DNA of 64,000 nt, from positions 620,001 to 684,000 of the forward strand of contig CAJQUW010003174.1 in NCBI GenBank assembly GCA_907163375.1, written 5' to 3'. This document shows positions 1-64,000 of the stretch, in pieces (within the stretch, counting starts at the first letter, position 1; the number at the start of each line of letters is the position of its first letter). The DNA is from Prostheceraeus crozeri. Its lineage: Eukaryota > Platyhelminthes > Polycladida > Euryleptidae. Made by a program: the position numbers and the translations under genes. The notes under the pieces are model-generated. The model ran no database searches, had not been told where the DNA came from, and was given only the letters and a program-made list of their open reading frames with translations.

Positions 1-161
1 AACGTTGTGTGAAAGTAGATCAGTTGAACTGTTTTTGTCGAGAATAATTTTGTATATAAATGTCTTGATTGCGTTGTTTGTAATTTGTCGAGTTCGCTGA
101 AGACAGAACTTCTGACGTTCTGAAACATCTTCATTTGATAGAAAACACTGTTTTTTTTTAA

Positions 162-683
162 ACAGAATTAGATTGTTTTTGAGCGCATCACTTTGCTAGA
201 AGTGCAAACTGATTCAAAACGATGGCACATGCAGGAACTTACTAAGTGTGCAAAAGGAAGTGTTCAATACCTCACAGAGATAGGAAAAATAGTCGTGCGC
301 CGTTTGCCGATTACTATTAAATTCTTCAAAATACTCCAATCGCCACGATTCCTTCAGATTCGAAGAATTCAGATCATTGCGCAAAAGTTTTCTCGATAAT
401 GTTGGGCCCTCCGATCATTTTAAAAAAAGTTAGCAGGCGCATGAAAAAACGTTCACAAACTTGTGTGTAGAACTTGACATCGTCTGTGTCTCTTTGCTGT
501 GTGATCCGGTTGATAACAGTCACTGAAACTTCGCAGATTGGCGTGTTTAATGTTGAACTGGCTGCTCATTGTTCGATTGCTATGGTATTATGTCAGCAGA
601 TTGTGCCATTTCATTAACGTTACATGTTCCAATGCTTCCTTTCTGGTCAAACAGAAGAAGAGACGACCTGTCTAATTCTGTGG
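162..683 (+). repeat. Dispersed repeat R1, copy 1
   Basis: This is one of five recognisable copies of an unnamed dispersed repeat; the others are near 26.4 kb (inverted), 45.9 kb, 47.7 kb and 57.2 kb. Shared landmarks in order are GAATTAGATTGTTT, a CAAACTGATTCAAA block, GATTCGAAGAATTCAGATCA, GTTGGGCCCTCCGATC and GATCCGGTTGATA. The closest relative is the 57.2-kb copy. No protein frame of convincing length runs through it, and I see no TIRs or poly-A tail, so its class (LTR, solo fragment or non-autonomous element) is undetermined. Confidence 0.7.
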
Positions 684-2439
684 TTTTGTCTCTCCAAAAA
701 TGTAAATCTGGTCAAACTTTGTCTTAATCTAATGATAGTTCGAACAGATACAGCAAAAATCGAAGAAGTTCTTCAGATAAGTCAAAGCTTACTGCACAAT
801 GACATGCTGCAAATGTGTAAGCATTTCTGAAGATACTGTACTTCCCAAAATACATTGTTCAATGTAATTCTACATTTGCGAGTCGCTGCTATCCAAGCAA
901 TATCGGGAGACGAGTTAAAGAGTGAGCTATCATTTCAAATAATTTATTTTCTTTGCGTGATCGAACGACATTGTCATGTTTGAGTTACTACACTTTTTAG
1001 GTGCACTTCCTAACTTTTTTACCCTTCTCTTCAACTGAATGTACGGAATATACAAACTATGCTCTCCATCTGCTTCTTTCTTCAATTTCGAACACCATTG
1101 TTCAGTTGAATAGTCAAAGGACAAAGCCATCAACAATATTCAACATGCTAGCAGCATCCTGTCAAGAAGCGTATCGGTTTACGACTTTTAACCTTCTCTA
1201 GATCGCTTATTGACAGATTTCAAAGGCAATTAGCCGCATTTTCATAATGCACGAGTATTAATGAACACTACTCATTCATCAAAACTTCTTTCATTGCAAC
1301 CAACAGAGCGTGGCTCTGTCACACCGTTGGGTAAGAAGTAGAGGAGTAGAAAGCGCGGAACTTGCCTTGTACCGTTAATTTGACTGAAGCTCCGTCATGC
1401 CAGATGCAATTTCTGTCTGCATCCTTTTTGAAACAATTGAGAGAATAAAACTCATGTCCTGACTGGCGTTGGGGTTGGTGCCACGCTCAAATCGTCTCTG
1501 TTAAAGTCTTTACTCTAGTCGACTTTTCTTGTAGGTCGGAGGATGAAAACAGACCTTGGGGAGTGAAACTCTGAGAAAGCGACAGAAGTAGTGTCCATCC
1601 TGTCACGGATAATTATGCTGGTTAATCAATTGTCAGAATCGATACTCACAAAGTTCGAGATACCTTCTGCGTTTGAGATCTAACTCAATTGATAGCGAGA
1701 ATTCCTTCATCTTAGCAGTGTAATTTGCAACCCATTATCTAGAGGTGTCTCAAATTGCTAATCCACAGTACCACTAGAAAAATGTCGTCACATAAGCAGG
1801 TTGTTTCAGCATTTCATGTATTAAGTTGATGCACTTTTTCTGTTCTTCTAATAAAATGAGAGGTAAATTCTTTTATCTTAATAATACGAGTATGTGCACA
1901 GTGAGTCTGCCACCTGAAAATGATAGAATGCCAACCGCTCTTGCTGAAAAAGCGAACCACTTCCTATTGTATTTGCGTCCAGTGTCATGACCGATCTATT
2001 TCCTCAATCAATTTTCTCACTGTTAAGTAAGAGTTAAAAAGCAGATTGAGAAATGAATGTGAATAAGCAACATGTATTAATTCAAACATTAGAGACATTT
2101 TTTAGAGGGATCCTAATAGTAGTTAATCAGAATAACAATAAAAGCTGACTCAAGTTGTAGCACTCCATGATATTTGTATTGTCTTCGTGTATCCACTTCC
2201 TCCTTCATCTGGTCGTATTGTGTCCAGTAGCCGATCCGCTTGACCACTCTGGTAACTCAATGTTCAACGCAGGCCATGTTGACCCGGGCGACCCTTGTTC
2301 CGATACGGAATCATTTTTCTATTCACCATATACATGTATCCATGCGTATATGTATGGGTGTTGGGCGAGGACGAGATTAAGGAAGGAACCGCTTCTCCTT
2401 CGCGAGTGTGCACGCATTGTGATTCGAGCGTCTGCAGTC
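684..2439. other. No recognisable gene
   Basis: Only short chance reading frames occur here, on both strands, none with a recognisable domain or conserved motif. The stretch at 2170-2440 is more GC-rich than its surroundings and may be degraded repeat attached to the neighbouring SINE, but I cannot name it. Confidence 0.5.
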
Positions 2440-2620
2440 CGGTTAATCATCAGCTTATTACTTGATCCACTTGGTACCTCCACGTAGCTGGATTACAGGT
2501 GTTTCCCAAACACCCGGTCGGAGATATTATCAATAAGGTTGACTGCGCAAGGAGTCGAACCTGGGCCATCCAGACCACAGGCAGACACCTAAACCATTGT
2601 GCCACTCGCTCGCCTCGCTG
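2440..2620 (-). repeat. tRNA-derived SINE
   Basis: Read on the minus strand from about 2618, there is a tRNA-like head with an A-box-like TGGCACAATGGTTTAGG and a B-box-like GGTTCGACTCC about 30 bases later. That spacing is expected for an internal RNA polymerase III promoter. The body continues towards 2450 without the acceptor-stem pairing a functional tRNA would show. A SINE is therefore more likely than a tRNA gene. Its 3' boundary and target duplication are not clear. Confidence 0.6.
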
Positions 2621-2957
2621 GGAAGAAAGGCGCATATTTCCAAAAGTAATAGAAATCACAATCGCAGTTACATAATTGATACGAAATAAAATGAAAGTCA
2701 GAAATCACCAACTACAATAATGAAGAATGTTCATCATGACATAAGCGCGTAAACTTGAAAGTCAGGTCCGTTAAATTCACTGTTCATGAGGACAGTGGTG
2801 AATTGAAAGAAGGAAGGCTGATACTTTTATAGGCACACAAAAATGCTTGGGAAAATGAAATTTCCTGGGAATGTGTCTGTATAACACATGGGAGCTGAAA
2901 CAGTCGATTGTTTTGAGCAATTTCTTACTCAACGTTGCACGCCTGGTAGCAAGGTTG

Positions 2958-4120
2958 CTACTGGTGGATGCGAACTTTGACCCACCATATATCGACCTCA
3001 TTGCACGATTTCAACTCTTTGTAGTTTTTTAGAAAGACCAATTGGCAAATAAACAAAACTGGAGACGCGTATTCAAGGACAGAGCGCATTAGAACAAGAT
3101 GAATCTTGAGTAAATCATTTACGTCAGTAATATACTTGAGCTTCCTGAGGACTAAGAACCCTCGATTACACCTTTTAATCACTTGGTGTCCGTGGCACAG
3201 TGGTTGCGTACTTGGACTAGCGATCTCATGGTCCAGAGGTCGAACCCGGAAAGTGTCACTGGAAGTCGGCAGGAAGGGCATCCGGACTACAAAGCACCAC
3301 AACGATCCAAAAAAAGTCTGACTTCAGTCAGCACCGTCCAAGGCCCCAGTAGGGGTAAAAAGTGACGTAAAATCCGTAAAAAAAATCACTTCTGCAACAT
3401 GATCATGCAAAGACTACTTGTTGCTCAAAGTAACACCAATGACTTTGCATTTGTTTACAATTGGTATCGACAATGTCATTGAGCAGTCGCCTTTTCTTTT
3501 GTTGCAAATGAGCACTTTTGATTTCTTTTGAGATGAACTTCAGTCGAGATAGTAACTTCATCATTGCTGTGTAATTCCAGTAGAACGACTTGGTTGAAAT
3601 CATCGGCGTACTGATTAAGGTGAGTGCTTTCCCAAAGCAGGGATGAAGTCTGCTACGAAAATAGAAAAGAGAGCGGGCCAACGTAGAGCCTTGTGGAGCA
3701 CCCCTGTTCATAACACAAGTGTGAGAATAACTGTCGTTAACGCGTACCTGAAAATGTCGATCATCAAGATAGCTCCTCAACCATCTAACAGCACCTACTG
3801 GAAAAGGTAAGGCTTTGAGGTTTCCAATAATCACTTTGTGACTTGTTTAATCAAATGTAGACGAGAGGTCACAGGAAACAACACTTGTTTGAGTTCTGCC
3901 AAACTCCGAATAGCACTTTCCATTGTATCAACCGGAGCTGCAGTTGTAGAGTGACACGGTCGAAACCCGTGCTGTTCATTACCACAAACACTTTCAAATA
4001 GTTGCCACATTTCACCGATCATAATTCTTTCAAAAATTTTCGACGGCACTGAAAGCGGACTGATTGGACCCTTCCTACAGACCCCTTCATCAAATTCTTG
4101 GCTTGTTTGCTTGAATCGAT
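2958..4120 (-). pseudogene. Degenerate non-LTR retrotransposon (CR1/Jockey-like) RT
   Basis: Minus-strand fragments translate as consecutive pieces of a LINE reverse transcriptase. Near 4050-3840 is FERIMIGEM followed by EQHGFRPCHSTT (the region before RT motif A). Near 3730 is RGAPQGSTLA, the classical (G/A)PQGS motif B. The C-terminal block HDHVAEVIKRCNRGFLVLRKLK reads across the SINE insertion site, followed by MRSVLEYASPV. Frameshifts and stops occur between blocks and the catalytic FADD region is not preserved in frame. This is a dead, 5'-truncated copy. The clade is inferred from motif style only. Confidence 0.75.
3185..3383 (+). repeat. tRNA-derived SINE inserted in the LINE relic
   Basis: The head carries an A box (TGGCACAGTGGTTGCG) and a B box (AGGTCGAACCC). 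The tail is A-rich and ends in a short poly-A run. It is flanked on both sides by the 8-bp sequence AATCACTT (3177-3184 and 3384-3391), a target-site duplication typical of LINE-mobilised insertion. Removing the SINE and one TSD copy restores the minus-strand LINE frame across the site, which fixes the boundaries. Confidence 0.85.
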
Positions 4121-4176
4121 GTCAAAACTTTGGGGAAAGCTGACTTTAAGTAAAACAATGATTTAAGTCACACTGT

Positions 4177-4260
4177 CGCCCGTCGATAGCTGAGTTGGTA
4201 GAGCGTTGGCCTAGAATGGCAGAGGTCGGTGGTTCAAATCCACAAAGACACGCAGTTATT
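4177..4260 (+). repeat. tRNA-like sequence / SINE head
   Basis: It contains a strong A box (TAGCTGAGTTGGTAGAGCG) and B box (GGTTCAAATCC) at tRNA spacing. The acceptor stem and anticodon arm do not fold convincingly, and extra bases follow the T arm. I read it as a SINE head or tRNA pseudogene. A decayed tRNA gene is the alternative. Confidence 0.5.
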
Positions 4261-5024
4261 ATCCGTCTGTGAAGTTGAAAATCAGGACTCAAAACAACAC
4301 GATATCTTTATACATGAAGTTAATTGATAGTCTAGTTTTATTACGCTGTTTCATGTGAAAGCTTCGTTTATTGCGGTTGTCAACATCACCGCTCTTCTAA
4401 ACGTTCTTCTGGCTGCGATGGCAACGTCTGCACAAGGACAGTTTTGGTGGCATGGCACGCTTACCGTCCTACTCCAGTCCTGGGTTCCATGCGATGTTTT
4501 TATTCTGAAAATATCAAACTTATCTTCTTGAAAACGTTCGATATTATAGCAATGGCAATACGATGTCTATCCGACATTGAAAATTTAGAACGAGCGAAGC
4601 GATAGATGTCTATTCGGATCATGATATATATTCAAAAGAATCATATCAATGAATCAGGCATGGATATCCATGAATCAGACCAATGATTTACAGAGATATG
4701 TAGCCAAGACATCCATGAAATGTATATTTGGCATAGAAGTAGACGCTATTACTCATCAGCAATGTTAAGTTGAAAGTAAGTTTCAATTCATTCAATGTTG
4801 ATTTCTTTGTCAATAAATTAACGTAGAAATTGTTAGATTTTTAATTACACTGACTAGATACAGACATATTCAACAATGTTAACATTACCATGGATTTTGA
4901 GGATAACAATGTAAGACATTTGAGGGCGCGTAGGCGCCTGAGAATGTCTGACATTGTTGCCCGAAAAAATCTATGTTAACACTATTGTGCGTAATTGACA
5001 TGGTCTGGGCAACAATGGTATGAC

Positions 5025-5280
5025 CATAGAAATAAACTGTTTGTCTGAAGTTGGCTAGAATGGAAATTGACACAAGGTCGCGGCACATCCGAGGGAACTA
5101 AGTTGGGGCATGAAGAACCAATTAAAAGCTTCGATTTACTCATGTGACTGATTCTAACCCAATGATACAGACGTTGGCAGGTGCATCTAAGTGAAAATGC
5201 GTGCGATTTATGTGCCGTTATTGTGCATTGCATGAAGCTTAATTTCTATTCTAGAGGTTTTATTGTTATCAATTTCTATG
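5025..5280 (+). mobile_element. hAT-type MITE (CATAGAAAT family), solo copy
   Basis: A 256-bp element begins CATAGAAAT and ends ATTTCTATG. The flanks are GGTATGAC (5017-5024) and GCTATGAC (5281-5288), matching at 7 of 8 positions, an 8-bp target duplication as expected of hAT transposition. The interior is closely related to the two nested copies at 37.1-37.6 kb. It has no coding capacity. Confidence 0.8.
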
Positions 5281-5437
5281 GCTATGACTATACATACTCG
5301 TATGCAGACATACACTAGATTTCTTAAATATCTTTCACATGTATAGATATAGATATCATCACTACGGGATACATTGTTGCCTTCTTTTTTCACATTGTGC
5401 CATAGCTAAATTACGCACAATAACAGTTGATTGTCTT

Positions 5438-5792
5438 CCACGGTGTCCCCATTTCAACATTCAGACTCAAAAAATATACCATCGGCCAAACCTGTTTTTT
5501 CATGATCCATGACCCATTTGAAGTGTATAATCGCAAAAAGGAAAATTTTTTAATGCTCAGATTTTTTTTAAATGGCCAATTTTCAAAATGGCGGCTATTT
5601 TCGCTATGTGTGTCCTCTTTTTTTCAACTCAACGCATTTCCGAGACAAGGTAGCCGTCATAACACTATATATTGTTGTAATGCATCCATAAAATACTTGA
5701 AGGAATTGTCAAGTACTGTCTGCAAAGGTGACATATCTATTTTATGAGTAGTACGTGCTAGTTTTACCACTATTTTGCAAAAATAGAAAATA
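5438..5792 (+). repeat. Left TIR of the 5.4-kb transposon
   Basis: An exact reverse complement of 8657-9011, including its 8-base T run. It lies outside the coding region and probably holds promoter and transposase-binding sites. Short open frames in it are mirrored in the right TIR and are not genes. Confidence 0.95.
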
Positions 5793-6433
5793 ATTTCATT
5801 CATTTATTAAATCAGAAATTTCCCGCAGCTATTGAAATTGCAAAAGTACTTGAAGCTCAGAATCTAAGAATTTACAAATGTCGATAATGATCTTCAAAAC
5901 CTATCCGTTTTAGCTATCAAATGAAATCTCGAGCGTCTTTTGTCATCTCATTTATTCTATCATCGTATTTTTTTCTATGACATGTCTTATCTTCACATCT
6001 CATGTTATGTTTTGTCACCATAATAGACCATCAAGATCATTTTTCTCAACGTCTAGAGCAGACTCGGAAAAGGCTCATTGTTTCAGATTACCGGCTACAT
6101 AAAGTCATTAGTAAAGCCACCATATAACATGCAAGTGTGATATAGAGTTTAGAGGGTAAAGAATTCTCCGCTTCATACTTCTATTCTTTACTCTACTTAT
6201 ATAAAGATATAGAAGCCATAAAATATCTATTGTCTTGACTCATTATGTTGCGTGCGGTAATAGCATTGTTCGATTTCTTCATTAAACTGCTAGTGCATCG
6301 TGATTGATTGAAACTGATTGATGAGTCATACCAAAGATATCCATGGTCATACACATGCATGTTATGGCATAAATATAACATAGGAATTGAATTGTAGCTC
6401 ACTGGTAAATTTTTGATTTCATTTACGATCAAA

Positions 6434-8393
6434 ATGGCAACGGCGTTAGATGAAACACACGAAAAACTACGGAAGAGAGTATGCATCGTTTGTTACCGGA
6501 AAGCGTCGAGAAATCTTTCTGCTAAAGAAATTTCTATCGTACAAGAACATTTAATTGAACACTTTGACATAGACAATCCTGATTTTCCAGTGGCGTTTGT
6601 GGAGGTTGTCACATGCTATTACTGAAGAAAGGTAAAGGGGACAGTGTTGACTTTTTTCTACCAGATGACTACGATCCGCGACGTCAAACAAACACTCGAT
6701 CCTGCAAGAAATGTGAGTGTAGAATTTGCTCTGTTGCACTGATGAGCCTACAAGATGCAGTTAAATTGAAACGGAAATCAGGCCGACCTCAAACAAATGT
6801 GATTCCACCTGTTGAACATTTCAAAATATGTGGACGTTGTTTTGCAAAGATCTATAGAGGAAGTAACCATTCAGTTGAAATGTGCTCTTCTAGACGGGCA
6901 ACAGTTTACAACGTTGAATCTTTGTTGGATTCCCTTTCAAAGCAAACTAAACAGCGAGTTGCAAGTAGAACCATCAACGAATCCACTTCGCTAGCCACGC
7001 TGGGAAACTGCGATCGAAGAATACCGTCGAAGAGAGAAAGCCTAGGAAGTCCTATTATTCAGGCAAGTACTTTTACAAAAATTCAACAAAGACTTTATTT
7101 AAGTACTCGAGAAGTAAGCAAGCTATCACAAGATCTACGAAATTCTAACCCCGGAATTGTAGAACGTCGTCTTAGAGACAAACTATTTGAACTGAATCAT
7201 TCATTGGATGGATTCTTTGACCTTCGATTACTGCCATTCAAGATCCAAAAATCTGACGTCGATTCAAAAGAAGAATGGGCAGTTGTTTGTCGTGATTTGA
7301 ACGTTTTCGTCGATTTTGTTCTTCGAGAAAGAGGTATTGACAATGACTCGGCTTTGATAAAAATCGGCATTGATGGCGGAGGTGGTTTTATAAAATGCTG
7401 TCTTTCCATCTTCGATCCGTCAGATGATGCAACAGGCACATCAAGGCGTTCGGAATTCAAAGACTCAGGAGTCAAACGTTGCTTCATTATAGGCATCGTT
7501 CCTGAAGTACCCGAGAACTACTACAATCTGAAACAGTTGTGGATCAATGTCGGCATTCATTTGCTCAACCGGAAATTTACGATTGCCAGTGACCTAAAAT
7601 TATGCAATATTTTGCTCGGTCTGATGTCACATAGCAGTGTGCATCCATGCTCATGGTGCGATATCAAAAAAGATAGACTCGATTGCAAAGGAAATCAGAG
7701 AACTCTCGGTACTTTGAGGAAACTGTTTTGGAATTACTATGACGATGGCGCAGTGAAAGAAAAGGCAAAATATCATGGTAACGTCGTTCATCCTCCAATG
7801 TTTGTGGTAAATCCGATATCACCACAGTTATTTCTCTCGTTCCCCCACCTGAACTACATTTACTCACAGGACCGGTAAATACCATATTTTCGGCTTTGCG
7901 AAAACTTTGGCCACAGGCTTACGAGTGGTTGCTACGCTGTGGTATCCAAAGAGAAGGCCTGCATGGAGGAAGTTTCACCGGGAATGCCAGCAGGAAGTTG
8001 TTGGCGAATGTTGATGTTCTAGAGCAAATGGTTCCGAACAATCAAATTGTATTTATTGAGGCATTCAGGCGTTTCAAAGACGTCATCGACTCATGCTATG
8101 GAAGTACCTTGGATGCTGACTATGCCACAAAAATCGAATTATTCAAGATATCTTATCAAAAGTTGAAGATCCCAATCACACCGAAGATCCATGCCGTGAT
8201 TTTTCACATTACTGAGTTCTGCTCCTTCAATGGCAACAAAGGTCTTGGGCCATGGAGCGAGCAAACTTCAGAATCTGTCCATTATGATTTTCAGCGTGTG
8301 TGGGACAACTATAAAATCCGCAGCACTGAGAACAATAACTATGGCAAACAATTGTTTTCTGCTGTATGCAGATACAATAGCTTGCATTTATGA
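6434..8393 (+). pseudogene. DDE-like transposase, two -1 frameshifts
   Basis: The gene starts at the ATG in an AAAATGGC context and would encode about 650 residues. Order of features: zinc-binding-like cysteine pairs (CIVC; then a CxxC and H around the first break; CKKCECRIC; CGRC); a central block with IKIGIDGGGGF (near 7365-7390), a candidate first catalytic Asp; IASDLKLCNILLGL (near 7585), a candidate second Asp; HPCSWC (near 7645); and WSEQTSESVH (near 8254), a candidate catalytic Glu. A Cys pair between the second Asp and the Glu is known from several cut-and-paste families. Frame changes by -1 at TTTGTGG (6596-6602) and again at TTTGTGG (7801-7807). A polyadenylation-like AATAAAG lies near 8503. 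The catalytic assignment is inference. Confidence 0.7.
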
Positions 8394-8656
8394 ATTTTCT
8401 AATTATAAATGAAGTTCGTTTTAGCAACTGGTAGTGTGGCTTGGTAGAACTAACTTGTTAATCTTGTTATTGAAACATGTCTTCTCTGAGCAAAATTTGG
8501 ATAATAAAGTCTTTTCTCTCATCCTGTAATATGATTTGATACTCGAATATTGAATGGTCAGTACTTCTTCCGATAGATAATGCAAATGTACATGCTTCAT
8601 GCATCGTCTATGGCTATAGCGAAATCTTTCATTGCATGAAAAAACAGACTCAAAAA

Positions 8657-9011
8657 TATTTTCTATTTTTGCAAAATAGTGGTAAAACTAGCACGTACTA
8701 CTCATAAAATAGATATGTCACCTTTGCAGACAGTACTTGACAATTCCTTCAAGTATTTTATGGATGCATTACAACAATATATAGTGTTATGACGGCTACC
8801 TTGTCTCGGAAATGCGTTGAGTTGAAAAAAAGAGGACACACATAGCGAAAATAGCCGCCATTTTGAAAATTGGCCATTTAAAAAAAATCTGAGCATTAAA
8901 AAATTTTCCTTTTTGCGATTATACACTTCAAATGGGTCATGGATCATGAAAAAACAGGTTTGGCCGATGGTATATTTTTTGAGTCTGAATGTTGAAATGG
9001 GGACACCGTGG
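8657..9011 (-). repeat. Right TIR of the 5.4-kb transposon
   Basis: The perfect inverted partner of 5438-5792, ending GGGGACACCGTGG. The bases just outside (TAGGTTTAC) do not match those outside the left end (GATTGTCTT), so no direct duplication can be assigned. Confidence 0.95.
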
Positions 9012-11336
9012 TAGGTTTACTCTTGCTATACTTGCAGCCTCTCACGACTTAGAGGCATTAGACCTACTTCGGTTTAGACAATAGATAATGAGAGCTTTCT
9101 ATGCACATCAGCTGTTAGATCGCTTTGATCTCAATAATGCATTATTTATAATGAGAAGAAAACTCACACACATTCACATTTTCTAAGTCACAGCTAGTGA
9201 TGGATTACAGGAAGCGTGCAGTGTTGTGCAAAAAGCAAAATAAATTGAAAGGCAATCATAATTTGAAAACTATGCAGATGTCTTTATGAAACTTTCGTAC
9301 TTTAAATTGATTTCATCCGCATGTCTTCATGTGAATTATGAAGAGTAGATAATATCTCATTCAATAGCTATTTTTAAATCAACTAACTAAGGAGACTGTG
9401 AATTGAAACATCGTTTTTCATCTGGCTTTATGGTTCACATTGCTGAGAGCATCAAAGCATTGTTTTTTTTGTCACGATATTTCAAGTACTGTGTGATAAG
9501 ATCTTCAAAACAATTATCTGATGAACATTTCGGCTATTTGCTACCTGTATTTCCCGCAATTCCTAAATAATTAATCAGATATTTTACTGTATAGATAAAA
9601 ACTTGATCAAGAAGAGTATGTACTATTAAAGAAGCTGTTATTTTAAGCTAATGCGGTGATGTGCGCAAATGAAAACATGGATGACAAAAATAACTCGTCA
9701 AAGATGAAGAACTACATAATGCATACATAATGTTTCTCATTTTGCCGAGGAAGCAAGTGCACGTTGTTCATAAAGTTTAAATTAATCTTTACATATTAGA
9801 GATATGTACATGTGCATTTTTAAAATATAATTTGGAGATCATTGTATAGGGTTGACCGATCAAGACGTTGATCATCCGTTTCATTATATAGACATATGAC
9901 ACATCAACTCTAGAATGACATGATCATTCGCAACATTAACACTTCGAGTTTATCGCTGACATTCCAGCAGGATAATGACTCATTCATCAATATCATCCTA
10001 TTTCGACATTAACAGCCAGTCATACCACTCATATCACGTGATAGATTTGGCTGAATTCGAGTTTGTCAGATATCTTCTATAGATATATCAATTAAATGGT
10101 TTCCAAGGTTAGAAACTCATTTGTCTTTAAGGCAAGTAGTTAATAAAGCATGTCACTAAGTGCCAAATGCTTAAGTATTTGCGATGAGTGGCATTGCCAC
10201 GCTAATACTATTGATACACGAAAACATATAGGCTGCTTATAATATCAAGATTGCAACCTGGTCGAGTTTGCCGGTATCGCCGAAAGTGTCAGCTATGGCA
10301 AAGTTATCCATTATCATACGAATAATGCATGGAGTATTGTGGCCGATGTAGGGCCTAAGAAAAGACACTGTGATGTTATCCACATAACCTAGTTATAACA
10401 CGGATGTTCCATCTCAGTCAATGAACTATATCGAATTAATATCAAATGTTTATTGGACATTTATGAATTCTCCTTTCATATGGTATGGTAAAACCATGCA
10501 ATCTAAACTACATAGAAGTGTATTCCTAAATTTGATAAGGTAAAACCGTGTAGTTAGAACTGCATAGATTTTACTTAACATACTCGAGAAAAGACACTTG
10601 TCTTACAAACAACTTGTTCATGTACCATAGTTTAAACTGCAGGTTTATTCTCTATCAAATTATGTAAAGTCAATGAAGTGCACGGTTTATAAAATTTGTA
10701 ACTTTTTTGTTATTCATTTTCATTGAAACATATTTCTTGTGGTCTCTAACGGCATCAAGAAGACTACGAAAATGGCATGATAAGTAAAAACCATGTAGTT
10801 TAAACATACATGGTTTTGCCTTAACACGGCCGAGCAGAATTACCGCAATGAGGTGAAGCATTCCGTTTCAAATGCCATTGCCACAACAACAGTATAATGA
10901 AAGCAAGATCTAAGGTTAATTCGCCCTATTCAATGGCGATCTATAGCTGCAGACATGAAACAAAGAGGCAAATACTAAAGTAACGGCTAAAAGGTAAGGA
11001 TTTGAACAAGTATCGCGAACAACATTAAAATATCTATCTTTATGAGAACGATCAAGAAGTCTTGGCATGTATTCTTCCATGGTTTATACATTTAGCGATG
11101 AATCTCATGATCGATGTGTTTTATATCTTTCTAGGATTTATTGTTGATGTAGACTTTATTAAATGTTATTGGAGTACTGATTTCAAGACAAAGTGTGATT
11201 AGCTAATATTGAATAAGACAACCAACATCCATCTATATGGTAAGTTTATAGACACGCAGATGAACAGAAAATTAGTTCATTTGGTCCGTATTACTATGGG
11301 GCCATTTTGAAGGTCTAAAGGGGTCCATATAGTAAC
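9012..11336. other. No recognisable gene; short palindromic motif cluster
   Basis: No supported coding region. Between 10,490 and 10,822 a motif around GGTAAAACCATG / CTACATAG recurs three times (near 10,494, 10,539 and 10,784). The last copy contains the hairpin arms AAAACCATGT and ACATGGTTTT. These may be remnants of a small inverted-repeat element. Confidence 0.4.
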
Positions 11337-11417
11337 TTAGGGCCGATTTCACGAAGCGGTATTAGCTTACTCTCGGTAATAACTTGTTGAGAATCAATAA
11401 ATTTACTCTCATGTGGC

Positions 11418-11435
11418 TTTCACGATGCGGTGTTA
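11418..11435 (+). promoter_or_regulatory. Subterminal copy of the Harbinger-1 end motif (left)
   Basis: TTTCACGATGCGGTGTTA repeats the terminal TTTCACGAAGCGGTATTA with two mismatches, about 78 bp inside the left end. A matching inverted copy lies at 14582-14602 near the right end. Repeated subterminal motifs are typical transposase or partner-protein binding sites; that role is inferred. Confidence 0.5.
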
Positions 11436-11589
11436 GTTACTACCGGGATTACTCGGGAGGAGCAATTTCTTTACGCCCGGTAGATAACAAAATCAATATA
11501 TTTACTACCCAGATTTACTCCCTCAAGAGGGTAGGTATAACTCTGCTAGTGAAGTCAAATGCGATCAGTTTCTTTAGTCGCTGCTCGAG

Positions 11590-12621
11590 ATGGCAGGTTA
11601 TGTCTTAATGATACGTGCCCTGAGAAGGGAGCGTGTATTCCGAGATCGGCATAACCCATTCGATTGTTACAACGAGGAAAATTTCCGTCTGCGCTATAGA
11701 TTGACGAAATCATGCGCGAACTCATTGATTTCTCAAATCAGGGCAGACATCGCATCTCCTACCCTTCGAAGCTTCGCAGTATCTCCAGAACTGCAAACTT
11801 TCATTTTCCTTCGATTCTTGGCCACCGATCAGTTTTACCATGAGGTTGGTGATATTCATGGATTTTCTCCATCCACTGTGTGCAGAATTATTGTGAGGAT
11901 ATCGAATGCGATTGCAGCGTTAAGCTCAACATACATAAAAATGCCAGAATCTCAAGAAGAAGTCGATTCAACAAAGCTGGATTTTTACCGAATTGCAAAC
12001 TTTCCAGGTGTTCTGGGAGCAATAGATTGTACACATGTTCGTCTACTATTCAACGTTCCTCCAGAAAACGCTGCAATGTATATAAATCGGCATCACTGGT
12101 ATTCCTTGAATGTTCAGGTTGTATGTGACGCTCGATACAGAATTACAAATATAGTAGCCAGATGGCAAGGATCCATACATGATTCAAGAATCTGGAACAA
12201 TTGTCGACTACTTATGGGTTTTGAGAGCAATCAGTATCAAGGATACCTTCTCGGTGATAGTGGATATCCTTGTTCTCCATATCTCCTGACCCCATTACTT
12301 CGAGTAAACAGCGATGGAGAACGGCGTTATAACCATGCCTATATTCAAACACGCATTACTATTGAAAGGATGTTTGGACAGTGGAAACGTCGATTTCCTA
12401 TTCTTAAATATGGGTTGCGAATGAAACTTTCGAAAGTACCACATATTATCATTGCAGCTGCTGTACTGCACAACATGGCGATTGGAGATGGCGATTTAAA
12501 TTTCGTTGATGATAATGAACAGATTTTAAATGCTTATATAAGTAATGATCATATCTATAGAGGGGATGAAGCACGTGGAAATCTGTTTCGTCGAAGACTC
12601 ATTGAACAAGTGTTTGTTTGA
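11590..12621 (+). CDS. PIF/Harbinger transposase (HARBI1-like), intact
   Basis: A 343-residue protein, close to the usual HARBI1-type length, starting at the ATG in GAGATGGCA. A helix-turn-helix-like stretch (VGDIHGFSPSTVCRIIVRIS, about residues 86-105) precedes the DDE nuclease. Catalytic-type residues are visible in family context: Asp146 in GAIDCTHV, Asp198 in GSIHDSRIW, the conserved GDSGYP at about 222-227, and Glu259 in ITIERMFG. The enzyme would cut and paste the element at 3-bp targets, acting in the nucleus with the Myb/SANT partner encoded convergently downstream. No stops or frameshifts. The family call is firm; activity is inferred from integrity. Confidence 0.95.
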   Translation: MAGYVLMIRALRRERVFRDRHNPFDCYNEENFRLRYRLTKSCANSLISQIRADIASPTLRSFAVSPELQTFIFLRFLATDQFYHEVGDIHGFSPSTVCRIIVRISNAIAALSSTYIKMPESQEEVDSTKLDFYRIANFPGVLGAIDCTHVRLLFNVPPENAAMYINRHHWYSLNVQVVCDARYRITNIVARWQGSIHDSRIWNNCRLLMGFESNQYQGYLLGDSGYPCSPYLLTPLLRVNSDGERRYNHAYIQTRITIERMFGQWKRRFPILKYGLRMKLSKVPHIIIAAAVLHNMAIGDGDLNFVDDNEQILNAYISNDHIYRGDEARGNLFRRRLIEQVFV

Positions 12622-12821
12622 CAAAGCCATTGGTAGCGCTACATTAAGTTTCAGTATTGTTTACAAACAGTAATCACGCTAAATCAACCGTAGAAATTTT
12701 TTTGACCTACACTATAAATTAAATATAGAGACATAATTGCAAACGCAGTCTTTTGAATTACTGTATCATTGTTTGTCAAATATTTTATATTATGGTAAAT
12801 CATATACGATCGTACGTATAT

Positions 12822-13355
12822 GGGCATTTCCACGAAAATGTCAACCTGAGCATGGTTCATAAAAGGTGCAGTATGTTACTGCAAAGCAGTTCTACTTGGG
12901 GTAAAATGCACTGAAATTAACAAATATCCACTTTATTTTTCAAAATTTGTCGGTCTTCACATAGAAAATCAAAAATAACATGACATGTAAATGTTTTCAA
13001 CTGAAATGAAAAATGTGAATTAGCTGAAAAATGTGATCGATTCTTGAAATTACTGTGAAATATACAAAATTGACTCGGATAAGTTATTTGACGATAGTTA
13101 TTTGCGAGAAATACTCTATATCAAATTGTGTATGCGTTTCAACAGCTAAAACCTCCGAATAGTATAAGAGAATTACATTTAATTATGTTACATTGAAAAT
13201 GTCAGATCGTTATCTTCTTTGTCAGATAACTAATTAATTAACTTTCTAATTATCAGAGCTAATTTTGGCGCAATTTCATTCAGTACTTTCAGAGAGCAAG
13301 ACATCTAAGTTCAAACACTACCAATGTCCGTCAGATCGTTACCGTGGAAATGCCC
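12822..13355. mobile_element. MITE inside Harbinger-1
   Basis: Inverted ends GGGCATTTCCACG and CGTGGAAATGCCC bound 534 bp lying between the transposase and partner gene. The immediate flanks read TAT/ATAT on both sides, compatible with a TA or ATAT target duplication. There is no coding capacity. It probably inserted after Harbinger-1 was assembled, but presence in all family copies (making it part of the element) cannot be excluded. Confidence 0.6.
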
Positions 13356-13480
13356 ATATGAAGCTATAAAATTGTAAGGCGTGCATGGAACAGCTAGAAG
13401 GGATATTCACTTTTGCTTCAAATTTTTATCGTAATTCTGCAACTCAATTTTGGAAATTATGTATTATGATCGTAGCAGGC

Positions 13481-14430
13481 TTACGAGCGTAAATATACAT
13501 ATAATTTCAGCCACGCTGTGGAAGTTGGATAAAAATTATTGAATGCAACAAGAATAATATGTATATTTCGTAGCAGTACACACCACAACTGTTCACTATT
13601 TAGATTTTCAAAACGAAGTCGTTGATTCATCGGAAAACAACTGCTGTATAAAGCCACTCGTATTGCCTCGTCTGTGTTCTGTTGGCGGTATACGGCAGCA
13701 GTGGTTTTATGTGCTTCTGAGTTCGTTAATTTTTCTAGAGCCTGAAAATAAAATATAATTCAATGATAACTACATACTTTAAGAAAGCGCTGCGTTAAAC
13801 ATCATGACTCACCTCAGCTATTCGTTCCTGGGCAATAGCCTTTCTCCTTTCCACATCGAGCCTCTCTCTTGAAATTGTGAAAAAATCAAGTGTTGTGGGT
13901 CGTTTTGCTGAGTTACTCGTACATTTTTGCGACTCTTCCATCAAGGCATTACATTTACAGGTAGGCTTTCTCGCGGCATCGCTTACTGTCCGGTTCTCAA
14001 TTTCTGAATCATTGTCGCTATCGATATCAACTTTTGATGTACTGGGATGGGTTTGAACAGCATCACCATCGTAACTGCATTCAAGTGGTTCCATTTCTGC
14101 GGCTATTATCTCAGATATTTGTCCATCAGTGATGGACAAATTTGGGGCCAAATTGACTCCACCTCCAGTCGCATTTGTCTCTCTCTTCATAAGCGCAATA
14201 TTCTTTTTCGTCTTGGATTTTAAACCTTTCCAAAGAACCTTCATCTGATTGACTGACTTTGCTGAATTATATTTACTGTTGAAAGCAGCTGTTAGGTCAC
14301 TCCATGCCTTCTGTTTTTTCGCTAAAGTCTTCAAAGTGACATCCTTACTTTCAATAATCCGATTCGATCTTATAAAGTCTATTACGAATTCCCTGTGGGC
14401 TGTGGTAAAGTTTTCACTTCTTCTCGACAT
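13481..14430 (-). CDS. Harbinger Myb/SANT-like partner protein, two exons
   Basis: Exon 1 is 14430-13813 from the ATG of MSRRSENFTT; exon 2 is 13741-13481. A 71-bp intron has GTGAGT at the donor and TTTTATTTTCAG at the acceptor. The product is about 292 residues. The N-terminal ~90 residues (ENFTTAHREFVIDFIRSN; KAWSDLTAAFNSKY; VNQMKVLWKGLKSKTKK) form the trihelix Myb/SANT-like fold common in Harbinger second proteins, which bind element ends and help transposase enter the nucleus. An acidic linker follows, then a charged, probably helical C-terminal region (ERLDVERRKAIAQERIAE) continuing into ALEKLTNSEAH in exon 2. A shorter unspliced form ending near 13795 is possible but loses exon 2. Confidence 0.8.
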
Positions 14431-14581
14431 ATTTTGGCAGCTTGACTGTTGTAAACTTTGTTGCAAATGATGCGATTCTTAACGATTTATTCGACGTTAG
14501 TGATATTTCATTGGTTAATTATGTTAACCAACGAGGATGGTAGATGATTTGCGCCAAGGCATAGTAACTCTAATGACTTGA

Positions 14582-14602
14582 TAATACCGCTTCGTGAAAT
14601 CG
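14582..14602 (-). promoter_or_regulatory. Subterminal copy of the Harbinger-1 end motif (right)
   Basis: The inverted motif TAATACCGCTTCGTGAAATCG lies about 60 bp inside the right end and matches the terminal repeat almost exactly. With 11418-11435 it gives two motif copies at each end. Confidence 0.55.
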
Positions 14603-14667
14603 ATTTTACTCCGAAGTAGTAGCTACTCCTGGTAGCAGTTAATACCGCTTCATGAAATCGGCCCTTA

Positions 14668-17600
14668 TAGGATAAGATGATCTAAAGATTTATGGGCCGA
14701 TTAATTGGTCCTACTATCTTCCACTTGCCTTCAGATACCTACCCATACCGTACTAACCCCATTCTTCACTTTACCAAGAAGACAATTTGTCTCGCAATTC
14801 CTCGGTTGATTTGTCAATTTATATAAAATACTTTGCAAAATAGTTGGCCAGTCGCAGGAGATAATTTTACCATCAAAGTAAGTTAGAAAAAACTCCCCAA
14901 TGTTTTGGTTGATAGTTTCTTAAATTAAAAGTAAGTAAAGTCAGACGGGTCTTCGGCATCCAGCGCATTCAAACGGTCGTTACCAACGACGTGTACGTGT
15001 AGTTCAAACAAACGGCAGCACAAAACGTCCTGAAAGGCTGAACTGTTTTCGGAAAAGGCTGTGGAATGATGTGGTGGCTTTTTGGAAGCACTTACCAACA
15101 GTTGTATTGGCGTGCTTGTCTGCGTGACCTTAGGTGCGGAAAATTGGAGCAATCACAATTCTCACCACAAATGATGTAGTGGACAAGACGTTCCGGATAG
15201 TACAATTGAAGATGATTGTATAGCCAAAGCCTTTGCCCTCACTGGCTTCAAAATCAGAGTAAACATTTTCGATAGAAAGGGAATATGGTGCAATCTATCC
15301 ATCTCACCTAGAAACTGCAATATCATTAATGCAACAATGTTTATCAAATTACTGAAGATGATTTGCAGAAGTCCTAAGTTTTAAATATAATAGGAAAGCA
15401 CACAAAAGGAATGCAACTTAATTGACCCACTACTACAAAAATTGCAAATGAGTAATAGTTACACAATATTCAAGTTTAGAAGACTGTCTTCGAAGTCTAT
15501 GGTATGATAGATGATCATGATATGAATTATAGACTCATATTCATGCTTTGGTAGTGCACTAAAATTGAAATTCGATATAATTTGCTAGAAATTATCACAC
15601 AAGATGTAATCAAAAAGTGTTTGAAAAGAGATAAAGCTGAAAGTCACGAAGCCTAGGGCGAACGGCTGGGTTTTAGATATTCCATAGCAAGAATGCGACA
15701 GGGGGAAGAGTGTGCCCCCTCCATATGGACGGGAATGAGTCGGATAATCGGACCCCAATTGAATCTCATTTGTAATTAACTGTTATGACCGAATTCAAAG
15801 CGCAGTTCTATGACTATAGTTCTGTTTCGTCACCTATGTAAACGTCACTTTGGTTGGGAAAACAATGTTGGCGCATGAGTAGAGAGCCCGTTCAACAAAG
15901 ACGTATACAGTAAAGACATTTTTGGAGCCTCACTGAGTTATCAAAGCTCAACGATGAGTTGATTAGTTAGCCATTGGAAGACTTCACTTACCTTTATTGT
16001 GGAAATCGGTTGAATGGTTGATTTTCCTACGGCAATTTATCTGAAAAAATGAAATATATTGCAGCCAAAGCATTGACAAATTGTAAAAAATGAATGATTG
16101 GAAATTTCTTTGTCTATTCTGTGTTTAAAAGATGATCTAATTCTACAAATGATAATTGAATTAATTTGAATGCTGAAACAGAATGCAATTCTCACATCAG
16201 GTAAACATGTAGTGCAGGGTTCTAAAACAGCTGGTCGCAAGCCCGTCTGCTTGTGGTTAAACGTGGCAAAGTTTTCCTTGTCTGTGTCTTCCAAACACGT
16301 AGAACTTCAAGAATGCGCCGCTAACATTCTACTAATGCTGTTTGCTGGTCCTAATACTGCCACTCTAACTATTTGTCAAGCTTTTGTGTGAGTGCTCTTT
16401 TCATACTCTCCTATACAGAAAACCTTGGTATTTCTTCCATTGTCTATTAGAAGATGAAAACAAGAGACTCTCCTAAATAAAAGTGGACTTCGTTTTTCTA
16501 ATATTCTAAATTCTCTTCTAATAAATCCATTCGACATCCTTTAGGTGCAGACCCATTCAGATGCTGTAAACGCATTTTCTCTAAGCATTGTGTTGTATAT
16601 TTTTGCAATTTAAGTGTGGGAGCCGTTCGAAGACAGGCATGGGATATAACTGATCGATTTTTAGCTACAAATTTCTAGAAATTGCAGACATCGATGATGA
16701 AACGATAGGGAATCGATCAAAGAGAAAGTTGACTGCGACAGTGACAGCAAACTCATGACGCAAGATTGCAGCCATAGCCAATACTACAGATGTCATATGC
16801 ATGTATCCTTGAACGCAATTATTTATTCGCAGCCAAGAGAATTTTATTCGATTTTAGTGCAGCACGATGGCTGGTGACACTGCAAATTAAACCACTGCGG
16901 ACGTCGGGTCTGTAATTGTGCGCTCCTCCCCGCTGTCGATGCTTCTGGGTGTAAGCAAAAGAAAGGAGGTGAAAATGCTTCGAGTGATGATTCAAGATCC
17001 TGATGCAAGTGAGGCTTGTGATTGATGGTCAGTGGCTGGAGACAGCTTTGACTTCTACAAATTCGAGTCGAGAATCGATGTTTTCTTTCAATTATTTGCG
17101 AAAGTCATTGCGGAAACTCTCATTTGTTTCTGATTCTGAAGACGATATTGTTGATTTGAACGATCGCTTTGGAATCTTTTCCGAATACTGGAAGAATTTC
17201 TTACAAGTTGATGTGACTGCAACATAGTGTCATCCAAAACGGTTCATCCTTCAGGATCGACCAAAATGATTTGAAGATGCATCCTGGTGCTTTCATTAGA
17301 AGTTGCCTCATTGCGTCCACATGAGATGCAAAGGATTTTGGGTTGGTGGCGATCGCGGTCTTATGTCCTGAGACAAATTCAAAACTATTTGCATATTCTT
17401 GCACTTTGTTTATGCCTGCAAACTGTTTGTGATCCGATGATCCTGGATTCGTCAACAAGCCGAACAAGCAAAAGCCGGAAGTGCTATATTTGATTGCTGC
17501 ACAGAGAGAGGCCATGATGTCGCCGCTACAGTTTTACTGTTGGAAAACCCCTGTGTTCAGCTTCAATCCACATGCGTTGTCGCTGATCCTATCAAACTCT

Positions 17601-18752
17601 TCAGAGATATGACGGAAAAGAAGGAACCTCCCATACCCTGCAATTGCTCGACATTAGAACACCCACATGGGCAGTGTCAGTCCATTCGGCATCATGATGG
17701 CTAAATAATCGAGTTGGTTGAAAAATGAAGAAATCATAACAGACCTATGGTGCATGGGTCCGTCTCAGCGTGGTGAATGACATAGTCAACTGCAAGCGAG
17801 ATTGGAAGGTTCTGAAAATTTGAGGTAATCTAGATTATTGGCAGTCACATCGTGCGTCTCTCAGTCATTGATTTTGTAAAATAATTGCATCATTCAAACC
17901 CGAATTAGATGTAGACCAATATCACCAGCTGTTTTATTGTGTACAGCAGCTAATTCATATACACAAGTGCGTTCAGGGTGATTCCAAGAACTTTATTGAT
18001 GAAGTGTAATTCTGCAATATAAATGGGTAACTATGGGTTCTCTCCCATACAACTTCAAATTTTTATAAAATCCGCAAAAGTCAATCAATCGTCACAAAAC
18101 TTCAAGCATAAGTAGAAGAGGATATTTTCTACTCATACACAAAAATTTATGCAGATCGAGCAAGTACTCTTTGAATTAGGAACGATAACTTGAAGTGCAA
18201 CGATGTCAGCAACTTGATCTGATCTCGCCTGACCTCATCGTAGGAGCAGAAAGATCTTGAGGACATCAAAGTAATTTCTCTACAGTTCGCGAAGTGATAA
18301 TGACCAGGTCATATCCCTTTCACTAGTATGACTAACTTAAAGTGCGGTAGGGTAGTTGTCGTGGGAAGATTTAAAATAGCAGACGACAAGAAGAATACGC
18401 AGAGAACAACACCTGCACGAGTAATGAATGCGGCGTTATCCTCCTTACTTCAAAAAGTACTTGTCTGGCTTACATAATATTTTATCACTCTTATTACACC
18501 TCACCTTGGCCTTCTATAAAAAAGGTTTCCACAAACAGAAAGTTTAGATTTATAAGCAAGCAAAACATTGCATGATTAAGGCAAAACACCTGAAATAGAA
18601 CACCAAAGACCTAATTTATTGTAATAAGAGATGGACAAAAGCTGTATGAAAGACTTGAACTTTCTCTGCGTATTACTGTTCATGCATTGAATAAGTGCTA
18701 AAAATATTTGATCATTCTTCTTTGGCAATTTGCCCTTTGCTGTATTGAGAAT
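14668..18752. other. Largely unrecognised intergenic DNA
   Basis: No domain could be recognised. The densest open stretch is 17,003-17,704. On the plus strand there is a 74-codon frame (17003-17227) with an acidic SDSEDDIVDLND run, then an ATG-less ~86-codon frame ending near 17704 (TERGHDVAATVLLLENPC). A 104-codon frame lies on the opposite strand (17515-17201). They contradict one another by strand and could be a decayed exon or chance. I assign no function. Confidence 0.35.
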
Positions 18753-19048
18753 AAGACTTTTTTCCTCTAGAATTCGCATCGGCTATCATCCACATTGGCA
18801 GGCGGCAATGTACAGCAACTTCAATAAAGACATTCTGTGATCAAATTTGTATCTTGTTGCATCACAGACGAGAGCAAGAGAGACTTTGCGGTAAGTGGGT
18901 TTCCAATAATTGGGGGTGGGCCTCTCCCCTCGTCTCCATGCAACAAGATACAAATTTGATCACAGAATGTCTTTATTGAAGTTGCTGTACATTGCCGCCT
19001 GCCAATGTGGATGATAGCCGATGCGAATTCTAGAGGAAAAAAAGTCTT
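18753..19048. repeat. Near-perfect fold-back (110-bp arms, 75-nt loop)
   Basis: The left arm 18753-18862 and right arm 18938-19048 are reverse complements, differing visibly only by one base in an A/T run. AGACGAG/CTCGTCT inside the loop can extend the pairing. A transcript would form a long hairpin RNA. It resembles a young fold-back MITE or a hairpin siRNA/miRNA-like locus. No TSD is evident. Confidence 0.85.
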
Positions 19049-22000
19049 CAAAGGAAAGCAGGAAGACAAAAACCGGTTCATGTCTGTCATGGAATTTTCA
19101 GCTTCATCAGTTTAACATTGATGTATTAATGGTACAGTTATCAATGATCACTTCTAATACAATAATGATTGATAATTCGCCCCTGCATATTACGGCAATT
19201 GCATTTATGAAGCATTTAGGCCTTAAATTTGATCGATGATTCATTTGGTGGCGCGATGAGCTATCAATCCATCAAAATTGATGACAGATCAAAATTGTGA
19301 CGAACATGGAAAGTTTCATACGCTTAGATTAATCCAGCTGGTAGACAGATAACTGATAATGCAATGACTGACTGCATTTATTCAAATCAGCTACAATCAT
19401 TTCAAATAGAATTTGAATCCGAATTAGTCAAGTCTGTCTGCATTTGTGTCCGCCTACAGTCAACTAAATGATCAATAAAAGCGTTATGAAGGATTGAAAT
19501 TGCCAAGGATTGGAACTGCTTATATTAATTAAAATTCACAATATTTACAATTTTTCTATGTGATTTTTAAAATGATTGCAGAATTCAATCCGCCCTCCAA
19601 AAATATGCATTATGTAATCACTTGACTTAATATAAAGTTGAATATATTGTGATACTTATTGTGTGCATTTACAAAATCACTCAAGTAAATAGAGGAAAGG
19701 TCATTTCTCTATAGTCTCAATATTCTCAATATTAGTTATGTCGTCCACGTATATCTCAGTCTGTAATGCGGTACTGTTTGTATTGGTCACTTGAAGAGAG
19801 TTATTGAATGCAGCGAACGAGGAGGGGCCAACACAGATACTTGCGGCACACCTTAGACAACGAGTACCAGAGAACTGAAAATGAAAACATTTTGTTGACA
19901 GTATGTAGCCATTGAATCCATTGTCAAAGACATGCCCATTCAATTATTTTAATGTAATGCGACCAAATATGAGCAGTTCTCAGTACAAGCACACACACAG
20001 ATGCTGCTTTAAATATCAAAATCGCTCGACTTCGAATTCCAATATTTCCAATACTATCGGCGGAAACTATTTTTTACTGGAAACATGTCTATTCCTGCAT
20101 GCTGCTAATTTCACCACGAAAATATATGGAAAAATGCTGCCGTTGAAGTAGAATAGAAAAATATGAAGAACAGAACGCTAATTGCTTTTGATAACGAGAA
20201 AGGTCACTTGAAGTCTGCCTTTCATCGAGACATTATTCAAAGTTGAACTGATTGCTCCACATTTCCATATCTGCTTCGATATTTTGAAAACCATTGATCA
20301 AATCAAATTATAAATGGTAGTTAACATTTGACTGTGCATGCAGGCCTTCTGTTTTTCAATTAACGTTTGATATTTTTATGAAATCATTCGCCAGAAAAAC
20401 AAACTTTGAATCATCGCAGAAGTTTTCACGAGTTCATTATTGGGTTGCTTATCCAATACGGAAACATAATTAGATTGCTTAATCTTGTCAGTTTACTAGC
20501 ATTCAAATTATCATTCAACAGTCACTCCAGACGCTTGCTAAGTCACTTCTAGAAAATGCCAGTGCCTTGTTTATGAAAAAACTATATTTACGAATTATGT
20601 GAGCTTCTTTCTCCACGACTTGACAATAATAAAGACCTTATTGACTCACAATCACAGATTTAGTGAGCACAGTGCAAATGATGACAATTGAGATGATAAC
20701 GCAATGAGGTTTTATACTCTTAAGAAAGGAGGAAGTCGCACTGAAAATAGAAGCTTTAGAAAAGAGTAAAAATTATTTATAGAACCTTATGAATGACTTG
20801 GCAAAGATTTAGTCTCTGCAAAAGGGCAAGAGAGACAATTAGTCGTCCTGGAATTCATAGTGGCGATGGCTGTCCATCATTCTGTTGCAAAAAGTAACTT
20901 TTCACATGACTTTGTAGCTGCAAAGATAAGCGATAGCTTAGCATCATGCAGGAGTCCAATAATCCTGTATGCTGTAAGCTTTTTCCGAAGATAATTTGGG
21001 CATGTCACATATGCAAGCATACAGTCCGCTTCCTAAATCGTTGCACAGCCCAAAAATTATTGTATCTTTTGTATCTTCGCATCCAATTTAATCGTAGGCT
21101 GATAGCAACCTATTAAACGTATTCACTTGATCAGCCGAGACACTTCGTAAAGGAAACACTGTGATTTGCCCAATTAAATAAAGTAATTAGTGATCGTTTG
21201 TTTTGTTTATTCCACAGTGTTATTTCAGACTGTATTCACTGTTGAGCTGTTCTTGTCGATCCATTTTTATCGGACGCAATCGTCAGCATTCCTGCGGTGT
21301 GAAGAAAATACTATTGTCTGTTGTCAACAGTCGCAGACTGCAGACGAGACCACACTTTGTCTGATCCGAGATTCGAAATCTTCTCTGACCTCTCTGACCT
21401 GGCAAATGAAGAACAAATTTGAAGTTTGCCAATGAACGTATGGGACTGTTTTGATAAAGCTTGCATATTCTTGGAGATCCCGGGATTATCGTATTTTTAC
21501 GGGATTCAGAATCCCGGGATTAGGCAACCGGGATCCCGGAATTCGTTAACATCTGCTGTTAGGTGGTTGGGCTTTATGAAGATGGAGCAACAAGGAAGCA
21601 GCAATAAAGATAAACATAATTCATTGCTGCAAATTGCAATTTCCTGCTATATTTGAAAGTTTTCCTTTTTCGTTATCAATATTAGACCTTAACTACCAAG
21701 AATGCATCAACACGGTAGTCGTAAAAATTACATGCAAGTGTGTATTACATATTCACACATTTTTATCATTATATACCAGAATTAGTTTTGGCGTATCACT
21801 GTGCAGTATGGGAAAATTATCTACTTTCATTGATGTCAAAAATGAAACTATGTTCAGGCAGTCGAGAGAAATAAAGAGAGAGCGTTGCGCAGACAATCGT
21901 ATTAATATTTAATCAATTTTTGAACCGATTATTATACAATATCGGGCATTTATCAAACGTCACAAAAGTCGCGGGACTTGCATTTCGATTTGAAGTCACG

Positions 22001-24979
22001 TGCCAGTCTGCAACAACGCATAATGTGTGTACGATAACCAGATCTACTTATTGTTATAGTTTATGCCTGCATGTGAAAAGAAAACTTATTATTAAGTCAT
22101 AGACATTTAGACACATGTCTATCTGAATTCACAAGTTGTATTGTACAGTGCATCGTTCAAAATACTCGTCTAAGAATTCAAAACATCGCCTAGTAATGCT
22201 CAGTCTACACTAGCCTAAGCATACTATCAGTAAATACACCAAGCTTGCTAATACCGGGATGACAAAAATCACGGGATCCTGGGATCAGAACAAGTCGAGA
22301 TTTTGAAAACCCTATTGAAAACTCCACCGTTTATTCACCAAAAGTTATCAAGTTGTGTGCAGATGACCGCTAAAAACTTTGTTTTTCCCAACAGATAGCG
22401 CAATTGTGCCAATTCTGGTAAAAATATAAACTGAGTGACATTGCACCAAATGCTGTCCAAATTCGAAAAAATGATATCATCTGAAAGCTCAACATGAGCC
22501 TGATTCAATGGTGATAATCTTGATTTTGTACTCGTACATTGCATAGTTTCGTCCGTAGGCATCAGTGAATAAATTAACTAAATATTCACACTTTCAAGTC
22601 TGCTGACCACAGCTGACCAGACACAACCTAATCCCTCTACCAAATCAAAGTGCTACCCTGCTTCACTAGGATTGTAAACGTCAATGACAAAGAGAATAAG
22701 TTGTTGATTTCGCATATGTGACCCTTAATCTCCTTGTTCAAGGAGCTGAGATCATTGTAGAGAACATTATCGTTCGAGGAAACTCTCTCCAACACAGTAA
22801 TCTGTTGCGGTCATTATAGCCCGTCAATCACTCACATGTTTCAAATTTAGAGTCACATTTGTATTCCTATTTTTTTCTTTATGAGCAGTTTTTTTCGACG
22901 ACAAGCGTTGGTCTAGCTTCGTGTACGACGGCTAGCTTTTGCGCATAATTCCTTCAGGCGAGGGGTCTGTGTAGTGAAGAACGACTGGTTGATGAAATCG
23001 CCGACATAAGCATAATACAAATGACTTTAAATAGCAAAGTCATGGGATATCACTGGCTGAATCACGCAGCGCATTTATGGAACCTCAACGGGAATCTCTC
23101 AATCTTCCGACCTTCAACCTTCATTGGCGAGCGCTGGTGATACGATAAATTCAAAGTCATCAACTTCTCTAACATTCGTCGAAGACATATATATGGAAAT
23201 TTACCCATTTTACTATTTGCAATGCATTCGTTACTGCGATAAAATGAAAATTAGCATAATGCAGGGAAAGCCGAGTTATGGACAATGCTCAAGCACTTTT
23301 ACTACCACACACACAATCCTCTGTGAATACATATCTGATGGGCCAGGCCCGGTTCCCACTATGTATTTTATGTGGCTACTGGCAACTAAATCAAAGCGTC
23401 AAGATAAAATGAATAAATATGACTCAAAAACACAACAATTGATGTCACTATACAATACATCCTCGAACAATAACCACAGCCACTGAAGTGTCTTTCTCGG
23501 CTTCACTCACCGCTCGTTCTATATTTTGATGCCTGACAAGCATAATACAACACTCGAAGGGTCTGGGGCCTGCATGCGGTCATTGCGCGGTAGTAGCCGC
23601 TTCTACTACTCAAGAATGGGTAGACGAGGTGCAGAACTTCATGAATTTGCATTTTGAATTTTCACACATTGCTGCACGTGACTTTCTCAAACAACAAAAT
23701 TGCTTCATCAATAGTGAGAGTCGTGTTTCTGACATGCTGCTGATTAATTTTGCATTCTTATAAAATAACAAGTGAAAGAAATTTTCAGTCACTAAGTAAC
23801 ATTGATAGTAACGTTGTATGACAATCTGCCTTCGCTCCTAATGTATGTTATGTATCTTTTGTGCATTATGTGCACATTGTCCGTTTCTTAGTGCACACAT
23901 ATTCAAGCCCCGACCAGTCATCAGTGTCAGTGTCCAATTTTGTTTAAATCTAACCAAGCATGTATAGAACTCATCAATGTCTAGGGAATCACCATATGCA
24001 AATAGTAGTTCGCTAATTCAAAAAGGTAGTACATACTGAATATACAAAGCACTTACAGCGCATCATAAAGCAGACATTCTCAACATTATCCTGTGTGCTA
24101 AGCAAAATTCATCGTGACTACGTCTGCATATTCAATGCTATGATCCTCTAAGTAGAAAAATTAAAGCTCTTGACGCATTTGAAATGCAAATTTCTATCAG
24201 ACGAGGATAAAATAGCTATAAAATTCAATCATTTTTGCTAAGAGGACAATTTTAAAAGGGCGAAATACTGAAGGGATACTCTAATATTGCTTTATAGGTT
24301 ATCTTCGCATGCAGTCAAACAGATAATCATGAGATTCACTATAATAAAGAAATGCATTTGTCCTCAGCTGCATCTCTGTGAAAGAATGGTCATGAGAGAA
24401 TCTCGCATCGATGATTCCGCGCTTTTTTTCGACACTTAATACAGCGTTAAAATGTTGAGCACACACAACTTTCTCTATAGTTACAAATGAGATCTCTAAT
24501 GCAAATTTGCGAATAAACCAAGACCTCATTAGCATCCCTCCTCCTCAGACACACCCTGAAGCGTAAGACAAGATGAAACAGAAAGTCCAGTTTCAAGTTT
24601 TGGTTCTACTGAAAATGCAATTAAAAGCATTTCAAATGGATTTAACTTCCTTAACTTGTCATTTTAAGATCCATTTTATTTATCAGAAATAAATAGGCAT
24701 ACACGTACACTGTCTGAGTTGGCATTACAATTCACGATATTTGCAATGAAAACACAGCGTGCTAGTCAATTCTATCAGAAGGTTTCAAAAATCAATTGAC
24801 CGTTGAAAATAGGTGCATGCACTGACTAGTGGTCACGAATATTTGCGATTTAATAAATTTGTAGATTTCAATTACAATTCGCAGATATTGCCAACTTGTC
24901 TCATGAATGATGATAACAACTGAAATTTGATTAGAATGTTATGAAATGAAATATCAGTAAAATATGCTTTCAGTCAAAA
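19049..24979. other. No recognisable gene; two CCCGGGAT-rich clusters
   Basis: AT-rich DNA with only short frames. Two clusters of a GC-rich motif stand out: ATCCCGGGATT-like repeats at 21478-21542 and ACCGGGAT/CACGGGATCC at 22253-22290, about 0.75 kb apart. They may be ends of an unidentified element. Frames at 23124-23486 and elsewhere show no known domain. Confidence 0.4.
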
Positions 24980-25531
24980 TCTCACACATTCAGATCTGTA
25001 GATCCTATTGTCTTGTAGACTTGCGGCAGACTTGTGCCTTGCGGGCCTTGTGTGCAACGTAAGAGGTGGGTGCTACCAAGGAGTGCTGACTTCAGCAAAG
25101 CGGGTATATGGTCCTTGTGAATTAATGTACGTATGGGAAGAATGCTCCGAGGACAAAACAGCTGTTTGTGTGTTCCCCGGCATACTTCAAGCAAAAGTAC
25201 TTCGTCATTTTTTCGTTCTCGTTCTCTTGTTTGTCACAATCATCAGGAAGCCTATTATGAGTGCTTTCTTCTAGATCTTGCCCGCCACTATCATGTCCGG
25301 CCCTCTTGCTTGTATATGGGCCAACTGATCCGTGCGTATTCCGAAGTCCCTCAAGATCTCGGTTTCTCGTGTCTCTATCACTGTTTTAGACTCAGATTTC
25401 CATTCTTCCACTCTGATTCCTACTTCCTTGAAAATTGTCCTGTGAATGGATTTTGCCGCCTCATTGTGTCTGCGCAAGGTTGATCTAAGCATGTAATTGA
25501 ATGTAAACGTGGATGAAAGTCCAAATCTCAA
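24980..25531 (-). pseudogene. 3'-terminal fragment of a LINE ORF2
   Basis: The minus strand reads ETEILRDFGIRTDQLAHIQARGPDMIVAGK, then (after a stop) KKALIIGFLMIVTNKRTRTKK, and further on LLKSALLGSTHLLR. This is the pattern of the region downstream of the RT in several invertebrate LINEs (ILWDF..QTD..I.ARRPD, then IID..VP.D, then LQK.ALLG.A.ILR). Stops and frame changes show decay and no RT domain remains. Assignment rests on remembered motif layout, not a search. Confidence 0.55.
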
Positions 25532-25923
25532 GTCTAAGGTTCAGTAAAACAATAGCAAAAATTCAACAAACTGTTTAATACATAAACATAGGCATTGATG
25601 AAAAGAAGTATGCTCTCTTACGTCTGCATAATGCATATTGCAGTGTATAGATCTACATAACTTTGTTTCTGATTGGTCTCTTTTAACTTACATCTGAGAA
25701 AGCATCAGACATCAATTTTCAATAGTCATCATTCTTTATTGTAATGATTAATTATCTGTCTTAATTTAATATGCAGTGTAGCTATCATAGCTAGTGCAAT
25801 CAGCCTGCTTGAAGAAATCGTATCGAGAAAGAAAGCGTGTTTAGATAAGCACGGGTAAGTTGTTCACAGGTGACAAGCTTCAATTGACAATCAACAGACA
25901 TCCTGATGAATTACTGGCCACAC

Positions 25924-26159
25924 CGGCGCTGTGGCCTTGTGGTAGAGTGTTCGCTCTGCGTCCAGGACACCTTGGTTCAAATCTTGGTCGGGTCAAACCT
26001 AAGACTTTTAAAATAGGTACACTCTGCATTCTTGCTAAACACTCAGCACGAAAAAGAATGAGAGTGGTAAATGACAACTCGGCCACATGGAAGAAAGGCT
26101 CCGCGCTTAATGTGCTTCCGAGTATAAACAACGTTCATTTATTTATTTATTCTACTTAG
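25924..26159 (+). repeat. tRNA-derived SINE
   Basis: The tRNA-like head has an A box TGGCCTTGTGGTAGAG and B box GGTTCAAATCTTGG. The ~150-bp body ends in a TTTATTTATTTATTC simple tail. The frames on both strands across it are by-products of the SINE. The head differs from the SINEs at 2.5 and 3.2 kb, so more than one SINE family is present. Confidence 0.65.
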
Positions 26160-26379
26160 TGGTAATTAATGTATTATGGAACTGACATTTTCATTGCAGA
26201 AACAGTAAATGACAAGTGATCCAATAGAATATTTTATTTTGGAGCCTTATAACTGATTAAGACTCGCATTTGATCAATCTGAAAGAACACAGCCTCTGTT
26301 TCTCCTATTATTCCTCCACACTTTCTCCCTTTCAGTCATGTCAATCTCAACATCTATTGCTTTTGTTATAGGTATTATG

Positions 26380-26890
26380 TAGGCCAACACCCAGCATTAG
26401 ACTGCTGGTTCCCTAGTCGCTGTTTACAAAAAGGGTAGAGTCATATTTCTTATGCGATAATGAAATGGCACACACCACACACGATCTGCGGTCAAACAAT
26501 AAGTCGTCACTGAATAAGCAGTGAGTCTCAGACAGCAGCCAGTGGCGTGCGTGTCATACACATCGAGTTCTTCGCTCGGCCGCACTTCACTGTCGCAGTA
26601 CCATTCATTGATAAATCCTACAAAGGATGGAGTGCATCAAATTTCTCACGCCTCCCAAATCCTAAGCAGAGAATCTGACGGACCAACATTAACGAGAAAA
26701 CGTGGGCGCAATGATCTGAATTCTTCGAATCTGAAGGAATCGTGACAATCGAAGCATTATGGAGGAATTCACAGAAATCCGCAAACAACGCACGACTGTC
26801 CTTCCTGTCTCTGTAAGGTATTAGGAAATCCTCCTACTTTCCTTTTGCCCACTTACTAAGTTCCAGCATGTGCAGCATGTTCCAGCATGT
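26380..26890 (-). repeat. Dispersed repeat R1, copy 2 (inverted)
   Basis: The reverse complement matches the 47.7-kb copy over its full length: ACATGCTGGAACTTAGTAAG, GATTCGAAGAATTCA, AATGTTGG.CCGTCAGATTC, TTTATCAATGAATGG, CTGGCTGCTGT.TGAGACTCAC and CATTTCATTATCGCATA in order. These two define a longer subtype than the copies at 0.2, 45.9 and 57.2 kb. Confidence 0.75.
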
Positions 26891-29800
26891 GGCATCGTTT
26901 TAAATCAGTTTGTATTTCTAGTAACCTGAATAAGTTAAACAATCTATTTATGCGATGTCAATACTATTTGTCGCATCGCATTTCTATCCTCAGTGTCATG
27001 ATTTTTTAGAAGTAATGGGAATTTTGAATTTGAGATTTTCATTCATTGTGACTTCTATAAAAACAAAAATTTAGTTAGTGATGCAACGACAATAGTGGTA
27101 CAAAATAATAATAATATCAACTTTCATTGGCTCACAAATCGTGTAAGTGATATTCGGCAAGCGCTGGTAAACTTTCACGATAACATGCAAAGTGATTCGG
27201 TTCAGCCCGTCGGTACTAAAAAAAAGTGGTGTTGCATAAAAAGCAATGAAAAAGTTATGGATTGAATTATGTTCCAAAAGCTTTGGAAATGTGCTGTTAA
27301 ATAAATTGAAGGATATTTCTACTCAACCAATCACAACAATTGTTCGAAATGAGACCCGTGCGCTGATGCACATGCTTCACAGCTCTTGAAGAAAGTGGTG
27401 TACACAGGTCTTATTGAAGAGTTGTCACTGGAATCCAACACTCAATTCGATCTTTCAGCTCCTGAGCGGATTCTGGAGATGTCCCGTGCGCATCCGCATA
27501 ACAAAAATCGTACATCACCAAATCAGAACTTCGAGACAAGCAATTCCGATGACCACCTCTACCTATCCAGCGATGTGAAGCAGTGTTCTTGCAGCATGAC
27601 TGATGTGAGCCGAAGCTCCATCTTGTTGGTAGATCAATTTCTCCGAAGAACTGGAGTCATTGTTTGTTGAAGAAGATCACAATGTTTTTCATTAGTTTTC
27701 ATTCATCCCATATCTTGATACACAATGCCGAAATGAAGAATTAGGGGGATGATAGAGCGTTTCTCTTTCATGTATTGCAAGTTTTCCTTCGCGTGATAGA
27801 CTTGACCAAATACATTGACATTGACATTTACATGTATTTAAATGTAAATGTAAAGTCACCTTAAGAATAAAAGCCAATAACACGTTGTTCAACGTTCTTC
27901 GTGTTCACCACGGTTCACTGTGGTTCTACCAAAATACCAAATCTTCAAAGCCTCCCTTCTTTCCTTGTCCTTTAGTTCTTAAAACTTCATTTAAGTCCTG
28001 TATTTTACTCTTTGCTTGATGACACTTCTTCCGCGAGAGACACCGTCCACTTTCGCAATACCCCTAACTTCTTAATTCTGCTTTATTTTAACAATTCTGC
28101 TTGAAAAGGTCCATTTTTCTCTTGCCAGGACCACCGAAATCTTTCCAACACCTCCGATACCGAATCTACAATGTTTCTCTCTAAGACTGCAGATCAACTT
28201 CTTTGGTGTCTCACAGACACAGCTGTCTTTCTTTTCTTTTTGCTGGTTTTGTCTTCTTCGATTTCTTACATTCTGACAGAGGAATTTCTTTTGCATACTG
28301 AAGTCAGGGAAATCCATCGACATAAAATCAAACTTGGACTGAATTGTTATGGAAGTTAAAAATTGTTATTTGAAAAATAGACATGAAACAAAAAACAGAT
28401 TAAAAATCTTTAGATGAAACTTAGATGAGTGATAAAAAGGGATTTCAGGACTCAACAAAACTGAATTTGCCGTTTAAGTGCCGAAAACCATATACCGGGC
28501 AATAATTGATACCGACATGGTTAAAAATAAAACACCATTAATAGAATACAATAACCAGTTAATGTTCCAAGGAATATCTGAAACCATTAGTTGCCTGCAA
28601 CCATTTGGGGATACAGTTTTTTATTTTTTTTTTAGAGGAAAGAGAGAGAGGAAGAGAGAAAATCTCCTGGACCGAAAATATCACATGTTTTTCCCTTGAA
28701 TGACGGAGTTTGCACCGACTACTCATACGTTCAAGCCGTTTTATCTGTGTCCAGCTTGTTTGCCTCACGCATGACTTTTTTTGATGACATTTAACTCATA
28801 ACTAGACTTTTATACATTCCTTATTATCGAACCCTTGTGCTTGATTAACATGAAGTTCTTAAAAAATATTCATTTTCTATTATAGAAACGATGAACTATG
28901 ACCATACAGAACCAATATTGTAATATTATGTAATTTCTATGTATAGAACGAAAAACATTTGAAAGTATTTTTTGATAGTTTCTATATTAATTGTTGAAAG
29001 ATATCTGCATAGGTGTGATGTTATATCTAGATGTCTATCTTTAGATCCATTTCTGCGCAACTGAAATTAACATAGACATAATAGAGGGGCCACAATGATA
29101 TCTGGTAGTCTATGTGAGTGGCAGGCAAATATAGATGCCGATAGCTAAATCTATTAGATGACCATAGCGCGTTCGATAATAGTTATACAGTGTTTGATAT
29201 GAAAATCGACAGTGTAGGATTTAGACCACTTTATTGGGCACCATCAGTTATAGAATGATCGGTACATTATCAAGCTACATGAATGTCTCTACACGAACAG
29301 ATGACCGCTCAGCTCAGCCACAATCAAATTTCCACAACAACGTTTTATTTCAGATGATTTCATGTAATTCCAGATGTTAATATTTGCGTCATCTCAGAAA
29401 CAAAAATGCACAGATTCCATTTTTTCGTAATAACAGAAAATGAAGAGTCTAAATATTTTCTATGATTACATTTAACGTTCATCCCTCATAAGATGTTAAT
29501 TCCAATATCTAAACTTACTTTCTTCTTTTTTTGTCAATAGAGTAATGACAAGCAGAGGCTGTTTTGTTCTTAATAACATCTCGAAAGTCTTACTCAGGCA
29601 AGACTATCCTCATGGGGAATACTTAAATTAGAAGCCGAATTGGGATTGCAACAGATAAAGAAAACAGATATCAGAAATAGAAAGTGCGTAGAATAGTTGG
29701 AAAATTCATCACAAAATTTAGCCTATACAATTATCATATTTTAGCAAGAACTACTTGCTCATGACATTTGCCAGAATATTCAATTCATGATGATTTTCAG

Positions 29801-30772
29801 GCAAAGATGGTAACAACAGATGCTTGTAATAGAAATGTAAACCCACAAATTGCAATTTGCATTTAGTGTTTTTACTAGTATTTTAATCATTTTCGGATTT
29901 CATCAAATCGGTCACCTTGTTACTATGCAGAATTTGCACTCCATCTATTTCAAAAAACTGAATTACTTTGCATCTGTTGAAATTGATGGCAATGTTCTAA
30001 GTAGTAATGTTCTTTGATGAGTTATGGCATGAAAGCGTTTTAGGCAATATTTATTGCAGATTTGATTGCATTACGATAGTTAAGTGGCGGTGGTTAGAGA
30101 TTTGCAAAAGTAGATGTACAGAATATTGTGTGTAGTGTGCTGCTATCTTAGGTAAGCTGCATATTCTACAAAACAGTGCTCATCGAAACGAATAATACAC
30201 CAAAGTATTGTCATCAAATTAGAAAGGGCTTACATTCGGCGATACAAGGTAAATAATTAAATTATAAATTATTCGTACCGCACAGGAAGTGAATCCACGG
30301 TGAAAAATGAGAGTAAAGCACAGTGAATATACATGTAGATGCGAATAATATTCAAATGATGGGTAACCTGTTCCAATATGAGTAGAATTAGGAAAAGAAT
30401 TAAATACTAGAGAGAAATCCTGCCGGTGTGCCACACTATGGGTTGGACTGTGCAGTGATTGCCATATTTGCTTGTATGATGACTAAATCCACAGGTCTGG
30501 TCGCTCAGATTCTTATATGTAATTATTGCGCCACCATAAAATTCAATGCTTTGATTGAGAGGAAGATGAAGTCGCAGATAGCGATAAGAATTTTATCTCT
30601 CCAAAGGATCTATGTGGCGCTCCGTACAGGTTGAACAGCTAAAACTGTCGACAAAACCTTAGGGAGTTATTTCTACCTTACTTTTGATGATGAAACAGAT
30701 TACCTAATCGAAAACATGTGCAATTGAGGTTGTCAGCAATAACTTGGGTAGAGATTCACGTTTCAGCCCCTG
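26891..30772. other. No recognisable gene
   Basis: AT-rich DNA with short unrelated frames. A small imperfect palindrome around ATTTACATGTATTTAAATGTAAAT lies near 27,830. Nothing else is supported. Confidence 0.45.
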
Positions 30773-31044
30773 CACTGTAAACTGCGCAGTGCCAAAGCTA
30801 CCTACGAAAGCGATGTACAAAACGAGAGTAACAAAATGTACGAAAGCGCTATTGTTCGTGCTCATACACTACGAAAGCAATTGGCTTTCCTATTGGATTA
30901 TTTTTTTCATCCAGCTAACAGCCAATCGCTTTCGTAGACTATGAGCACGAACAATAGCGCTTCCGTACATTTTGTATTTTTTAGTTTTGTACATCGGTTT
31001 CGTAGTCAAAATCAGTCAGTTTTCGTGCTCTACAGTTTACAGTG
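30773..31044. mobile_element. Palindromic MITE with CACTGTAAAC ends
   Basis: 272 bp beginning CACTGTAAACTG and ending CAGTTTACAGTG. Long internal arms are also inverted: GTACGAAAGCGCTATTGTTC near 30,840 pairs with GAACAATAGCGCTTCCGTAC near 30,950. The whole element could fold into a hairpin. The outermost ten bases match the unrelated MITE pair at 60.2 and 61.2 kb. A target duplication is not clear. Confidence 0.8.
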
Positions 31045-32344
31045 TACTCTTGAATGCTCAATCTAACCCAAGCGGGCCCTGCTACATGAAAGCAGCCTCG
31101 AAATTGATTAAATTAATAAAAGCACAGAAAATTATTAAGAAACTGCTAAACAGAAAAATATCTCTATTTCAATGACGTTTCACTAGAAATGGTCAACTTT
31201 TAAGGTATGGTTAATTGTCTATTATTTAACTTGCCGAAAACTGACAGTGCTACTTGTGGTGCCACTATGTTTTTGCCATGTATTTGAGTCTATATATTTA
31301 TACGAGTATTATGCTCTGAAGGCACTATGCGCGTAAAGTCTATTGCTGTTATTCACACAGTAATTGCATGTACCGGTACATACTGCTAATTATAACTTCT
31401 TTTCAATAGTTAAGAAGTGATTTAAATGGATTAAGATGCTAAGTTTTGCATGCTCGATCTTCAAAAGTAATTTTAAATGTTGGTATCGAAAAATATTTTA
31501 TAAAATTTGAATTGATACCAGAAATTCGTAGAAGCCAAAAGCTAGAAAAAATACAGTCATAGCTATTATAGTTTCTGAACAATATCAACAAATACATGAC
31601 GTGTGCTCCGATATTCCCTGGGTAGGACAATGCTAAATTACAACTTCCACAGTTCTAGATTATGTGGTGTCTCATTTAATAACAGTTTATTGATTAATGA
31701 AATATATAAACGTTCCAATCCTTAATAATTGTGATGATATGAAATGAAATCTAATACTTCAGATGAATCAATTTTTCAATCAAGCAGTCAAGTGAATTTC
31801 TTTGAATTACTTTTAAAAGAGCATGTATTGAATTGAGACATCGATTTTTCCGCAACTTTCTTATGGGTCATTCTAACGTTATGCAGTCGACCCTCACGTC
31901 TGGGTTGGAGTGAGATTTGCTGAATCGGAACAAAAGATCAGACAGTCAGCTAATATCATTAATGTATTCATTTTGTCATCTATTGACATGATAATTTGGT
32001 ACTTCTCTTGCACTCCTCCATAAGTCTCAAATCAGCATTCAGTAGTGATACTATGTAAAAATTATGGCAATGTAGATTGAAGTAAAAGCGGTATTAATTG
32101 TTCTCACTTTGATTTGCTGATAGAATGCATGTGAATTTTCACAAACTCTCACCACAAACTTGGTTGACTATCCAAATCAATGTTGTTCACTAGCAAATAA
32201 AAAAACATAGCGGAGTCCTAAAAAACAAATCGATCCTATTCCAACTACGCTTCTCAAGCCTAGTAGTGACGCTTTCGCTCGTTACATCCTCTGCGTCTTG
32301 AACGAACCTCTCGAGACACTTTCCTTGACTCGCTGAGGCTTGCC
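31045..32344. other. No recognisable gene
   Basis: AT-rich DNA without supported features. GC content rises after about 32,230, just before the LINE relic, and probably belongs to its 5' part. Confidence 0.4.
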
Positions 32345-33303
32345 AACGACACGCCGGTTGCAAAGAAAGGCAATCTTAACCCTTTTGATCCAACCTCGTA
32401 TCGGCATTTATCTAACATATCTAACCTGACAAAGTTAACTGAGTGATTTGTTGTACGCCAATTTTATAGTAGGCCTCTCAGTAATGCTCTGCTACCATCC
32501 TTGCGGTGTGCCTACCGTTCTTTCTGCTCTTCGGAAGCTGCACTATAAAGGCTTCATCAGATATTTTTCAGAGGTCAACTTGGAAATATTTATACAAATT
32601 GCATTGTTGGATCTCTCCGCCACCTTTGACTGTGTCAATCATAAAAATCTTATTTAGCGACTTGAGATATCGCATGGCGTCCGTAATACATCTCTTAAAT
32701 TTGTCTCGCCATATTTGAATCACAAGGAGAAAGCCCATTTGTTCAGATTCCTTAAAATTTTCGCCAACCAACGTCTGACGTGGTGTTCCTCAAGGTTCAG
32801 TCCTCGAAACCCTCTTTTTCCTGATGTGCATGGCTAATCTGACAAAGATCATTGAGTACACGGTCTGCTCTATCATGTCTAGCAGACGTGATTCAAATTT
32901 TTGGCTTTTGCTCTCACCTGACACCGTCAATCACAGCAGTGGCTTCCGTGTTGCGGTTCTCGTGCATCACTTCTTACATGGTCAAGTTCCATCCCACCTT
33001 TCTTATTCTCTACACCTGGTGACTAGCCACCAATTTAGAAGTCGTCTGCGATCATCAGCAGTTGTGGATATCACAGTGCCTGCTGCCCGTCGAAACACGC
33101 TACGCGACAGAGCCGCCCCCATTGCTACTGCATTGGTGTGGAACAAAATCCCAGGTAACATTAGAGCTGTGCCATCCCTTCGTGTCTTCAAACGGACAGT
33201 AAAGAGAACTCTGGGTACATTATCCTGTTCGCAACTTCACTGCATTCCTTCTTTGTCTTCTTTCTCTGTAAGTTGCCCTGCAGCTCACACGAAATGCCAC
33301 TAA
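32345..33303 (+). pseudogene. CR1/Jockey-like LINE reverse-transcriptase relic
   Basis: Plus-strand pieces run in the correct LINE order, in shifting frames. These are KKGNLNPFDPTSYRHLSN and LTKLTE (RT fingers), then IALLDLSATFDCVNHKNL (motif A, 32610-32655). RGVPQGSVL.TLFFLM (motif B) lies near 32780. The C-terminal block has LVHHFLHGQVPSHLS, RDRAAPIATALVWNKIP and SLRVFKRTVKRTL (32950-33220), as seen at the ends of CR1/L2-type ORF2. Several frameshifts, a stop before motif B, and no preserved FADD box or endonuclease make it dead and internally deleted. Confidence 0.8.
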
Positions 33304-33324
33304 AAAATATCACTCAGAATAATA

Positions 33325-34530
33325 ATGTACAGAATCAGCAGTCATATGAATGGAAGTCAAACAGCAGAGCAAGCAGCCTTTAGAAAAAAGTACTCAACGG
33401 TGGATCATCTTCAAACGGTAGGCCAGATTCTCGAAAAATGCAGCGAATATCAGACACCGTTGCACATGGCTTTTATTGATTCCCAAAAGGCGTTCGATTC
33501 TATCAGCAATTTGGCTATGTGTTCAAAGCCGCAGATAGCCAAGAGTGAACACACCCTACATTAAGATTCTGAGAAATGTCTCTATGAGGAAGGAACATCA
33601 CAGATACTAACAGACAGGCTAGGTAACAAGTTCACAATTAAAAAAGAAGTTAGACAAGGCGATGCACTCTCACCGATGCTATTCACAGCTGTAGTAGAAG
33701 AAATTAAAAAAATTTAAAGTTGCCAACTTAGGAAACACGGGAATCAATGTAACTGGAGAAAAACTCAGCGATCTGCTTTTCACAGATGATGCTATATTGC
33801 TCTCAGATGATGCAGGAGAACTTGCAAAGATGCTTACGAGGAGGCATTAAAAGTGGAAATGAAGATAAGCATGAAGTAGACAAAAATTATGAGAAATGCT
33901 TGACACAGTGCGTAGAGACAATGAAATCATCGAAAATGTTGAAGAATACATATTGACAAAATATTCTTGGACAATTGATAATGCCCTCAAAAGAAACATG
34001 AATAAAGAAATAGACAGACGGATATCAGCTGGATGGCAAAGATTCGGTCAATACAGAGAATTCCTGAAGTATAAAACAGCACATATGTGTCTTAAAACAA
34101 AATAATAGACGGAGTAATTGTGACAGCAATGACATATGGACTTGGACACCTACCGGAGAGCGACAAAAAGTGACACAACGATCAATGGAAAGATCAATGC
34201 TGAACATCACCAGAATGGACAAATGGACAAATAAAGTGATTCGAGAGCACATTAAAGTGCAGGATGTCGTCTGCAAAGCACGCCAACTGACATTGCGGTT
34301 GGTAGGAACACATTGCGTGGATGCACAATAGCTGATTGGCAAATAAAACGACGAAGTAGACCCCAAAAGCAAGACGCAGAAGAACAGGAAGGCAAAAGAA
34401 GATATGAGGACAGAGCATCGAGAGCGGGACGGGTGGATTGTGGATGCGAGAGGCACAAGACCGAAGATGATGTGAACATTTGTGGAGGCTATCTACGTGC
34501 ATTGGCATGAAGAAGAAGAAGAAGAATGTG
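33325..34530 (+). pseudogene. RTE-like LINE reverse-transcriptase relic
   Basis: Blocks in order: EQAAFRKKYSTVDHLQTV, LHMAFIDSQKAFDSI (motif A, near 33465), FTIKKEVRQGDALSPMLF (motif B, near 33630), LSDLLFTDDAILLSDDAGEL (the catalytic ADD-type box as TDD, near 33765). Further on, VIREHIKVQDVVCKARQL occupies the usual position of the C-terminal helix-rich block. The 3' end is the simple repeat (GAA)n at 34508-34530, typical of RTE elements. At least four frameshifts or stops make it non-functional. It abuts the CR1-like relic by about 20 bp. Confidence 0.75.
34508..34530 (+). repeat. (GAA)n 3' tail of the RTE relic
   Basis: Five consecutive GAA-type triplets close the RTE-like relic. RTE LINEs commonly end in short tandem repeats rather than poly-A. 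Confidence 0.6.
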
Positions 34531-35174
34531 TCATCATCCTGCATCCATTCATAGAAATCATGTGATGTATGATTTTTGATTGGTTCTCATGAATGTGGAT
34601 CTGTACTGACGTCGTGACCAACTGTTGATGATTTAACAAAGAGCATTAAGTCAAAAATATTGAAATTAATTGTTTTGCCAATATGGAGCTAGTATTCTGA
34701 ACATTGAGACATTCCATTGAGACATTCAGCCATTGAATGTCAACACACAATCAGTCACATTGATTTTTCATCTGAAAATGTGCCTTCCTGTTTTGCATTC
34801 TCTCAATTTATTTTCAGTTGATAGGTAATGAGTAATCCCGTATAGTAGACACGTGCCTACATGTGACATGTAATGTGGGAATTTTGCGCATTCGAGAAAT
34901 TGATGCTTATAAATGGGCCAAAAACAAATGGAATCTAAACGAAAAATGAATCAAACAGAATAAACAAGAAAAATGAAGGCTGAAACTAAATTTTGCAATT
35001 TTTAATACTTCCCTTATCAAATTCATTGTACAGCAAAGAGTTGAAATAATGAGACCGGTCATTTTCCAAACACACGGCATGATGTGCAATACCATGTAGC
35101 ATATTAAGTGAAATTTCAGCTGGTGTTCATTAAATACCACTTTCATCACATTACTAGAAACTGACATGAATAGC
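34531..35174. other. No recognisable gene
   Basis: AT-rich DNA between the RTE relic and the minisatellite. The minus-strand frame from 35329 only reads through minisatellite units and then into unrelated DNA. Confidence 0.4.
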
Positions 35175-35177
35175 TGC

Positions 35178-35685
35178 CACTTCATGAACTGAATCTGCCA
35201 CATCATGAACTGAATCTGCCATTTCATGAACTGAATCTGCCATTTCATGAACTGAATCTGCCACATCATGAACTCAATCTGCCACTTCATGAACTGAATA
35301 GCTGCCACTTCATGAACTAAATCTGCCACTTCATGAACTGAATAGCTCCCACTTCATGAACTGAATCTGCCACTTCATGAACTGAATAGCTCCCACTTCA
35401 TGAACTGAATCTGCCACTTCATGAACTGAATCTGCCACTTCATGAACTGAATAGCTGCCACTTCATGAACTGAATCTCCCACTTCATGAACTGAATAGCT
35501 CCCACTTCATGAACTGAATCTGACACTTCATGAACTGAATAGCTCCCACTTCATGAACTGAATAGCTCCCACTTCATGAACTGAATCTGCCACTTCATGA
35601 ACTGAATAGCTGCCACTTCATGAACTGAATCTGCCACTTCATGAACTGAATCTGCCACTTCATGAACTGAATAGCTCCCACTGAA
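35178..35685 (+). repeat. Minisatellite with alternating 21- and 23-bp units
   Basis: About 23 head-to-tail copies of a unit based on CACTTCATGAACTGAAT. Each is followed either by CTGC (21-bp unit, 14 copies) or by AGCTGC/AGCTCC (23-bp unit, 9 copies). The first five units are all 21 bp and more diverged (CACATC, CATTTC variants); from unit 6 the two lengths are interspersed and the core is nearly invariant. It lacks unique spacers, so it is not a CRISPR array. Confidence 0.92.
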
Positions 35686-35812
35686 TCATCAGGAAGCCCA
35701 GTTTATATCTGTCAACATCGACACAACTCCCTATTTAAAGCTGCAGCCATGCCCGTGTTAATTTAAGATTTTACAATCAGCAAATTAGTGGAATTTTGAC
35801 GGGCATTCATTA

Positions 35813-36413
35813 TACAAGGTGGTCATAAAGTCGCGCACCAAAATTAATCTGACCTACGTCCAAGCTTGAAGCCGACTGGATGAAGATGCTGACATGGTGC
35901 ATCGGAAAGTTCTCTTTAGTGATTAAGCCATCTTCTATCTCAATGGTGAAGCAAATAAATAAAGCTGCCGATATTATGCGCCGCACTGGATGCAATCCAC
36001 CAAAGAACACAATGATGCGAAGTAATGGTCTGAAGTAACATGTTTTAGGGCCCTTCTTTTTGACTCCAAGCTGGACGGCAACAATTACCTCAAAATGTTG
36101 CAAGTAGAACTTATCCCTCAGTTAAACTCAATTGCAGAAGGCCGGCCTGAGTGTTTCACTCAGGGGTCACACTATGTCTTGATAGTGCGCGGCTGACTGG
36201 ATAAAAACTTTGTTCATTGGATTGGTCGATGGGGGAAAGTCGAATGGGCTGCTCGATCCCCCGACCTGAATCCTATGCATTGCTTCTTTTGAGGATACGC
36301 TAAACACTTAATAAATTCTATGCGCATGAATGACCTGAATCATTTGCGAACTCGAACTCGTGACTTATAAGATTAATTAGAATGTTGGTGCGTGACTTTA
36401 TGGCCTCCCTGTA
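35813..36413 (+). mobile_element. Mariner-like relic, internally deleted
   Basis: The ends TACAAGGTGGTCATAAAGTC and GACTTTATGGCCTCCCTGTA are imperfect inverted repeats of about 28 bp flanked by TA on both sides, the Tc1/mariner target. The interior keeps mariner-type transposase pieces on the plus strand: RKVLFSD (catalytic Asp context) followed after a frameshift by IFYLNGE; then GNNYLKMLQVELIPQL; then WAARSPDLNPMHCFF, the PPRSPDLNPxDFF-like motif holding the last acidic residue. Stops and frameshifts, and a length of only 601 bp, show it is dead. The N-terminal DNA-binding half is missing. Confidence 0.82.
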
Positions 36414-36688
36414 TATCACTTAAAACACACTACTGGCAAATCTGCAGGTCAGTGCGCAAGAAATAATTAAAAATAACTCCTGCTTTTCGCAAACACAATG
36501 TAAAATATTGAGTTGAATTTTCAGTTTAAAATGGAAACAGACCTGAATAGTTGTCGTCAGGAAGCTTACTTCACATCTCTCAACATGGACACTAACTTTT
36601 GTATGAAATCCTCTGAATTTCTCTCATAATCAACAAAATCTCCTTTTTGAAACATCGCTTTTCTCGAATTACGTTTGAAAGAAATGCG
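36414..36688. other. Short unrecognised stretch
   Basis: Nothing identifiable between the mariner relic and the PLE remnant. Confidence 0.4.
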
Positions 36689-36732
36689 GCGCAAAAAAGA
36701 AAAATCAGCATTCTGTTGATCGTTTCTATTGC
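36689..36732 (+). repeat. 44-bp inverted repeat at the 3' edge of the PLE remnant
   Basis: It matches the reverse complement of 43485-43528 at 43 of 44 bases. The pair brackets all PLE-derived coding segments and the transposons inserted in them. Inverted partial copies at the 5' side of truncated elements are a known trait of Penelope-like insertion. Confidence 0.7.
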
Positions 36733-36759
36733 CACGAGGCTTTTCGCCTCATCAGGTGG
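36731..36759 (-). other. Post-ORF hairpin of the PLE remnant
   Basis: The minus strand reads CCAC, CTGAT, then GAGGC-GAAAA-GCCTC, then GTGG: a stem-loop with an outer CCAC/GTGG pair and a five-base bulge. It lies 80 bp downstream of the PLE stop codon and is followed by GAAAC. The CTGATGA...GAAAC order recalls hammerhead-ribozyme sequences reported in PLE ends, but the stem geometry does not fit a functional hammerhead. Confidence 0.45.
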
Positions 36760-36838
36760 CTACAGTCGGTAGGGAAACATACAAAAATGAGAAAATGGTA
36801 TTTATACACAAATGAATGAATGATGATGAGTGAGTTGC

Positions 36839-37066
36839 TTAACGCCATGGAAGGGCAAGCGTGATAGTCCTTTCTTTTTGGACGCACAATACAGGCTTGC
36901 GTGACGTATTGTACACCGTTTCCAGATAGGGTAACAATGGAGGTCGTCTTGTCCGAGCTATGACGTTGAAGAACGCAATTCTTTGGTTCGCCACATCAAA
37001 CAAGCGACACTCACAAGCGTGCTTGGTCACCGCACTTGCTGGTTCAGCGCTACAGCGAGGTCGTCT
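36839..37066 (-). pseudogene. PLE remnant, C-terminal segment of the GIY-YIG region
   Basis: Read on the minus strand, this segment holds the last part of the protein (RRPRCSAEPASAVTKHACECR ... TITLALPWR, then a stop). It joins in frame to the segment at 37595-37640 once the hAT-type MITE and one copy of GCTGCGAC are removed. The rest of the GIY-YIG domain is beyond Harbinger A at 41.25 kb and again at 43.2 kb. Confidence 0.75.
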
Positions 37067-37074
37067 GCTGCGAC

Positions 37075-37594
37075 CATAGAAATAGATTGTTTATCTGAAG
37101 TTGACTAGAATCATAGAAATTAATAGCAATAAAACCTCTAGAATGGAAGTAAAGCTTCATGCAATACACAGTAGTGGCACAAAAATCGCACGCATTTTGA
37201 CTTAGATTCGCTTGTCAACGGCTGTATGATTGGGTTAGAATCAGTCACATGTGCGATTCTAAGCTTTTCATTGGTTCTTCATGCCCCAACTTAGTTCCCC
37301 CGGATGTGCCGTGACCTTGAGTCAATTTCCATTCTAGCGAGCTTCAGATAAACAATCTATTTCTATGACTAGAATGGAAATTGACTCAAGGTCACGGCAC
37401 ATCCGGGGGAACTAAGTTGGGGCATGTAGAACCAATTAAAAGCTTAGAATTGAACATGTGACTGATTCTAACCCAATGATGTAGCCGTTAACAGGTGTAT
37501 CTAAGTGAAAATGCGTGCGATTTTTGTGCCACTAATGTGTATTGCATGAAGCTACATTTCCGTTCTAGAGATTTCATTGTTATCAATTTCTATG
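37075..37594. mobile_element. hAT-type MITE inserted in the PLE, carrying a nested copy
   Basis: The outer element starts CATAGAAAT and ends ATTTCTATG, flanked by exact 8-bp duplications GCTGCGAC (37067-37074 and 37595-37602). It is the same family as 5025-5280. Subtracting the inner copy leaves a unit of about 256 bp, the solo length. It interrupts the PLE coding frame. Confidence 0.92.
37112..37367 (-). mobile_element. Inner hAT-type MITE nested in the outer copy, inverted
   Basis: A 256-bp unit, again CATAGAAAT...TTTCTATG, sits in opposite orientation inside the outer MITE, flanked by exact 8-bp duplications ACTAGAAT (37104-37111 and 37368-37375). Because inner and outer units are inverted relatives, the pair forms a large imperfect palindrome. 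Confidence 0.9.
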
Positions 37595-37602
37595 GCTGCG
37601 AC

Positions 37603-37640
37603 CGTCCATCAACCAGGCTGGCAGATGCTCTCTCATCCTG
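37603..37640 (-). pseudogene. PLE remnant, short segment between two insertions
   Basis: Minus strand encodes RMREHLPAWLMDG, the expected continuation of the GIY-YIG domain after GRTERWLGT. That preceding part lies at 41.25 kb beyond Harbinger A. Frame and sequence join across Harbinger A if one CTG (CAG on the coding strand) is removed. Confidence 0.75.
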
Positions 37641-37931
37641 GGGCTAGCGTCACGAAGAGCCGTTAGCGATAACGGAGCAATTAAAGGAAGCCTCGAGCGT
37701 CACGAAGCTTCCGTTTCATAACGGCTCGTTTACTTAAAATAATCCGTGCGGCAGGAAGAAGCGTTAAGCCGCCGTTTGTCGCGCCGTTTAGAAAATCGCT
37801 AACGGAGGTGAGGGGCGTCTTTAAGACCTCCGTTAGCGAGATCTTATATCTATTGGCTGCTGATTTACAACGATATCGACAATATTCGACACTATACAAT
37901 ATCGACAAGCAATTGTTCATTCTCAGAGACC

Positions 37932-38966
37932 ATGCATCTGTGGCGGCTGGATTTCGATGATTATTATTTTGAGGAAAGGCATGTTTATCGTGACAGAATA
38001 AATCCCTTGGCAGAATTAGGAGACGTGGAATTTTTGGAGAGATATAGATTTCCAAAGTCCATCGTATACGAACTGTGTGAGGAATATCGATCAATTTTAG
38101 AAAGAAAAACACAGCGTTCTCAAAGCCTCTCAGTGGAATTACAGATGTGCATTGCATCGAGATATTTCAGTCATGGCGGATTTTTACCTCAAGTTGCGGA
38201 TATTCATGGAGTTTCAAATAGATCTGCAAGTCGATCTATACATGATGTTTCACAAGCAATAACAAGGAATCGCAAGAAGTACATTGTTTGGCCATCGGAA
38301 GAGGACATGTTAAGGAACGTGATCAATTTTTATAATTACAGTGGCCTTCCGAAGACAATAGGAGCAGTCGATGGTTGTCACATGCCAATCAAAAAGCCCT
38401 CACTTCCTTTCAATGAATGCACTTTTGTCAACAGAAAGGGATTTGTATCAATCAATTGCCACGTCGTATGTGATTTTGACTTAAAGATCATCGATTTCAG
38501 TCCGCGATGGCCTGGAAGCACACACGATTCGTTTATGATGCAGCAATCAAATTGTTGGAATGAACAAGAAAGCATGTCTAATTGTTGGATTCTAGGGGAT
38601 TCGGCATAACCTTTATTGACGCGGTTATTGAAGCCGTTTGATGCCCCCGATTCAACTGCTCAGAATGAGTACAACAAAAGTCACAAAAAGGCTAGAAGTG
38701 TAATCGAAAGATGCCATGGTGTTTTAAAATCGCGCTTCCGTTGCCTAACAATTGGCATGAATTTCTCACCGGCAAAGTGCTCCAACATTATTATGGCTTG
38801 TGCCTGCTTGCACAATCTCGCAATTGAGTGCAATGTCAACGTTTTAGAAGAACTTGATTATTCAGATGACGTTGATACCTCAGCATTTCATGACTCTACT
38901 GGGATCACACAAAATGGATACAATGTTCGTCAAAAAGTAGTCGAGGAAGTATTCAGCACAAATTGA
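37932..38966 (+). pseudogene. Harbinger A transposase, one in-frame stop
   Basis: 344 codons from the ATG in GACCATGCATC. DDE-type residues are in place: Asp147 in GAVDGCH, Asp199 in GSTHDSF, Glu259 in SVIERCHG; a helix-turn-helix-like VADIHGVSNRSASRSI is near residue 88. Codon 226, the conserved Tyr after GDSA, is TAA; the frame then continues as PLLTRLLKPF to the normal end. This single nonsense change is the only visible defect. Harbinger B carries the identical TAA, so it predates their divergence or duplication. Confidence 0.9.
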
Positions 38967-39415
38967 TCATCCTTAGGATTCCATACTACATGTTTGAACG
39001 TACCTGTGTAGACTACTTATCATAATAATATTTTTCTTTTGGGAAACTATTGTTTTGTTGTTTGATTTCTTTGAAAAATGATATGGCATGTACGTTGTGC
39101 ATGTATACGCTTGTACATGCATATACAGCCATACATTTACATACCCGTATCTGCATGCATGTGCATAGAAAGAGTTAGAAAATCTATCTGGCAAATAAAA
39201 AATATCGAACATTCTCTACGACTATAATGATGTCTGGTAAGTGCAAATCCACTGTTTGCAAAACATTGGATTATTATACATGTAGGCTATAATGTATCTA
39301 ACCCAATCCACTAATACCAAAGATAACAATTTAGAAAAAATGATAATTCCAATAAACAAATTTATTTCGAAAGAAGAAAGATGCAAGTTGCATGTACATG
39401 TATGCAGAAAGGCTA

Positions 39416-40894
39416 TCAAATGTCTTGATCACTCCAGTCACACGAATGATTCATGGCATTGGTGCTCGTCATTGGATGCATATACGAAAAATTGATTGCA
39501 GGAATCTGAGATGTGTGGTTGGCATCCGTACACATTCTCTGCGTAAGAGACTGATAGTATTTGGTCTTTGCTTCGTAGTACACCATGCGAGCTTTCGATT
39601 CCTCTTCCTGCAATTTCAACCTCCTATCTTCGATGGCCAGCATTCTTGCATGGTAGTCATCTCTTTCCATTCGTTGCATGCGTTCACGTGTAGGTATCCA
39701 TCTTCTCTTTCCCTTTCCACTGACGTGGGCGTTGTTCGAGTCATTTTCCTTTTCACTGTCATCATCTTCCTCATCGGTACCGGTATTTTGAATGAACTCT
39801 CTGATCTCTTCGCCCCCAGTTTGGACAGATCCAGGAATACCTGGAAGGAAAAATTACAATTTAGTCTCAGATATCACTGATTATCATGTGAAGATCAAAA
39901 ACGAAAATCCATAGATAAAACCAACATACATGTACCATAAGAGTCTATGCAACGTCGTAAACACTACAAAACATTCAGCGATTGATGATGAATGCATGGC
40001 AGGGGTTTTTGCACAAGAATTAAACTATTTCCAGACCTCAATTACTAAGAAGTAAGATCAGTGTGTTTCAAAGAAATTGGGATTCGATGTATCGGTATAT
40101 ATGTACATGTATACAACATGTACCCTATTTCAGTATTTCCTCAATGCTTTCATAGAAACTTTAAAAGCAATTATATCTCATAAAATAATATGTACAACAT
40201 TATTGTGTTTGCATGTGCTTGAACTCATTTATTTTCAATTGGTTACACATCAACGATGAAATACTGGAGAAAGAACAAAATACTTTCACATGTGCACGTA
40301 AAAAATCAGCAGCAGAGCTTAATAACTAGCAGAAATAATACAATTCGTCAATTTCAAAATTACAAACATATCTTAATAGATTCAAACGTTTAAGTCCAAC
40401 TTGTACATGTACAAGTACATGTACATGTATGTATTATTATCAAGCTTAATTATACACTGTACATGTACATGTAGATTGTAGGCCTAAATGCAAATATTAC
40501 CTTGAATACTCTCGGGTGTGATGACTCCGTAGATCATCATCTCAGTATCATCTAGAAAATCCTCGATGTTGATGTCCTCCTTTTCACCACCGCCAGTTGT
40601 GCCTCGAGATACCCTCAACTTCTGGGGATAATCGGCGGCCTTCTTCTTGACAGCGGCCCTGAGGTTAGACCATTTGTCCTTGATATTTTCAAGACTCCGG
40701 TTCCTGCCTCCAATCGAGTTGACCTTGCGTACCATTTCGTTGTATACAACTCTCTTTCTACGGTTGGTCACCTCATTTGTGTGAGCCGCAGTAAGTAGGG
40801 CATTGTGGTGTACAAATTCCTCCACCAGCACCTTGATTTCATTCTGTGAAAACGGTTGCTTCCTAGTTCGCTTTTGCTTGCCAGCGGCAGCCAT
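39416..40894 (-). CDS. Harbinger A Myb/SANT-like partner protein, two exons
   Basis: Exon 1 runs 40894-40501 from the ATG of MAAAGKQKRTRKQPF; exon 2 runs 39840-39416. The 660-bp intron has GTAATA at the donor and CCTTCCAG at the acceptor, and splicing keeps frame (a split Gly codon after ESIQ). The product is about 272 residues. The N-terminal trihelix-like Myb/SANT domain (FSQNEIKVLVEEFVHHN; NSIGGRNRSLENIKDKWSNL; AAVKKKAADYP) is followed by a GGG linker, an acidic stretch (DEEDDDSEKEND) and a coiled-coil-like helix (RMQRMERDDYHARMLAIEDR). It is expected to bind the ends and assist transposase. It has no close sequence similarity to the Harbinger-1 partner beyond the fold. The C-terminal part is absent from Harbinger B. 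Confidence 0.85.
40399..40476. repeat. TACATG simple-repeat patch
   Basis: Clustered ACATGTAC/TGTACATG units in the intron of the Harbinger A partner gene, with similar patches near 39,090 and 40,100. Palindromic and low-complexity, probably microsatellite-like. Confidence 0.6.
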
Positions 40895-41250
40895 GTCTTC
40901 GTCAAACGTCTTCGGTCTTGCTTTCGGTCTGCTGTGGAGCGTTCTCGCCTAGGCAGTCAGCACGTAAACACATGCACCACATGACATGCGCAGTAAGATT
41001 TGGTTGGATAATCGTAGTGGCAAAGCTGTGATGATGCGACAGTGACGATGCATGACGATGAAAATCATGTGACTTATGACGTTTTTCATCTGACCTTCGA
41101 CTGACCATGTCATCCGAATGACTGTCCGCTAATTTAACGGAACGTCAAGTAAACGGAGCTTTTGTGACCCTCATTACGGCTGCTCCGTTTATGGCCTCCG
41201 TTAAGCCCTCCGTTAGAACGGATTTAACGGAGGCTTCGTGACGCTAGCCC

Positions 41251-41440
41251 CTGGTCCCCAACCACCGTTCTGTGCGTCCGATGTAACTGCTTCCGCAGTT
41301 GCATTGAAATTGGTAAACAACATCGGACACACATTCGAGTGGCAAGGGGTCCTTGAGAGAGCGCACTGGCAGGCACTGGGTGGTGCAGAGGTCACTCTTC
41401 GGACTCGGGCCTTCACATCACTGAAGAGTTTGTCGCCTTG
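41251..41440 (-). pseudogene. PLE GIY-YIG fragment, duplicate copy (R)
   Basis: The minus strand encodes CVSDVVYQFQCNCGSSYIGR then TERWLGT: the VVY/YIG halves of a GIY-YIG nuclease with the family's Cys pair between them. It is identical over all 190 bp to 43195-43384. Both copies abut a Harbinger end at the same base. Beyond 41440 it changes to unrelated DNA (41441-41580). Confidence 0.8.
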
Positions 41441-41583
41441 TTGCTGGTGAGCCCGAAGTCAACGGACGGAAGAGCCACCCATAGCAATGACCATTGAAAG
41501 GGTCAGTTTAGAGCGGAAAAGAGAATCCCCCGATTCCCACATTTTGAACGTCCTGAAATCAAGGGGAACAGAACAGGGATCAG

Positions 41584-43194
41584 GGGCTAGCGTCACGAAG
41601 CCTCCGTTGCAACATGCAACTTGCATCTTTCTTCTTTCGAAATAAATTTGTTTATTGGAATTATCATTTTTTCTAAATTGTTATCTTTGGTATTAGTGGA
41701 TTGGGTTAGATACATTATAGCCTACATGTATAATAATCCAATGTTTTGCAAACAGTGGATTTGCACTTACCAGACATCATTATAGTCGTAGAGAATGTTC
41801 GATATTTTTTATTTGCCAGATAGATTTTCTAACTCTTTCTATGCACATGCATGCAGATACGGGTATGTAAATGTAGGGCTGTATATGCATGTACAAGCGT
41901 ATACATGCACAACGTACATGCCATATCATTTTTCAAAGAAATCAAACAACAAAACAATAGTTTCCCAAAAGAAAAATATCATTATGATAAGTAGTCTACA
42001 CAGGTACGTTCAAACAAGTAGTATGGAATCCTAAGGATGATCAATTTGTGCTGAATACTTCCTCGACTACTTTTTGACGAACATTGCATCCATTTTGTGT
42101 GATCCCAGTAGAGTCATGAAATGCTGAGGTATCAACGTCATCTGAATAATCAAGTTCTTCTAAAACGTTGACATTGCACTCAATTGCGAGATTGTGCAAG
42201 CAGGCACAAGCCATAATAATGTTGGAGCACTTTGCCGGTGAGAAATTCATGCCAATTGTTAGGCAACGGAAGCGCGATTTTAAAACACCATGGCATCTTT
42301 CGATTACACTTCTAGCCTTTTTGTGACTTTTGTTGTACTCATTCTGAGCAGTTGAATCGGGGGCATCAAACGGCTTCAATAACCACGTCAATAAAGGTTA
42401 TGCCGAATCCCCTAGAATCCAACAATTAGACATGCTTTCTTGTTCATTCCAACAATTTGATTGCTGCATCATAAACGAATCGTGTGTGCTTCCAGGCCAT
42501 CGCGGACTGAAATCGATGATCTTTAAGTCAAAATCACATACGACGTGGCAATTGATTGATACAAATCCCTTTCTGTTGACAAAAGTGCATTCATTGAAAG
42601 GAAGTGAGGGCTTTTTGATTGGCATGTGACAACCATCGACTGCTCCTATTGTCTTCGGAAGGCCACTGTAATTATAAAAATTGATCACGTTCCTTAACAT
42701 GTCCTCTTCCGATGGCCAAACAATGTACTTCTTGCGATTCTTGTTATTGCTTGTGAAACATCATGTATAGATCGACTTGCAGATCTATTTGAAACTCCAT
42801 GAATATCCGCAACTTGAGGTAAAATCCGCCATGACTGAAATATCTCAATGCAATGCACATCTGTAATTCCACTGAGAGGCTTTGAGAACGCTGTGTTTTT
42901 CTTTCTAAAATTGATCGATATTCCTCACACAGTTCGTATACGATGGACTTTGGAAATCTATATCTCTCCAAAAATTCCACGTCTCCTAATTCTGCCAAGG
43001 GATTTATTCTGTCACGATAAACATGCCTTTCCTCAAAATATAATCATCGAAATCCAGCCGCCACAGATGCATGGTCTCTGAGAATGAACAATTGCTTGTC
43101 GATATTGTATAGTGTCGAATATTTTCGATATCGTTGTAAATCAGCAGCCAATAGATATAAGATCTCGCTAACGGAGGCTTCGTGACGCTAGCCC
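41584..43194 (-). mobile_element. Harbinger B, inverted and internally deleted copy
   Basis: 1,611 bp with both GGGCTAGCGTCACGAAG ends. Its interior is the reverse complement of Harbinger A from about 37.83 to 39.40 kb. It lacks A's first ~170 subterminal bases and everything from about 39.40 kb to the 3' TIR, including the partner gene. The flanking triplets differ (CAG at 41581-41583, CTG at 43195-43197), so this is not a simple insertion. Confidence 0.85.
42041..43072 (-). pseudogene. Harbinger B transposase, multiply broken
   Basis: Collinear with the Harbinger A transposase but carrying three single-base deletions: near codon 11, in the T run of the GGF codons, and near the TRN codons. 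It also has the same TAA at the GDSA-Tyr position. Several residue differences (for example CIALRYF versus CIASRYF, TWLL versus TRLL) show it diverged after the shared nonsense mutation. Confidence 0.9.
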
Positions 43195-43528
43195 CTGGTC
43201 CCCAACCACCGTTCTGTGCGTCCGATGTAACTGCTTCCGCAGTTGCATTGAAATTGGTAAACAACATCGGACACACATTCGAGTGGCAAGGGGTCCTTGA
43301 GAGAGCGCACTGGCAGGCACTGGGTGGTGCAGAGGTCACTCTTCGGACTCGGGCCTTCACATCACTGAAGAGTTTGTCGCCTTGGAACGGGATCGTCAGG
43401 TAAGCCATCTTCTTCTCCGGGCCAAACACTGTCTCACGTTGTGGAAGGAATGCTGCTGTGCTTCTGAATAAAAGAAGCTGGGTAGCAATAGAAACAATCA
43501 ACAGAATGCTGATTTTTCTTTTTTGCGC
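43195..43528 (-). pseudogene. PLE remnant, 5' segment (pre-GIY-YIG linker)
   Basis: The minus strand encodes RETVFGPEKKMAYLTIPFQG, then DKLFSDVKARVRRV, a linker like that preceding the endonuclease in PLE proteins. After one frameshift in the CALSRTP/LKDPL region it continues into VVYQFQCNCGSSYIGR. The RT domain itself is missing: the copy is heavily 5'-truncated and begins with the inverted 44-bp repeat at 43485-43528. Confidence 0.75.
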
Positions 43529-45714
43529 AGAATTTCCTTTTAATTAAGATGCTTGCAAATATACTTTCATTCCTTTTAATGTACTAAAAGTTCCATATTA
43601 CTTATACATGTATATTGAAGTCTGAGGTTCCAAATCGTTAGTATATGTAGCACACGAAAAAGTTGCAAAGATTTAGCTCTTTAAAAATTGATCAAATATT
43701 CTTTCAGACCTCGGGAACGTAATCTCCACAAAAACTAAATATTTTGATATAAAACTTTCACTGTGTGCTGTAATGTTTTTGATTCGACACTCGACCTACT
43801 ATATATTATTCCATTGATGAAAGTTCTGTTTTCACAATTAGAAACGTAGCCATTCCCACATGAGCAACGTAATCTACATTACACATGATACAAGTATATT
43901 AGCCACATGATTTGCTACCGTTCGCAGATCTGTTGGCATCATAAGACCGGTCATTCCAACATCAATCAAAGAAAAAAATCCTCTGTCTGAATCGTGTTGA
44001 AAGTAACTCTATTACAGACATAGTTTCTAGTACAAAAGAGCGCTGTAATGATAAATCCACAAGTCATCAAAATCCTTTATCATATAAAAAACGATATATC
44101 ATTTTCCATCTCTACGATGTTCACATTGGTTGCATAGCTCCACATTCGGTCCTATTGGATGATGCAAATAGTCCCAGGGTAATGTCCGACATACATCTTG
44201 TCACAATCAATCAATTGAGTCTGTCACATGAATCATTTGTTGCGTGTTTAGATTATTTATCCGTCAAAATTTATATATCATAATTGACGTTCCTATTTCT
44301 TCAAGCCCATGTCAGTCGGTGATTCATCTTTGTCAAAGCGAAAAAAACTCAATGGAAGATCTAATTTACTATTGATATATCATTTGTTTTTGACAGAGTC
44401 TTTCCGGTTTCTTGAAGATAAATCATTTATCAATTTCGTGAAGAACTAAAGAAACAGCCATCGTTTTTTGATAAAATCACAAAAGCAAACTTCTCGTGAG
44501 AGGCAACTGTGCATATTTCTGGAGACTACTTAATCTGCTCATTTTATTCCAAGACATTCTGGTACATCTAAGAAAATGCCAATGATTAAATTATTATCAA
44601 AGATGACGATGGAAATTATAAAAGCATATCATACATGCATAAACCCCTAGATAATACAGTAATTGACAAAAGTTGTGCATTTCATTATCAAAGCTTGCAT
44701 ATTTTCAGGTGAACAACGACATACAAAATTAACAACAAAGGAATTTTCCAGTCCAGTCCTATCCATCCCAAGTTCTGAGGCGTATTTATGTCTCTGTGGG
44801 TATTTGGCCACATCCTTGACTTCTTAAGTACTGCTTTGTATGACATGACATTTACAGCATAATGTAATATATCATATTACTATTTATAGAATATTTATGT
44901 TGTACCGGCATAGCAAAATTTCCAAAAGTGGTGTTCATTAGCTCCAAAGCCCTCGTCTTTATTCTATAAATAGCAATTCAAAAAAATCTGAAACTTTGCC
45001 GAATATTGACTGTTCAAAAATGCTCAACAAAAGTCAAAAGAAAAATTTTTGTCTGATCCAGAAAGCCAAGAAACATGCTGGCATTAAAAAAGCAGGTTTT
45101 ACATTCATATCTATGGCACTTTCATGTTTAGAAGTAATTTTCATGTCAATTCATAAACTAATTAACACAATTGATAAATCAGTGCGAATAGTCATACATT
45201 GTTATAATTGTTGCAAAGAAACTGCATCTCCATCAAGACCTTGTGAAAATGATAATGATGAAACAAATAATTGGATTGATCTCAACAATTATTTATAAGA
45301 CATTCATGGCAACCGTTTCCATCATGAACTTTTTTTCTCGAAAGTCTTCTAAAAAGATTAGCAAATTGCCGAATGCTTTGATGCAATTGTACTCGGAAGG
45401 ACACACCCTTAGGATGTCTTTAAATATCACATCCGGCTTCTAAGGGGTCGAGAGTTAAGATCTGATTGAAGTAGATAATAATCATGTCTCATAGATAAAA
45501 GGATGACGTATTTTGAACGTCACTCTTTCACTAATTGTTCTTTGATAATTACTTCACTTGTTTGGAGATTATGTAAGAGAACAAAATGAAATTGAAGGTA
45601 AAATGCAGGGGTATGTATGTCAAGTAATGATAAAAGATTGAGAGAGTATTCGAAAAAATAATAAAACACACTCATGAAGAAATTTTCGGGAAGTTTGAGC
45701 ACACGTCAAAACTA
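43529..45714. other. No recognisable gene
   Basis: Strongly AT-rich. A 100-codon plus-strand frame at 44996-45298 (lysine-rich start, SMALSCLEVIFMSIHKLI) has no recognisable domain and could be chance. No inverted repeats of note. Confidence 0.4.
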
Positions 45715-46378
45715 GAGATCCGGTTGATAGCAATCACTGAAACTTCGCACAATTTGGAGTGTTTGATGTTGACCTGGCCGCCTATTGTTCGATTGCTATG
45801 GTATTATGTCAGGAGATTGTGTCATTTCATTAACTTACATGCTCCAATCACTGAATTACAATGTATATTGTTTAATCGTATCACTTTGCTAGAAGTTCAA
45901 ACTGATTCAAACAGATGACACATGCAGGAACTTATTAAGTGGGCAAAAAGAAATTTTTAATACCTTGCAGAGATAGGATAAATAGTCGTGCGTCGCTTGC
46001 GAATTGCTCTGAATTTCTTCAAAATGCTCCGATCGCTACGACTCCTTCAGATTCGAAGAATTCAGATCATTGCGCAAAAAGTTTTCTCGATGATGTTGGG
46101 CCCTCCGATCATTTTAAAAAAAGTTAGCAGGCGCATGAAAAATCGTTCACAAACTTCTCTGTAGAGCTTGACATCGACTGTGTCTCTTTGCTGTGTGATC
46201 CGGTTGATAACAGTCACTGAAACTTTGCACAATTTGGCGTATTTAATGTTGAACTGGCTGCTCATTGTTCGATTGCTATGGTATTATGTCAGCAGATTGT
46301 GCCATTTCATTAACGTTACATGTTCCAATGCTTCCCTTCTAGTCAAACAGAAGAAGAGTCGAGCTGTCTAATTCTGTG
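45715..46378 (+). repeat. Dispersed repeat R1, copy 3 with a partial duplication
   Basis: The full unit is about 45,869-46,378. The preceding 45,718-45,850 repeats the tail of the unit (GATCCGGTTGATA.CA...CACTGAAAC, GTTCGATTGCTATGGTATTATGTCAG), so copy 3 is about one and a quarter units. This suggests R1 can occur in tandem, as LTR-like or satellite-like repeats do. Confidence 0.7.
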
Positions 46379-46384
46379 GGTGAA

Positions 46385-46500
46385 ACAGTTCTCCTAAAAA
46401 TTAGGGCTGTGGGCTAGCCGTACCTGCCCGCACCGTTGCACCGGGTGTGATAACTGGTGACCCGAAAATCTACAGAAGTTTACACTGAGGCACTTATTAG
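46385..46500 (+). repeat. Repeat module R2, copy 1
   Basis: AAAATTAGGGCTGT..GCTAGCCG, then CACCGTTGCACCGGGTGTGA and TGACC. It matches 48425-48530 and follows an R1 copy in both places, though at different distances. Confidence 0.65.
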
Positions 46501-47686
46501 AGAATAGGCGAAATATAGATTGTCTCGCGTTCTACATTGTCGTGTAATAATCAGAATCACGAAGGCAGGAAGAGCCTCTTGTCTTCGTAATAAATGTTCA
46601 TATTTTCTAGAAATCAATGCTAATTTTATAGAGCACTGGAGAATTCAAGTGGTGTAGAAGAATTTGAAACTGACCTACAATGGGTTGGGCGGCTTTGTTC
46701 TGACAGTACCACAGACCAAATGCGACAGGGAGGACTGAAACCTCCTCCTCCATGGGTTGACAGCAAAATCCCATGGCATTATCTAGCTCTCTCCCTCTTT
46801 CAGGAATGATGCACGGCGCCCAATTTGGGCAATGCTGCTAATATAAAAATGCTACTTACAAAAATGTGCAATAAAAACAAACATCATAGCATCATTTTAA
46901 AAAAATATGATCATTTCTATGGGCGTTCTGAATCCATCATGCGATTGTAGTGTTTCACATTCTCTCTGCTATCCCTGTAATACCTTTTTCAATGCCGACG
47001 TGAACAATAGAACTACATAACATCATAATCAAATGAGAAATATCTCAAAACTGATCGACATAAAATTGCTATCACTTTTGACAGCGAATGGGAATCTCAG
47101 CAATTCAATGCTTGACGGGTTTCCTTTGATACACAAATATTCGGAGTATTAGGAAGCGTTTCAGCAAACTGTTATTACTCTTTTATTGGTTATTCATCGA
47201 ATGAAGAGGAAATTTAAGCCTTGGGAATACGACGTCTCGCTTATTTTGATGATCACGAAAGATATGATACAAATTGGATTCTGACTCTTTTAAGTGACGG
47301 CTCGTTTTTTTCTACACTGTGACGAACTGTTCCAGGCAGACGATTAATCCAAGTGGCAAGATGAAAATTGATTGCTATACTTCATTGCAAGAGCGTCAAT
47401 AAAGAGACGATTTCGAGCTCTTCATGAACGAGATAGTATCTCTCATTGTAGACGGTTTCCATATATATCCGAGTTTTGATTTATTTGAGACAAAGGAGCT
47501 AGTTTTTCACGGGAAAGGCTTGGAGGGATCATTCCGATGTAGGCGTGAATAGTTTTTACATTCTCTGTCATCAATTTGACGCTAGATATTCGAAGAGCCC
47601 GAGAATGAAGTCCGGAACACTGTAGAATTGAGGGTGGGATTCATGATGAAAGCAGGATTACACCAAGAAGGATCAGCATTGAGTCC
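46501..47686. other. No recognisable gene
   Basis: Between the two R1/R2 pairs. It includes a short CCTCCTCCTCCATGGG patch near 46,745 but no supported coding sequence. Confidence 0.4.
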
Positions 47687-48200
47687 ACATAATTAGATTG
47701 TTTACCTCTTTACTACTAGAAGTGAAGGCTAATTCAGAACGATGACACATGCTGGAACTTAGTAAGCAGGCTAAAAGGAATTTCTAATACCCTACGGAGA
47801 TAGGAAAAACAGTCGTGCGTCGCTTGTGGATTGCTGTGAATTCTGCCACGATTCCTTCAGATTCGAAGAATTCAAATCATTAAGCACATATTTTTTCCTG
47901 AATGTTGGCCCGTCAGATTCTTTTTTTAGAAGTTGGGAGGGTGAAAAATTTAGTTCACTCCAACTCTTCGTAGGATTCATCAATGAATGGCACTGTGACA
48001 GTGAAGTGTGACCAAACGAAGACCTCGATGTGTATGACAAGCATGCCACTGGCTGCTGTTTGAGACTCACTTCTTATTCATTGACGACCTATTGTCTGAC
48101 CTAAGGATCGTGTGCGGTGTGCACCATTTCATTATCGCATACGAGGTATGACTCTGCCCTTCTGGGAAACGACGACTAGGAGGAACGAGCAGTCTAACTC
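47687..48200 (+). repeat. Dispersed repeat R1, copy 4 (long subtype)
   Basis: Begins ATAATTAGATTGTTTACC and matches the inverted 26.4-kb copy through CATTTCATTATCGCATA and beyond. The longest frame in it (61 codons) is not preserved in the other copies with the same limits, so coding is not supported. Confidence 0.75.
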
Positions 48201-48424
48201 TGTGATTGAGTCCGGAGTCCGTTAGTGTTCTGTTGTTGCTGCAGAATGGATAAGGAGACGACAGATGCCATCTCTTCCTACAGCAACCGGGAGGCCTCTA
48301 AACAGCAAAGTGCTCTCAAGATCTGCTTTTTCTGGCTATTAGACGGGCATCACATCAATCGTGAAATCTGTTATCAAACGATATAGTGTTTGTTTGTCCA
48401 TCAATTTCGTGTTTTCTTAAAGGA

Positions 48425-48530
48425 GTTATCCGAAAAATTAGGGCTGTTCGCTAGCCGCATCTGCTCGCACCGGTGCAACTGGTGTGATGACCGGGGAAGT
48501 CAAAATTCAAAAAAGTTACACTTTACAATT
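48425..48530 (+). repeat. Repeat module R2, copy 2
   Basis: GAAAAATTAGGGCTGTTCGC, then GCACCGGTGCAACTGGTGTG, matching 46385-46500. Its location after R1 suggests R1 and R2 belong to one larger element. Confidence 0.65.
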
Positions 48531-49309
48531 TATACTTCTGGATACCGATGAGAACTGCATCAGATTCACATGATTCGTGCGCATGTACGTAAGAACCCAG
48601 CTGGGAGCAAAGTTGGGCCAAAACTTGGGGTCAAAACCGAAAACCCAAGCCCAAGATTAAATAAATATATGAAATCAAGTAAACAAAGTGCAGTTTTTGT
48701 ATTTTGTGCTGACATAAAGATTCTTCTATAGTCCAAAATTCTTATTGGGCCCATGAGAAGTTTGGTATTAGTGGGAAACGATTTATTATTGCAGTAATTA
48801 ATGTAATTAGTCGCCTAAGTACATGTATTACGTCATAAAGTTTTCTTTTTTTTTTAATCTGCACTGATATACTGACTAATTGAAGATCTTTGATTTAATT
48901 ATGATTGAGTTACAAATTGCTCATATAGCAGAGCAGTTGTTTTCATTTTATCATTCAGAAATATAAACAAACTTGATAAATATTATAGCTGCGCAGTAAG
49001 TGCCTGGTTAAACATATTTAGAATACAAAATCGGAATGAATTTAATAATAAATGTCGGCTATCGCAGAAATTTAAGGGTGCGAACTACGAAGATATAAAA
49101 TATACGGAATGATGCAACAAAATACATTAATAGAAAACCCAAGTTTTGTATCACTTCCCCAAGGCCCAACCTTGCTGAGAGTGTGTATTCGCAATAGCTG
49201 CAACAGCATGTGATTAGCATATGAAGAGTTTGAATTATCATGCGATGATGAAAATCATCCCAGCAATCATTTATGATAGAATATAAGGCTAACTAATTTG
49301 AATCATTGA

Positions 49310-51905
49310 TTGAAGTAGTCCTGATGAGGACTGATGTCGTTCTCCAATCCGATCTTTTGTTGTCTTATACGGGAGGTTCATTATGTAATTTTCCACGTTG
49401 TAGACAAAAAGATAGCTCTCCCTCAATTTAGACGATTTATTTATTTTTTTAAAAAATAAAGTTCCCCGACGCGTTTCGTCACGGTGGACAGTATCAAGGG
49501 GGTAAGTAAATGAACAGGCAGTTGGCTTAAATATAAAAATGATTAGGCAGTGACGACTCGTTAGATCAATTCATGTTTGCGGTTGATTTGTGGCTAGTTC
49601 AACGCTATGAAGCGTGCTTCGGCCATTTTAGTTTGCATCGAATTCTTTTGTTTATTTAGGACAGAAAGCTGGAAATTATCGATGTTCATCATTCTATAGA
49701 CATGGTCAGTCAAACTATGTTCAGATAGTGCACTTTTACGATCTTGACAGTTCAAACTACGTCTGTGTTCATCATGCCGTAACTTTAAAGGTCGGCAAGT
49801 TTGACCAATGTAATTTTTATGACAAATTTTACATTCAAAATTATACACAATGTATTTATCGTTACACATATATTTAGGTCCAATATCCCTGCACAGTTTA
49901 CAATTACATTTGTTATTGTTTTCAATAGTATTTATGCTATTAACTAAAGTTTGACCGGGTTTGCAGGTAACACGAACAGGAAGTTCATACTTACTGACCA
50001 GTTTATTAATTTTTCTTAAGTAGCTATCACTAATGAAATCAACACAAAGGTTAATTTGATTTTCATTACTTTTAGTATTGGATTTTGATTTTGGTGTAAT
50101 TGAGTTAGGCTTAAATCCATTTTCATACAGACGTTTTTTCATTACATTAACTGACTCTAAGGAAGTATCCGAACAAAGATCTTGCACATATTTAATACTA
50201 CTGAGTACAAAATTATTTTTTATGTGATTTGGCAACCAACTATCTTTACGCATCGTAATTCCAGAATGACAGGATTTACTGTACCATTTATACCGCAACC
50301 TTTGACTTACGGAAATACTTATATCCAAAAAATTCAAGTAATCGTTTTCAGGAATTTCAATTGTGAAATTGATGTTATTGTTTGCTGAATTAAAGAGATG
50401 TAATATATCCTGAAAAAACTTTTCACTTTTGGGATATGGTCCCAAGATTATATCATCGATATACCGCTTGTAAATTAAGGGTACAGTACCTAAATTTTTA
50501 TTTAAGTTATCAAGAGCTATGGTTTCAATTGCATTCATGTAAATGATCGCAAAAGGCGGAGCAAAATGAGCCCCCATAGGGCATCCTTTAATCTGTAAAT
50601 ATGTCTTATTATTGTAGGTTATTTCATAATTATAGGATATGAATTTCAAAAAGTCAACTAGGTCTTCAACTCTAAAGCCATAATTATCAATTTTATTCCA
50701 ATGTATTTTAGCAAACGTCTCTATTTCTGCGATAGCCTCAGCAATTGGTATACTCGGATATAAGTTTTGAACGTCCAGTGAAATAAACACATAGTCCTCA
50801 TTTACAAATTTGTCAGCATTTTCATTAAGAATTTTGATCAAAGATTTAGAAATATCCAAATGGGCTGGAACAAATTTTACTAATTGGTTGAGGAGAACAC
50901 TCACAAGCCAATCAACTTTCTGAGTAGGGGTGCCAATTACTGAAGCGATGGGCCTTAAGGGAAAGAAATTATTAATCTTATCTTTATGATCTTTTATGTT
51001 TACACGAAAGTAAGCCGGATGACTTCCACAAGTCAGTAGTTTTTGATAGTCTATGTAAGCATTGTTCCGACATTTATTACGAATCAAGCAATTCGCTTGA
51101 TTTTCTATACTAGAATTTTTGGATTTTTCTCTATATTTGTATGTACTATTGTCATTCAAAATGTCTTCTGTCCTTGAAATAATACTTTTTTTATCTACCA
51201 CTATGTTCCGATTTGACTTATCAGACGGAATGACAAGTAAATTGTTTTGTTTAAGGAAAATCCTTGAATCAGATTTTATTCTATTAGTTTTTTTGTATGA
51301 ATTCCCTTTCTTTAAAAATTGCACTTCTTTGCGCATTAAATTTTTAGCTTCAGCCTCAAAAAGCTTTAAATTATTTTCTAATTGATCATCCATTTTAGGA
51401 GGCAAATGAACTGTATTTTTGTCAAAAGGTATTTTTAACTTCCGAACATAGTCCGACCGACCATTCCGAGAATGATGAAGCCATCTCAATTTATATGATA
51501 AAGTATCTATAGCAATTTCATTATTTGTAATGAAATTCTGATCGCCAATATGTGGCAAGCGAAACTTAGGACCTTTAGATAAGAAAGTTTCGATGCTACT
51601 CGGAATAAAGACATCCGTTTCATTAATTAAGTGATTATTTACCTTAATACTATCATGTTGATCGAACGAGTCGACAGTGCGGAACCACAAATCATCACGA
51701 AATGGAAAGAAAAAACTGCACTTGCTCTGCAAATCGTACGAACTCCTGTCAACAGGAAAGTTTCTACCAGTCCACCACATCCATTTGTTGGAATGACGCT
51801 TCCAAATGATATTGGTTTCTTGGTCCACCGCAGAGAGCACCAAATCCAAAGCTGCAATCTTTACCTCTCCAATCCGTAGGTGTAGAAATACAATGCTGCT
51901 GTACT
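49310..51905 (-). mobile_element. Penelope-like element with intact ORF
   Basis: Contains the 751-codon RT/GIY-YIG frame. Downstream (minus strand) is CCGTGACGAAACGCGTCGGG at about 49484-49465, similar to the post-ORF motif found in many PLEs. An 11-mer CGGATTGGAGA occurs both just upstream of the ORF (about 51,870) and at about 49,350 downstream, possibly marking terminal repeats. The exact ends are not resolved. Confidence 0.75.
49594..51849 (-). CDS. PLE reverse transcriptase with GIY-YIG endonuclease
   Basis: 751 open codons. The first codon is TTG and the first ATG is codon 24, so the true start may be codon 24, or upstream if the copy is 5'-truncated or spliced. RT motifs: A as LDVQNLYPSIP (358-368), B as GCPMGAHFAPPFA (422-434), catalytic YIDD (463-466). 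A Cys-rich linker CNCKLC is followed by the GIY-YIG domain: YIVYNFECKICHKNYIGQT (from 666), RHDEHRRSL, and the distal SEHSLTDH block ending in MAEARFIALN. PLEs copy RNA at cut chromosomal sites, and the GIY-YIG nuclease nicks the target. No stop or frameshift, so this may be an active copy. Distinct in sequence from the PLE remnant at 36.8-43.5 kb. Confidence 0.93.
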   Translation of the reverse strand: MDLVLSAVDQETNIIWKRHSNKWMWWTGRNFPVDRSSYDLQSKCSFFFPFRDDLWFRTVDSFDQHDSIKVNNHLINETDVFIPSSIETFLSKGPKFRLPHIGDQNFITNNEIAIDTLSYKLRWLHHSRNGRSDYVRKLKIPFDKNTVHLPPKMDDQLENNLKLFEAEAKNLMRKEVQFLKKGNSYKKTNRIKSDSRIFLKQNNLLVIPSDKSNRNIVVDKKSIISRTEDILNDNSTYKYREKSKNSSIENQANCLIRNKCRNNAYIDYQKLLTCGSHPAYFRVNIKDHKDKINNFFPLRPIASVIGTPTQKVDWLVSVLLNQLVKFVPAHLDISKSLIKILNENADKFVNEDYVFISLDVQNLYPSIPIAEAIAEIETFAKIHWNKIDNYGFRVEDLVDFLKFISYNYEITYNNKTYLQIKGCPMGAHFAPPFAIIYMNAIETIALDNLNKNLGTVPLIYKRYIDDIILGPYPKSEKFFQDILHLFNSANNNINFTIEIPENDYLNFLDISISVSQRLRYKWYSKSCHSGITMRKDSWLPNHIKNNFVLSSIKYVQDLCSDTSLESVNVMKKRLYENGFKPNSITPKSKSNTKSNENQINLCVDFISDSYLRKINKLVSKYELPVRVTCKPGQTLVNSINTIENNNKCNCKLCRDIGPKYMCNDKYIVYNFECKICHKNYIGQTCRPLKLRHDEHRRSLNCQDRKSALSEHSLTDHVYRMMNIDNFQLSVLNKQKNSMQTKMAEARFIALN

Positions 51906-52336
51906 AACCATTGGATTAAGCAGTTCTTAAAATAATTCCCTTGATGACTTCAATTGCACATGTTTTCGATTAGGCAATCTGTTTTAGTTGTTCATTCATT
52001 GAATCTATACGGAATACCGCATGGGTCCTTTGGAGGGATGAAATTCTTCTCACTGATCGCTATCTTCTACTTCATTTTCCCCTCAATCAAAGCATTAAAC
52101 TTCAATCTGACGCGATCATTGTGAGCATCTGAGCGACCAGAACTGTACATTCAGATTTAGTCATAATATAAGCAAATGTCGCAATTACTGCACAGCCCAA
52201 CATACAATGAAGCAGAGAGGCGGGATTTCTCGGGTAAGTTATCATTTTTTCTTGTTCTACTCAAGTTTACACAAGATACCTACCATTTGAATATCATTGG
52301 CATTTATGTTTTCTTCTCATTTTTCAGGAGTTTTAA
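51906..52336. other. No recognisable gene
   Basis: A short AT-rich spacer between the PLE and Harbinger C. Confidence 0.4.
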
Positions 52337-52541
52337 GCCCGGTTCACATAACCGCTATTAGCAATGTGCGTTGACTCACGTCCCTACAGTAGGCGCGCAC
52401 AGCTCGGTGTGGCCGATACGAACAACGTGCGTTGACACTCAAAGCTAGATGCGATCAATATCGTCGCTATTAGCGGCCGCCAATAACTTTAGAGCAGCGT
52501 TCTATTTTGTAAAACGCACACAGCTGAATTTGTCATTTGAA

Positions 52542-53217
52542 ATGGAAAGTGCGATGGATGAATTATTGATTGACAAGGTGAGCGAAAGGAAGATAATTTA
52601 TGAAATTGCGAGTCGGAGATTCAAGGACATCCAAAGCAAACAATTGGCATGGACATGTCTTGCGGAAGAAGTTGGGCAAACGGTCGAGTGGTGCATCAGA
52701 CGATTTCGCAGTCTTGAAAGAGACTATTTTTTTATATAAGAACAGTAGAAAGCAACCAAGTGGTAACGCAGTGAAACCAACTAAAGCGCGATTAGATGTG
52801 TATTCAAGAATGACATTTCTCGATGAACCAAACGAGCCGAAGGAGACAATGTCAAATATTCCATCAAACGAAATTATACCACAGGAAGAGTCGCATTGTG
52901 GTGAGAGAATCCCTTATTCCAACGAACAAACTTTTAATTTCGATGGAAACTCACCTGGGGTAAATAACGAATCACCTTGCAAGACAGATGCGATACAAAC
53001 ACCGAAAATTAAAACTACAAACACTAGGAAACGTGGTAAGTCTTCAGATACTGTCCTTCTTGAAACACTTGTCGAGCAGTTGACTGAAACTGAAAACCAA
53101 TACGACGAATATGCCGCTTTTGGCAAAGCCATCGGAGATGGTGTTCGAAGAATGAATTCACAACGTGAGAAGGACTATGCTATGGCACACTTAAGGTTCG
53201 AACTATATAAGCTATAA
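52542..53217 (+). pseudogene. Harbinger C MADF-domain partner protein, one frameshift
   Basis: Starts at MESAMDELLIDKV. The first ~75 residues form an MADF (Myb/SANT-like) domain: LIDKVSERKIIYEIASRRFK, then WTCLAEEVGQTVEWCIRRFRSL. At the 7-T run near 52727-52733 the frame ends; dropping one T continues directly into LYKNSRKQPSG and on to residue ~225, so one extra base is the only defect. The C-terminal end (YDEYAAFGKAIGDGV, then RRMNSQREKDYAMAHLRFEL) resembles the BESS-like dimerisation tail that often accompanies MADF. A homopolymer sequencing error is a real alternative to a true mutation. Confidence 0.8.
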
Positions 53218-54037
53218 AGAAATTCTTACATGGAAAGTCAATATCCAGATGGATCTCGTGATGATGGCCATCCATCTACAGAATCATTTATGGGACAGTT
53301 GTATTCTTCTTTGTGATTCAACCACTATTCTTGATAACGGATAATTATGTAGCGGATAACGAATGACTACTTTGTAAAAATATGCGGAATAAAAAAGTTT
53401 TCCTCGAAGTATTATTTTTTATTAGATTTTGGTTTCTCGCATTGGAATATTTTAATGTATTGACTGCGTATTAGCACTCACCAGACTACATTAGTAGTTT
53501 TTCCATTTTAAGATAAAGATGATTTGTAATGCATGACTCGTATGGCAATAAGATGCTATGACCAATATACTCAGGGCGTAATTGGTCATAGTGAGAATTT
53601 CCATTTGGTTTGGATAATTCAAACAAATTCAAAGTCATTTTAATTTGCCAAGCAGACTACATTTGTAATTAATTATCAAACACTGGCGTGGCATAATTTA
53701 ATAATTAAGAAAATAATTAAAATACAATGAAAAGATGCTTGGACTACAGTTAACTGGGCAAATAGGCTTTTTCATTTGGTGGACTAATGAGGGTTAAAGT
53801 GGTAATACAGGACAAATAATGATTATGATAATATTACTCGTAAATTGATAACTACTCTTTCTCTTTAATGGTTTGATGAGACAGTATCATTTTATGAATG
53901 AAAAGTATCCCCAAAACCAAGGAAGGCATTACTAGTAAGACTAATTATATTCAGATGTATTCTCATTAAATTTCGAAAGTTTAATACAACGTGATCAGTC
54001 TCTTTCGCCACGCACACACGAAATCATAAGAAACACA

Positions 54038-55345
54038 TTAATCACCAGACACAATACTTGATTGCCAAGATACTGCACCTTGTGGACTGACAAAGAAGTT
54101 TGCAAGTGCCATTTGTTGTTGCCGCACTTCCCCACTGCTTCTGTTGCCACCAAGCCGCCTTGCTCGGACGATTCCTGAAGATTCAGTCAATTCGCGTCTC
54201 CAGTGACCCTCACGTACATTTCCATTCGTCTCCTCTTGATCAAACATCGAAGAAGGAGCGTAGCGCTTTGCAATATCTTCTTCAACAGTTAGATCTGCCG
54301 TGCGCAAGTAATTATGCAGAACGAATGCAGCACGAATAAAAGTTTCCACGTGGTTAGTCTCGGCAATGACTGGTCTTAGAAAAAGACGCCATCTTGCCGA
54401 TAGGATACCGAAAGCATTCTCAATAGTCCTCCTAGCACGTGAAAGTCTATAATTGTACACTCGCGTGACATAATCCAACGGAACACTTCCACCTCTTCCA
54501 GGAAAAGGGCGCATCAAATATGATTTCATTGGAAATGCTTCATCTCCCAAAAACACGAAAGGTGCGTGAAAGTCCGTACCATTTACAAACTTGCTTTCAG
54601 GTATATTGAATCGTTGATGTTCCAAACCGTCAAACAATCGAGAACGAGAAAAAACTCCGGCATCGCCTTCTCTGTCGTAACTTCCAACTTCCAAGTATGT
54701 GAACTTGTATTCACTATCACATATTGCCATTACCAATGTGCTGAAGCGATGCTTGTAATTGTAGAATAAAGAACCACTTCTCTTGGGGCATTGGATAGAG
54801 AAATGCTTTCCGTCGATCGCTCCAATGCAATTGGGAAACTGCCATTTCTCCCAAAATCCTTTGCTTATGGTTTTCGTCTTATGGGTTTCGTCAAATTCGT
54901 CTTGCGTGTCAGGAAACTTTAAATAAGTTGGCATCAGCTCTTCATAAATAGCAGTGGCAGTGGCATAAACTATTCCAGATATCGTAGACCTTCCTCTTCC
55001 AAAACGTAGCGATAAATCCACTTGCTGACAACCAGACGCAAGGTAGCACAATGTTATCATTAATTTTTCATCAGTTGGAACAGATGGTCTTCTTGATGAT
55101 ATCGTCGAAAGTCGATGTCGTACTTTTGAATGAAGATCATCAAACTGTGCCGGAGTCATGCGCATATACTTGAAATATATTTCTGTATCTCTATCACGCA
55201 AATGAGGAAGAAGGCCAACGTATTCTCCAAAATTGTTGCGGCGTTGAAGAGCTGGTCTAATCCACCATCGTCTTCTTTTCTTCCGCTTGCGTACGAGAAG
55301 AGCAACCGCCACAGCAATTCGTAGCTTCTTTGCAGCATACATCAT
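54038..55345 (-). CDS. Harbinger C transposase, intact
   Basis: 435 residues from the ATG pair in CATCAT (MMYAAKKLR). A basic N-terminal patch RKRKKRRRWW (about 19-28) may be a nuclear localisation signal. A helix-turn-helix-like LSLRFGRGRSTISGIVY (about 111-127) precedes the DDE fold: Asp178 in CIGAIDGKHF, Asp228 in REGDAGVFSRS, GDEAFP at about 267, Glu309 in SRARRTIENAFG. No defects. Longer than Harbinger-1 and A proteins, and with the GDAGVF form of the second motif, which marks a separate PIF/Harbinger branch. Confidence 0.95.
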   Translation of the reverse strand: MMYAAKKLRIAVAVALLVRKRKKRRRWWIRPALQRRNNFGEYVGLLPHLRDRDTEIYFKYMRMTPAQFDDLHSKVRHRLSTISSRRPSVPTDEKLMITLCYLASGCQQVDLSLRFGRGRSTISGIVYATATAIYEELMPTYLKFPDTQDEFDETHKTKTISKGFWEKWQFPNCIGAIDGKHFSIQCPKRSGSLFYNYKHRFSTLVMAICDSEYKFTYLEVGSYDREGDAGVFSRSRLFDGLEHQRFNIPESKFVNGTDFHAPFVFLGDEAFPMKSYLMRPFPGRGGSVPLDYVTRVYNYRLSRARRTIENAFGILSARWRLFLRPVIAETNHVETFIRAAFVLHNYLRTADLTVEEDIAKRYAPSSMFDQEETNGNVREGHWRRELTESSGIVRARRLGGNRSSGEVRQQQMALANFFVSPQGAVSWQSSIVSGD

Positions 55346-55519
55346 CGCAACTAGCTCTTTGCTTTTACGTGAATGCTATAAAAGTAGTTGAAATCGATAA
55401 TAGCGATGATCGATCGCTGAAAGCCAAGTGCGGCCGCACATTGTTGTTTGCGTTAATGCTAGTAGCGTTGTTCGCTCGCTAATAGCGGTTATGTGAACCG
55501 GGCATAAACTTACTGTACA

Positions 55520-56697
55520 CAGTGGTGGAAGCAGTTAATCGATTCTGCACGATTAATCGTACGACGGAATCAATCGCGCGATTCTTGAATGCTCTGAATT
55601 TTTTTTGCAATTTGACTTCTCAATGAAATTTGCTTGATGAAATAAAAGCAATGTTTCTATTCACTCTTTCATCATTTGAGATAATTGCAATGCGCGGGTA
55701 CTCGCTCATGATATCATGTATAGCTAGACAGAGCTGCCGTGTGAAATCTCTATGGAAGTTCCCCATGCCCATGGGCTTCCATGCCATACCACATGAATGC
55801 GTCATTTTAATTTTACACCATGGCGTTAACCACATTCGTTTAGGTGAGGTATGTGAGGTACACGATTGATACGAATCTTGCATATTGACAAGACAGTCAA
55901 GCATAGTGGGTCGCTATCATATTATATCTCCGCATTGAATTCATATACATACATTGATAACAGCGCGTATCAATGCCTGATTTACATTCAACATGCACAC
56001 TATGAACATAACCCGGTAACAATTGCCCTAGCAGATTTGCTAATTATGAAGATTGTAGAGGGCCAGTCCGCCTGGGCGTAAGATAGAGAGATGTCCTCAC
56101 ACTTGAACTATATATGTTTCAAGCACAAAAATTCCTTGGTAGCAGTAGACTCTGCGCTCTTCTCTCTACAAAGGATTATCAGTACGGCCATGAATGGACC
56201 ATAGTAGCTGAAAATATCTGCATTGGCTGAACAAACTGAAGGACTGCACAACAGGCTGTTTAATTATCCTGGCTTTGCCGTGTGGCTGATAATCATAGAG
56301 ATTGTAGAGAGCCAGTTCTAGACATTTTAAGCTAGTCTGGCCATCCCCAGCCGTGCTGACGAACTCTTGTAGGGCGCAGTGCAGTGTCTAAGGCTGCCAC
56401 AATTTTTGTAGTTAAAATTGTTCGAGTTTGAGGACGTCTCACTATTAGATTTGTTTATGTTTCGCAATCACTATGAGATTAATAGTTTGATTAAATTGAT
56501 GCATAATTATGCTTAACTGATAGAAGAAGCGGCAAATGCCTGCACTCCTACAGCTATGTTACACAAAATATAATTGATAAATACCATAACAAATAAAGAT
56601 CCAGTGATTAGAAGTCTACAGTTAATCTAGCTTGCAATATTTTCATTTGAGTCGCACAATTCAGAATCCCGCGAAAATCGAATCGAGCCCGCCACTG
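55520..56697. mobile_element. Possible hAT-like element (CAGTGG ends)
   Basis: The left end CAGTGGTGGAAGC and right end GCCCGCCACTG are short imperfect inverted repeats of the CAGTGGYGG type. Flanking octamers ACTGTACA and GCTGTTCA agree at 6 of 8. AATCGATT-rich subterminal DNA follows both ends. No transposase is present. A similar end CCCACCACTG lies at 60,631-60,640 and could instead pair with one of these. Confidence 0.4.
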
Positions 56698-57179
56698 GCT
56701 GTTCAGGTATAGTAGGATTTATTTAATTAATTATTAGCTGAGCTTCGCCTGTTAGCCCTTGCTAATTTGATCAATTGATCTTCTTTCTCGTGGCAGCAAA
56801 TTAAAATTGATCATTTTTGGCCCAATATCCGATAAAAATGGAAAGACTTGTAACACTACTCATTCGTCCTGCTAATATACTACTAACAGAGATTCCAAGC
56901 ACTGCCGCTTACACGCTCAACACAACAAATGTGTGTAAAGCGCCAATATAGGCTCATAGGAGTTGCTCCGAAAGCAAGATAACATCGTTTTTTCCAATTC
57001 TCAGGTTTACCCCAATGTCGTCTTACCTAATATATTTGCCAGATTTCAAATACGCAATAGTCATAGTTACTGCTTGACGTGCGACAATCATCGTGCCGAA
57101 GAATTTATCGCTACATGGATTTTGCTAAAAACTTCTTCAAGCCCGTTTCATAACAATCTGCATGTACACGTTGATGCAC
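56698..57179. other. No recognisable gene
   Basis: A spacer between the hAT-like element and R1 copy 5, with only short frames. Confidence 0.4.
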
Positions 57180-57682
57180 AGAATTAGATTGTTTACGCGC
57201 ATCACTTTGCCAGAAGTTCAAACTGATTCAAAACGATGGCACATGCAGGAACTCACTAAGTGGTCAAAAGGAAATCTTTAATATCTTACAGAGATAGGAA
57301 AAATAGTCGTGCGTTGCTTGTGGATTGCTCTGAATTCCTTCAAAATGCTCCGATCGTCACGATTCCTTCAGATTCGAAGAATTCAGATTATTGCCCAAAG
57401 GGTTTCCCGATAATGTTGTGCCCTCCGATCATTTTTAAAAAAGTAAATCGTTCACAAACTTCTCTGTAGAACTTGACATCGTCTGTGTCTCTTTGCTGTG
57501 TGATCCGGTTGATAACAGTCACTGAAACGTCGCACAATTTGGCGTGTTTAATGTTGAGCTGGTTGCTCATTGTTCGATTGCTATGGTATTTTGTCAGCAG
57601 AGTGTGCCATTTCAATAAGGTTACATGTTCCAATGATTTCTTTCTAGTCAAACAGAAGAAGAGACGACCTGTCTAATTCTGT
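57180..57682 (+). repeat. Dispersed repeat R1, copy 5
   Basis: Begins AGAATTAGATTGTTTACGCG and ends AAGAAGAGACGACCTGTCTA, the same limits as copy 1. Differences from copy 1 are scattered substitutions and a deletion of about 20 bp near 57,445. Confidence 0.75.
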
Positions 57683-60203
57683 GTCCGAAATCTTCTTCTA
57701 CCAGCAATAATTTCAAGCTAGGATACTAAAAATGGCACACTTTTTTAGTATAGCATCAGACAACTTATTTTAGATATATTTACAGTTGGCAAAACCAAAA
57801 ATGTCAAGATGCAAGACATGAGCAACTATTTTAAGAAAAATTCCACTTTCGTGACAATGTTTGACACAGAAGAGACGTATTGTGTTAGATTAATACTGTA
57901 AGACAAATAATCTCGTCTGAACAAGGGACTGAAGTGCAGTTCCTGTCTGTACGATGCTTTAAATATCACATCATACAACTATCAATGTCATTTGATGTCT
58001 AAGAGAAAAGGAAATGAACATTGAATGATTTTGATGTGCATGTGATGAAGCATAATCCTCCAAAAATATTTAATTAAAGAAGATTATTAACCGAATTCAG
58101 TTCATAGAACTTCAATATTGTGAGAAGAACGGTTTGTCTCATTTATTCAGGTGTTCGTGTTGATTAAAATTAAACTTTCTAACTTCTTCTGTGAGAATTG
58201 CAGCATATCTATTGGTTCTCCACATTTTAGTGGAAATCACTTTCTCTTCAAGTTACATTTTTCAGGATTCACTTGAACCTCTCCTTATGGCTCAATCTGC
58301 TCGCACGATGCATTCAACTGTGCATTGTGAGTTTCGTGCAAGCGAGACAAAATATTCCGTTAGAAATTTGATTCAACATCAACGAAGTCTGTCACTGATA
58401 TTATGTTGCGCTGAACCAGGGATTCGGGAGCAATTTTAGGGCCGCATTTATTAGGTCTGCAAAGAAGACCGCCGCTGCTACGGCCTGGTCACTCAGGAAT
58501 GAGAGGAACGGCTTTTTTCAATGTAACGGTTAGACCTTAGCTTTTAAATACCTTTCGAGACTTTGGAGTCTAAAAAAGCCTTTTCATTAATTCTTAATTG
58601 TACATGTATGATAAAAAGCGCTTGTGATGTCCAAGATATCATATGCTGACATCAACCAAATGTTTGAAATTTGAAATCGTTCTTCACGCTTGTTGATTCC
58701 TTGACGATTTGACTATTGTCTTTCATAGAGATGGGTTTTGAAGTTGTTGACTTTATTCTCCAAAACATCAAGATTACATTATGTATTAGATAGAGTACTT
58801 ATTTCGAATACTTTAAGAGGATAAAGCACGAGTTTTATTTTCTCAAAGTATGAAAATAAAGTAGTCTATCTGATATAAAATATGTTTGTCATTTGAAAGA
58901 AGTCTCTCGGAAAATAAATAATTTTTCTCTCGGCAAATAAAGTGTCGGTGACGAAAATGGAGTTCAGGAATCTTAGATACATCCGCAATTTGTCTCAATT
59001 TATCCTAGATATATGATAGATATCTGTGATTTATGGCAAGTCTAATTTCACAGTCCCAGATGTATTTCGTGCATTGCACCACCAATTTCTATAATAGACT
59101 GAATAAGTTTGTCTAGCAATAAAGCACTATTTTGAAAAATGGAGTTTCATGATGGGAATGAAACATTTCTTTGTTAAACAGTCTGTTGTCCAGCATATCA
59201 GTGGAAAAATTTGAATATTTATTGCACAGCTCAATTTATTGCAATCAATTATTGCATACATTAATTATTAATTAATTACATTTATTAATTATTGCATTGT
59301 GCATTCATTTATTGCACGATCTCAATGACCACTTTAATTTCATAACATAGACGTACACTTCAACACATAACTGCTGCAAACATAGCATCACAGATTTCAT
59401 GGAACTCAAAATTCTCAGCATAATGGGAAGAATGCTATGAAAATTGGCAATCAATGGACATAATTCACAAAATGCCTCGCTTTCACAAATAAAAATTCCA
59501 ATTCTTGAGATAAATTTTACTTATGTCAAGTGCATCATACACACCGCCATTTTGAATATAACCAATAAAATTTACAATGACATGGTTGCTCTTTAGATAT
59601 GCATGTAATCTAACATGAGCAAAAACTAAGAATTGTTCATAAAGAAGACTAACATGTTAAATCGCTGAGAATACATCAGTAAAGTTCATAAAACGATAAT
59701 TTTTGTGTGCAGCGGAGCGTTGAATCTGTTGAGTGCTATACAACTGTCTTAGTAAAACCTGCTAAGTAAACAGATAAAGCAACATGCTGTCTTGAAAGCT
59801 CAAGTGATTATTGCTTTTTAAGATGCTTACTGTAAAACATCTGATGGTTCATATTATTAAGAAAGTTCATTAATTGTGTGTCTCAGCCCTTACACATGTT
59901 CAATATAGCCGATTATCGTCAAATTTATCATTAAATTCTCATATAACTTGAGGAACTGTTATTATTTGAATTGACGAATCCTATTTTTAACTTTAAAGAG
60001 TTAATCAACTGATGATTACATGTATAATGCGTTTACCAGATAAATCATAAGTAAAAAGATATTAATGAATATTTACAATTCCTGTAACTTAGTGGACGCT
60101 TCTTTGAAATTTCATTTGGCTTAACTCTGCTTCATGCAATTTGGCGTGATGATCACCATTATTTGTTTACGTGGTCTAAAGGATCGTGTTCAAGCAAAAA
60201 GTA
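57683..60203. other. No recognisable gene
   Basis: AT-rich DNA. A TTATTGCA/TTAATTA-rich low-complexity patch lies at about 59,220-59,330. The 82-codon frame at 58191-58439 (SSSYIFQDSLEPLLMAQSAR) has no known domain. Confidence 0.4.
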
Positions 60204-60422
60204 CACTGTAAACTGTCACCTCCTAAAATCGAAGAAATATGCATCCTAAAGCGCGACACACTAGAATTTTAGGAGGTTGCGTGAAATAGAGTGTTGACAT
60301 ACTAAAGAGAATAATAGCACTAGTGTGCTAGCCTCCTAAAACGCTTTGCTTTAGGATTTTTTTATTAGTTACGAATAGTGTCTTGCTTTAGTGTGTGATT
60401 TCGGAGGTGCTGGTTTAGAGTG
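60204..60422. mobile_element. 219-bp MITE, copy 1
   Basis: Starts CACTGTAAACTGTCACCTCC and ends GGAGGTGCTGGTTTAGAGTG. TA lies on both sides, a possible TA target duplication. It is nearly identical to 61245-61463, including CATCCTAAAGCG, ACTAGAATTTTAGGAGG and TTACGAATAGTGTC. CCTCCTAAAA-type motifs occur in both orientations, giving a dyad structure. Confidence 0.82.
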
Positions 60423-60630
60423 TATGGTGATTTCAAAGAACTTCATAAAGAAGACAGAAAGTGTGTCAATCATTTGGATCCAGTTATCAAGTAAAGTATT
60501 AATGCGCCTGCAGCAATGAGTAGCAAATTAGATCTGTACATCAACTACTGAGAGAAAGCATCGACTTTGAAAAGAATTGTGCGATTCGAATCGTGCCAAT
60601 TTCAAAATGCCGATTAATCGATTAATCACG

Positions 60631-60640
60631 CCCACCACTG
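60631..60640 (-). other. Isolated hAT-like end
   Basis: CCCACCACTG preceded by a GATTAATCGATTAATCAC palindromic stretch; on the minus strand it reads CAGTGGTGGGCGTG, matching the style of the 55,520 end. Its partner is not identified. Confidence 0.35.
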
Positions 60641-61244
60641 AGCTGCCACCTTTTCGTCAGTGGCCCCAAAATGCTCCTTAATTGGAACACTTCTTCACTA
60701 CTACAAAACAGCACGACTGTCGGACCAGCTTGCCTTTTGCAAGTACCCTGAATTGAAAAGTCACGCGTTTTTAATGGGGAAATTTTAGCATGCGGCACGC
60801 GTATTGGTTCTAAACATGATTCAGTTGAATTATTGACTCAATTCAAATACGAAGAGGTATTTCTTCAATAAGCTTGGGATTTGTATAGAAAGCACCAACA
60901 GATCATATTCTTTCATATATGTGACTCCACTCTGATACCAATATAATGACTTGTTTTAACAACATTGTTAATAACATGTTTCTACTTCTGGAAATTTCAA
61001 CAAATGCCATTTCCTCATGATGAGATGTTTCGATGTAATGAAGGAACTTCACAGATATATTTTTTACATATATTATATGATATTTCTACACAAATCATAT
61101 TGGAAAATGCCTCTTCAACTGCAGTCTACTGTCAATAGGTCAATTAAATTGCATTTGCAATCAATATGCCACAATTTCTCCGTTGGAAAAAGATGGGTCT
61201 CTTCAATCCAGGCAATTTATGAAAGACAAACGATCCGGTCCGGC

Positions 61245-61463
61245 CACTGTAAACCAGCACCTCCTAAAATCGGGTAAATCTGCATCCTAAAGCGCCACAC
61301 ACTAGAATTTTAGGAGGTTGCGTGAAATAGAGTGTTGACATACTAAAGAGAACAATAACTCTAGTGCGCTAGCCTCCTAAAACGCTCTACTTTAGGATTT
61401 TTTTATTAGTTACGAATAGTGTCTTGCTTTAGTGTGTGATTTAGGAGGTGATGGTTTATAGTG
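61245..61463. mobile_element. 219-bp MITE, copy 2
   Basis: Same length and orientation as 60204-60422, starting CACTGTAAACCAGCACCTCC and ending GTGATGGTTTATAGTG. The flanks do not show a TA duplication here. No coding capacity. Confidence 0.82.
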
Positions 61464-61591
61464 AGACGTGCAGTTTTGTAGTAATCAAATGGTGCAAATT
61501 AACTTGTAAAGTTCAAATCACGACCTCGGTCCCTGCACAACGTGGCAATTCCCGGACTATGAGCTGCTGACGAGATATTCTGAAGCCCCCA

Positions 61592-61601
61592 CACTGTAAA
61601 T
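61592..61601 (+). other. Orphan CACTGTAAAT end
   Basis: A third occurrence of the end motif, 129 bp after MITE copy 2, followed by several GGTATGT/ACATACC-type repeats up to about 61,830 in both orientations. Probably a further, decayed inverted-repeat element whose other end is unclear. Confidence 0.4.
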
Positions 61602-61848
61602 CGCTGGATACCAAAATTACATACAATTTGAAACTAACATCTGATACGAGATTTTTCATACCACATCTCACTTACTTTAGTATGTGATTGGTATGTAGCG
61701 ATACGAACTATTCTATCTGTGATTGGTTGTTTTACACTGAAATACGAATTGTTGGTATGTTTTATATACGAGACCCGATGCAAATTCATACTCATTCGCA
61801 TGCCTTTGGTATGTGTTTGGTATGTGCAGCTTTAAGTCACATAGCAAA

Positions 61849-61866
61849 ATATATATATATATATCA
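61849..61866. repeat. (AT)n microsatellite
   Basis: An uninterrupted TA dinucleotide run of about nine units. Confidence 0.8.
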
Positions 61867-62428
61867 CATACTACTGTCAAATAACTTTTTTCGGTAATAC
61901 CAGTTTTTTGTTTGATAGAGTGATATTTAAGTACATTAGATTTATTGTGAATTTTACGCTCCACGAATATGTTGTCGATGCTACTTGTCTAGCAACATCA
62001 ACAGGACGTCTAGTTAACTCTACTTTATGACCCAAGTTGAAAAACATCATTTCATTTAAACGATGTTCATTTTATATTTCATATGATCATTTCATTTCAT
62101 ATCACTAGACATTGACTGAGACTAGAAAACAAACAGCAACGTACGGCATTTAACCCTCGTCCTACTGAGGTGTTTTGACAAACGCGCCCAGCTGGAGGAT
62201 GCCTATTTCCGAAACTAAAAGTCTAATTTCAAGATAAAATACGTCAAATGAAGGCTCTCATCATGACAAGTCAGAATATTATCATTTTTTTGATATTCAA
62301 GGTCACTGAGGAGGTCAAAGGTCAAAAAAGATGATTTTTACTATGGCCATTATTTCTTGCCCTATCTAAGAAACCATTTTAAATTTTGAATTCAGGAGGT
62401 AGATGAAATTTTTGAAAGGGGGGCTGAG

Positions 62429-62444
62429 CGCCCCTAGAGGGGCG
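62429..62444. other. GC-rich short hairpin
   Basis: CGCCCCTAGAGGGGCG is a perfect 7-bp inverted repeat with a 2-base centre in otherwise AT-rich DNA. There is no T run after it and no gene before it, so a terminator reading is not supported. It may be part of a decayed element that begins with the CCTCGTCCTACTGAGG motif near 62,155. Confidence 0.45.
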
Positions 62445-62699
62445 ACGGTTGACATGGAATTCCCTGAAATTGAAGATTTGAATGACATGTTGATGATTTT
62501 CTCGCTTTTACATTGTTCTTGGGTAGCGCTTGTCCAACAAAGATTGATTTTTTCTTTCCACAGCGATTTGATTTTTTACTATCAGTGACTTCTCTAACTC
62601 ATTTGATATTTCCACATTGCAAAATGAGGAAACATGAAGTTTGCAAGATTTGTTTTGAGTTGGCATTTTTATACACTCGCAAGACATATTTGTCATAAC

Positions 62700-64000
62700 T
62701 CTTTGAGTTTGAAAAGGAATGAAATTCTTCTGACTTTATTTCGCATAAATATTTGCATACCATCACCTGTTCATAAATACTGACATATTTTAGAACATAT
62801 TTATTCCTCGAACTCTACCGATGTATATTTAAAACGGTAGAGCTATCTATTTGATGAACAAGTTCCCCAACGAATGCTTTTCTGACGTCAGATATTTAAT
62901 CACAACTCATACACTTCCTGTCAATCGTGCTAATGAACATTTTCTCCATCCTGTACGATATCGATACAACCGAAAGAATTTTCATTATTTTAAAGTCATT
63001 TAATCATTATGTAAACAATTTCCTTCGCTGTGAATGTGTGATCTGTAAATACTTTCTGGACATGTTTGAGAATCACGAGAAATCGAGTGACATAGTCCAT
63101 CAGAGAAAAATGGATATCTGCAACGAAGGAGAGTCATTTTGGCCTGAATTATTTAGTTAAATTCATTAGTTTAATTGTTTTAGTTGCTTCTCGTCAGGTC
63201 CATGACGAACTCTTATTTCAGTTCTTATATGATAAAATAAAATCGTTTATAAGTATTAATTTATTTCCCTTACCGTCTTCAGTTGAGTCGACAAGCCTTT
63301 ATACGTATTTCAGTGCCTACTCTATACTGGAGTAGGTTACTCTATGTATTTTAGTATTAATTAATGTTCATTCGTTCAGGACTTTTAATTACCTGCACGG
63401 ACTTTTAATTACCTAATTATTTACAGGATTCTCCACTAGGATAGTTGTTTAACTTTGGCATCTTCCGTTTCCTGGATCCTTCGAATTTTTTTGACCGTGT
63501 CGTGTCTTGATTCGATTAGAAATATGTTGGAAATTTGGAAAATTAGTGTTGCATATTATTTAATAGAAAGTATTATTTTATTTCTGAAGAACAATTCGAC
63601 GCGCGGTTACAACGGAGTATGAAAAATAGTTCATAAGTAATTATTGCCAGTTATAAACATATGCAGTTGCTAGAGAAAGAAATCTTTTTAACTTGGAAAT
63701 TACTCTGATATAGCTATTCCAGGCAAATTCAGTGAATGAAATTCTTGCATCGTGTTCATCAATTTTTCATTGCTCGCGTTTTTTTATTTCTACTCATTCT
63801 GCTATTTGTCTTGTAAACGCATCGCTATTGTACACTTTGATTATATTCATTTTGAATTTCGCTATTTTGCTTTCATGTCTCTCTTTACAATGTTTCCACA
63901 AAACTGAGTTATCATTTTTCTGTTGTAATTGTTGCATATGTTCTCTACCTCTAATCTTGCCATCTCTTGAAGTTTCACCAATGAATACTGAGTCATATTC
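62700..64000. other. No recognisable gene
   Basis: AT-rich. A 77-codon plus-strand frame at 62927-63160 (CECVICKYFLDMFENHEKSS) contains a Cys pair but no domain I recognise. A direct repeat GGACTTTTAATTACCT occurs twice near 63,380-63,415. Confidence 0.4.

Follow-up and report, generated by a model that had tools for sequence, protein, structure and literature searches.

Chapaev transposons, as described in PMC4079192, have 5′-CAC...GTG-3′ ends, target site duplications (TSDs) of 3 to 4 bp, many copies and a DDE transposase marked by C(2)C, LH and H(4)H; the Merrow and Garfield families are listed there (Table 1) with two exons, Conan_ET with one. These two Cys and three His recur across the CMCT clade (Chapaev, EnSpm, Mirage, Transib and others), whose members mostly have CA..TG ends and 2- to 5-bp TSDs, and some EnSpm families combine CAC..GTG ends with 3-bp TSDs (PMC12730594). 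Transib transposons are described as having a CAC heptamer, a nonamer-like block, 20–22-bp spacers, symmetric terminal inverted repeats (TIRs) and a DDE core related to that of RAG1 (PMC8355894). RAG1 and the RAG-like (RAGL) transposons have a CAC-starting heptamer and a DDE enzyme whose CxxC and HxxxxH are ordered as in the protein studied here, and RAGL elements have a 5-bp TSD and a RAG2L partner (PMC7204232, PMC4411706). PMC4411706 equates the N-terminal region of RAG1 with the Chapa domain, which as of 2015 had been printed among transposons for Chapaev, Chapaev3 and TransibSU only. A transposon of Aplysia, N-RAG-TP (Panchin & Moroz 2008, via PMC8355894), is described as RAG1-N-terminal-like and may itself be a Chapaev. 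The element analyzed here is probably a degenerate copy that derives from a recently active cut-and-paste DNA transposon of the Chapaev type (CMC/CMCT clade).

The element lies at 5439–9010 (+ strand, 3572 bp) of a 64,000-nucleotide stretch of genomic DNA, referred to as the window, and ends in CACGGTG...CACCGTG. A repeat search returned inverted arms at 5435–5796 and 8653–9014 (362 nt, 99% complementarity). An earlier sequence-only reading had described TIRs that match base for base over 355 bp, and 5438–5792 and 8657–9011 do match at 100% over this length; the element boundary lies one base further in at each end, since most listed TIR matches begin at query base 2 and the flanks diverge outside CACGGTG between copies. 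The left TIR (5439–5792, + strand) and the right TIR (8657–9010, − strand) are identical for 354 bp, element position 355 being the first mismatch. Each TIR begins with the terminal heptamer (5439–5445, + strand; 9004–9010, − strand) and carries an A-run, the subterminal box, at tip positions 31–36 (5469–5474, + strand, and, the TIRs being identical, 8975–8980, − strand). The left flank contains a high-copy repeat (window 5089 to about 5290) for which at least 42 matches were listed after scoring 40 of 2738 candidates; most are 96–99% identical over about 195 bp. No empty site for the window copy was seen with this left flank, as the repeat stops approximately 130–155 bp before the junction.

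The transposase gene of the window copy (+ strand throughout) is split by two frameshifts into three frame segments, over which all of the motifs named earlier (Cys pairs, IGIDGGGGF, SDLKLC, HPCSWC and WSEQTSESVH) were recovered. The first segment (6434–6622; part of one open frame in copy L013) contains the ATG and the first Cys pair (CIVC). The second (6583–7878, its last part out of frame) contains further Cys pairs, a GRP motif, IGIDGGGGF with the first Asp codon (IGID, 7372–7374), SDLKLC with the second Asp codon (SDLK, 7591–7593) and HPCSWC with the C(2)C motif CSWC (7648–7659). The third (7782–8393) contains PPPELHLL with the LH-motif His (7857–7859), the H(4)H motif HAVIFH (8190–8207), WSEQTSESVH with the two conserved Glu of EQTSE (8259–8273) and the C terminus. 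A four-letter reading word that could carry the frame over the second shift was looked for in the window copy and not found, and no single frame of this copy encodes the whole enzyme. The window element has no second long ORF: its longest stop-free stretch beyond the transposase segments is 107 amino acids. A single-sequence structure model of window segment P0001 gave a mean pLDDT of 34.1, with 424 of 431 residues below 50.

Further copies were sought in the same genome (2.05 Gb). The TIR query, a kind of search that the sequence-only reading had proposed, gave at least 40 matches among those listed (40 scored of 385 candidates), and four protein searches gave at least 105, 74, 68 and 72 matches among those listed (97 of 3884, 68 of 6567, 64 of 7036 and 64 of 7149 candidates scored, respectively). 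With at least 40 TIR matches and at least 105 protein matches listed from one genome, the TIRs and protein motifs are not products of chance, and the 3884 to 7149 first-look candidates per protein query (64 to 97 scored) mean that the lineage is abundant in its own genome. The 23 full-length copies have a median pairwise identity of 97.6%, and four of them (L013, L032, L037 and L038) have 695 stop-free residues, the intact frame from the first shared ATG being about 650 residues.

Two copies have other ORFs in or near them. Copy L021 (C372:171429–181243) holds nested ORFs that, by reading, resemble piggyBac and mariner transposases, and copy L018 lies within or next to an ORF with an apparent resemblance to a protein of Maverick/adintovirus-type elements. 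The window itself contains three ORFs matching Pfam DDE_Tnp_4, at 11578–12621 (+ strand, E = 8.2e-34), 54038–55375 (− strand, E = 6.4e-23) and 37812–38609 (+ strand, E = 7.1e-14, covering part of the domain only), all three presumably PIF/Harbinger-type transposases. A Myb/SANT-like ORF near the first of these (13795–14478, − strand; Myb_DNA-bind_5, E = 1.3e-9, Pfam) is plausibly its partner protein. A 769-amino-acid ORF at 49594–51903 (− strand) matches RVT_1, a reverse transcriptase domain (Pfam, E = 1.5e-7), and its C-terminal stretch resembles a GIY-YIG nuclease, as found in Penelope-like elements.

For TSDs, the 26 copies with both ends were scored: 15 have exact duplications of 4 bp, four have exact duplications of 3 bp (AAT, CTT, TCA and AAC), two have 2 bp and five, the window copy included, have none; a TSD of exactly 5 bp was found in 0/26. 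Of the other families in the genome, eight could be judged: five (L062, L063, L065, L068 and L070) have 4-bp TSDs, and L054, L064 and L066 have none; the tally leaves out L055, whose right end is degenerate, and L067 and L069, whose left ends lie outside the sequence. The TSD of L070 is CCAT and that of L068 is TATA, a palindrome that also lies inside the inverted arms. Together with the TIRs and the many copies, the TSDs of the sister copies bear out the earlier claim of a DNA transposon. The same counts make it extremely unlikely that the element is a Chapaev3, with which it shares motifs and the 3-bp TSDs of four of the 26 copies: PMC4079192 found TWA TSDs, flanked by A and T, in every Chapaev3 element it examined, whereas none of the four 3-bp TSDs found here is TWA and the majority of TSDs are 4 bp. 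In copy L020, the second segment stops at the same shifted sequence as in the window copy, yet the copy has a 4-bp TSD, which suggests, as something less than proof, that the broken lineage was mobilized by enzyme from intact copies.

Conservation was assessed in alignment A3, which contains 13 sequences that are 37–55% identical to its first member. The first and second Asp are each present in 13/13 and the Glu in 11/13; the two sequences lacking the Glu, L054 and L056, depart from the family at the C terminus, as after a frameshift. For the Cys/His columns, the two Cys of C(2)C are present in 12/13 and 13/13, the His of LH in 13/13 and the two His of H(4)H in 12/13 and 11/13. The earlier description of a DDE-type transposase with a Cys pair ahead of the Glu is thereby upheld, the residues being kept in 11 to 13 of the 13 related sequences.

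Profile searches, which the sequence-only reading had proposed for recognizing the transposase, did not succeed in doing so. Pfam gave no transposase model, just weak non-transposase matches, for the window segments (E up to 1) and for the eight members of alignment A1 (E up to 10, with filters that drop most matches above 0.1). A PDB sequence search with P0001 and A1 gave no match. In viral and prokaryotic contig collections no relative was confirmed, a result that says little about animals; likewise, none was confirmed in phages (query P0001) or plasmids (query L055 protein), these being prokaryote and virus collections only. A search of PF12940 against the own genome was empty, as were its controls, so that it carries no weight.

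Comparison with RAG1 was performed using hhalign against one mouse RAG1 core sequence and three widening profiles, A1, A2 and A3, of 8, 9 and 13 members. The profile was widened twice after the narrow A1 comparison came out non-significant, and all three results are given: scores were 25.1, 35.9 and 43.4, probabilities 1.4%, 17.5% and 52.7%, and shuffles reaching the score 5/160, 0/150 and 0/150, respectively. For A3, P was 1.4e-4 and the best of 150 shuffles scored 31.5, while three control transposases scored 12.3, 16.2 and 20.8 against the 43.4 of the RAG1 core. In two of the alignments with RAG1 the second Asp aligns with D708 and the second Glu of SEKTSE with E962, and the two Cys, the His of LH and the two His of H(4)H are also in register; the first Asp was not placed on D600 by hhalign. 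The roles of mouse RAG1 residues such as D708, E962 and D600 are assumed here. The catalytic half falls in register with mouse RAG1, of which Chapaev is a distant cousin. For the RAG1 N-terminal region (167–388), the scores of A1, A2 and A3 were reached by 0/160, 3/150 and 0/100 shuffles, and the aligned stretch is just 46–50 columns long, over Cys pairs 2 and 3.

A further reading is that the element is a Transib or a RAGL transposon, and its CACNGTG-type heptamer, the remote RAG1 register and the heptamer with nonamer-like block and 20–22-bp spacers described for Transib ends (PMC8355894) all point that way. We regard it as very unlikely: both groups are printed with a 5-bp TSD, whereas the TSDs here are 4 or 3 bp; the TIRs are several hundred base pairs long as against 13 bp in TransibSU-1_PM (PMC4411706); and the window element has no second long ORF. 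Transib also gave no recognizable sequence match here.

The sequence-only reading had left the element unassigned, which is not supported: PMC4079192 prints CAC...GTG ends, 3- to 4-bp TSDs and the motifs C(2)C, LH and H(4)H as hallmarks of Chapaev. The window element has 5′-CAC...GTG-3′ termini, and CAC is present in all 12 family tips compared; 19 copies have the stated TSD lengths (15/26 exact 4 bp and 4/26 exact 3 bp); and A3 contains all three motifs, residues that are common to the CMCT clade. The same reading had said that a clear hit to a catalogued superfamily would overturn its view; the hallmarks supply the superfamily, while the databases supply no hit (weak non-transposase matches in Pfam, none in PDB). 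The comparison with Chapaev is one of description, the filing fitting printed hallmarks rather than a direct alignment with Chapaev sequences, and the copies here have one open frame and near-identical TIRs of several hundred base pairs.

As EnSpm shares the CAC..GTG ends and the whole clade the Cys/His set, within CMCT just the 4-bp TSD and the Cys-rich N terminus point to Chapaev. The element might instead belong to another CMCT lineage outside Chapaev, either a branch of EnSpm or a Chapaev sister such as Plavaka, ESTA or Lanisha, a placement consistent with the clade-wide C(2)C/H(4)H, the mostly CA..TG ends and the 2- to 5-bp TSDs described in a 2025 paper (PMC12730594) and with the failure to find a Pfam transposase or PDB match. 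EnSpm (CACTA) elements can have CAC..GTG ends, which fit, and 3-bp TSDs, which are seen in 4/26 copies versus 4 bp in 15/26. The predominance of 4 bp, as printed for Chapaev (PMC4079192), and a similar RAG1-N-terminal-like (Chapa) stretch, though not significant with A2 (3/150 shuffles reach the score), make this placement unlikely. The CAC..GTG ends and Cys/His residues are not confined to Chapaev, and the Chapaev assignment is therefore held as probable rather than certain.

For analysis of the element ends, the tips of 12 families were aligned ungapped from the end, using one end per family (right for L062, L067 and L069; left for L055 and L064). The left end of L062 is degenerate (CGC), as are the right ends of L055 and L064, and for L067 and L069 only the right end was used. 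CACGGTG is exact in 11/12 tips, the exception being L065 (CACGGTT). Mean pairwise identity is 0.98 at positions 1–7, 0.41 at 8–12, 0.33 at 13–28, 0.64 at 29–37 and 0.36 at 38–50; a further conserved subterminal block lies at positions 96–110 (mean pairwise identity 0.55). A run of at least five A covers positions 31–34 in 10/12 tips, compared with maxima of 8 after independent rotation (2000 trials) and 5 after shuffling. The tips with no such run are those of L063 and L067, whose proteins are 62% identical and which, unlike the other ten families, have no GRP motif between Cys pairs 3 and 4 (GRRP in L062). L063 and L067 form one clade, so that the joint absence of the A-run and of this GRP counts as one event, and in both a GRP exists further downstream. 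By eye, their tips seem to share another block at about positions 27–45, perhaps a different recognition box. The nonamer ACAAAAACC is best at 23-bp spacing in 3/12 tips (L068, L069 and L070), always tied with other spacings, and scores best at other spacings in the remaining nine; an A-run is therefore claimed, and not a nonamer. Judged from sequence, CACGGTG, a diverged spacer and the A-run may constitute a two-part recognition signal read by the transposase.

This layout resembles that of the vertebrate 23-RSS, which has a palindromic CACNGTG heptamer and an A-rich block near position 31 (PMC9723617, PMC8355894), and differs from it in that the nonamer ACAAAAACC is not favored at 23-bp spacing in most tips and that both ends are alike, with no 12/23 asymmetry. 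CACNGTG heptamers, CACGGTG included, are among those most used by RAG1/2 in a high-throughput 12-RSS study (PMC9723617), and RAG1 is described as reading the nonamer via an AT-hook-like GGRPR (PMC6941560). It is conceivable, although we think it improbable, that the tips are true relatives of the 23-RSS, with a CACNGTG heptamer, a 22- to 23-bp spacer and an A-rich box read via the AT-hook-like GRP. The tip identity profile, the 10/12 A-run count and the absence of GRP between Cys pairs 3 and 4 in both A-run exceptions are consistent with such kinship. It is weakened by the single-event origin of these exceptions, by the relatedness of all 12 families to each other, by the A-box not matching the nonamer, by the position of GRP, which is not that of the RAG1 nonamer-binding domain, and by the downstream GRP of L063 and L067. 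Homology of the tip layout to the RSS is unproven. In the literature covered, with Repbase Reports and most subscription papers outside its scope, no paper was found that names both Chapaev and a heptamer; within the same scope, PMC9723617 alone mentions CACGGTG along with transposons and inverted repeats, which is no claim that the link is unpublished.

In a working model for the probable Chapaev, single-frame sister copies encode a protein that joins a Cys-rich N terminus to a RAG1/Transib-like DDE catalytic part, into which C(2)C...H(4)H is inserted; an RNase H fold and binding of metal and zinc are predicted. The transposase would bind both near-identical TIRs at the CACGGTG tip and at the A-rich box about 22–23 bp inward, and would cleave at the CAC tip. 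Insertion at a cut staggered by 4 bp (sometimes 3 bp), followed by fill-in, would give the TSD. Movement of the window-copy lineage would depend entirely on enzyme supplied by intact copies. The assignment of protein parts to the two boxes, the chemistry of cleavage and present activity are likewise inferred.

The element is well explained by known biology, and the conserved two-block tip is its less expected part. A heptamer with an A-rich block approximately 22–23 bp inward is described for Transib and the RSS (PMC8355894), whereas protostome RAGL ends, which have AAA at TIR positions 8–10, are conserved across species mainly in the outer 13–15 bp (PMC7204232). If the 23-RSS kinship were true, the heptamer-spacer-A-box arrangement would predate RAG, given the similar layout described for Transib (PMC8355894), and would go back to an ancestor common to Chapaev, Transib and RAG. 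Should a two-part signal truly be used by the lineage, intact copies from a single genome would allow the age of the RSS layout to be tested.
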